From Ferranicluibacter rubi (GTDB lineage: Bacteria > Pseudomonadota > Alphaproteobacteria > Rhizobiales > Rhizobiaceae), in contig NZ_JAANCM010000024.1 of assembly GCF_011603255.1 (NCBI RefSeq), positions 1 through 34,944 of the forward strand: 34,944 bases of DNA. Reading direction: 5' to 3'. Position numbers and translations under genes: made by a program. The notes under the pieces are model-generated. The model was not told where the DNA came from, made no database searches, and saw nothing but the letters and a program-made list of their open reading frames with translations. Positions 1 to 34,944 of the stretch are shown piece by piece; within the stretch, counting starts at the first letter, position 1, and each line of letters opens with the position of its first letter.

Positions 1-114
1 CGTATGTTCTGTCGCCTTAAGGACTGGCGTCGCATCGCAACTCGCTTCGACCGCAACATCAGAAACTTCATGGGCGCAATCGCACTCGCAGCTACCGTCA
101 TCTGGTGGTTGTGA
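1..114 (+). CDS. IS5-family transposase, C-terminal fragment (cut by window edge)
   Basis: The first 37 codons read in frame 1 to a TGA at 112-114. The peptide contains the FCRLKDWRRIATR stretch and a hydrophobic end (ALAATVIWWL), the typical C-terminus of IS5-type DDE transposases of rhizobia. The DDE residues lie outside the window, so activity cannot be judged. The element ends shortly after the stop, in the GC-rich TCCGGACCCTAG region, a plausible but unproven terminal inverted repeat. It sits directly beyond the 3' end of uxuA and so marks the left border of the sugar-catabolism cluster. Confidence 0.75.
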   Translation, partial: RMFCRLKDWRRIATRFDRNIRNFMGAIALAATVIWWL

Positions 115-151
115 GTCCGGACCCTAGTTATCTCCGCCGTTTAGCGCCGCT

Positions 152-1342
152 TCAGGCGCCAATTCCGTGTTCGAGTTGATCGACGGCGGCGATAACGCCG
201 CGAAGTTCAGCCAGACCCTTCAGTCGGCCAATGCAGGAATAGCCCGGATTCACTGTCCGGTTCTGGTCGTCGATCAGGAGGTGTCCGTGATCTGGCCGGA
301 ATGGAATGACGCTGTCTGCGCGCCCTTCCGCCTCACGACGCCTTTCTTCGTGGCGAAGTGCCGCGACCAGCGACACCATGTTGACGTCGCCATCGAGATG
401 GTCGGATTCGATGAAGGAGCCGTCGGCTTCCTTCCTGACGTTGCGAAGATGGGCAAAATGGACCCGGCTGGCGAACCGCGTCGCCATCTCCGTCAGATCA
501 TTGCCGGCGCGCGACCCGTAAGAGCCGGCGCAGAGCGTGATGCCGTTGGCGTCATGATTGACAGCACCGAGGATGGTCGCGATATCATCCGCATCTGAGA
601 CGATGCGCGGCAGGCCGAACAGCGAGAAAGGCGGGTCGTCGGGGTGAATGCCGAGACGGACGCCGTACTCCGCCGCTACCGGAACGATTTCCGTGAGGAA
701 CTCAAGGAGATTGGCGCGCATATCGTCCGATGACAGATCATCGAAGCTGGCGATCTGTGCGCGGATGCCTTCGCGCGTATGGGTGCCTTCCTTGCCGGGA
801 AGCCCGGCGATGATGTTGGTCTCGAGTGTCTGGATCTTCTCATCCGACATGGCCTCGAACCGCTGGCGCGCCGTTTCGATCAACGCGGGCTGGTAGTTCT
901 CTTCGGCGGCGCGGCGTTTCAGCACGAAAAGGTCATAGGCGGCAAAATCGGCCATGTCGAAGCGCAGCGCAAGACCGCCGGCCGCTGTTGGGTAGCGCAG
1001 GTTCGTGCGCGTCCAGTCGACCACCGGCATGAAGTTATAGCAGACGACAGGAATACCGGCATGACCGAGATTGGCCAAGCTGTCCTTCCAGCTATCGACA
1101 TACTGCCGCCACTTCTCGTTGCGCAGTTTGATCGCCGAGTTCACCGGAATGGATTCGCAGACGGACCAGGCCATGCCGGCGCGTTCGATCGTTGCCTTGT
1201 GGTCGAGGATGTCATCGACGCTCCACGCGCGGCCGTCATAGATATGGTGCAGCGCGGTCACGACGCCGTGGGCACCCGCTTGGCGCGCATGTGACAAAGT
1301 GACCGGATCGCTGTTTCCGAACCACCGCCAGCTCTCTAGCAT
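152..1342 (-). CDS. uxuA: Mannonate dehydratase (UxuA)
   Basis: UxuA dehydrates D-mannonate to 2-keto-3-deoxygluconate in hexuronate catabolism, in the cytoplasm and with a divalent metal. The protein starts MLESWRWFGNSD, with the WRWFG opening of the family. It also carries the YNFMPVVDWTRT stretch, a GIHPDDPP metal/active-site motif, an AHLRNV segment and the C-terminal PFRPDHGHLL motif. The length of about 396 residues fits the family. The start at 1342 is chosen because AAGGATGGAG lies about 6 bases upstream; an ATG at 1354 lies inside that ribosome site, and longer frames add residues unlike UxuA. It is divergent from a GntR regulator, and an SDR and D-lyxose isomerase follow that regulator, which suggests a sugar-acid/rare-sugar cluster. 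No transporter for it is visible here. Confidence 0.93.
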   Translation of the reverse strand: MLESWRWFGNSDPVTLSHARQAGAHGVVTALHHIYDGRAWSVDDILDHKATIERAGMAWSVCESIPVNSAIKLRNEKWRQYVDSWKDSLANLGHAGIPVVCYNFMPVVDWTRTNLRYPTAAGGLALRFDMADFAAYDLFVLKRRAAEENYQPALIETARQRFEAMSDEKIQTLETNIIAGLPGKEGTHTREGIRAQIASFDDLSSDDMRANLLEFLTEIVPVAAEYGVRLGIHPDDPPFSLFGLPRIVSDADDIATILGAVNHDANGITLCAGSYGSRAGNDLTEMATRFASRVHFAHLRNVRKEADGSFIESDHLDGDVNMVSLVAALRHEERRREAEGRADSVIPFRPDHGHLLIDDQNRTVNPGYSCIGRLKGLAELRGVIAAVDQLEHGIGA

Positions 1343-1358
1343 CAACGTCTCCATCCTT

Positions 1359-1433
1359 AATGTTGGACAATAAATGCATTCTGCTTCGAAACTGGCAAGA
1401 TATAAATGGATTTGCAAAAATAAGGCCAACATA
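1359..1433. promoter_or_regulatory. Divergent uxuA/gntR control region with candidate GntR half-sites
   Basis: The 120-base spacer between uxuA and the GntR gene is AT-rich. It holds an inverted pair, TGTTGG at 1361-1366 and CCAACA at 1426-1431. Read on the minus strand, the first site is TTGTCCAACAT, close to the FadR-family consensus TNGTNNNACNA. Binding of the neighbouring regulator here, controlling both directions, is inference. Confidence 0.4.
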
Positions 1434-1469
1434 TTATGCCTTTGAAATTGGACGAGGAGTGTGGTGAAA

Positions 1470-2180
1470 ATGCCGGATCAGGACAGCAAGGCGTCAGCCG
1501 TCGATGAGGTCGTCGGTCAGATCAGGGGCTTGATCCGCGAGCGCGGCTTGGGTGTGGGCGATGTTCTGCCGAGCGAGGTCGAGCTTGCGGAGATGTTCGC
1601 CTCCAGTCGCAACACCGTGCGTGAAGCCTTTCGTACGCTGAAGGCTTACGGCATCGCCGAGTCACGCCAGAAGCTCGGGGCAGTCCTGACCGACCAGCAT
1701 CACAATGCGATGCGCGACCTCTTCGCCTTCGCAATGGATGTGTCGACCGACGCATTTCAGGATATTCAAGGATACCGTCGGCTGACGGAATTGAACCTTT
1801 TCGATCTTCTGGCCGTGCATCTGACAGCTGAGAAGCTGGGCGAGATCGAGACGGTCAATTCTGCGATCCTGACGGCCAGCAATGCCGAGGCTGCCTCCGA
1901 AATCGATTTCAAGTTCCACATGCTGCTGGTGACGGCTGCCGGAAATCGGACGCTGACAGAAACCTATGGCATGCTCAAGCCGGTGATCCAGAGGTTGATG
2001 ATGGCAGGCAAGTCGAGGCGCTCGACCCTGAAGAGCGTGTTCGGTGAGCATCAGGCAATCATCGAGGCTCTGCGCAACAAGGATCGGATCGGCTTTTCCT
2101 ACCATATGGACCGGCATTTGAGTGCAGGTCTGGTATTCATTCCGAACGCCGTCGTGTCACGAGATCCGAAGAGAAAATAA
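1470..2180 (+). CDS. GntR-family transcriptional regulator (FadR subfamily)
   Basis: This is a DNA-binding regulator, probably a ligand-responsive repressor of the flanking sugar genes. The first 70 residues form a winged helix with the GntR signature LPSEVELAEMFASSRNTVREAFRTL. The remainder is helical, as in FCD effector domains (FKFHMLLVTAAGNRTL, then a late H-x3-H in YHMDRHL). The length of 236 residues fits the FadR group. GAGGAG at 1454-1459 best serves the ATG at 1470; GTG codons at 1461 and 1464 in the same frame are alternative starts. It is divergent from uxuA and only 13 bases from the SDR start, so it is probably co-transcribed with the SDR and isomerase. The effector is unknown; a sugar acid such as mannonate would fit the context. 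Confidence 0.88.
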   Translation: MPDQDSKASAVDEVVGQIRGLIRERGLGVGDVLPSEVELAEMFASSRNTVREAFRTLKAYGIAESRQKLGAVLTDQHHNAMRDLFAFAMDVSTDAFQDIQGYRRLTELNLFDLLAVHLTAEKLGEIETVNSAILTASNAEAASEIDFKFHMLLVTAAGNRTLTETYGMLKPVIQRLMMAGKSRRSTLKSVFGEHQAIIEALRNKDRIGFSYHMDRHLSAGLVFIPNAVVSRDPKRK

Positions 2181-2193
2181 GGGGGCCGAGATT

Positions 2194-2979
2194 GTGGGTG
2201 AATTTACTGACAAGATTGCTGTCGTAACCGGCACGACCGGCATCGGCCGCGCCGTGGCACTTAATCTAGCGCGCAGCGGCGCACGCGTCTTTGCGCTCGG
2301 GATCGACGTTGCAGCCAACAAGGACCTGTCCGGGCTTGCGGCTGCCGAGAGGCTCGACGTTCTGGTGCTGGACACGGATGTGTCCGATCCTGAAGCCGTG
2401 CGTGTCGCTTTCGAAAAGGTCGCCGCATTGGGCGGAGGCATTGATGTGATCGTCAATTCGGCGGCAGTGCACCCCTATGGCAACGCAACGGAGACACCGT
2501 TCGACATCTTCATGCGCTGCATGGCCGTCAATGTCGGTTCGATCCATCTAACGGCACAATTCGGCGTTCCGGAGATGCGCAAGCGCGGCAGCGGCGTGAT
2601 CGTCAACATGTCGAGCGTCCAGGGACACGCCTGCCAGAGCGGCGTTTCGGCCTATGTCGCCTCAAAAGGCGCGATCCATTCGATGACCCGCGCCATGGCG
2701 CTGGACTTTGCGGCCGATCAGATCCGGGTGGTCTCCGTCAGCCCGGGTTCCGTGCGCACGCCGATCCTCGAACTGGCGGCGCGCACCTTCGAAGGTCCGG
2801 ATGCGGATATCGAGGCCGTGTTCCAGCGCTTTGGCACCGCCCACCCCCTCGGCCGCATCGGTGAGCCAGGGGAAATTGCCGATCTGGTCGCATTTCTTGC
2901 CTCCGACAAGGCCGGCTTCATCACCGGAACGGATCACCGGATCGACGGCGGCCTGACGGCCGGCATTGGCGTGCGCTGA
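2194..2979 (+). CDS. SDR-family NAD(P)-dependent oxidoreductase
   Basis: A classical short-chain dehydrogenase of about 261 residues. It has the TGTTGIGR dinucleotide-binding loop near residue 12, a VNSAAV variant of the NNAG motif, the catalytic Ser in MSSVQ, the YVASK active-site Tyr/Lys, and the C-terminal GTDHRIDGG. The GTG start at 2194 follows AAGGGGGCC; a longer frame would overlap the regulator. In this cluster it could oxidise or reduce a sugar acid, for example the fructuronate/mannonate step in place of UxuB, but SDR substrate cannot be read from sequence. Confidence 0.85.
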   Translation: MGEFTDKIAVVTGTTGIGRAVALNLARSGARVFALGIDVAANKDLSGLAAAERLDVLVLDTDVSDPEAVRVAFEKVAALGGGIDVIVNSAAVHPYGNATETPFDIFMRCMAVNVGSIHLTAQFGVPEMRKRGSGVIVNMSSVQGHACQSGVSAYVASKGAIHSMTRAMALDFAADQIRVVSVSPGSVRTPILELAARTFEGPDADIEAVFQRFGTAHPLGRIGEPGEIADLVAFLASDKAGFITGTDHRIDGGLTAGIGVR

Positions 2980-3002
2980 GACAAGGCAGAAGGACCTTTA
3001 TC

Positions 3003-3701
3003 ATGACCAACGAATTGCTGAGAAGCGACATCAATCGTATTCTGCGAGAGGCGCAGGCCTTCATGGCTTCCTTCGGCTATATTCTGCCGCCTTTTTCGAA
3101 CTGGACGCCTGCCGAAATGCAAGCCCGTAAGGATGAGATCACCAATATCACCCGATCTGGACTCGGTTGGGACATCACCGATTTCGGCATGGGAGACTTC
3201 GCGAAGACAGGTTTGCTGCTGTTCACGACCCGCAACGGTTGTTTGGCCGACCTGAAGCGCGGCGGCGGAATGCTCTATGCTGAAAAGGCGATGATCTCGC
3301 GTCTTGACCAGGTGACGCCGAGCCACACGCATATCCTGAAAACCGAAGACATCATCAATCGCGGCGGCGGGACACTGGTGGTCGAACTGTTCGGTGGCAG
3401 GAATGGATCGTGTGATCGTTCTGAGGGCACTTCGGTGCGATGTGACGGCATCGAGGCCGTCTTGCCGCCGGGTGCCAGACTGCGGCTGCAGCCAGGAGAA
3501 AGCGTGACGTTGTCTCCCGGCGACTGGCACGCGTTCTGGGCGGAAGAGAGCGATGTCTTCGTCGCCGAAGTGTCCACCGTCAACGATGATGCGACCGACA
3601 ATATCTTCGAAGACCCGCGGGTGACGCGGTTTTCCGGCATTGAGGAGGACGAACAGCCGTTCCGGCTGCTGGTTTCCGACTATGCCACGTGGCTGGCGTG
3701 A
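3003..3701 (+). CDS. D-lyxose ketol-isomerase (cupin family)
   Basis: A 232-residue cupin enzyme expected to interconvert D-lyxose and D-xylulose; family members also act on D-mannose/D-fructose. The family motif SHTHILKTEDIINRGGG is present, with likely metal ligands His108, His110 and Glu115. A late GDWHAFWAE motif supplies a further His (176). The start ATG lies downstream of an AAGGAC ribosome site and 23 bases after the SDR stop, consistent with one operon with the GntR and SDR genes. With uxuA next door the cluster joins mannose/lyxose-type sugars to sugar-acid breakdown. Confidence 0.85.
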   Translation: MTNELLRSDINRILREAQAFMASFGYILPPFSNWTPAEMQARKDEITNITRSGLGWDITDFGMGDFAKTGLLLFTTRNGCLADLKRGGGMLYAEKAMISRLDQVTPSHTHILKTEDIINRGGGTLVVELFGGRNGSCDRSEGTSVRCDGIEAVLPPGARLRLQPGESVTLSPGDWHAFWAEESDVFVAEVSTVNDDATDNIFEDPRVTRFSGIEEDEQPFRLLVSDYATWLA

Positions 3702-3792
3702 CCACCGGTGCAGAGGGCAATCGTGCTACATTACGGCATGACCGCCATCCGTTGAGCATCGCGCGCCTATTCCGAAAGTGAGCTTAGACCGA

Positions 3793-4024
3793 TGAGTCCC
3801 CGTCTTGCCCAGTTCGCAGCGTCGAACGACGCAAGGACGGTCCTCGATGCGCTGCGCAAAGTGGTCGGAGCGAGTCATGCTCTTGCAAGGGAGGCGGCAA
3901 TGCGCCGTTTCACACGCGGCTATCGTTATGGGCAGGGGCATGTGCGCTGCTGACAAAGCGGATGCCGCTTCGGTCCGCCGAAGAACTCGCCGAACACACG
4001 CTACTCCACGACGCCCATAATTTT
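3793..4024 (+). pseudogene. Decayed LysR-type regulator, left remnant
   Basis: Short pieces of a GcvA-like LysR effector domain can be read here in different frames. One ends in RFTRGYRYGQG (compare the family's xxIRYGxG). Another gives LLTKRMPLRSAEELAEHTLLHD, the usual segment before the domain's second half. They are separated by a frameshift and by missing residues, and no DNA-binding N-terminus is visible. The fragment runs into the IS256 element at 4025. Its continuation is the right remnant at 5393-5689, but the frames do not match even after virtual removal of the IS, so the gene was already damaged. Confidence 0.5.
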
Positions 4025-5382
4025 GATCGTGTCCCATGGAGTGGTGTAGCTTAGACGGCCACGGCTCATCCCGGAGGGCCGGATGAGTGTCAGCTTGCTG
4101 CTGGCAGGCTGATGAGTGGATCATCGCTCATCGTAGCGATTGTCTCAAGGGTCATATAGCGAGATCGCTGGACGGCCCATTCATCGTTCTGTTCGAGCAG
4201 CAGCGCGCCGACGAGCCTGACGATGGCGTCGTCGTTGGGGAAGATGCCGACGACCTCTGTCCGCCGCTTGATCTCACCGTTCAATCGCTCGATCGGGTTG
4301 GTCGAATGAAGCTTGGCCCAATGCTGTTTGGGAAAGGTCATGTAGGCGAGCACGTCCTGCTCGGCGCTGTCCATAAGGGTGGCGAGCTTCGGCACCTTCG
4401 GCCTGATCTGGTCGGCGACGTTGCGCCACTGGGCGCTTGCCGCCTCCGCTGTGTCCTGGGCGAAGGCCGTGGCGATGAAGGCGGAGACGACGCGCCGGCC
4501 GCTCTTTCCCGCATGAGCCAATGCATTGCGCATGAAGTGCACCCTGCAGCGCTGCCAGGTGGCGGAAAGCACCTTCGATACTGCGGCCTTGATGCCCTCA
4601 TGCGCATCTGAGACGACGAGCTTCACGCCACGCAGACCCCGCCTGGTCAGCTTGCGCAGGAATTCCGTCCAGATCGCCTCGGCTTCGGACGTGCCGACTT
4701 CCATGCCGAGCACTTCGCGTCGACCGTCGGTGTTGACGCCGACGGCGATGATGACTGCAACAGAGACGATGCGACCGCCGCGCCGGACCTTCAGGTAGGT
4801 CGCGTCAATCCAGAGATAGGGCCATTCGCCCTCGATGGGCCGGTCGAGAAAGGCCTTCACCTTCTCGTCGATCTCCTCGCACAGCCGGGAGACCTGGCTC
4901 TTGGAAATGCCCGACATGCCCATCGCCTTGACGAGGTCATCAACCGAGCGGGTCGAAACGCCCTGGATATAGGCTTCCTGAATAACCGCCGTCAGAGCCT
5001 TCTCCGCCATCCGGCGTGGTTCAAGAAAGCTCGGGAAATAGCTGCCGGTGCGAAGCTTGGGAATGCGCAGCTCGACGGTGCCCGCCCGTGTCTCCCAGTC
5101 CCGGTCGCGGTAGCCGTTGCGCTGGGCAAGTCGAAAGCCATTCTTCTCGCCATAGCCCGCACCAGTCTTCGTGCCAACCTCCAGCGCCATCAGTTTCTCG
5201 GCAGCAAAGCCGATCATCTCGCGCAGCAAATCGGCGTCGGCGCTCTTCTCAACGAGTGAGCGCAGGTTCATCATGTCGTCGGTCATCGGTGGAGTCCTTC
5301 AGGTTGGTTCTAAGCAACCCGACCCTACCGGAAATCACCGATGGCTATGAAATCCAGCTACACCACTCCATGGGACACGATC
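4025..5382 (-). mobile_element. Complete IS256-family insertion sequence (1358 bp)
   Basis: The element is bounded by 27-bp perfect terminal inverted repeats, 4025-4051 and 5356-5382 (GATCGTGTCCCATGGAGTGG and its complement, and beyond). It is flanked by an identical 8-bp target duplication, ATAATTTT, at 4017-4024 and 5383-5390. One full-length transposase occupies the minus strand. Intact ends, intact target duplication and an open transposase indicate a recent, potentially active insertion. Confidence 0.95.
4090..5286 (-). CDS. IS256-family (Mutator) transposase
   Basis: A 398-residue DDE transposase. The catalytic core is visible: first Asp in [11 protein letters not shown], second Asp in [20 protein letters not shown] just after it, and the Glu in [13 protein letters not shown]. 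The N-terminal half has the helical DNA-binding region ([28 protein letters not shown]). The length is normal for the family and no frameshift is seen. It fills most of the element and reads opposite to the LysR remnants it interrupts. Confidence 0.96.
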
Positions 5383-5392
5383 ATAATTTTGC

Positions 5393-5689
5393 CCCGAGTT
5401 CATCGAACGTCTGGGTGGTTCGACGGATACTACGTTCGAAGGGATCAGCTTTTCGCAGACCTCGCACGCGATCGAAGCTGCCATTGCGGGGCGGGGCATA
5501 GCCCTGACCAACAGGGAATTCGTCGAGAGGGACCTCGATGAGGGAAGGTTGGACCGTGTTCTTGACGGCTCGTTGCAGGGGCCTGCCAATTTCTACCTCG
5601 TATGGCAGAGTTACCGGAAAAGCCCTGCGATCGCCGCTCTGGTCGCTTGGTTGATCGCTGAAGTAGGGACCACTCCGTCGAAGGTTTAG
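5393..5689 (+). pseudogene. Decayed LysR-type regulator, right (C-terminal) remnant
   Basis: About 98 codons read openly from PEFIERLGGSTDTTFEG to a TAG at 5687-5689. SHAIEAAIAGRGIALTNREF and LDEGRLDRVLDGSL are characteristic of the C-terminal effector domain of GcvA-like LysR regulators. The beginning is lost where the IS256 element is inserted (target duplication ends at 5390). The remnant has no start signal and is not expected to make a working regulator. Confidence 0.75.
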
Positions 5690-5717
5690 GACATCCACAT
5701 GCGAAGCGTGTCGTTCG

Positions 5718-5948
5718 TCACGGAAGGCTCAGGTCCAAACCCAGCGTCCGGCTGAGGCCGATAGCTAAGAGCATCACGGCTACGAGCGCCAGCAGGAAGG
5801 CCGCGGCCATTATCGCTCCGGTGCGTAGAGCCGCGCGCCTCTCCCCTTTCTTGCTCTGGTCGTAGTGCCACTTGATGGCGAAGAACATGGCCAAGCCTAG
5901 TGCGAGGACCTTGAACGTGACGAAAACTATCGGGACCCAATCCCACAT
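5718..5948 (-). CDS. Small two-helix inner-membrane protein
   Basis: A 76-residue protein with two hydrophobic segments, roughly residues 6-25 (IVFVTFKVLALGLAMFFAI) and 45-65 (IMAAAFLLALVAVMLLAIG). A basic stretch between them (KWHYDQSKKGERRAALR) probably faces the cytoplasm. The family is not recognised. It lies downstream of, and on the same strand as, two DUF983 genes, a family often found near heme-copper oxidase genes; a similar accessory role is only a guess. The ribosome site is weak (GGA about 8 bases upstream of the ATG). Confidence 0.6.
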   Translation of the reverse strand: MWDWVPIVFVTFKVLALGLAMFFAIKWHYDQSKKGERRAALRTGAIMAAAFLLALVAVMLLAIGLSRTLGLDLSLP

Positions 5949-6119
5949 TTTTTTTCCAAGCGGTCGTTAGCAGGTGTCTGTTGCGAGGCCCAGGGTATCT
6001 GACGATCTCAGGGCACTTCGATCATGCTGAAGCGTTCTTCCAAGGCGGCCGGAGGGAGCAGCGCGTCGTCCCGTCCACTCATACCGCTACATCTCTCCGA
6101 TGTTCAAAGTCAGGATGCC

Positions 6120-6536
6120 TCACTCCCGATCAGCGTCTGGGGGCACGGTCTTCGGCCTGACGTAGTCCCTATCAATCTTTCCTTCCTCGGCCTTGTAGAA
6201 GAACTGGCTGTTGACGAGCCATCCCTTCAGCGGGCGGAGCGGCAGAAGGCAGGCAAGAAGTGTTAGGGGCAATGAGGTGAAGAGATGCAACAAGGGTGAA
6301 GGATTGAAAGTGACCTCGATCCAGCAGGCGACTGCGACCGCTGGCACACATGTAAAGCAGATGACGAAGAACGCTGGCCCGTCAGCCGGATCAGCGAAAC
6401 TGTAGTCGAGACCGCAGACTTCGCATGCCGGTTTCAATGTCAGGAAGCCTTCGAAGAGGTGTCCCCGCCCGCACCGGGGGCAAAGCCCTCGGATACCTGT
6501 CTTGAGGGGACGAAGTGGAGGCCATTGGCTGGTCAT
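6120..6536 (-). CDS. DUF983 membrane protein, copy 2
   Basis: A 138-residue DUF983 protein. The N-terminus carries a zinc-ribbon-like CPRCGRGHLFEGFLTL and a second CEVCGLDYS pair, giving two CxxC knuckles. Two to three membrane helices follow (AFFVICFTCVPAVAVACWIEV and LFTSLPLTLLACLLPLRPLKG). The end YKAEEGK resembles its upstream neighbour. Rhizobial DUF983 genes often accompany cytochrome oxidase assembly genes, but none is present here. AAAGGA lies 8 bases before the start. It is 58 bases downstream of the paralogous copy, a tandem duplication that has diverged. Confidence 0.85.
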   Translation of the reverse strand: MTSQWPPLRPLKTGIRGLCPRCGRGHLFEGFLTLKPACEVCGLDYSFADPADGPAFFVICFTCVPAVAVACWIEVTFNPSPLLHLFTSLPLTLLACLLPLRPLKGWLVNSQFFYKAEEGKIDRDYVRPKTVPPDADRE

Positions 6537-6594
6537 CGATCAATCCTTTCTGCATCTAGTGATCGACCGGATGGATACGGCAAACCATGTCCGT

Positions 6595-7014
6595 TCAAAC
6601 CTTGTCCGCGCCTGGAGTTGCCGTCTCAGGCGCTGCATATCCCGACGGAATCTTGCCTCTCCTGGTTTTGTAGAAGAACTGGCTGTTTACGAGCCACCCC
6701 TTCAACGGACGCAACGGCAGTACGCAAGCCATCAGAACGATGGGTAGAGAAACAAGGATGTGCACCCACAATGAAGGGCTCATGGCGATCTCGATCCAGG
6801 CGGAGACGACAACGGCGACCAGAATGAACGTGAAGCAGTTCACGAAGAATGCCGTGCCAGTGGCAGGATCAGCAAATCCGTTGTCCAGACCACAGGCCTC
6901 ACATTTCAGCTTCAGCTTCATAAACCCCTCAAAGAGGTGTCCCTGACCACATCGGGGGCAAAGTCCCCGGACACCCGTCTTCATTGGTGAGAGTGGCTGC
7001 GGCTGGGTTGTCAT
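6595..7014 (-). CDS. DUF983 membrane protein, copy 1
   Basis: A 139-residue paralog of the next gene. It has the same CPRCGQGHLFEGF and CEACGLDNGF knuckles, the conserved FADPATGTAFFVNCFTF, and the shared RPLKGWLVNSQFFYK near the C-terminus. This is the promoter-proximal gene of the set, starting about 300 bases from the divergent MocR regulator. A GAAAGG ribosome site lies about 9 bases from the ATG. The function of the family is unknown; the cysteine pairs suggest metal binding. Confidence 0.87.
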   Translation of the reverse strand: MTTQPQPLSPMKTGVRGLCPRCGQGHLFEGFMKLKLKCEACGLDNGFADPATGTAFFVNCFTFILVAVVVSAWIEIAMSPSLWVHILVSLPIVLMACVLPLRPLKGWLVNSQFFYKTRRGKIPSGYAAPETATPGADKV

Positions 7015-7042
7015 CTCTCAAGCCTTTCAATGTCGGAGATTA

Positions 7043-7061
7043 TATGTATTGAATCTACATA
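7043..7061. promoter_or_regulatory. Inverted repeat upstream of the DUF983 operon
   Basis: TATGTA at 7043-7048 and TACATA at 7056-7061 form a 6-7-6 inverted repeat about 28 bases upstream of the first DUF983 start. It may be an operator for the divergent MocR regulator or another protein; no known site matches exactly. Confidence 0.3.
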
Positions 7062-7236
7062 CAATAATCCTATCAATATGGCGACGCGCGAATTGTCGCA
7101 CTCGATCCGCGCGCCCGCTCTTTGGTACTGCAGGGGATTAAATGAGCCAGCACGACGCTATACATGTGTTAAAATGACCCCCTATGCTTCTGTTGGCCGG
7201 CCGCTAAAACACTTTCCAACTTTGTCAGGGCTATAT

Positions 7237-7272
7237 CGTTATTCATAACGGCCGTTGCGGCGAGCATATAAT
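7237..7272 (+). promoter_or_regulatory. Candidate mocR promoter with overlapping palindrome
   Basis: A TATAAT -10-like hexamer lies at 7267-7272, about 40 bases before the MocR start. A perfect inverted repeat, CGTTAT-TC-ATAACG, at 7237-7250 covers the -35 position. The arrangement suits autorepression, but this is inferred from position only. Confidence 0.35.
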
Positions 7273-7312
7273 ATCCATATAGTTTTCTATTGATTGGATG
7301 TAGGGGGCGTTT

Positions 7313-8692
7313 ATGACTGCGAAAACATGGTCACCGAAGCTGAGCACAAAGGATGGCCCGATCTATCTAGCGATTGCCGACGCACTGGCCGCCGATATCG
7401 CCAGCGGACAACTTGCCGAAGGTACGCGCCTTCCAACGCAGCGAAGACTGGCGGAAGACCTGGATATCGATTTCACAACGGTGAGCCGCGGTTATGCGGA
7501 AGCTCAGAGCCGCGGCTTGATTGAAGGGAAGGTCGGTCAGGGGACGTATGTGAAGGCACGGCGAAGCACGCTCTCGCGCGTTGTACAGCCTTCTGGCTTG
7601 GTCGATATGAGCATGAACTTGCCGCCGCGTTTTCAGAACAGCTCTCTCACACGCAGAATGTGGGAGGCGGCGAGAGATCTGGAGGATCAGGGCCTCGATC
7701 TGCTGATGCGCTATCAGGAGCCGGGAGGCATCATGAGCGATCGCGTCGTTGCGACGGGTTGGCTGTCTCGGAGGCTTCCGGGTGTCACATCGGAACGCGT
7801 CCTCGTAGCCGCCGGCGCTCAAGGGGCGCTTCATGCGGTGCTTGGCGTACTTACCGAGCCTGGCGATACGGTGTGCGTGGAGCAACTGACCTATCCAGGT
7901 TTCCGATCCGTCGCGTCGCATCTGCGTCTAAAGCTCGCGCCCTTGGAGATGGACAATCACGGCCTGCTCCCGACAGCGTTCGAAGAGGCCTGTAAAGCCG
8001 CACGGCCAAAGGCGCTTTACTGTATGCCGACGCTTCACAACCCAACGACAAGGACCATGCCCCTCCACCGTCGCCGTGAACTGATTAACGTAGCGCGCGC
8101 GTATGATATTCCAGTAATCGAGGACGATGCTTACGGCGCACTGGTTCCCGATGCGCCCACACCCCTTGCAGCGATAGCACCGGAGACTGTCTTTCATGTC
8201 GCCAGTCTGTCGAAATGCCTGTCGCCGGCGCTGCGCGTCGCCTACGTCGCTGTGCCGGAAGGTCGGTCCCTCAGGGTCGCCAACGCTATCAGGGCCTCGG
8301 CATCCCTCGTCTCGCCACTCACCAGCGCGATCGCTTCGCGGTGGATCGAGACAGGAATGGCTGATGAAGTGCGAGACGAGATAATGAGAGAGTGTGCAAC
8401 AAGGCTGCAGGTGTTGCGGGCGACACTGCCTCACAATGCCGCCGCGTCTACTGGAGGTTTCCACGCATGGCTTCCCGTACAGAAACCTTGGACACGAGGG
8501 GAATTGGTGTCGAGGCTGCGTTCAGTCGGGGTTGGCGTTGTTGCCAGCGATGCCTTCGCGATATCGAGCGCTCCCGAGGCGGTCAGGATCGGTCTAGGTG
8601 CTGCGGGTTCCGTCGAGGAACTGAAGCGGAGCTTGGCTATCCTTGGTGACCTGCTGTCTCAAGCGCCAGCCACTTCTACGATGGTGGTTTGA
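7313..8692 (+). CDS. MocR-family regulator (GntR winged helix fused to aminotransferase-like domain)
   Basis: A 459-residue fusion. Residues 12-80 are a GntR winged helix (GTRLPTQRRLAEDLDIDFTTVSRGYAEA). From about residue 95 there is a fold-type I aminotransferase domain with LHNPTTRTMP, VIEDDAYGALVPD, and SLSKCLSPALRVAY, where Lys301 is the expected PLP-binding lysine. Keeping this lysine suggests PLP or a PLP adduct acts as effector, as in PdxR, GabR and TauR; the target cannot be read. The ATG at 7313 follows AGGGGGCG. It is divergent from the DUF983 genes, and MocR proteins commonly control a divergent neighbour. Confidence 0.93.
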   Translation: MTAKTWSPKLSTKDGPIYLAIADALAADIASGQLAEGTRLPTQRRLAEDLDIDFTTVSRGYAEAQSRGLIEGKVGQGTYVKARRSTLSRVVQPSGLVDMSMNLPPRFQNSSLTRRMWEAARDLEDQGLDLLMRYQEPGGIMSDRVVATGWLSRRLPGVTSERVLVAAGAQGALHAVLGVLTEPGDTVCVEQLTYPGFRSVASHLRLKLAPLEMDNHGLLPTAFEEACKAARPKALYCMPTLHNPTTRTMPLHRRRELINVARAYDIPVIEDDAYGALVPDAPTPLAAIAPETVFHVASLSKCLSPALRVAYVAVPEGRSLRVANAIRASASLVSPLTSAIASRWIETGMADEVRDEIMRECATRLQVLRATLPHNAAASTGGFHAWLPVQKPWTRGELVSRLRSVGVGVVASDAFAISSAPEAVRIGLGAAGSVEELKRSLAILGDLLSQAPATSTMVV

Positions 8693-8870
8693 GTGTCGCT
8701 CCCGCAGGACTTCGCAAAGGCCGGCGGCACATCCGCCGTCATCCTGCACAGTCGACCGAGAAGCAGGACCGGGCATCCTGACGGATAGCGCCATAGCGAT
8801 CCGCGCTCCCACCGCGAGGTCGTCCTCAACCCCGGACTGTTGATGCATAACGGAACCGTCGCGTCCCATC

Positions 8871-9436
8871 AGGATGGACGAGGGGTGCCTTGCAGCCGCC
8901 GCGACAGCTCCCGAATGCCGGCCGTCATCCCCGACCTGGACCGTTGGTTGCGCGAACGCGATCCCCTCGGTCCGGAACACCTCGCTTATCATCGCGTACC
9001 TCTTCCTGCGCATGAAGTTCTTCGGTCCGGGAACGGTCGTCATCGGGAAAATCAGCACGATGCCGTAGTCCCCGAACGCCTCGATACCCTTTATTCTCAG
9101 CGGCTGGATGAACTGGCTTCCCAGCTCCGGGTCGTCTTGCAGCTCCGCCCCGATCCGCTTGGTAATCTTGCGGGCCTACTCCAGATTGGTGTCGACGCCG
9201 ACGGTGGTCCGGAACTTGTCGATGACCCAGTCGCGGCTCATGTTCTGGACAGCCCTGAGTTCTCCGAACGGAAGTGTATAGACGGGTCACCGATAGCCAA
9301 AGAGCTTCACCGATCGGAGGCTGAAGCCTTCGACGGTGCCCATGTAGTCCTTCGCCTGGATGTCCTCTCCAATCCGAAAAGCGTCGTCGAGCATTTAGAA
9401 AACCGTGCCGATGACATCCTTGACGAGGGTCTCCAC
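8871..9436 (-). pseudogene. Mechanosensitive ion channel (MscS family) pseudogene fragment
   Basis: One minus-strand frame carries a clear MscS-type soluble domain: ETLVKDVI, LDDAFRIGEDIQ, YMGTVEGFSLRSVKL, PVYTLPFGELRAVQNMSRDW, then QPLRIKGIEAFGDYGIVLIF and TTVPGPKNFMRRKRYAMI. The frame is broken by a TAA at 9395-9397, a TGA at 9287-9289 (where the family usually has Gly) and a TAG at 9176-9178 (where a Lys is usual), all in the same frame with no indel. The membrane-spanning N-terminal part is missing upstream of about 9436. At the other end the homology fades after QPTVQVGDD. From 9437 to 9650 I recognise no gene. Confidence 0.85.
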
Positions 9437-9650
9437 CTCCGTACGTTCGTGATTGATGAGCATCTTGGCACGTTCTTCCTAAAAAAAACCAGCGGCTTCA
9501 GCCGGCTCGTCATCCCATGCCGTGTTGCTTACGATGTTGTCATCGAGCTAAGACAGCCTCTTTCCAACGGGCAAAAGATAGTCATTCTCCAGCTTCGGGC
9601 TTGGCGTCTTCAAGTCGGCCAAGGTGGTTTCTCATCTGACAGTAAATGGG

Positions 9651-9677
9651 AAAAGGGCCGCTGTGGGCGGCCCTTTT
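9651..9677 (-). terminator. Rho-independent terminator after the DUF892 gene
   Basis: An 11-bp perfect stem, AAAAGGGCCGC / GCGGCCCTTTT (9651-9661 and 9667-9677), with a 5-base loop lies 19 bases downstream of the DUF892 stop on the minus strand. The A/T ends supply a U-run in either direction. Confidence 0.8.
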
Positions 9678-9696
9678 CAATTTCGCCTGCCGACGT

Positions 9697-10191
9697 TTAG
9701 CGTTCAGCGTTCTGGTTGACGACGGAGGTAGCAATGGACGTAAGGGTCAGGTCGGTGGCCTGTTCTTCATCGAGCGTCGTCTGAAGAAGCCCGGCGGCGT
9801 CGTTGAGCCCGAGCTCCAGTGCCCAGGTGCGAAGGGTGCCATAGCGCGACATCTCGTAATGTTCGACGGCTTGTGCGGCTGCAAGCAGTCCAGCGTCAAG
9901 AGCAGGCGAACCCTCATATTCCTCCATGATCTCGGCGCCTTCCTTTGTAATGCCGAGGATGGCGTCGCAGGTTTTGGGTTCTGGAGCCTTGCCGATGATC
10001 TTGAATACCTGTTCCAGGCGTTCGACATGGACCTGCGTCTCAGACAAGTGTTTCTCGAATGCTGCCTTCAGCTGACCGTTCGTGGCGGCCTCGTGCATCT
10101 TCGGAAGCGTCTCTACGATTTTACGCTCGGCGAAGTAGACGTCCTTGAGAGTGTCGTGGAAGAGCTCGTCGAGTGTTTTGGTAGAAGCCAT
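9697..10191 (-). CDS. DUF892 / YciE-YciF-like ferritin-like protein
   Basis: A 164-residue, almost entirely helical protein starting MASTKTLDELFHDTLKDVYFAE. It has the family features FHDTLKDVYFAERKIVETLP, the EKHLSETQVHVERLEQVF helix and VEHYEMSRYGTL, which hold the Glu/His residues of a ferritin-like four-helix bundle. Such proteins are linked to general stress, but their biochemical role is not settled. The start at 10191 is preferred because GGAG lies 10 bases upstream; an in-frame ATG at 10206 would include the ribosome site. It lies 51 bases downstream of the PhnA-like membrane protein, so the two are probably one stress operon ending at the 9651-9677 terminator. Confidence 0.9.
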   Translation of the reverse strand: MASTKTLDELFHDTLKDVYFAERKIVETLPKMHEAATNGQLKAAFEKHLSETQVHVERLEQVFKIIGKAPEPKTCDAILGITKEGAEIMEEYEGSPALDAGLLAAAQAVEHYEMSRYGTLRTWALELGLNDAAGLLQTTLDEEQATDLTLTSIATSVVNQNAER

Positions 10192-10242
10192 GTTGGAAAT
10201 CTCCATTAGATAATTATCGACGCGGACAATTCCGGTCTGATG

Positions 10243-11154
10243 TTAGATGGTTCGGCGCGTGGGTTGCGTTTCTACGAAGCCCCTACGTTTCGTACCTGTT
10301 ATGCCGCCGAACCAGGAAGCGATTGCGCCAAGAACCAGCGCTACGAATGCTAGAATAGCGCCAACGGATACGGCAGCCGTGGCAGCCTGTGCCGCGTCAA
10401 TGGCCTGCTGCTTGGCTGCCGCCACAATCTCACGGTAGGATTTTTCATACCGATCGACCTCTGTTCGGGCCTGCTCGACGGGGATATTCTGTGCGCGGGC
10501 AACCGCTTCTGCCGCACGAACCCGGGCGTCTTCCGCCGTCGCCTCATCGCCCGTCATCACCGCTTGTACGGCTGAAACAGCCGCGTCCTGAAGGGCCTGC
10601 GGGTCGTTGCCGGTCGAACTGCGAACCTGCTGCTCGATGCCTGCCATAGGGTTGGCGGAGTTTGCGATTGACGGTGCTGCAACACCTGCGGCCGTTGCAG
10701 CTGTTTGGCCAACACCTCCGATGACGCTCGTCAGGCCGCTGAAAGCGCCGCCGATGATCGCGCCAACAGACGTCGTCAGCAGATACAGCACGACAAGAGT
10801 CGTCACAGCCCAGGACGTCAGACCATGATAACCTCCTGTCGAGTTGCTGGGACGGCCAGACAGGCGGCTGGCGACGTAACCGCCGATAAAGGCGGAGACG
10901 ATGCCCGCGACGACAAACCAGATGCCGCCAGCGATCGAAAAAGTGCCGGGGGCCGGATTGTCGGACGTCGCTAGATCGAGAACCGCGGCCCCGATCCCCA
11001 TACCGAGAAGGTTCAGCAGGAATTGAACAGCCAAGGCGATGACCACGCCTGCGAAGATCGATCCCCACGAGACCTTATGAAAGCCCGCCGTCACATCAGG
11101 ATCGACGCGTTGTAGAGTGTCATGAGTTAGGTTTGTGGAAATAGGTGTCGTCAT
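10243..11154 (-). CDS. PhnA-like multi-helix membrane protein
   Basis: A 303-residue protein of the type labelled PhnA-like in rhizobial genomes; it has no phosphonate function that I can see. After a short polar N-terminus (VSWGSIFAGVVIALAVQFLL) there are about four hydrophobic helices up to residue 150. A long Ala/Glu/Arg-rich helical segment follows (residues 170-265, with EQVR and AEDARVRAAEAVARAQ), then a last membrane helix near residue 280. GGAGAA lies just before the ATG. An EcfG-type promoter and a palindrome stand upstream, and the DUF892 stress gene follows, pointing to the general stress response. Confidence 0.8.
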   Translation of the reverse strand: MTTPISTNLTHDTLQRVDPDVTAGFHKVSWGSIFAGVVIALAVQFLLNLLGMGIGAAVLDLATSDNPAPGTFSIAGGIWFVVAGIVSAFIGGYVASRLSGRPSNSTGGYHGLTSWAVTTLVVLYLLTTSVGAIIGGAFSGLTSVIGGVGQTAATAAGVAAPSIANSANPMAGIEQQVRSSTGNDPQALQDAAVSAVQAVMTGDEATAEDARVRAAEAVARAQNIPVEQARTEVDRYEKSYREIVAAAKQQAIDAAQAATAAVSVGAILAFVALVLGAIASWFGGITGTKRRGFVETQPTRRTI

Positions 11155-11170
11155 GCCGGGTTCTCCTGCG

Positions 11171-11188
11171 ATTCACGAATTCGTGAAT
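11171..11188. repeat. 18-bp perfect palindrome upstream of the PhnA-like gene
   Basis: ATTCACGAATTCGTGAAT is self-complementary over all 18 bases. It lies between the predicted promoter (11196-11220) and the ribosome site of the PhnA-like gene, about where transcription would start. It could be an operator for a dimeric regulator or a 5'-leader hairpin. Confidence 0.6.
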
Positions 11189-11195
11189 GCCGGAC

Positions 11196-11220
11196 AACTC
11201 GCTGTAGGTGAACATGTTCC
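11196..11220 (-). promoter_or_regulatory. Candidate EcfG-type general-stress promoter
   Basis: On the minus strand GGAAC (11216-11220) is followed after 16 bases by AGTT (11196-11199). The alphaproteobacterial EcfG/RpoE2 consensus is GGAAC-N16-17-CGTT, so three of four -10 bases and the whole -35 match. It faces the PhnA-like/DUF892 operon. The remaining spacer up to 11637 shows no other gene. Confidence 0.55.
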
Positions 11221-11637
11221 CCTGTGATCCGCCGCCTCGGAGATGGTTGCTTGGCAAGATCGTGTGTAGTGCTGTGAATGCTTCGGCAAACCACGCTTCC
11301 TAGATTGATCTGCAGGTTCTGGATCTGATGGCATGGTGTGGCGGTCTTCGTGCTGACCACGGACAGAAGCATGATCCCGGCGACGGGATAATCATTCAGA
11401 GGGAATTGACGAACAAAGGCCCATTACAGAAGCACTAAAGATGCGCCGAATATGAGAGCGTGGCTTTCTTGTTGAAATCGCCTCGTACGGAGGGTCGCTG
11501 ATTTGTATCCCTTCAAGGCGTGTAGGCTCTGTGTGAAACACACAGGGTTGGATAACTCGGGAGATTGTCTTTACGAACTTAACGAGCTTGGCGAGTTGAC
11601 AGCGACTGGCTATTTTGCCTTCAAAAGGTGGATTGTC

Positions 11638-12258
11638 ATGCCCGCCACGAAAACTTCAGCAAGCGAAACTCCAAATATCGCGCTATCGATGAAGCTGCCC
11701 CGCAAAGCCGATTTCGAAAAAGCGTTGCTCAATCACTATACCAAGGCAGTGCAACTGAGCCAGAAGGCTGGCCATCAGGTGAGTTTCCGCGTCGTCGTGC
11801 ATCCGCGCGCGGGAGCGCAGACAATTTCGATCGTTGAGGAAGACCCGCTGGTTGGCGACAGTGCGTTTCCGGTCGAAGAGGCTGGGGAACCGGACGACGA
11901 ATTGACGGCAGCCTTGTCCTCCGCACGAGAGCGCGGCCATCGCCGTGTTACAGAGATCCTCATCGAAGACGATATGCTCAGCGCCGACGCCTTTTCAGAT
12001 CTTCTTGGCGTTTCCCGTGTCACGGTCAATACAAAGCGTCAAAACGGCCAGGTGCTCGGCCTGGGTGGCGCCAAGCGAGGGTTCCGTTTCCCGGCCTGGC
12101 AGATTGACCGGGATGGCCGAGCCTCTGCAGCGCTTCCAAAATTGCACGAGATCCTGGCGGGTGCCTGGGCCGTTTACCGCTTCCTTGTTTCGCCCCACAG
12201 TGCGCTTGACGGTCGCACCGGGCTCGACGCCCTGAAGCGGGCCAGGATGGCGACGTGA
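11638..12258 (+). CDS. Antitoxin of a RES-type toxin-antitoxin system, probably frameshifted at its C-terminus
   Basis: This 206-residue protein precedes a RES-domain toxin, as antitoxins of this type do. The N-terminal half is polar with no clear domain. Residues 105-150 look like a helix-turn-helix (LSADAFSDLLGVSRVTVNTKR). The C-terminal part (LHEILAGAWAVYRFLVSPHSALDGRTGLDALKR) resembles the Xre/MbcA/ParS toxin-binding (DUF2384-like) region. The start at 11638 follows AAAAGGTGG; an open frame further upstream lacks support. At the G-run 12239-12241 the frame seems to have lost one G. One extra G would give GQDGDVIAAAEGIAHGDFR and a stop at 12297-12299, directly abutting the toxin ATG. Confidence 0.75.
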   Translation: MPATKTSASETPNIALSMKLPRKADFEKALLNHYTKAVQLSQKAGHQVSFRVVVHPRAGAQTISIVEEDPLVGDSAFPVEEAGEPDDELTAALSSARERGHRRVTEILIEDDMLSADAFSDLLGVSRVTVNTKRQNGQVLGLGGAKRGFRFPAWQIDRDGRASAALPKLHEILAGAWAVYRFLVSPHSALDGRTGLDALKRARMAT

Positions 12259-12299
12259 TCGCCGCAGCCGAGGGCATTGCCCACGGTGACTTCCGCTAA

Positions 12300-12917
12300 A
12301 TGGCTGGTATCAAACCGCCTGCCGGTTTCGAGCGTCAGCCGCTCGATATTGAAACGATTCCTTCAGGGCGTCGCTTTGGCCGAATTTACGCAAGCGTTTT
12401 TCCGGACCCGTTGGGATTTGGAAAAACGCCAAGCCGTTTCAGCGACCCGCGCCGACGTGATGCAACAAAGCGCTTCGGCGTTCTTTATCTGGGCGAAACA
12501 CTCAATGTCTGCTTCCTTGAGGCGGTTCTGCGTGATCGCTGCGATGGTCTTGTCGGCGATCTTCCGATCGATGAAAAGGAGATCTACGCGCGACGCGACG
12601 CTGAGGTCGAGACGACCGCAGACCTCAGCCTTGTCGACCTGCGCGACGACCACGCGATCAGGATGGGGGTTCCAACTGACGTGGCAAAATCCTCGCTTCA
12701 GAGCCTTGCGCGCTCCTGGTCGCTGGCATTCCACGAGCACCCGTCACTTCCTGATGGCATCATTTATCCATCTCGCCTGAACGGCCACACAAATATCGCT
12801 GTCTTTAGGCGTGCAGTCCCCAAGCTGGCACCGGCCCGCGTAGTGCCGTTGATCGGCGCACCAGGGCTCGCCGCTGTCATCAACGACCTCAGGCTGAGCA
12901 CGGTCTCTTTCCCTTGA
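12300..12917 (+). CDS. RES-domain toxin
   Basis: A 205-residue RES-domain protein. Characterised RES toxins deplete cellular NAD+ and are ADP-ribosyltransferase-like. The three residues naming the family are visible: Arg28 in RFGRIYAS, Glu74 in NVCFLEAVLRD, and Ser158 in GIIYPSRLNG. A Tyr in FGVLYLGE, also conserved, is present. The length is normal and the frame unbroken, so it looks catalytically intact. A TAA immediately precedes the ATG, which is the stop of the reconstructed antitoxin frame, implying tight translational coupling in the ancestral operon. Confidence 0.9.
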   Translation: MAGIKPPAGFERQPLDIETIPSGRRFGRIYASVFPDPLGFGKTPSRFSDPRRRDATKRFGVLYLGETLNVCFLEAVLRDRCDGLVGDLPIDEKEIYARRDAEVETTADLSLVDLRDDHAIRMGVPTDVAKSSLQSLARSWSLAFHEHPSLPDGIIYPSRLNGHTNIAVFRRAVPKLAPARVVPLIGAPGLAAVINDLRLSTVSFP

Positions 12918-12923
12918 TGCATT

Positions 12924-12949
12924 GCCGGGAAGTGCTGGCCGTTCCCGGC
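12924..12949 (+). terminator. Hairpin after the RES toxin
   Basis: A perfect 8-bp stem, GCCGGGAA / TTCCCGGC, with a 10-base loop begins 7 bases after the toxin stop. There is no T-run, so it may be a weak terminator or an mRNA-stabilising structure. Confidence 0.35.
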
Positions 12950-13087
12950 ACAGGGTCGACAGTTCAATTCCCTTCAAGACCGTCAGGTTCAGATCAAAGC
13001 CAAGCAATTTCCAGGTCTTGTTTCTGCACACAGTGTCCGAATATTGTTGTCTCTCAACATGATCCGGCCGCCCCAGATGACATAACT

Positions 13088-14368
13088 TCAGAGATCCAGA
13101 ACCTCGAAATATCCGGCACCCTCCTCTGTAAGGAGCGGACGAGCATCTTTGAGGGGAACCGTCAGGAGATCGTCGGTGCAGGCGAATATGACGTGTGGCA
13201 GGCCCTGCAGGGTGAAAACGAGGTCACTGGTGGTGAAGTAGACTGCGAGACTGCTCCGGATGAGGTCTTCATACCCACACCCTTTCTCCGTCTCGTCATC
13301 GAATTTCTCGCGGTTTTTAAGAATGAACTGGATCAGGCTCTCGCTCGGGCCAAAGCTTAGCAAGGAGGGGTCCGCGACCGTAGAAGGATCGACCACAGTT
13401 CCGTCTCCGTTGGTTGCGGTCCAGCCGCGCAGCAGGGTTTCCGGCACGAGTGCCTTGCCCGTTCGCGCATCGGCGAGACGATGATCCCCGAAATTACTGG
13501 GATGAGCGCCACCGCACCAATAGCTGCCACCCTCTGCAATACCGACTAGGCGCGAAGTCAGATGTTCAACCGTTACAGATCCACCGCCGTCATATCCGCT
13601 GGTACCTTCCGCATCCTGTCCCGACCAGCCGAAGCCAAGATAGGCTCTTGCCATGCAGGAAAAGGCGGACAAGGCAAGCTGCAGGCGCTGTTGCGCCAGG
13701 TAGCGGTTGATCGGTGCCGGATCGACTTTTCCAATCGAAAGGACAACCGGATAAGAAAGTCCGGTTCGGCTGTCTTCATCCATGCGGTAGCTTCTGTCGC
13801 CAAGATTGGTCGTGACGCCTTGTTTGAAAGGGCGATCCATCTTCAGGAAGTCGTAGGGCAAGCTGTCTTTGCTCAGCACCATCGGCTGGTCGGTCCCGGT
13901 GAGCGCGTAGCTTGGGTCGAGAGCAGCGAGCAGGTCTGGTTCGCTATCGGATATCGTCCGCTTGCCCTTCTTGACGAGCTTGACCTGCAGCGTCTTGCCA
14001 CTCTCTTTGTCCCGCCATGTCCCCAAAAGTCGTTCGCCGCTGCCTTCAGTTTTCAAGTTCCATTCAGCGGCGATAGGCGCAACATCGATGACGTCACCAT
14101 CGGCGGTTTTGCAGAGCTTTTCGGTACAAGGCTTTTCTTCGGAAAGTAGCATGGCGTCAGGATCCTTGACCTTCATGCCATGCAAAGGGATGTCACCGCC
14201 TTTGGCAAGATAGGCATAGCGTCCGGCCCGCAAACCATCGGCACCCGGCGACGCCAATTCAAGGATGACTGGCAGAGACCCGATGGAGCCGACGTAGGTA
14301 ACCGCCTCAGCCGAATGCGCAACACCGGTTCCGAAGGAAAAGACAATCAAAGCAAGAGGAAGGCGCAT
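13088..14368 (-). CDS. Predicted exported protein of unknown function
   Basis: A 426-residue protein with a signal peptide (MRLPLALIVFSFGTGVAHSAEA, cleavage probably after HSA). The N-terminal third looks like a beta-rich domain with repeated lysine-rich turns (KVKDPDAM, KLVKKGKR). The C-terminal half has LVGIAEGGSYWCGGAHPSNF and a late CTDDLLTVPLKDARPLL, reminiscent of DUF3298/RsiV-type extracellular domains; this is a loose resemblance. Several cysteines (CTEKLC, SCMA, WCGG, GCGY, ACTD) could form disulfides outside the cytoplasm. It is convergent with the RES operon and divergent from the next exported protein. Confidence 0.8.
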   Translation of the reverse strand: MRLPLALIVFSFGTGVAHSAEAVTYVGSIGSLPVILELASPGADGLRAGRYAYLAKGGDIPLHGMKVKDPDAMLLSEEKPCTEKLCKTADGDVIDVAPIAAEWNLKTEGSGERLLGTWRDKESGKTLQVKLVKKGKRTISDSEPDLLAALDPSYALTGTDQPMVLSKDSLPYDFLKMDRPFKQGVTTNLGDRSYRMDEDSRTGLSYPVVLSIGKVDPAPINRYLAQQRLQLALSAFSCMARAYLGFGWSGQDAEGTSGYDGGGSVTVEHLTSRLVGIAEGGSYWCGGAHPSNFGDHRLADARTGKALVPETLLRGWTATNGDGTVVDPSTVADPSLLSFGPSESLIQFILKNREKFDDETEKGCGYEDLIRSSLAVYFTTSDLVFTLQGLPHVIFACTDDLLTVPLKDARPLLTEEGAGYFEVLDL

Positions 14369-14601
14369 GTCTGATCCACATCCGGTTGTGATCGTTCATC
14401 TTTAACGCCCACAGCCGCGGTTCGCCAGGGATATGATTGTTCCTAATAAGACGCTGATTGGTTCACGAACCCAAGATCTTGACTTCTGGGCCTGCATGGT
14501 GCCGCCGGTTCGAATTGGTTTAAGGCGGCTTGCAGGCTTGACATCGGAGCTACGGCAATCACACATGCCCGCCTTTATGCGGCCAAGGGAGATTTATCGA
14601 G

Positions 14602-16140
14602 ATGCGTCATAGGCTTATCACGGCGACGACCGCGATTATTATGGCTTTTGCCACGGGGGCGTCCGCGGCAGATATTAGCCAGGACGGGGCCAACAACATC
14701 CGTGACACTCTCAATCACCTGCTGCCCAAGGACATCGCCAAGCGTGCGCCCGTTACGGTCACGCCGGCCGGATCGCGCTACGAGATCGGCTATGACTTCT
14801 CCAAACTCCTGGCGCAGATCAAGAAAACGGATTTCGACATCAAGGGCCTAAAACCCTTCAAAATGTTCGCCACACCGCAGGACAACGGGCTCTGGGATCT
14901 GGAAGGCAACAACAACCTCAATGTCACGGGGCATTTCATCGGGCCTGACAAGAAGCGCTCGGACTTCACCTATTCGGTTGCCAACATGGTGTTTAACTCG
15001 GTCTTCGACCCGGCAATCAGCTACTTCCGCTCCGGTGATTTCAGTGCCAAGGAACTGAAATTTATCTCATCCACCGATACCGAGGTGGTCAAGGCCAGCT
15101 TCGGCGACATGATCTACAAGTTGACCTCTGCCGAAAGCGCCACTGCCGGTCGCCTGGATTTTGCTGCCAACGGCAAGCTCAGCACCTTTGTGGAGCAGGT
15201 CAGCGGCAAGGAAATGCCGCCGATCCAGATCTCGGCAGACAGCCTGGATTTCGATGCCAAGGTCAAAGGCGTTGCAGCCAAGGACTTGAAGGAAATGGTC
15301 CTGTTCGTGCTCGATCACGTCGAGCAGAAGCATCTCACCAAGGAGAGCGAGACCAAGTTCAAGGACATGCTCGGCAAAGCCTTTCCGCTGCTGAGCTCGC
15401 TTGAGGAAACCATCAGACTCAACAACCTCGCCGTCACCAGCGCCGTCGGAAGCGGCGGCGCCAAGTCCTTTGGCTATCACTTCACGGTCGATGGGCCGAG
15501 CAACGCGACGCGGGTTGGCGTGGCGATGGATGCTGGCGACTTGACGCTAGACAGCGTGCTGGTTCCTGAGGGTTACACCGCCTTCCTGCCTCAAGCACTC
15601 GATATTCAGTTCGGCGTCCCGGGCATGGATTTCGCAGCCCTTGGCGACGAGTTCATGAAGACGGATTTCACCACGTCAACGGGCGACAGCAGGAAGGCGG
15701 GACAACAGGCCGCCGCGAAGCTTTTTCCGGGCGGCATCCTGAAGGTTGATTTTCCGAAGGTCAGCGCGGAGTCTAGCGTCTATAACATCGAGGTATCCGG
15801 GGAGATGGAAGGCCGCGTCGACACGCAAAAAGACTACAGGGTGAACGCATCGATCGTGGCGCGCGACTACGACAAGACGATCGCGGCTGTGCAGGAACTG
15901 GCAAAGAGCAATCCGGATCTGAACAATGCCTCCTTCGGATTGATGATGATCAAGGGTTTTGCCAAGGCCGACCCCGATGGCGCGCAGCGTTGGGACGTAG
16001 CGGTCGCCGGCGACGGCTCGGTCAGCGTCAACGGCCAACAAATCAAGGGGCCGGACGCACCGGCCACTGACGAGGCAGCGCCTTCGGACGAGGCGGCTCC
16101 CTTGGTTGAGACAGCGCCTTCCGAACAGACCAAGCCCTGA
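14602..16140 (+). CDS. Predicted exported protein, DUF2125-like
   Basis: A 512-residue protein with a signal peptide (MAFATGASAAD near the cleavage site). The body is alternating polar/hydrophobic beta-strand sequence of the sort seen in DUF2125 proteins (periplasmic, function unknown). The last 30 residues are an acidic Ala/Pro/Glu tail with near-repeats (PATDEAAPSDEAAP, then VETAPSEQTKP), probably disordered. The ATG follows AAGGGAGA. A TTGACA hexamer at 14538-14543 could be part of a sigma-70 promoter. The DUF2125 assignment is tentative. Confidence 0.78.
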   Translation: MRHRLITATTAIIMAFATGASAADISQDGANNIRDTLNHLLPKDIAKRAPVTVTPAGSRYEIGYDFSKLLAQIKKTDFDIKGLKPFKMFATPQDNGLWDLEGNNNLNVTGHFIGPDKKRSDFTYSVANMVFNSVFDPAISYFRSGDFSAKELKFISSTDTEVVKASFGDMIYKLTSAESATAGRLDFAANGKLSTFVEQVSGKEMPPIQISADSLDFDAKVKGVAAKDLKEMVLFVLDHVEQKHLTKESETKFKDMLGKAFPLLSSLEETIRLNNLAVTSAVGSGGAKSFGYHFTVDGPSNATRVGVAMDAGDLTLDSVLVPEGYTAFLPQALDIQFGVPGMDFAALGDEFMKTDFTTSTGDSRKAGQQAAAKLFPGGILKVDFPKVSAESSVYNIEVSGEMEGRVDTQKDYRVNASIVARDYDKTIAAVQELAKSNPDLNNASFGLMMIKGFAKADPDGAQRWDVAVAGDGSVSVNGQQIKGPDAPATDEAAPSDEAAPLVETAPSEQTKP

Positions 16141-16323
16141 ATTTCATTCGGTGACAATCGCGGAGCGCCGGTTACTGGCGGCACGCCCTGCCGCAGACGA
16201 TCGGAAAGTCCGCGATACCGGCCTCGCAGGTATTAGGGAAGGTTTGCGTCCGGCGGCAGAATTCAACAAATGTCCGATCTGACACAACAAGGCCCTCAGA
16301 GGTCATAACAGCGGAAAATCGTC

Positions 16324-17577
16324 GTGAAAAAACTTATTTCTATCGTAATCGTGGCGAGCTTCGCGTGTTTATACCAATCTTCTCCAGCGCGCGCAGACGG
16401 TGCCGTAACTGAGCTGTTTCAAAAATATCTGGCCAATGGACGCCTTAGTGAGGCAGACGAGCAGATGTTGTCCACAGCTGCCGCGGCTCCTAACAACGCT
16501 GACGCACAGTTGGGGCTCGGTCTGGTGCGATCGGCCCGTGCATTCGAAAAACTATCTCAGTCGCTGTACCGCTATGGCTTTGGCTCCAAGTCCGACGGTT
16601 ATGAGATGTTTCTAGGCCGGGGCTCCGGCGAAATTGCCCGAAACGAAAATCCCGAGGCAATCACATACGACCAGTTTCGCGGCATTCTTGCTGCCTTCAT
16701 TGAAGATCTGGATGCCGCCGACAAGGCTCTTGCAGCCGTCGGTGAAAAGCCGGCAAAATTGAAAGTCGACCTCTCCGTCGCGCGCTTTGACTGGAATGGC
16801 GACGGCAGGGTCGGGCCGGAAGATCACATTGGGCGGGCCTTTTCCAATCTGGACGAGAAAGGTGGGGCGCTGCCTTTCGTCGTCGGTTTTGACACTGCCG
16901 ACGCCAAATGGCTGCAAGGCTACGACAATTTGCTGATGGCTGCTGCCAAGGCGTGGCTGTCCCATGATTTTTCCGAAAGCTGGAACGGGAGTTTCGGTGT
17001 CATCTTCCCACGGGCCGTCTCGACATTGTCGGTGGCCAATGGCAAAGGCGCGGATGACATGACGACGTTCGGCGTCAATAAGGCGCAAGCTGATGACATC
17101 GCCGACTTCGTCACGCTTATTCATACGATCCGCTGGCCGGTTACCGACACGGCAATGTGGGGCGAAGTGCGCGATCACCTGAAGAAGGTCATTGTACTCA
17201 ACCGGGATACCTGGGCACTCATCGACAAGGAAACCGATGACGATCATGAATGGTTGCCGGGGCCAAAACAAAAGAGCGGGGTTCTGCCGTCCTTTAACGT
17301 CACGCCTGAACGCATTCAAGCATGGCTCGCAGTCCTCTCGCAGTTTGAAGCCGCCCTCAATGGCAAGATCCTTGTCCCGCACTGGCGCTTCGACAAGGGC
17401 ATCAACCTTGCAAGAATTTTCACAGAGCCTAAGCCTTTCGACCTTGTGCTCTGGGTAACGGGACCGGCTGCGTTACCCTACCTGCAGGATGGCAAAGCCA
17501 TGAGTAGCGGCGAGTGGAACCAGATTACCAATATCTTTGAGGGGAATTTCGCGGCCTACGCTTTCTATTTCAATTAG
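16324..17577 (+). CDS. Predicted exported protein with one EF-hand-like loop
   Basis: A 417-residue protein with a signal peptide (MKKLISIVIVASFACLYQSSPARA). It is mostly helical, with TPR-like N-terminal helices (NADAQLGLGLVRSARAFEKL). The loop DWNGDGRVGPED near residue 157 matches the Asp/Asn/Asp spacing of a calcium-binding EF-hand or dockerin loop; only one copy is seen. The family is not recognised. The start is a GTG at 16324 with a modest purine-rich CGGAAA upstream. It follows the DUF2125-like gene on the same strand after 183 bases and is cut off from what lies beyond by the IS481 element. Confidence 0.78.
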   Translation: MKKLISIVIVASFACLYQSSPARADGAVTELFQKYLANGRLSEADEQMLSTAAAAPNNADAQLGLGLVRSARAFEKLSQSLYRYGFGSKSDGYEMFLGRGSGEIARNENPEAITYDQFRGILAAFIEDLDAADKALAAVGEKPAKLKVDLSVARFDWNGDGRVGPEDHIGRAFSNLDEKGGALPFVVGFDTADAKWLQGYDNLLMAAAKAWLSHDFSESWNGSFGVIFPRAVSTLSVANGKGADDMTTFGVNKAQADDIADFVTLIHTIRWPVTDTAMWGEVRDHLKKVIVLNRDTWALIDKETDDDHEWLPGPKQKSGVLPSFNVTPERIQAWLAVLSQFEAALNGKILVPHWRFDKGINLARIFTEPKPFDLVLWVTGPAALPYLQDGKAMSSGEWNQITNIFEGNFAAYAFYFN

Positions 17578-17624
17578 TGTGAACCGGCGGGGGGTCGCGA
17601 TGCCGATACGCATGATAACCCACT

Positions 17625-18680
17625 ATTAGATGTTTGATCCCGGACTTTGATGGTGCAATCTTGTCCACGGAATGGAGGGAGGCACTATGGGCCAGGTTTT
17701 GCATGGGAGCGCCACGACGACCGAGGCAGTCCGTCGAGCAATACAAAGTAGTCAAGAGAGCCTGAGGTCGCTTTCCAGACGGTACGGGATCAATCAGAAG
17801 ACTGTCGCCAAATGGAAGAAGAGAGCGTCCCTGGCTGATCTGCCGACAGGGCCGAAAGAGCCGCACTCGACAGTTCTCTCGATGGAGCAGGAAGCGGTCA
17901 TTGTCGCTTTCCGCAGGCACACGTTGCTCCCTCTCGATGATTGCCTCTACGCCCTCCAGCCGACGATCCCGCACCTGACACGCTCATCGTTGCATCGATG
18001 CCTTCAGCGCCATGGTATTTCTCGGCTCCCCAATGTCGAAGGCGACAAGCGTCCGAAGAAGAAGTTCAAGAGCTACCCTATCGGCTATTTCCACGTCGAC
18101 ATTGCCGAGGTGCATACGGTACAAGGCAGGCTCTATCTCTTCGTAGCCATTGATAGAACGTCCAAATTTGCCGTTGTTCATTTGGTCGAGAAGGCAACCC
18201 GACGCGTCGCCGGGAACTTCCTACGTGCTCTGGCCGTAGCTGTACCGTACAAGATCCACACCGTGCTTACTGACAATGGAACCCATTTCACCGACCCTAC
18301 TGGCGATGGTTGGACACCTGAAGACATCAAAGCCATGCGCAGGGATAACGTGCCCTTTCGCTGCCATTCTTTCGAGATGGCTTGCTCTGATCTTGATATA
18401 GAGCACCGGCTGACCAAGCCCCGCCACCCACGGACCAATGGCCAGGTCGAGAGGATGAATTGCACACTCAAGGATGCGACGGTAAAACGCTTCCACTACG
18501 ACGACCACGATCAACTACGACAGCGCATGGCTGACTTTATCGATGCATACAATTTCGGCCGCCGGCTGAAGACGCTGCGAGGTCTCACACCATATGAATT
18601 CATCTGCAAAATCTGGACAACAGAGCCGGAAAGATTCACGATTCATCCAATCCATCAAATGCCGGGACTAAACATCTAAT
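17625..18680 (+). mobile_element. IS481-family insertion sequence (about 1056 bp)
   Basis: The ends are imperfect inverted repeats of about 29 bp. The left end begins ATTAGATGTTTGATCCCGG. The complement of the right end begins ATTAGATGTTTAGTCCCGG, and both continue to TTTGATGG. The transposase stop codon is part of the right repeat. I see no convincing target duplication, so it may be old or a product of rearrangement. Confidence 0.82.
17687..18679 (+). CDS. IS481-family transposase
   Basis: A 330-residue transposase beginning MGQVLHGSATTTEAVRRAIQ, as rhizobial IS481 transposases do. An N-terminal helix-turn-helix (LSRRYGINQKTVAKWKKR) precedes an integrase-like core with Asp in FHVDIAEV, Asp in LTDNGTHF and Glu in NGQVERMN. 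The start at 17687 is chosen because GGAGGGAGG lies just upstream; an ATG at 17672 lies within that region. The frame is intact. Confidence 0.94.
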   Translation: MGQVLHGSATTTEAVRRAIQSSQESLRSLSRRYGINQKTVAKWKKRASLADLPTGPKEPHSTVLSMEQEAVIVAFRRHTLLPLDDCLYALQPTIPHLTRSSLHRCLQRHGISRLPNVEGDKRPKKKFKSYPIGYFHVDIAEVHTVQGRLYLFVAIDRTSKFAVVHLVEKATRRVAGNFLRALAVAVPYKIHTVLTDNGTHFTDPTGDGWTPEDIKAMRRDNVPFRCHSFEMACSDLDIEHRLTKPRHPRTNGQVERMNCTLKDATVKRFHYDDHDQLRQRMADFIDAYNFGRRLKTLRGLTPYEFICKIWTTEPERFTIHPIHQMPGLNI

Positions 18681-19069
18681 CGATAGGAAAGAGTAGATCG
18701 TTGTCACGGACTGTGTCGTGAAACTCGGACGTTGGCTCCGCCTTCGCGACAGACTGAAATGGAACGGTTCTTCCGGGGGTAGTCGGTCCCGCCTTCCGCT
18801 TTGCGGCGCGATGCTAAGGCTCCTGCGGCTTCCCGTTTTCCGGGCGAACCGTGTCGAGAATTCCCGCTTTCCCGACCTGTTCGGCCGGCGCGATGCTGAA
18901 AGCTCCGATGCTCTTCTATGTTTTGCTCCAGGCTTTGCGCGCGCCTGCAAGTGGTGCGTATCGCATGACTTACCAGCGAGCGTTCCGTCGTTTCACAAAG
19001 TGTCAGCTGCGTTGGGTCAACACCTGAGTAAGAAGCCTGCGGCCCGCCGAGCTTGAGAATGCAGTGGGC
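18681..19069. other. Spacer between IS481 and abiEii, no gene recognised
   Basis: About 390 bases with short open frames on both strands but none with recognisable protein sequence or a good ribosome site. It holds GC-rich segments and no obvious terminator. I see nothing functional here. Confidence 0.5.
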
Positions 19070-19987
19070 TCAAGCAAACATATTCTCAATCTCCCCTCGC
19101 TGCATGGCGTGTTTATCGGGGTTCTGCTGCTTCAGCTTTGTAAGATTGAGCAACTTCCACCGAACTGCCGGTAGTGCCGCTGCCTGCGGCAACCCGATGG
19201 CGTCGAAATCCGGCTCCGTGTCATGGAGAGAGAGCAGGAACCGCATCGCTTTATCATCGAGGCGGGTTCGAAGGTCATCTGTCAGCCGAGTTCTTGCGTC
19301 TTTGAGCTCAATCAGGCTGACAGGCTCGATGGTCATGCCTTCGAATTCTTTCACGAAGGCTTCTTCGAGTTCGGACAATGACGGATTGATCAGCTCATGC
19401 GGCGGGCGGCCGGAGCTTGCGACATAGATGAGGAAGGTCCGAAACAACGCGTCAGTGAGCCCTTCATTGTCGTAGAGCAGCTTCACGTCGAAGAGATCGC
19501 GCGGGTGCTGGCGGTCCACGGCGGCATGAAGCTTGCCACCAAACAGATCCTCGAAGGACACGACCTGCATTTCGGCAAAGCCGAACGCCTCGGCCACGCC
19601 ATCCGTGATCGCCCGCAGTTCCGGAGGATGCACCGTTCCACGCGCGACCGGCGAGGTCTCGATCTTGATTTCGGTCGTACCCTGCCGGACGAGCACGCGC
19701 GTGTCGTTGTTGCCACCTCCAGCGATACGCTGGACATCGACGCCGCGCAGGTTTTTCAGCAGGTCGTCGCGAATGCGGTCAAGCGCGGCGTCGATACCGC
19801 TGAGCGTTGTTTCCCGATCCTCGATGGGAAGGTAGGTGAGATCGATATCGACCGACAAGCGAGGCATATCCCTGTAGAATAGGTTGATGGCCGTTCCCCC
19901 CTTGAGAGCGAAGACATCCTGCCGCGCGATATAGGGCAACGTCCGGACGAGCAGTTCGACCTGCCGCATATAGCGATCACGCGCCAT
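19070..19987 (-). CDS. abiEii: AbiEii-type nucleotidyltransferase toxin
   Basis: A 305-residue toxin of the AbiE system, a DNA-polymerase-beta-like nucleotidyltransferase. Counting from an upstream ATG at 19993, the family motifs are KGGTAINLFY (31-40) with the DIDLTY acidic pair (49-54), EIKIE (108-112), FEDLFGGKL (147-155) and RDLFDV (165-170), all intact. The start at 19987 is chosen because AAAGGAG lies 7 bases upstream; from 19993 the spacing would be too short. It overlaps the antitoxin gene by 11 bases, so translation is coupled. AbiE systems act in phage defence and plasmid maintenance. Confidence 0.93.
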   Translation of the reverse strand: MARDRYMRQVELLVRTLPYIARQDVFALKGGTAINLFYRDMPRLSVDIDLTYLPIEDRETTLSGIDAALDRIRDDLLKNLRGVDVQRIAGGGNNDTRVLVRQGTTEIKIETSPVARGTVHPPELRAITDGVAEAFGFAEMQVVSFEDLFGGKLHAAVDRQHPRDLFDVKLLYDNEGLTDALFRTFLIYVASSGRPPHELINPSLSELEEAFVKEFEGMTIEPVSLIELKDARTRLTDDLRTRLDDKAMRFLLSLHDTEPDFDAIGLPQAAALPAVRWKLLNLTKLKQQNPDKHAMQRGEIENMFA

Positions 19988-20831
19988 CGACATTCTCCTT
20001 TGGCAGCAGGTCGGCAGGGACCGTTACGCGATAAATCGGGTGGAGCCTTCCGCCTGGAACGAGTGCTCGATCGCCCCGTCCCATATCGATCTGCGATCTG
20101 TCGATATGCTTGAGCCACGCATGCGCGTGCTTGTCGGCATAGACGAAGAACAGGCGTTTCACCTTTACGCTGCGGCACTGGGTCAACAGCGCAGTCAGCA
20201 ATTTCGGGCGCAGATTGACCATTCCCTCAAACACCATGTCGATGTTGTGAAAGCTCTCGTTCTTCGGAAGTTCATCGAGAACCTCAAGTATTGCCCGCTC
20301 TGCCGATGACATTTTGATAGGCCATCGCCACGGGCTCATGGCCAGTTCCTCATCTGGATCATCAGACAGGCTGAATTCGCTGTTCTCTACGCCGTTGTTC
20401 TTGTCGGGGAACAGTCCATGACCTCGTCGGACGAACCTGGCATCGGTTGTCAATGTCATGAGCCAGTCAGGGATATCGGAGCCGTAGAGGTAGACGCGCG
20501 TATCGCCGCCGAGCTGCAGGTAGTGGGTATGGCCACGCAATCCGAGCGCGGTCAGACCTCCAACGTGGAATGCATGTCCCATGATCCATTGCGCGGATAA
20601 CAGGGGGATTTTCCAGCCCGTGACGGCCTGCGTCGTTTCTCTTGCCGAAAATGGGCGTCGGTAGACGCCTGTCGCGATCCGCTCGAGCCAACCCTGTTTG
20701 ATATACGCCGATATGGATTGCCGTGAGATCGCATGGCGTGCCGTCCAGGCCGCATCGACGATGAAGCCCGGCGGAACCGATTGTATAAGGTACTTTAGCT
20801 TTGGCGTCGCCTGTTCATTCATAATGGACAT
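19977..20831 (-). CDS. abiEi: AbiEi-type antitoxin with N-terminal winged helix
   Basis: A 284-residue protein upstream of and overlapping abiEii, in the usual antitoxin-toxin order. The N-terminal 70 residues form a winged helix (ISRQSISAYIKQGWLERIATGVYRRP) as in AbiEi proteins that repress their own operon. The C-terminal domain (LSSAERAILEVLDELPKNESF in outline) matches the family's antitoxin domain. The ATG at 20831 and one at 20822 are both possible; neither has a good ribosome site, so the message may be poorly or unusually translated. A direct repeat just upstream is a plausible operator. Confidence 0.88.
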   Translation of the reverse strand: MSIMNEQATPKLKYLIQSVPPGFIVDAAWTARHAISRQSISAYIKQGWLERIATGVYRRPFSARETTQAVTGWKIPLLSAQWIMGHAFHVGGLTALGLRGHTHYLQLGGDTRVYLYGSDIPDWLMTLTTDARFVRRGHGLFPDKNNGVENSEFSLSDDPDEELAMSPWRWPIKMSSAERAILEVLDELPKNESFHNIDMVFEGMVNLRPKLLTALLTQCRSVKVKRLFFVYADKHAHAWLKHIDRSQIDMGRGDRALVPGGRLHPIYRVTVPADLLPKENVDGA

Positions 20832-20838
20832 TACTGTA

Positions 20839-20869
20839 CAAGTTCAAAGTTAATATCAAGTTCACTTTA
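20839..20869 (-). promoter_or_regulatory. Direct repeat upstream of abiEi (candidate operator)
   Basis: CAAGTTCAAAGT at 20839-20850 and CAAGTTCACTTT at 20858-20869 share their first eight bases and start 19 bases apart, nearly two helical turns. They lie 8 bases upstream of the first possible antitoxin start, in AT-rich DNA suitable for a promoter. AbiEi proteins are known to autorepress from repeats near their promoters. Confidence 0.4.
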
Positions 20870-21274
20870 AAACGTTTTGTTTTTGTCAATCAGGAATTGA
20901 CAAAAATTGGAATCCTCAAAGCCCTGTATCGGGCCCGTTGGCAGCGCCTTGGTTGTGGCGGCACGAAACTCCGCCCCCAAGTTCACTCCGCGCGCAGCAT
21001 CTGATGCAATCAATGATCACCTGGCCGACACATCGAGCGCTGTACCTGTGCCGATGTCTCGCATTGGAAGACGAAGCAGTTCCCCATTTTCCCGTCATTC
21101 CGGTTGATGGCGGGCCGGATGATACGGACGAAGGTCAGTGCGGCGAGATCGAACGCCAATCGTTTTCTGCTGATCGCAGTTAGATCAATACAAACTCTGG
21201 CGCCTTGACTGTCGGAGGCGGCTACGATCTTGGTAAGTTCCTATATTTGGACCCACAATGAGGAGATTTCGGTT
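20870..21274. other. Spacer between abiEi and the DUF427 gene, no gene recognised
   Basis: About 400 bases. Short open frames exist on both strands, but none reads like a known protein or has a good start signal. The last part contains the ribosome site of the next gene. Confidence 0.45.
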
Positions 21275-21556
21275 ATGAAAGCGACATGGAACGGGGCGAT
21301 AATTGCTGAGAGCGACGATACGGTCATCGTTGAGGGCAACCACTATTTTCCGATTGGTTCTGTCAAAAATGAATATTTGAGGTCGAGCCAGAACAAGTCG
21401 AGCTGTCCGTGGAAAGGGCAAGCCAGCTACTATACGCTGGAGGTCGACGGCCAGAAAAATGCGGACGCAGCCTGGTTCTATGCCGAACCCAAACCGGCCG
21501 CCAATGAGATCAAAGACCGGGTGGCTTTCTGGAAAGGTGTGCAGGTCGGATATTGA
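21275..21556 (+). CDS. DUF427 domain protein
   Basis: A 93-residue single-domain protein. The sequence MKATWNGAIIAESDDTVIVEGNHYFP, then SSCPWKGQASYYTLEVDG and FYAEPKPAANEIKDRVAFWKGV, matches the DUF427 beta-tent fold with its conserved CPWKG and AW-Y-P motifs. The start at 21275 follows GAGGAG; a longer frame upstream lacks similarity. The molecular function of the family is not established. It stands alone. Confidence 0.92.
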   Translation: MKATWNGAIIAESDDTVIVEGNHYFPIGSVKNEYLRSSQNKSSCPWKGQASYYTLEVDGQKNADAAWFYAEPKPAANEIKDRVAFWKGVQVGY

Positions 21557-21914
21557 CCGCGATCCATCAATCACGACAAATGTTATTACTGTCTGCATCC
21601 GCTTGTCGCCACCGATTACCCCATCCAAATGCTTTATAGGCGGATAGCGATCGCAGGATCTTTTCGAAGGAAACTGGCCAATTGCACAGTCATTCTTTCG
21701 ATGGATTAATGGTTGCTCCAATAAGTTGATGTCGCTGGATAATATCTTCATTTCGCCGGTTGTCGTGAGTCCAGATCCTTTCAAGGCGTATGTGTTTCGC
21801 TGTCCGTGTATTCAAAATCGTGGTAGCTAAGGCCATGGCGAGATTGCACTTGCCAAGCTCTCGAAAAATTCGCGTGCACTGCCTTTTCTACAACCTGTGA
21901 TGCCATAACCGCAT
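21557..21914. other. Spacer, no gene recognised
   Basis: About 360 bases between the DUF427 gene and the end of the LysR gene. No credible coding frame, RNA gene or clear terminator hairpin was seen. Confidence 0.45.
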
Positions 21915-22817
21915 TCATCCTGCCGCTGAGCGCAAGCCCCGTACATGTTCCACCAGCGCTTTCAGTTTTGGCGCCATGTTGCGGCGGTTCGGATAGTAAA
22001 GAAAAAAGCCGGGAAAGCGTGGGCAGAATTCTTCCAGGATCGACACGAGTTCACCGCGTGCGATCGCCGGCCGAAAACTGTCCTCCATACCGAAGGTAAT
22101 CCCCGCGCCTGCTGCCGCGAGCTGGATCATCAGCGCCATATCTGAGGTCGTGATCGTATCCGCCACCGCCACCGAGAACTCCCGGCCGTCCTCTTCGAAC
22201 TCCCAGCGGTACGGGGCGAGGCTCGCCGCCCGACGCCAGCCGATGCAACGGCGGCTTGCAAGTTCGCTGGGGTGGCATGGCGTCCCAAACTGTTCGAGAT
22301 AGTCCGGCGACGCCACGGCTAGTTGGCGCTGCTGACCCGACACCGGCACGGCGACCATATCCTGGGCAATCACTTCCCCGAGCCTCACTCCCGCATCATA
22401 TCCTTCCGCGACGATATCGAACTCTTCGTCGGTAACGGTCACATGCATTGTGACCTCCGGGTTTTCCGCCAGAAAGGATGCCAGCAGCGGCCCAGACAGA
22501 AAGCTCTCGGCAATTGATGAAACCGCAAGCGTCAGCCGCCCACGCGGCTGCCCGCGAAGGTTCGCGGCCGCCTCTATGGCGCCCCTCATATCGAAAAGTG
22601 CCGGAGCCGCCTCGGCATAGAGCCGCTCGCCGGCCTCCGTCAGCCCGACGCTACGGGTCGTACGGCTAACAAGCGCGATACCTACCGTCTCTTCGAGTTT
22701 GCGGATCGTCTGGCTAACGGCAGAGCGCGTGACGCCCATCCGGTCGGCAGCAGCGCGAAAACTTTTTTCCTCAGCAACAAGAGCGAACACAGAAAGCGCG
22801 TTAAAGTCCGGCAGCAT
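21915..22817 (-). CDS. LysR-family transcriptional regulator
   Basis: A 300-residue LysR protein. The N-terminal helix-turn-helix is clear (ALVAEEKSFRAAADRMGVTRSAVSQTIRKLEE), followed by the linker helix and a periplasmic-binding-like effector domain (GRLTLAVSSIAESFLSGPLL, and later ITFGMEDSFRPAIARGELV). The length is standard. It is divergent from the SDR/CMD/Atu4866 genes with a 109-base spacer containing a palindrome, so it probably regulates those genes. Confidence 0.93.
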   Translation of the reverse strand: MLPDFNALSVFALVAEEKSFRAAADRMGVTRSAVSQTIRKLEETVGIALVSRTTRSVGLTEAGERLYAEAAPALFDMRGAIEAAANLRGQPRGRLTLAVSSIAESFLSGPLLASFLAENPEVTMHVTVTDEEFDIVAEGYDAGVRLGEVIAQDMVAVPVSGQQRQLAVASPDYLEQFGTPCHPSELASRRCIGWRRAASLAPYRWEFEEDGREFSVAVADTITTSDMALMIQLAAAGAGITFGMEDSFRPAIARGELVSILEEFCPRFPGFFLYYPNRRNMAPKLKALVEHVRGLRSAAG

Positions 22818-22848
22818 TGGTTAGTGGTCCTTACCTCTCAATGAATAA

Positions 22849-22861
22849 ATAAGCGCCTTAT
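22849..22861. promoter_or_regulatory. Palindrome in the LysR/SDR divergent spacer
   Basis: ATAAG-CGC-CTTAT is a 5-3-5 perfect inverted repeat, 32 bases from the LysR start and 66 bases before the SDR start. It resembles LysR-type recognition half-sites; another CTTAT lies at about 22875. Binding is inferred. Confidence 0.45.
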
Positions 22862-22926
22862 CACGACAATGCCCCAAGCTTATCTTGCTGACAACCGCAA
22901 CGAAGCGGACGAAAGAGGAGAAAGTC

Positions 22927-23649
22927 ATGGACAAAGTTGTTCTCATCACGGGCGCCTCCAGCGGCATCGGTGTCGGTATTGCCCACGAACTGGCAAAGGC
23001 CGGCGCGACCGTCGTGCTCGGTGCCCGCCGTACCGACCGTTTGGAGGCTGTCGCCGAGGAAATTCGTGCGGCCGGCGGCGAGGTCATGACCCGCAAAGTC
23101 GATGTAACTGACCGTACCGACGTGGCAGCTTTCGCCAAGGCCGCCCGCCGGGAGTTCGGCCGCGTTGACGTTATCGTCAACAATGCCGGCGTTATGCCGC
23201 TTTCGCTGATGGCTTCGTTGAAGGTCGAGGAGTGGGACAGGATGGTCGATGTCAATATCAAGGGCGTCCTCTACGGCATCGCCGCCGTCCTGCAGGAAAT
23301 GACCGAGCGCGGTTCTGGCCATATCATCAACATCGCCTCGATCGGTGCCCTCACGGTGTCGCCGACGGCGGCTGTCTATTGCGCCACCAAATATGCTGTC
23401 CGGGCCATTTCCGATGGCCTTCGCCAGGAAAACGACAAGCTGCGCGTCACCTGCATCCATCCGGGCGTCGTGGAAAGCGAACTGGCCAGCACGATCACCG
23501 ATCCGACCGCGATCGAAGGCATGAAGACCTACCGCGCCATCGCGCTCACGCCCGATGCCATCGGTCGCGCCGTCCGTTTCGCCATCGAGCAGCCTGAAGA
23601 TGTCGACGTCAACGAGATCGTCGTGCGCCCAACGAGGGCCGCATCTTAA
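22927..23649 (+). CDS. SDR-family oxidoreductase
   Basis: A 240-residue short-chain dehydrogenase. It has the TGASSGIGVG cofactor loop at the N-terminus, the ARRTDR end of strand 2 (suggesting NADPH), NNAGVMPLS, the catalytic Ser in IASIGA, YCATKYAVRAISDGLRQE, and the PGVVESEL tail. The ATG at 22927 follows AGAGGAG; an upstream in-frame ATG at 22885 has no ribosome site. It is the first gene of a likely three-gene operon divergent from LysR. The substrate is unknown. Confidence 0.9.
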   Translation: MDKVVLITGASSGIGVGIAHELAKAGATVVLGARRTDRLEAVAEEIRAAGGEVMTRKVDVTDRTDVAAFAKAARREFGRVDVIVNNAGVMPLSLMASLKVEEWDRMVDVNIKGVLYGIAAVLQEMTERGSGHIINIASIGALTVSPTAAVYCATKYAVRAISDGLRQENDKLRVTCIHPGVVESELASTITDPTAIEGMKTYRAIALTPDAIGRAVRFAIEQPEDVDVNEIVVRPTRAAS

Positions 23650-23687
23650 CCGGCCGCTCAGGAGCCAACGAGAAACACGAGATTATC

Positions 23688-24209
23688 ATGTTTCAGCAGA
23701 TCAGGTCCCATGTCGTGGCGGCGGGCGCCGCCTCCCTTCTCGGCCTCTTTCCCGACGCCGCTCTCGCCCAGACGACGGACGAAAGGCGGGAGCGCGGGGC
23801 GGCGGTGGTCCGCAGCTTGAACAACAATACGACGCAGCCAACGCTGGAAGGCATGCGACGGGAATTCCTGTTCCTGGCCGAGGCGACAGAAGCCTATGCG
23901 CGGGGCGACGTCTGGTCACGCCCGGGTCTCGACAATCGGACCCGCCAGCTCGCTGCGGTAGCGGCCTTCGCCGCCATCTGCGAGACGGCTTTCATGAGGG
24001 TTCATGCCGGCTATGCGCTCAATATCGGTGTGTCGGAGGAAGAGCTCAAAGAAGTCATCTACATGGTGACCGTACCGGCGGGCTTACCCAAAGCAATCGC
24101 CGCCTCCCAGGTCTTGGCGCAGCTCTGTGAAGACCGACGTCAAGCCGACAGCGGCGGACCCGCCGAACCAAGCACCGCGACGCCGACACGGGAGGAGGCT
24201 CGGCCATGA
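23688..24209 (+). CDS. Exported carboxymuconolactone decarboxylase-like protein
   Basis: A 173-residue protein with a signal peptide (to about LFPDAALAQ). A helical CMD/AhpD-like domain follows: WSRPGLDNRTRQLAAVAAFAAICETAFMRVHAGYALNIGVSEEELKEV is the family core, with the conserved Glu and HAGYAL. The redox CxxC of AhpD is absent, so it is closer to the decarboxylase-like branch than to the peroxidase branch. Export to the periplasm is unusual for the family. It follows the SDR by 38 bases and overlaps the next gene by four bases (ATGA). Confidence 0.82.
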   Translation: MFQQIRSHVVAAGAASLLGLFPDAALAQTTDERRERGAAVVRSLNNNTTQPTLEGMRREFLFLAEATEAYARGDVWSRPGLDNRTRQLAAVAAFAAICETAFMRVHAGYALNIGVSEEELKEVIYMVTVPAGLPKAIAASQVLAQLCEDRRQADSGGPAEPSTATPTREEARP

Positions 24210-24559
24210 GTGATCTCATCCTGATCATCGCCACCGCCGCGTCTCTCGGCGCATTGGCTCATATCGCAAAGGCAGAGAACACAATGTCCATCCAATCCAG
24301 AACCCAGGCTCAGCCGCAGAACCATGTCTATCTTGGCATGTGGGTCACCGACGACGGCCACATCCGACAGGAACTGCTGCCAACGGGCCGCTACAACGAG
24401 GCCCGCGGCAATCGTCAAAGTGCCTATCAGGGCTGTTACGTTGTAACCAGCAATCACATCGACTACTGGGACGACATGGGCTTCACTGCCGACGGCACGT
24501 TTGTTGACCAGGACACGCTGCAGCACGGCGGTATGATTTTTTACAGAGAAAAGCCTTAG
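24206..24559 (+). CDS. Atu4866-like small protein with N-terminal hydrophobic segment
   Basis: A 117-residue protein. The first 24 residues are a signal peptide or anchor (LILIIATAASLGALAHIAKA). The remaining domain (YLGMWVTDDGHIRQELLPTGRYNEARG, GCYVVTSNHIDYWDDMGF, HGGMIFYRE) is the Atu4866 beta-barrel-like family, of unknown function. The start overlaps the preceding stop (ATGA), so the two are translationally coupled. Together with the exported CMD-like protein, the unit probably acts in the periplasm on a small molecule whose identity is unknown. Confidence 0.85.
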   Translation: MSDLILIIATAASLGALAHIAKAENTMSIQSRTQAQPQNHVYLGMWVTDDGHIRQELLPTGRYNEARGNRQSAYQGCYVVTSNHIDYWDDMGFTADGTFVDQDTLQHGGMIFYREKP

Positions 24560-25113
24560 CTCTGCCAACTTCGTCTCAGCGGCCGTGACGTGCCCTTTAC
24601 CAACAAAGGAGGGCTTCCGGGATGAGAGCGGCGTCTGTCCTTACGCGATGCCGCTCCTCAAAACTCGAAAATTGATCTCCACCTTAACTTTCCAGTGAGC
24701 GCGCATCGATTGAAACACCGAGATACTCGCGGCCAAATCGGTCACTCTACTGCTTGCGGGCGGATGCTGTGAGAGCGCGGGAAGGCTGGTAAATTGGTAC
24801 GTCTCATACACCTATCCCGCCGCGATGGCCGCTTGTTGTCAATCCCAATCGAAAGGCGGTCAGACATCTGGCGGCCCGAATCTATTATGCTGCCAAGCCT
24901 AAGTTAACGCCTGGACGAAACAAATTTCATGCCCATGGGCAATCTGGTGTCAGGGTCGTCGATTTTCATCTCTTCAAGGCCCTGCTGCTGGCGTAGCAGC
25001 TTACGCCATGTTTCGGCTATGGCCGTTGACATCGTCAATTGCCGCTGCGGAAGGATGAGGTAGGGCGTTCCTAAGCTGATCTTCGATCACCGCACTTTGC
25101 TTAACGCCTAATG
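24560..25113. other. Spacer with an orphan minus-strand open frame
   Basis: About 550 bases without a clear gene. At 24904-25085 on the minus strand there is an open frame without a start codon, reading GTPYLILPQRQLTMSTAIAE and ending MGMKFVSSRR. It looks protein-like, as if it were the C-terminal end of a lost gene, but I cannot name the family. The rest shows nothing recognisable. Confidence 0.35.
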
Positions 25114-26034
25114 TCATTTCTGCCTTTTTTCCAGATCGTCGAAGTATGCCTCAAAATACTGGCGCATCAGAATCGACGTAATTGATGGGCTGCGCTGCGG
25201 ATCGATGATGAGAGAGAGCGTGAGGGGTGGCAAACCGCGGTCGCTGAAGCGTAGATAGGCGAGACCGTCGTCCCGCTGGACCTGTGCGCCCTGCGACAAT
25301 GCGATCAGGCCGAATCCCGCACCTTCTCGAACCATCGACCGCATGAGGTCGAGACTATTGGTCGTAAGCACGGGCCGAAGCCGCGTTCCCGTCCGGGCGG
25401 CGGCGACATCGACGGCATCGCGAAGATGGGTGCTGGCATCCGGAATGATTGTTGGATTTTGAAAGAACGCCTCAAGCGAGAGGGTCGCCTCCGGTTCGGG
25501 TAGCCGGGCGGCCGGCACGACGGCGTGCAGATGAAAAGGGGCGGAGCGGGTGACGGTAACGCCGGGCAAGGGCCGCGGGCTGAACGTCAGCCCGAAATCG
25601 GCAAACCCGTCCAGGACAAGTTTACGAACCTGATCGGAGTCGACAACGAGGACATTGTTGCGAATACGGGGATGATCGCGCATGAAGCGGGCCATCGCGC
25701 CGGGAAGGAAATCGAATACGGTTTCCTGCGAAACCGCGATTTTGACCTCACCGCGGCGCAGGCCTTTCAGCTGTTCGATCTCGAACGTGATGCGGGCGTA
25801 ATCCTTGCGCCATCCCTTGACGCCGTGAATGAGGATCTCGCCTGCCGCAGTCAGGCGCATGCCACGCGGCAACCGTTCGAACAGCGCCACGCCCATCTCC
25901 TCCTCGGCGCGGATCAACTGCTTGTCGATGGCGGAAGCGGATACGTTCAGTTCCGCCGCCGCCTTCCGGATGGACCCGAGACGGGCGATGGCCTCTAGAT
26001 ATTGGGCAAAACGGGAGAACAGCAGCCTGCTCAT
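25114..26034 (-). CDS. LysR-family transcriptional regulator of the ECF/phosphoribosyltransferase locus
   Basis: A 306-residue LysR protein from MSRLLFSRFAQYLEAIARLGSIRKAAAELNVSASAIDKQL, with a standard DNA-binding domain and an effector domain rich in the usual motifs (GEVKIAVSQETVFDFLPGAMARF, REGAGFGLIALSQGAQV). The start at 26034 is chosen because the residues before it (in a longer frame to 26145) do not resemble LysR and would overlap the divergent promoter. It is divergent from a phosphoribosyltransferase gene by 111 bases, so it is the probable regulator of the locus at 26146-30491, possibly sensing the transported compound. Confidence 0.9.
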   Translation of the reverse strand: MSRLLFSRFAQYLEAIARLGSIRKAAAELNVSASAIDKQLIRAEEEMGVALFERLPRGMRLTAAGEILIHGVKGWRKDYARITFEIEQLKGLRRGEVKIAVSQETVFDFLPGAMARFMRDHPRIRNNVLVVDSDQVRKLVLDGFADFGLTFSPRPLPGVTVTRSAPFHLHAVVPAARLPEPEATLSLEAFFQNPTIIPDASTHLRDAVDVAAARTGTRLRPVLTTNSLDLMRSMVREGAGFGLIALSQGAQVQRDDGLAYLRFSDRGLPPLTLSLIIDPQRSPSITSILMRQYFEAYFDDLEKRQK

Positions 26035-26039
26035 GGCAG

Positions 26040-26113
26040 ATCGATGGCCCTGTGTTGAGAAAAAGGAAACGCACCGGACGGATCTTGATGTTTGTAAAAG
26101 GCACGCCATCGAT
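26040..26113. promoter_or_regulatory. Divergent LysR/phosphoribosyltransferase control region
   Basis: ATCGATGG at 26040-26047 and CCATCGAT at 26106-26113 form an 8-bp inverted repeat separated by 58 bases, framing the spacer between the two divergent genes. Spaced sites of this sort suit a tetrameric LysR regulator that bends DNA. This is inference from symmetry and position. Confidence 0.35.
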
Positions 26114-26145
26114 TGTCTATAGAGGCTTGCCGATGAAGGACCCAC

Positions 26146-26835
26146 ATGAACCCGATCATTCCCGAGACCTTTGGTGTGGATATTGCCGGCGAGACGTTCG
26201 ACCTTCCGATCATCGCCCTCAGCGATCGGCGCGCCATTGCGCTGCTCATGGTCATCGAGATGGGCGTGCGCTTCGGCGATCTTGTCGGCGATGCGATGGT
26301 GGCGCGGTTTGCCGCGCTGAAGCCGGATATTGTGGTGGGCAGCGCGACACTCGGCATCCCCGCGGCAATCGAGGTGTCACGCCGTTTCGGGCTTGACCAG
26401 TATGTCATCCTGCAAAAATCGCCCAAATTCCACCTCGCAGAAGCGCTGGTCGAGGACGTCAGGTCTATCACCACCGGCGGCTCCCAGCGGCTTCTGCTCG
26501 ACAGGCGCTCCATTGCGCTCCTGCAGGGCAAGCGCGTGCTGGTCATCGACGATGTAGTCGCGACGGGCTCCAGCATGGCTGCGGCGATCCGTCTGGTGCG
26601 CCGCGCCGGCGCCGAGGTTGTGGGTGCCGGTGCGATCCTTGCAGAGGGACACGCCTGGCGCCACGCGCTGGGCCGGGATGCCGACCTCGTGACCACGCTC
26701 GGCCACATCCCGCAGTTCGATATCGTCGACGGCATAGCCATACCAGATGCAGCAACGGAATATACGGCGCGAACAGGCGCAAGCCATGCGTTCGGTCAGG
26801 ATAATCGGAACGTCGGGAGATGGTCTGCAGGCTAG
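26146..26835 (+). CDS. Phosphoribosyltransferase (adenine/xanthine PRTase-like), copy 1
   Basis: A 229-residue type I phosphoribosyltransferase. The PRPP-binding motif VLVIDDVVATGSS lies at 131-143. SATLGIPAAIEV and YVILQKSPKFHLAEALVEDVRSITTGG match the strand-loop and flexible-loop parts of the adenine PRTase fold. Such enzymes join a base to PRPP. The C-terminal 30 residues are a poorly conserved tail absent from the second copy. GAAGGA precedes the ATG. It lies directly upstream of an ECF transporter, suggesting that the imported compound is a nucleobase or similar. Confidence 0.85.
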   Translation: MNPIIPETFGVDIAGETFDLPIIALSDRRAIALLMVIEMGVRFGDLVGDAMVARFAALKPDIVVGSATLGIPAAIEVSRRFGLDQYVILQKSPKFHLAEALVEDVRSITTGGSQRLLLDRRSIALLQGKRVLVIDDVVATGSSMAAAIRLVRRAGAEVVGAGAILAEGHAWRHALGRDADLVTTLGHIPQFDIVDGIAIPDAATEYTARTGASHAFGQDNRNVGRWSAG

Positions 26836-27058
26836 AGTTCGTCAGGGGATAAAGGGGCACCAGCGTTCCTGAAACGAGAGACAGAAACAAAAAGCGAGGG
26901 TCTTTCAGGGCAGACCAAAACTGACCGGACGGACCAGCGGACAACAGAAAAGCAAGCGGACGGCTCATCAGCCCAACCGCCTTCGACAGACCATAAGGGA
27001 GGTCTCAAGGGGCGCGCGCCATGCCCGAAGACCTGTCTATCTTAACGCAAGGGGAACT
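26836..27058 (+). promoter_or_regulatory. Leader upstream of the ECF genes with alternative pairings
   Basis: This 223-base spacer holds two short hairpins, GGTCT/AGACC (26899-26903 and 26912-26916) and AGACC/GGTCT (26988-26992 and 27001-27005). Because the arms are identical, 26899-26903 can also pair with 26988-26992, so the hairpins could be mutually exclusive, as in attenuators or riboswitches. No known riboswitch class is recognisable to me. The ribosome site AAGGGGAAC follows. Confidence 0.3.
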
Positions 27059-27637
27059 ATGAAAATGCAACAGACAACTCTCTCACACAGTGACGGCAAC
27101 ACGCTCTTTCCGCTCGTGCTGTCCATTGTCGCGGCCGCTGCCACCGGTGTGCTCTGGGCCTATGCCAATCCGATCCAGCTCGTGCCTGGCGTCATCCAGT
27201 GGCGGATTTTCGCCTTCCTTCCGCCGCTGATTGGCATTCTGCTCGGCTGGCGTAGCGGCTTCATCTGCGGCTACCTCGGCACGATCGTCTGGTCGCTTCT
27301 CGCCGGCACGTTCATTCCCGCCCATTCACTGATCGTCGACGGCATCATGGTCGGCCTGACGGGCCTTGCTCCGGGCCTCCTGTTTGATCCGGCAAAGACC
27401 ACTTTCGACCGCACGGTCCTCGTCAAGATCGCGCTTGCCTGCCTTGCCGTTGGCATCGTCATGGTCGCCGCCGTGTCCGCAAGCCTTGCATATCTTGGCA
27501 TCTTCCCGTTCTGGTGGGCCTTCGGTTACATCGGCCTGTCCGACATTGTGCCCATGGTCATCGGTACGCCGCTGCTGATTGTCCCGGCCATGAAGATCCT
27601 GAAAAGCGCCCACCCGGCGGGCTTCAAGCGCTTCTGA
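27059..27637 (+). CDS. ECF-transporter substrate-binding membrane protein (S component-like)
   Basis: A 192-residue membrane protein with about six hydrophobic segments (FPLVLSIVAAAATGVLWAYA, WRIFAFLPPLIGILLGW, GFICGYLGTIVWSLLAG, IVDGIMVGLTGLAPGLLF, LVKIALACLAVGIVMVAAV, DIVPMVIGTPLLIVPAM). This is the size and topology of ECF S components. It is followed by the fused ATPase and the T protein, completing the transporter. It does not look like a vitamin-specific S family I can name, so its substrate is open. The two flanking phosphoribosyltransferases suggest a base. Confidence 0.78.
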   Translation: MKMQQTTLSHSDGNTLFPLVLSIVAAAATGVLWAYANPIQLVPGVIQWRIFAFLPPLIGILLGWRSGFICGYLGTIVWSLLAGTFIPAHSLIVDGIMVGLTGLAPGLLFDPAKTTFDRTVLVKIALACLAVGIVMVAAVSASLAYLGIFPFWWAFGYIGLSDIVPMVIGTPLLIVPAMKILKSAHPAGFKRF

Positions 27638-27656
27638 GACCAACCGGACAGATCAA

Positions 27657-29180
27657 GTGCTCAAGATTACCAGCCTTCGTCTCGGTTTCGGCGGTCCCGA
27701 TCCCGTGATCGCCGAGACGGACTGTCATCTCGAAGAGAGCCAGCGGCTCCTGATCTGTGGCGAGGCCGGCAGTGGTAAGACGACGTTTCTTGCCGCTGCT
27801 GCCGGCCTCATTCCGCGCCTCCTACCGATCCCCGACCATGCGGGCGACGTCACCCTGATGGGCCGCCCGATCGCGACCTTCGACAAGACCGAGCTCTTTT
27901 CCACCATAGCCTTCGTCTCTCAGAACATCGACGATCAGCTCTGGGACCTCTGCGTGGAGGATGTCATTGCCTTTCCCCTCGAAAACCGGGGCGTCGAGAA
28001 ACAGGTGATCCGCGAGCGGTTGCGCACACTGATCGCGGCCTTCGGGATCGAAGCCCTATGCGGGCGCCGGGTGCTGACGCTGTCCGGCGGCGAGCGGCGC
28101 ATGGTGGCGATCGCCGCGGCCCTTGCGGCAAGCCCCTTGATCCTAGTAATGGACGAGCCCACAACCGGCCTCGACCCGGCGGCCCGGGCGCGGCTTGCAG
28201 CACTTCTGCAAACGGTGGCGAGTTCCGTCTCGGCCCTCCTGGTGGCCGAGCAGGATCCGCTGGCACTCCTGTCGGTGATCGACCGGATTGCGCTCCTGTC
28301 CGATCGCCACCTTTCGCAGCCCGTTCCCCCTGCCAACATCGTGCCGCTCGATAACCCCTGGCGCAACGCGGGCCTGTTGCCGCCGCTACGGCAACGCTCC
28401 GAGCGTCCACCCGCTATCCTCGGGCGGCCTCTGCTGGAGGTACGCGGCCTCACCACGCGGCTGGCACGTCCTGACGGCCAGCCGGTTCTCAAGGGGGTGG
28501 ATGTCGAGATCCGCGCCAGCGAGGTTCTGGCCCTGATCGGGCGCAACGGCGCGGGCAAGACGACGCTCTTCAAGGCAATCCTCGGCCTTGAGAAGATCGC
28601 ATCCGGTGCGCTCGTCCTCGACAGGGAGGCCGCCAACTCGTGGACGGTCGCCGCCAGGGCGCGCAAGATTGCCTATATACCGCAGAACATGCGGCACATC
28701 CTGTTCAACATGACGGTGACCGGCGAGGTGATCTTCGCCATCACCGCCGCAAGCGCCACCTCGACGGATCCCAACATTCTCGCGCGGGCCGCAGCGGCGC
28801 TCGATCGTTACGGCCTGTCGGGCTTTGCCGAGGCCAACCCGTTCGTTCTGTCGGCCCGCCAGCAGGCGCTGCTCGGCCTCGCCTGCGCGGATGCGGCCGG
28901 CGCGCTGATCACCATCGTCGACGAACCCCTGCTGGCCCGCGACCTCAAGGGGCGGCGCATGCTCGATCTCTTCATTGCCACCCTGCAGGAAAGTGGTCGA
29001 TCCGTCATGCTGATCTCGCACGATCTCGAACTGGTGGACGATGTGGCGACCCGCATGATGATCCTCGACGACGGCGCGATCGCGTTTGATGGCACGCTCA
29101 ACGAAGGCTGGGAGAGCGCAACCTTCCGCCAGCTCGGTTGGCCGCCGCCCTATCGCCAGATGGCCGGAGAGATCGGATGA
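27657..29180 (+). CDS. Fused double ATPase of an ECF-type transporter (A-A')
   Basis: A 507-residue ABC ATPase with two nucleotide-binding domains. Domain 1: Walker A GEAGSGKTT (35-43), signature LSGGE (142-146), Walker B LILVMDEP (161-168), but Gln199 in VAEQD where the switch His is usual. Domain 2: Walker A GRNGAGKTT (295-303), a degenerate signature LSARQ (398-402), Walker B ALITIVDEP (416-424) and His455 in LISHD. Since each ATP site combines Walker A of one domain with the signature of the other, one site is canonical and the other degenerate. The start is GTG at 27657. It lies 19 bases after the S gene and overlaps the T gene by four. Confidence 0.9.
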   Translation: MLKITSLRLGFGGPDPVIAETDCHLEESQRLLICGEAGSGKTTFLAAAAGLIPRLLPIPDHAGDVTLMGRPIATFDKTELFSTIAFVSQNIDDQLWDLCVEDVIAFPLENRGVEKQVIRERLRTLIAAFGIEALCGRRVLTLSGGERRMVAIAAALAASPLILVMDEPTTGLDPAARARLAALLQTVASSVSALLVAEQDPLALLSVIDRIALLSDRHLSQPVPPANIVPLDNPWRNAGLLPPLRQRSERPPAILGRPLLEVRGLTTRLARPDGQPVLKGVDVEIRASEVLALIGRNGAGKTTLFKAILGLEKIASGALVLDREAANSWTVAARARKIAYIPQNMRHILFNMTVTGEVIFAITAASATSTDPNILARAAAALDRYGLSGFAEANPFVLSARQQALLGLACADAAGALITIVDEPLLARDLKGRRMLDLFIATLQESGRSVMLISHDLELVDDVATRMMILDDGAIAFDGTLNEGWESATFRQLGWPPPYRQMAGEIG

Positions 29181-29857
29181 ACCGGCTGCACGAGATCAAT
29201 TTCTTCTTCAAGCTGGCCTTTGCCTTTTCGGTGATGCTGGTCGCCTGGCTGGTGCCTGGCTGGCGCTTTGGCCTGCCGTTTGCCGTTCTCACCGTCGCCT
29301 TCCTGTGGCTTGCCGGCGTGCCTGGCCTGCGCGGCTACATCAAGGGCGCGCTGCTGCTGTCGGGCATGGTCGTTGTCAGTTGGTTGGTGAACCTCTGGCT
29401 GCAGGGCGCAACGACAGCTGAAGCCCTGCCGATTGCCGCCGGCATGGCTGCGCGCCTCGTGACGACCACGGCCGCCTTCTTCTTCGTCATGGAAACCAGC
29501 ACGCCCGGCTCGATCCTTGCAGCGTCAAGCGCTGCGCGGCTGCCGCCGGTCGTTACGCTTGTCCTGTCGCTGACCTTCGGCATCATCCCCATGCTGCGCG
29601 ACGATTTCGAGCGCATCGCCGATGCCCAGCGCGCACGCGGCATGGAGATCGACGACGTGAGCCTGCCGACGAAACTGCGGTTTGCGCTTGCGCGCGGCAT
29701 TCCGCTTCTCGTCCAGGCCATTCGCATGGCGCACGCCATTTCCTTTTCTCTTTCCATTTACGGGTTCGACCTCAAACAAAAGCGAACCACATGGCGCATT
29801 GTCGGCCCGATGGTCGAGCCTCGCATGAACATGAAGGACAAAGCCGATGACAACTGA
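29177..29857 (+). CDS. ECF transporter transmembrane protein (T component, CbiQ-like)
   Basis: A 226-residue protein with about five hydrophobic helices (INFFFKLAFAFSVMLVAWLVPG, FGLPFAVLTVAFLWLAGV, and others). The cytosolic QRARGMEIDD carries the Ala-Arg-Gly motif by which T proteins dock on the ATPases. The start overlaps the ATPase stop (ATGA at 29177-29180), and its 3' end overlaps the second phosphoribosyltransferase by 11 bases, so the last three genes are translationally coupled. Confidence 0.88.
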   Translation: MNRLHEINFFFKLAFAFSVMLVAWLVPGWRFGLPFAVLTVAFLWLAGVPGLRGYIKGALLLSGMVVVSWLVNLWLQGATTAEALPIAAGMAARLVTTTAAFFFVMETSTPGSILAASSAARLPPVVTLVLSLTFGIIPMLRDDFERIADAQRARGMEIDDVSLPTKLRFALARGIPLLVQAIRMAHAISFSLSIYGFDLKQKRTTWRIVGPMVEPRMNMKDKADDN

Positions 29858-30491
29858 CCCCGCAGACGCAAAAACGGACCCGGCAACCGGACAAAGCTGG
29901 CGGGTGGACGTCGCCGGCTGGCCCATCGATCTGCCAATCGTGGCGATCAAGCCGGACTTTGCCATTTCGCTGATGATGGTGATTGATCTCGGTGTCAAAT
30001 TCGGCGAGCATATCGGACAGGCACTGGCGGCCAAACTCAAGCCGCTCGAGCCCGACATCATCGTCGGCGCGGCGACGCTCGGGATTCCGGTTGCCATCGA
30101 CGTCACCCGTGCCCTCGGCCTCGACGCCTATGTCATTCTGCAGAAATCGCCGAAACTCCATCTCGCAAACGCGCTGGAACAGCGGATTTCATCGATCACC
30201 TCCAAGGGCGAGCAGCGCCTTCTCCTCGACCGTGCGGCGGTTCCGCTGTTGAAGGGCAAGCGCGTCGTCGTCGTCGACGACGTCGTCGCATCCGGCTCCA
30301 GCATGAAAGGCTCGCTGGATCTCGTGCGCAAGGCAGGCGCCGAGGTGGTCGGCATTGGCGTTATTCTGACGGAGGCGACCGACTGGAAGCAGATACTGGG
30401 TGCCGACGAACCCCTCGTCCGTAGCCTTGCACACATTCCCCAGTTTTCACCCGGCCACGACGGCAACTGGGAACCGATTGCCGGCACCTGA
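29847..30491 (+). CDS. Phosphoribosyltransferase (adenine/xanthine PRTase-like), copy 2
   Basis: A 214-residue paralog of the gene at 26146. It has the PRPP motif VVVVDDVVASGSS at 140-152, the near-identical AATLGIPVAIDV and AYVILQKSPKLHLANAL, and an extra polar N-terminus of about 20 residues. It overlaps the T gene by 11 bases, tying it to the transporter more tightly than copy 1. Keeping two diverged copies at the two ends of the locus suggests either two related substrates or a heteromeric enzyme. Confidence 0.85.
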   Translation: MTTDPADAKTDPATGQSWRVDVAGWPIDLPIVAIKPDFAISLMMVIDLGVKFGEHIGQALAAKLKPLEPDIIVGAATLGIPVAIDVTRALGLDAYVILQKSPKLHLANALEQRISSITSKGEQRLLLDRAAVPLLKGKRVVVVDDVVASGSSMKGSLDLVRKAGAEVVGIGVILTEATDWKQILGADEPLVRSLAHIPQFSPGHDGNWEPIAGT

Positions 30492-30523
30492 CGTCTGGGG
30501 GCTGTGATCCGTGGTAAGAGCCA

Positions 30524-30547
30524 ATAAAAAGCGCTGGTCCCAGCACT
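30524..30547 (-). terminator. Terminator of the sigF-nrsF operon
   Basis: Read on the minus strand, a stem made by AGTGCTGG and CCAGCGCT (one mismatch) with a 2-base loop is followed by TTTTT. It lies about 58 bases after the nrsF stop and is also placed to separate it from the converging phosphoribosyltransferase gene. Confidence 0.6.
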
Positions 30548-30605
30548 AAAAAGGTGCGCCGTGATATGCTGCTGCGGGGATGACTTTGACGTTTTTTCTC
30601 AAACC

Positions 30606-31253
30606 TCACCACCGTAGCCAAAGCCGTCCCATCAAGCCGCCGATTGCTGCGCACAGCACGATGCCGAGCGTGTACCAAAGGGCAACGAAGGCCAAGCCGT
30701 TCTCGATGCAGCCCCAGCTGTAGACCCACGCCCCAAGCGCGCCGGCGGTCATGCCTGCAATGGTTCCACCGAAGGTCGGCGATGTCGGGGCGCTTTTGCG
30801 CAGGAACCAGAATACCGCGGCCATCATTGGTGCTCCTGTCGCAAGGATGATCAGTGGGCAGAACCAGGCGGAGATGCCCATGACGAGCCTCCGGCTTTCT
30901 TCTGGAGAGGATGACTGGCGTATCTGCACCACTGCCATGACGACCAGAAGCGCGTAGACAATCGAGAGGGGAACGGCTGCTCCGATTGGCCGTCCGCCGG
31001 GGCGCGCGACAGCCATCAGGGTGCTGAGCCCGATGATGGCGAGCAGCAGCGGATAGGCGGATTTTATCCAGAAGGCGGGTAGGGACAAGGCGGCGCTAAG
31101 ATCCGGGCGCAGCCCGTGGCCGAGAAGGATCAGCGCTGCCGAGAGCAGCATGCCCGGCATCAGCGCTCCGACGAGAAGCCTCCCGAGCGCATCCTTGCGC
31201 ACCGGCCGGAGATCCCGCACGAGATCGTCGATCAGCTCATTCACCTTTGCCAT
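30606..31253 (-). CDS. NrsF-like anti-sigma factor (DUF1109)
   Basis: A 215-residue membrane protein. A short cytoplasmic N-terminus (MAKVNELIDDLVRDLRPVRK) precedes six hydrophobic helices, the DUF1109 pattern of NrsF anti-sigma factors. Cysteines in AWFCPLIIL and YSWGCIENG match the two conserved cysteines of this family, which in Caulobacter NrsF are needed for sensing metal stress. It overlaps the sigma gene by 17 bases, and GAGAGG precedes the ATG, so the two are co-translated. By analogy it holds the sigma factor at the membrane until a stress signal. Confidence 0.88.
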   Translation of the reverse strand: MAKVNELIDDLVRDLRPVRKDALGRLLVGALMPGMLLSAALILLGHGLRPDLSAALSLPAFWIKSAYPLLLAIIGLSTLMAVARPGGRPIGAAVPLSIVYALLVVMAVVQIRQSSSPEESRRLVMGISAWFCPLIILATGAPMMAAVFWFLRKSAPTSPTFGGTIAGMTAGALGAWVYSWGCIENGLAFVALWYTLGIVLCAAIGGLMGRLWLRW

Positions 31254-31794
31254 GATCGCCTCTCAATCTTGCTGCCAGTGCCTTGATACCTCTGTGGATG
31301 CTGACCTTGACCGTCGCCTCCGACCGTCCCGAATGCAGGGCGGCCTCGGCGATGGACCGACCGTCGAGCCGTACCTGTCGGATCGCCTCCGCCTGCCACG
31401 CGGGAAGGACGGCCAGCAGCCTTTGAATGTCTATCTGTGCGGCCACCGCATCCTCGCGGTAGCCGTCCGGGATGGCTTCCACAGCATCCAGCCCGACGTG
31501 ACCACGTCCACCCGTCCTGCGGTGATGATCCACTAGCTTGTGCCGGGCGATAGTAAAAAACCATGCCGTGAAAGGTCGCTCCCGATCATACGTTATCCGC
31601 CGCTGGTGCAGCGCGAGCAGCGTCTCCTGCACTAGGTCGTCCACATCCGTTTTGTCCGCCCGGGCAAGGCGTCGCCCGTAGTAGTGTTCCAGCAGGTGCC
31701 GGAGCACATCAAGTAGGCACCGATAGGCCTTCTCGTCCCCATCAAGGGACAAGAGCATCAGCACCTTCAGCTCGGACTCGGTTACATCTGTCAT
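31237..31794 (-). CDS. ECF sigma factor (SigF-like)
   Basis: A 185-residue ECF sigma factor. Region 2 is visible (DVDDLVQETLLALHQRRITYDRERPFTAWFFTIARHKLVDHHRR), as is region 4 (LPAWQAEAIRQVRLDGRSIAEAALHSGRSEATVKVSIHRGIKAL). The start at 31794 (MTDVTESELKV) is preferred over a longer frame to 31842 whose extra residues are not typical; the ribosome site is weak. It pairs with NrsF downstream. Candidate self-promoter and divergent-target promoters with the GTAACC -35 of SigF-type factors lie upstream. Confidence 0.9.
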   Translation of the reverse strand: MTDVTESELKVLMLLSLDGDEKAYRCLLDVLRHLLEHYYGRRLARADKTDVDDLVQETLLALHQRRITYDRERPFTAWFFTIARHKLVDHHRRTGGRGHVGLDAVEAIPDGYREDAVAAQIDIQRLLAVLPAWQAEAIRQVRLDGRSIAEAALHSGRSEATVKVSIHRGIKALAARLRGDHGKGE

Positions 31795-31810
31795 GTCTCT
31801 GGGAGGCTCA

Positions 31811-31835
31811 TACGGTGCAGTGCAGAAACGGTTAC
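31811..31835 (-). promoter_or_regulatory. Candidate SigF-type promoter for sigF-nrsF
   Basis: GTAACC (31830-31835, minus strand) is followed after 15 bases by CGTA (31811-31814), close to the SigF consensus GTAACC-N16-CGAA. It lies 17 bases upstream of the chosen sigma start, so a leader would be very short. It implies autoregulation. Confidence 0.5.
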
Positions 31836-31892
31836 AGTGCATCTTGAAAAAAGCGAGCGAATTCCCGGTACGATCACATCGGCGTGATGCCT

Positions 31893-31918
31893 GTAACCGG
31901 ATCAGCGTCTGGTCCGAA
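31893..31918 (+). promoter_or_regulatory. SigF-type promoter for the MXKDX-repeat gene
   Basis: GTAACC (31893-31898) and CGAA (31915-31918) are exactly 16 bases apart, a full match to the Caulobacter SigF consensus. It is 58 bases upstream of the ATG of the MXKDX-repeat protein and divergent from the sigma gene itself. Confidence 0.75.
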
Positions 31919-31976
31919 TGAGTTTCCCGTGACCGTCGACGCAGTCCGCGTCCTGCACATCACCAGGAGATCCATC

Positions 31977-32228
31977 ATGACCTATCGCCTCATGACCGCC
32001 ACCGCCGCTATCATTCTGGGCCTCACCCTCTCGTTCGGTGCGACACAGGCCCAGACCAGCACGGACGCCATGAAGAAGCCGGACGCGATGAAGACCGAGG
32101 CCATGAAGCCTGATGCCATGAAACACGACGCCATGAAAGGCACCAAGGCCGACTGCACCAACAAGGCCGACATGGAAAAGGACAGCATGAAGAAAGCCGA
32201 CATGATGAAGGGCTGCGACGCCATGTAA
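31977..32228 (+). CDS. Exported pentapeptide MXKDX-repeat protein
   Basis: An 83-residue protein with a signal peptide (MTYRLMTATAAIILGLTLSFGATQAQ). A short low-complexity body follows, made of repeats of about five residues such as DAMKK, DAMKT, DAMKH, DAMKG, then KADMEKD and KADMMKG, with two cysteines (ADCTN and KGCDAM). Met, Lys, Asp and Cys give it metal-binding or oxidant-scavenging potential. Proteins of this kind are typical SigF/NrsF targets. The ATG follows CAGGAGA. It is probably the first gene of the operon continuing to 34728. Confidence 0.85.
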   Translation: MTYRLMTATAAIILGLTLSFGATQAQTSTDAMKKPDAMKTEAMKPDAMKHDAMKGTKADCTNKADMEKDSMKKADMMKGCDAM

Positions 32229-32374
32229 GTACTCCCGCTGCAGTGATCTTCGTCGTTTCCCGGTTCGTAGAACGTTCTGCAAGAGCCGGGGAACGACGTT
32301 TCCGGATCAGCCTTCGGACACGCAAGGTAGGTCTTGGTCACTGTCACGATATCACCGACCTCGGAGGGAACGTC

Positions 32375-33238
32375 ATGTTCGGCTCATCTTCCACGACATC
32401 CGGTCAGCAAACGCTGATCCGCCGTCACAGCCTGACCGTGCGGCTGTCGCACTGGCTGAACGTGCTTGCAATGACAGTCCTTCTCGCTAGCGGATTGCAG
32501 ATCTTCAATGCGCATCCGAGCCTATACTGGGGTCAGTATGGCGCCGATGACGATCCGTCTGTCCTGTCTCTGCAAGCCTTCGAGAACGATGGCGGTTTGA
32601 AGGGCGTCACGCGCGTCGGCCCTCTCTCGCTCGACACCACGGGCGTGCTCGGTGTGTCCGAGGTCGATGGCGAACCCACGGCGCGTGGCTTCCCAGCCTG
32701 GATCACGCTTCCCAGCTATCAGGATCTCGCCACGGGGCGTCGCTGGCACTTCTTTTTCGCCTGGGCCTTCGTCATCAACGGTCTTGTCTATCTCGCCTAT
32801 GGCTTTGTATCGCGGCATTTCCGGCGCGATCTCGTGCCGACGAAAGCCGAGCTGACGCTCGCCCATCTCGGCCATGAGATCGCCGACCATTCCCGGCTGC
32901 GGTTTCCCAAGGGTGAGGAGGCGCGCCACTACAACGCCCTCCAGAAGATAACGTATCTCGTCGTCATCTTCCTAATGCTTCCGGGCATGATCCTGACCGG
33001 CCTCACCATGTCGCCGGGCTTCAACGCGTTCGCGCCCTTCCTGCTCGATCTCTTCGGTGGTCGGCAGTCCGCCCGCACGCTCCACTTCATCTTCGCGACA
33101 TCGCTCGTTGCCTTCGTCGTCGTCCATATCGCCATGGTGCTGGCATCCGGCGTCTTCAACAACATGCGCTCCATGATCACGGGCCGCTACGCGATCCGTA
33201 CGGAACCATCCCTCAAGGCATCAAAGACCGCGCCATGA
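32375..33238 (+). CDS. Cytochrome b561-type membrane protein
   Basis: A 287-residue membrane protein from MFGSSSTTSG. Four helices carry the histidines expected to bind two hemes: LSHWLN, RWHFFFAW, TLHFIFA and VVVHIAMV. It probably passes electrons between quinone and the periplasmic molybdoenzyme whose gene overlaps its stop by four bases (ATGA). A loop after helix 1 (residues 45-110) is unusually long. The start at 32375 follows GGAGGGAA; a longer frame from 32243 lacks similarity. Confidence 0.87.
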   Translation: MFGSSSTTSGQQTLIRRHSLTVRLSHWLNVLAMTVLLASGLQIFNAHPSLYWGQYGADDDPSVLSLQAFENDGGLKGVTRVGPLSLDTTGVLGVSEVDGEPTARGFPAWITLPSYQDLATGRRWHFFFAWAFVINGLVYLAYGFVSRHFRRDLVPTKAELTLAHLGHEIADHSRLRFPKGEEARHYNALQKITYLVVIFLMLPGMILTGLTMSPGFNAFAPFLLDLFGGRQSARTLHFIFATSLVAFVVVHIAMVLASGVFNNMRSMITGRYAIRTEPSLKASKTAP

Positions 33239-34011
33239 ACAATTTTCTCACTCGCCGCCGGTTTCTCATCGGCTCCACGTTGACCGCCTCGACGCTCGGT
33301 CTCGCCGGCTGCGACGCGCTGGTCGAAAACGGTAATGTCCAATCTGTAATCAAGATGGCGGAAAGCCTGACCATGCGGACGCAGCGGTTTTTGATTGGCG
33401 ACACGGCGCTGGCACGTGAGTTCAGCGTGAGCGAGATCTCGCCGACGTTTCGTGCCAACGGAACCTCCATGCCGGACGGCGCAGAATACCAGTCGCTTCT
33501 CGCAAGCCACTTCGCGCAGTGGCAACTGCACGTCGGAGGGCTCGTCGAGCGCCCGGCAAGCATCTCGCTCGCCGCATTGAAGGCGATGCCGGCGCGCACG
33601 CAGATCACCCGGCACGACTGCGTCGAAGGTTGGAGTGCGATCGGCCAGTGGACGGGTGTGCCTCTTGGTGACGTGCTGCGCGCCGCAGGCCTGAAGAAGG
33701 ACGCTCGCTACATCGCATTCCACTGTGCCGACGAATACGAAAAGACCCTCGACGGCAGCGGCTGGTATTATGAGAGCATCGACCTCGTCGATGCCTTCCA
33801 CCCCCAGACCATCCTTGCCTATGCCATGAACGGCCGCGACCTGGAGGTGCCGCACGGCGCACCTTTGCGGCTAAGGGTCGAGCGGCAGCTCGGCTATAAG
33901 CAGGCGAAATATGTCATGCGCATCGAGGCCGTTGCCGATCTCAAGAACCTCTATGGCGGCAATGGCGGCTTCTGGGAGGATCGCGGCTACGAATGGTACG
34001 CCGGGATCTGA
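33235..34011 (+). CDS. Tat-exported sulfite-oxidase-like molybdopterin enzyme
   Basis: A 258-residue protein with a twin-arginine signal (TRRRFLIGS) followed by a hydrophobic stretch and a possible lipobox (LAGC). The core is a sulfite-oxidase/YedY-type domain: HDCVEGWSAIGQWTGVPL contains the Cys expected to hold molybdenum, and FHCADEYEKT, PQTILAYAMNG and HGAPLRLRVERQLGYK are family motifs. With the b-type cytochrome it forms a two-gene periplasmic oxidoreductase similar in plan to MsrP/MsrQ, but the cytochrome is not MsrQ-like in length. The substrate is unknown. Confidence 0.87.
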   Translation: MNNFLTRRRFLIGSTLTASTLGLAGCDALVENGNVQSVIKMAESLTMRTQRFLIGDTALAREFSVSEISPTFRANGTSMPDGAEYQSLLASHFAQWQLHVGGLVERPASISLAALKAMPARTQITRHDCVEGWSAIGQWTGVPLGDVLRAAGLKKDARYIAFHCADEYEKTLDGSGWYYESIDLVDAFHPQTILAYAMNGRDLEVPHGAPLRLRVERQLGYKQAKYVMRIEAVADLKNLYGGNGGFWEDRGYEWYAGI

Positions 34012-34049
34012 GGTTCTGCAGGCGGTCGAAACCGACCAGCCTTGCGAAA

Positions 34050-34077
34050 CCGGCGAATAACACCCCGCATTCGCCGG
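34050..34077 (+). other. Intercistronic hairpin
   Basis: CCGGCGAAT / ATTCGCCGG form a perfect 9-bp stem with a 10-base loop between the molybdoenzyme and the next gene. There is no T-run; it may tune message stability or partial termination. Confidence 0.5.
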
Positions 34078-34110
34078 ACGTGACGACAGGGGATAAACAA
34101 GGAATGACAC

Positions 34111-34728
34111 ATGTCCTATCTCTCAAAAACCAGCATCGCGGCGCTGACGGGTGTCTTGATGGGCGCAACGCTCAGCACAGCCGTTCAGGCGGCCGACCAG
34201 ATCCGGGTGCGCGGCGTCGTGGAAAGCCTCGAAGGCAATATGCTGTCGGTAAAAACCCGCGAGGGTACCGATGCGAAGATCATGCTGACCGACGGTTGGA
34301 AGGTCTCCAGCGTCGCCAAGGCCTCCATCGACGACATCAAGACCGGCGACTTTGTCGGCATTGCATCGTTGCCGACGGCCGAAGGCGGCGATGGTGCGCT
34401 CGAAGTGCTGATTTTCCCCGCAGCCATGAAGGGCACGGGCGAAGGGAGCTATGCCTGGGACCTGAAGCCGAACAGCTCGATGACGAACGCGACCGTTGCC
34501 AACGCCGTCAAATCCGTCGATGGCCAGACAGTGACGGTGACCTACAAGGGCAAGGAAAAGAAGATATCCATCCCCGCGGGCACGCCGGTCGTGACATTCG
34601 CACAGGCTGTTGAAGCAGATCTGAAGAGCGGCGCCACGGTATTCGTGCCGTCCGAGAAGGCCGCCGACGGCTCGATCTCAAGCAGCCGCGTCGTGGTTGG
34701 CACCAACGGAGTTCAGCCGCCGATGTAA
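34111..34728 (+). CDS. Exported beta-rich protein (DUF5666-like)
   Basis: A 205-residue protein with a signal peptide (to about STAVQAAD). Two or three repeats of an OB-like beta module follow, each with a G-x-V-x-S/V-x-G-x-x-L/V-x-V opening: VRGVVESLEGNMLSVKT, then NAVKSVDGQTVTVTYKG. This resembles DUF5666-type domains. AAGGAATG precedes the ATG. It is the last gene of the likely SigF-controlled operon and probably periplasmic; the function is unknown. Confidence 0.75.
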   Translation: MSYLSKTSIAALTGVLMGATLSTAVQAADQIRVRGVVESLEGNMLSVKTREGTDAKIMLTDGWKVSSVAKASIDDIKTGDFVGIASLPTAEGGDGALEVLIFPAAMKGTGEGSYAWDLKPNSSMTNATVANAVKSVDGQTVTVTYKGKEKKISIPAGTPVVTFAQAVEADLKSGATVFVPSEKAADGSISSSRVVVGTNGVQPPM

Positions 34729-34743
34729 GGCGTAAGCATATCT

Positions 34744-34770
34744 CGCCGCGAGCTTCATTTGCTTGCGGCG
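34744..34770 (+). terminator. Hairpin after the last SigF-operon gene
   Basis: CGCCGCGAGC / GCTTGCGGCG (one G-T pair) with a 7-base loop starts 16 bases after the stop. It lacks a T-run but is strong enough to mark the operon end. Confidence 0.45.
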
Positions 34771-34880
34771 GGGTAACCGAGTTCGGTAGTCTAAGTGATA
34801 CCTGCAAAATCTATGTCATACCAACCTCCATTGATGCTGACTCTCGGGGTTCCCAAAAGCCGACGAATCTGAATCGGTAG

Positions 34881-34899
34881 CGCAAACAGGAGGTTTGCG
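34881..34899 (+). promoter_or_regulatory. Ribosome-site hairpin before the IS630-type transposase
   Basis: CGCAAAC (34881-34887) and GTTTGCG (34893-34899) pair perfectly around the loop AGGAG, the core of the ribosome binding site, directly before the ATG at 34900. Confidence 0.6.
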
Positions 34900-34944
34900 A
34901 TGGGTTCAGCAATTTCTTTGCGATCAGACTTTCGCGGGGACGGG
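34900..34944 (+). CDS. IS630-family transposase, N-terminal fragment (cut by window edge)
   Basis: Only 15 codons are inside the window (MGSAISLRSDFRGDG). The opening resembles rhizobial IS630-type transposases, and a strong AGGAGG lies just upstream inside a hairpin. The assignment rests on a very short peptide. Confidence 0.5.
   Translation, partial: MGSAISLRSDFRGDG

Follow-up and report, generated by a model that had tools for sequence, protein, structure and literature searches.

An ECF-type operon with its own phosphoribosyltransferases in Ferranicluibacter rubi: a candidate importer of a purine-type base

The known cargoes of ECF transporters are vitamins and metals, with vitamins carried by most of the systems; the queuosine precursors are the case of a purine-like cargo. 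We take the substrates of two further systems, HtsTUV and MtaT, to be predicted at best. The vitamin transporters (FolT, ThiT, RibU, BioY, PanT, and others) share the S-component fold, a T protein, and two ABC domains with the operon described here, which differs in its fused ATPases, a dedicated phosphoribosyltransferase (PRT), and an S protein with no match in the PDB by sequence at E values up to 10. QueT and QrtT are likewise ECF importers with purine-like bases as cargo, and the available sections of two reports describe QrtT as an importer of preQ1, queuosine, and queuine (PMC11477304, PMC11130926). Their operon partners, as far as those sections go, are QueK and QueL, whereas the operon here has PRTs, and its S protein has no Pfam or NCBIfam match to QueT or QrtT. 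HtsTUV and MtaT are named as ECF systems in the available part of the TCDB family work (PMC3654945); they enter this comparison by name alone, and the separateness of the S family is stated for the libraries searched. A purine salvage cluster on pSymB of S. meliloti carries a PRT of a class that is sister to the operon PRTs (36% identity to PRT2), together with a nucleoside hydrolase, an adenine deaminase, an NCS2-family permease, and nearby allantoin genes; the stretch examined has no ECF genes.

The DNA analyzed (the window) is a 34,944-nucleotide stretch of F. rubi (GCF_011603255.1, NZ_JAANCM010000024.1, positions 1-34,944, forward strand), and the operon occupies positions 26146-30491. Five genes lie on the plus strand: PRT1, a type I PRT (26146-26835; PF00156, E 1.2e-15; PRPP loop DDVVATGSS); S, a putative ECF substrate-binding component (27059-27637); a fused EcfA-EcfA' ATPase (27657-29180), in which ABC_tran is matched in two stretches; T, an EcfT/CbiQ-type transmembrane component (29177-29857; CbiQ PF02361, E 1.4e-17); and PRT2, a second type I PRT (29847-30491; PF00156, E 1.1e-16; PRPP loop DDVVASGSS). 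A sequence-only reading of the window had proposed these components in this order, with overlaps joining the last three genes and a LysR-type regulator divergent from PRT1. Open reading frames and Pfam agree with the order, the overlaps are 4 bases (ATPase/T) and 11 bases (T/PRT2), and the regulator runs on the minus strand from 26034 down to 25114 with the HTH_1 and LysR_substrate domains of Pfam. S and the ATPase gene are 19 bases apart. The gap between PRT1 and S is 223 bases, so the tight block is S-ATPase-T-PRT2. In gene arrangement, the adjacent and co-directional S, A, A', and T genes resemble a group I (dedicated) ECF module.

Related loci were collected by a genome scan with two peptide patterns, by which more distant S relatives would be missed. 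The scan yielded 70 loci, several of them from very close genomes; 65 are alphaproteobacterial and five cyanobacterial. S is followed by the ATPase, T, and a downstream PRT in 69 of the 70, cyanobacteria included. Some loci are damaged: S and the ATPase carry frameshifts in L073, the PRT is only a fragment in L074, and in L078 S is truncated and the other operon genes are absent. Between the window and five relatives, dN/dS was 0.03-0.22 across the five structural genes. The linkage in the relatives and the dN/dS values confirm that the operon arrangement is not due to chance. A profile search with S, run loosely with at most eight candidates scored per genome, found its own genome only, 1 of 398 in the phylum. 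Operon-type PRTs without S were present in three of eight genomes; in one of them (L113) a nucleoside hydrolase gene lies nearby, a weak link because that genome has 15 such genes.

S is predicted to have six helices (AlphaFold model, pLDDT 85.9). The 21 best Foldseek matches of the model in the PDB are all ECF S-components (E 0.003-0.17, probability 0.94-1.00, TM by target length 0.44-0.68), and no match reached E ≤0.001. No Pfam family exceeded its cut-off; the only sub-threshold hit was DUF2232 (16.9 of 27.8 bits, E 0.0039), and no NCBIfam family matched S of the window. Among its relatives, three reached 16.6-19.2 of 26.7 bits for PF07155 and one reached 15.7 of 30.7 bits for PF12822, all below cut-off. 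Judged by its predicted structure, S looks like an ECF S-component of a family unnamed in the libraries searched, which supports the role suggested earlier. Two findings would have counted against the sequence-only reading, membership of S in a known vitamin family and a lack of co-occurrence with the PRTs in other genomes, and neither was seen in these searches. Across the loci, median identity to the window was 82% for S, 73% for T, and 56% for the ATPase; 54 of the 71 S proteins (window plus 70 loci), picked for spread, were aligned. S is thus the best conserved transporter protein, in keeping with a single ligand shared by the relatives. In Rhizobium tropici CIAT 899, S is encoded on a plasmid. 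The S protein of Rhizobium etli 8C-3 has the record name 'Aminotriazole resistance protein', which was taken as a mislabel; the 15 papers listed under that name deal, judging from their titles and abstracts, mainly with fungi. The yeast protein so named is presumably an MFS pump.

The remaining transporter proteins have the features of their families. The fused ATPase is matched below cut-off by the ECF_ATPase models of NCBIfam. Among the 68 ATPase relatives with more than 450 residues, 63 have the Walker A pattern in half 1 and 68 have it in half 2, and the second ABC signature is mostly degenerate (LSARQ or LSARE in 38, another form in four, pattern unmatched in 26). AQRARG is present in T of 50 of the 69 relatives, and T of the window scores below the cut-off of the CbiQ equivalog TIGR02454 (45.9 of 111.8 bits). 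The operon thus combines a predicted six-helix S with a CbiQ-type T and two ABC domains with Walker A, the composition of ECF group I. In a quick ATPase tree (69 rows, no bootstrap), the operons with two PRTs formed one group (SH-aLRT 92).

PRT1 and PRT2 are 55% identical. They are type I PRTs by PF00156, by a PRPP loop that retains its DD and G, and by the fold of PRT2, and they fall in the Thermus APRT branch of this class. In PDB profile searches, their best matches were T. thermophilus APRT (5zgo, E 2e-31; 6fsp, E 9e-31), and the adenine phosphopsicosyltransferase 7f06 also matched (E 6e-25). The same three entries and 1vch were top by fold as well; 5zgo, 6fsp, and 7f06 have 30-33% identity to the PRT2 model (Foldseek). 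The model of PRT2 (pLDDT 92.5) has Thermus APRT2 5zgo as its best Foldseek match, with a TM of 0.90 by target length. From its name, we take 7f06 to be AgmE of angustmycin synthesis. The equivalog and subfamily models were all below cut-off: TIGR01090 for apt (cut-off 185.85 bits; PRT1 41.3, PRT2 39.3), NF005592 (cut-off 143; 124.8 and 116.8), and NF004689 (cut-off 175; 124.1 and 118.2).

Gene neighborhoods were compared for the operon loci and for 25 loci of the sister PRT class. Nucleoside hydrolase and adenine deaminase genes are both nearby in six of the 25 sister loci, and NCS2 and allantoin genes were matched in none of them. At the 70 operon loci, a nucleoside hydrolase, an adenine deaminase, an NCS2 permease, allantoin genes, and a Bmp-type binding protein all had no match at E 1e-15; the purine link is therefore drawn from the relatives of the PRTs. 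A deaminase gene occurs near the operon in six of 70 loci, all in the Brucella/Ochrobactrum group. It was not counted as an operon member, because it is on the opposite strand and is separated from the operon by an ankyrin-like gene and a second, distinct LysR gene.

From these relationships, we favor, with moderate confidence, an ECF importer dedicated to a purine-type base, probably 6-aminopurine-like, that is trapped as a nucleotide by the PRT. S would capture the nucleobase on the outer side of the inner membrane; its release into the cell would be driven by the fused ATPase together with T. PRT2, plus PRT1 where present, would then join the base to PRPP; the resulting nucleotide could not leave, and import would thereby be pulled forward. 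The tie between a conserved S family and an activating PRT gives a sharp substrate prediction for an orphan importer, and if the proposal is borne out, metabolic trapping would be built into an ECF operon.

Canonical apt is above cut-off in 31 of the 34 genome entries with the operon (at most 33 distinct genomes). Plain adenine salvage by the operon would thus be redundant, and the base may be unusual. A more specific form of the proposal, which we regard as tentative, is the high-affinity scavenging of a rare or modified purine, such as a ring- or N6-substituted adenine (cytokinin-like) or a methylated base released by RNA decay; the new S family would supply the dedicated PRT, and in some forms an SLOG protein would cleave or sense the nucleotide. 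To our knowledge, no ECF transporter that pairs a purine base of the salvage type with an activating enzyme of its own has been described before, so such a system would be the first. Should the base prove to be an unusual adenine, the operon would point to a trace purine that is imported by rhizobia, by marine alphaproteobacteria, and by some cyanobacteria.

The prevalence of apt would also suit an importer of a non-purine heterocycle (a vitamin precursor, a pyrimidine, a triazole, or a pyridine-like compound) that is activated with PRPP by the PRTs. The predominance of vitamin carriers among ECF systems and the S family standing on its own in the libraries searched also point this way, as does a PRT without S that is 62% identical to PRT2 (L114) and has as its neighbors an aldehyde dehydrogenase gene and ABC transporter genes instead of purine genes. 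However, by sequence and fold alike, the closest PRTs of solved structure are adenine-type, the sister class is tied to adenine deaminase and nucleoside hydrolase, and Thermus TthAPRT, in the part of the report available, did not accept 1,2,4-triazole-3-carboxamide (PMC6317416). A non-purine cargo is therefore considered unlikely, though it is the best placed of the alternatives to the purine-type base.

The sequence-only reading had linked the importer to both PRTs and had raised a PRT1/PRT2 heteromer. The downstream PRT does accompany the importer in nearly all loci, but an upstream PRT1 is present in only 25 of 70. Both types occur in these 25, PRT2-type alone in 32, and PRT1-type alone in five; the remainder are three Inquilinus-type and three cyanobacterial loci whose PRTs lie outside the two types or unresolved in the tree (three PRTs from cyanobacteria are only 33-35% identical to PRT2), one with the fragment, and one without a PRT. 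The PRT tree had 95 rows (two from the window, 25 upstream, and 68 downstream; the fragment of L074 was dropped and L078 has none), and 56 of the 95, picked for spread, were aligned. The PRT1 sequences (26 rows) fell into a single clade, whose sister group holds the sole PRTs of Bradyrhizobium and of L070; the importer operons of Bradyrhizobium and of Rhizobiales bacterium 62-17 have a PRT1-type enzyme and no other PRT. A recent tandem duplication within the operon was rejected, since PRT1 clusters (98/100) with single PRTs from a different type of operon.

An obligate heteromer, or a division of two clearly different bases between PRT1 and PRT2, would agree with the purifying selection on both genes in the dual operons compared and with the single grouping of these operons in the ATPase tree. 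Either type is nevertheless found alone with the importer, which makes an obligate heteromer unlikely and unneeded, and only about ten near-fixed differences, mostly conservative, separate the types, so that there is little to suggest two very different bases. We consider this explanation improbable; the sequences would still allow PRT1 and PRT2 to act on two related bases. That the PRTs act as regulators binding a ligand and PRPP, in the manner of Bacillus subtilis PurR, is most improbable, because PurR, although among their sequence and fold matches, ranked under the Thermus APRT entries, neither PRT has a DNA-binding domain (Pfam), and the PRPP-loop and other core residues are kept in both types.

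With a purine-type base as the preferred cargo, the LysR protein, co-inherited with PRT1, would probably control the divergent promoter, with the base or the nucleotide made from it as the signal. Each of the 25 loci that have an upstream PRT1 also has a related divergent LysR gene; of the 45 others, one does (L070). The LysR-PRT1 spacer was aligned for 23 of 26 rows, window included; L019, L049, and L065, with longer spacers, were excluded. The conserved element at 26050-26099 is, from its conservation, a probable LysR operator and promoter region. No clear conserved motif was found upstream of S across the loci. Riboswitch control was rejected, as the window had no Rfam match; among nine relatives compared with Rfam, one cobalamin riboswitch was found, more than 4 kb from the operon (L070). 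In two loci, one of them L019, an SLOG-family gene is added to the operon.

PRT1 and PRT2, the two type I phosphoribosyltransferase genes, flank the ECF importer genes in the arrangement proposed by the sequence-only reading, as judged by ORF order and Pfam. PRT1 (26146-26835, forward strand; Pribosyltran) is followed on the same strand by S (27059-27637; below every Pfam and NCBIfam cut-off), the gene of a fused ATPase of 507 residues (27657-29180; ABC_tran in two stretches), T (29177-29857; CbiQ), and PRT2 (29847-30491; Pribosyltran). A gene with LysR domains runs divergently on the reverse strand (26034 down to 25114). The last three genes overlap, the ATPase gene with T by 4 bases and T with PRT2 by 11. 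The dN/dS values of the five structural genes were 0.03-0.22 against five relatives. S is the most conserved transporter protein, with a median identity to the window of 82%, compared with 73% for T and 56% for the ATPase. The first ABC half carries LSGGE or LSGGQ in 68/68 relatives. Since the second signature departs from this pattern (LSARQ or LSARE in 38/68, another form in 4/68, pattern unmatched in 26/68), one of the two ATPase sites is probably degenerate.

By its predicted fold, S is an S-component. Its profile had no match among PDB sequences even at E 10. The AlphaFold model, built on an alignment of 54 sequences, has six helices (mean pLDDT 85.9), and in a Foldseek search of the PDB each of its 21 best matches is an ECF S-component, with folate, thiamin, riboflavin, biotin, pantothenate, and others as ligands. 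These matches are modest (best E 0.003, none at E 0.001 or below; probabilities 0.94-1.00), and no single S-component family is prominent among them. The comparison with S-component families suggested by the sequence-only reading thus gave a matching fold and no known vitamin family above the Pfam and NCBIfam cut-offs; PF07155 or PF12822, both S-component families, appeared below threshold in three relatives of S. Across the 54 sequences, every one of residues 33-55, a stretch that takes in the helix 1-helix 2 loop, is either invariant or conserved to at least 90%. In known S-components, the binding site lies under this loop. One S relative (Rhizobium etli 8C-3, L080:6007-6579) is recorded as 'aminotriazole resistance protein', a probable mislabel.

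When genome contigs were scanned with the alignment of S, 70 loci were recovered, 65 in alphaproteobacteria and five in cyanobacteria (L074-L078). Among the 65 is L062, labelled Mycobacterium yet placed with Inquilinus in the PRT and ATPase trees; this label is probably wrong. Behind S, 69/70 loci have ATPase and T genes and a downstream match to PRT, which bears out the co-occurrence of S with phosphoribosyltransferases in other genomes; only L078, in which S is truncated, departs from this. Variable flanking genes suggest that the unit travels as one block: the next gene has no shared cluster upstream in 40 and downstream in 50 of at most 69 loci. Its distribution is patchy (5/297 genomes of the order and 13/247 of the family; by S profile, 1/398 across the phylum, the window's own genome, which is counted in each figure), and S occurs on six plasmid records, two of them from one strain. 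Salipiger mucosus DSM 16094 holds two versions, one divergent with a single PRT and one with both (L061, L079). A Rhizobium tumorigenes plasmid record without an S match carries an apparent operon remnant, a stretch resembling PRT2 (85% identity) and broken into two pieces (L132:6001-6394).

From sequence, the best explanation would be import and trapping, in which the ECF importer would bring in a base and the PRT would phosphoribosylate it; with a purine-type base, we consider this reading somewhat probable. No ECF-PRTase pair was described among the open-literature matches listed, a scope that excludes most subscription papers. The best PRT profile matches were Thermus thermophilus APRT (5zgo, 6fsp) and an adenine phosphopsicosyltransferase (7f06); together with 1vch, they also ranked first when the PRT2 model was searched by fold. 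In one report (PMC6317416), T. thermophilus APRT, assayed as a protein that may differ from 6fsp, accepted adenine, 2-chloroadenine, and N1-methyladenine, N6-benzyladenine little, and had no activity on guanine, hypoxanthine, or a triazole carboxamide. A PRT profile search of 297 genomes split cleanly into ten matches (eight genomes, E <=5e-89) and 25 of a second class (2e-45 to 9e-37). S is present in five of the eight genomes and absent from three (L113-L115). In the second class (25 loci, all examined, five being short stretches), nucleoside hydrolase and adenine deaminase genes are both close in 6/25 loci, versus neither in any of the 70 operon neighbourhoods; NCS2 and allantoin genes had no match in the 25. 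At a further locus, on Sinorhizobium meliloti pSymB, a second-class PRT is surrounded by adenine deaminase, nucleoside hydrolase, NCS2-family permease, and allantoin genes, whereas the operon neighbourhoods showed no such genes. From the adenine-type relatives and the neighbours of the second class, a purine base is the best guess for the PRT family.

In L113 (G293:C5:246001-265000), from one of the three genomes without S, a PRT2 relative (75%) shares a cluster with SDR and S58 peptidase genes. A Bmp-type binding protein and a nucleoside hydrolase are encoded close by, but this genome has 15 nucleoside hydrolase genes. The PRT2 relative faces another ECF system, which has an S protein of family PF12822 (13651-14223). 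In L114 (G058:C1:2280001-2299000), a PRT2 relative (62%) adjoins an aldehyde dehydrogenase gene (Pfam); GMC-like oxidoreductase, hydrolase, and sugar-type ABC transporter genes were seen by eye.

Were the substrate plain adenine, the importer would be partly redundant, because canonical apt is above cut-off in 31/34 operon genome handles (at most 33 genomes, G111 and G677 having identical places and counting as one); no such apt reached the cut-off in this shared genome, Hansschlegelia quercus, or Aureimonas altamirensis A31. This would leave room for a modified purine.

A SLOG cluster 4 gene (PF18306 above cut-off) lies between LysR and the remaining operon, in the LysR-PRT1 part, at L019:6637-7236 and L070:7373-8005, with a remnant of 27-31 residues at L065:6960-7052; most operon relatives lack it. 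It seems tied to the operon, since only 1/297 genomes of the order carries it at E 1e-15, that of L019. SLOG proteins include LOG phosphoribohydrolases, which release the base from purine nucleotides. In angustmycin synthesis, the phosphoribohydrolase AgmA and the PRT AgmE both work with adenine (PMC8599513). The SLOG protein could possibly be a nucleotide hydrolase or sensor that cleaves or senses the PRT product.

Between LysR and PRT1, block 26050-26099 is conserved (23 aligned rows of 26). In two relatives (L032 and L038), the block contains GCGTTGA / TCAACGC as an inverted repeat with an A-rich spacer between its arms. T-N11-A is the LysR site motif, and the repeat fits it as a candidate site. 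A known riboswitch turned up neither in the window nor close to the operon of nine relatives.

One PRT per operon is the rule. PRT1 occurs upstream in 25/70 loci, and the divergent LysR gene accompanies it in every case; L070 shares this LysR but has no PRT upstream. In the PRT tree, the PRT1 genes are a single clade (26 rows including the window); sister to it are the sole PRTs, located downstream, of Bradyrhizobium (L068, L069, L071, L072) and Rhizobiales bacterium 62-17 (L070). The PRT2-type clade comprises 58 rows, made up of 57 loci (25 dual, 32 single) plus the window; three Inquilinus-type PRTs branch at the base without resolution, and three cyanobacterial PRTs lie outside. In a quick ATPase tree, all 26 dual rows fall within one group (SH-aLRT 92). 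Because of this grouping and the sister position of PRT1, the dual operon may have a single origin, in which the other type of operon contributed a LysR-PRT1 module. Near-fixed differences between PRT1 and PRT2 are few, the most striking being Thr (PRT1) versus Ser (PRT2) in the PRPP loop; Thr is also found in the enzymes compared from Bradyrhizobium/62-17 (n=4) and cyanobacteria (n=3). The suggestion that two PRTases serve two bases or form a heteromer found no support as a general feature, and an obligate heteromer is unlikely because either type occurs alone with the importer elsewhere.

Elsewhere in the window are two transposase-type genes (4090-5286, Mutator family; 17672-18679, integrase-core type), two adjoining DUF983 genes, likely a duplication (6120-7014), and an AbiEi/AbiEii type IV toxin-antitoxin pair (19070-20831, Pfam). 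An NrsF-type gene adjoins an extracytoplasmic-function-type sigma factor gene (30606-31842), and beyond this pair lies a molybdopterin oxidoreductase gene (33235-34011).
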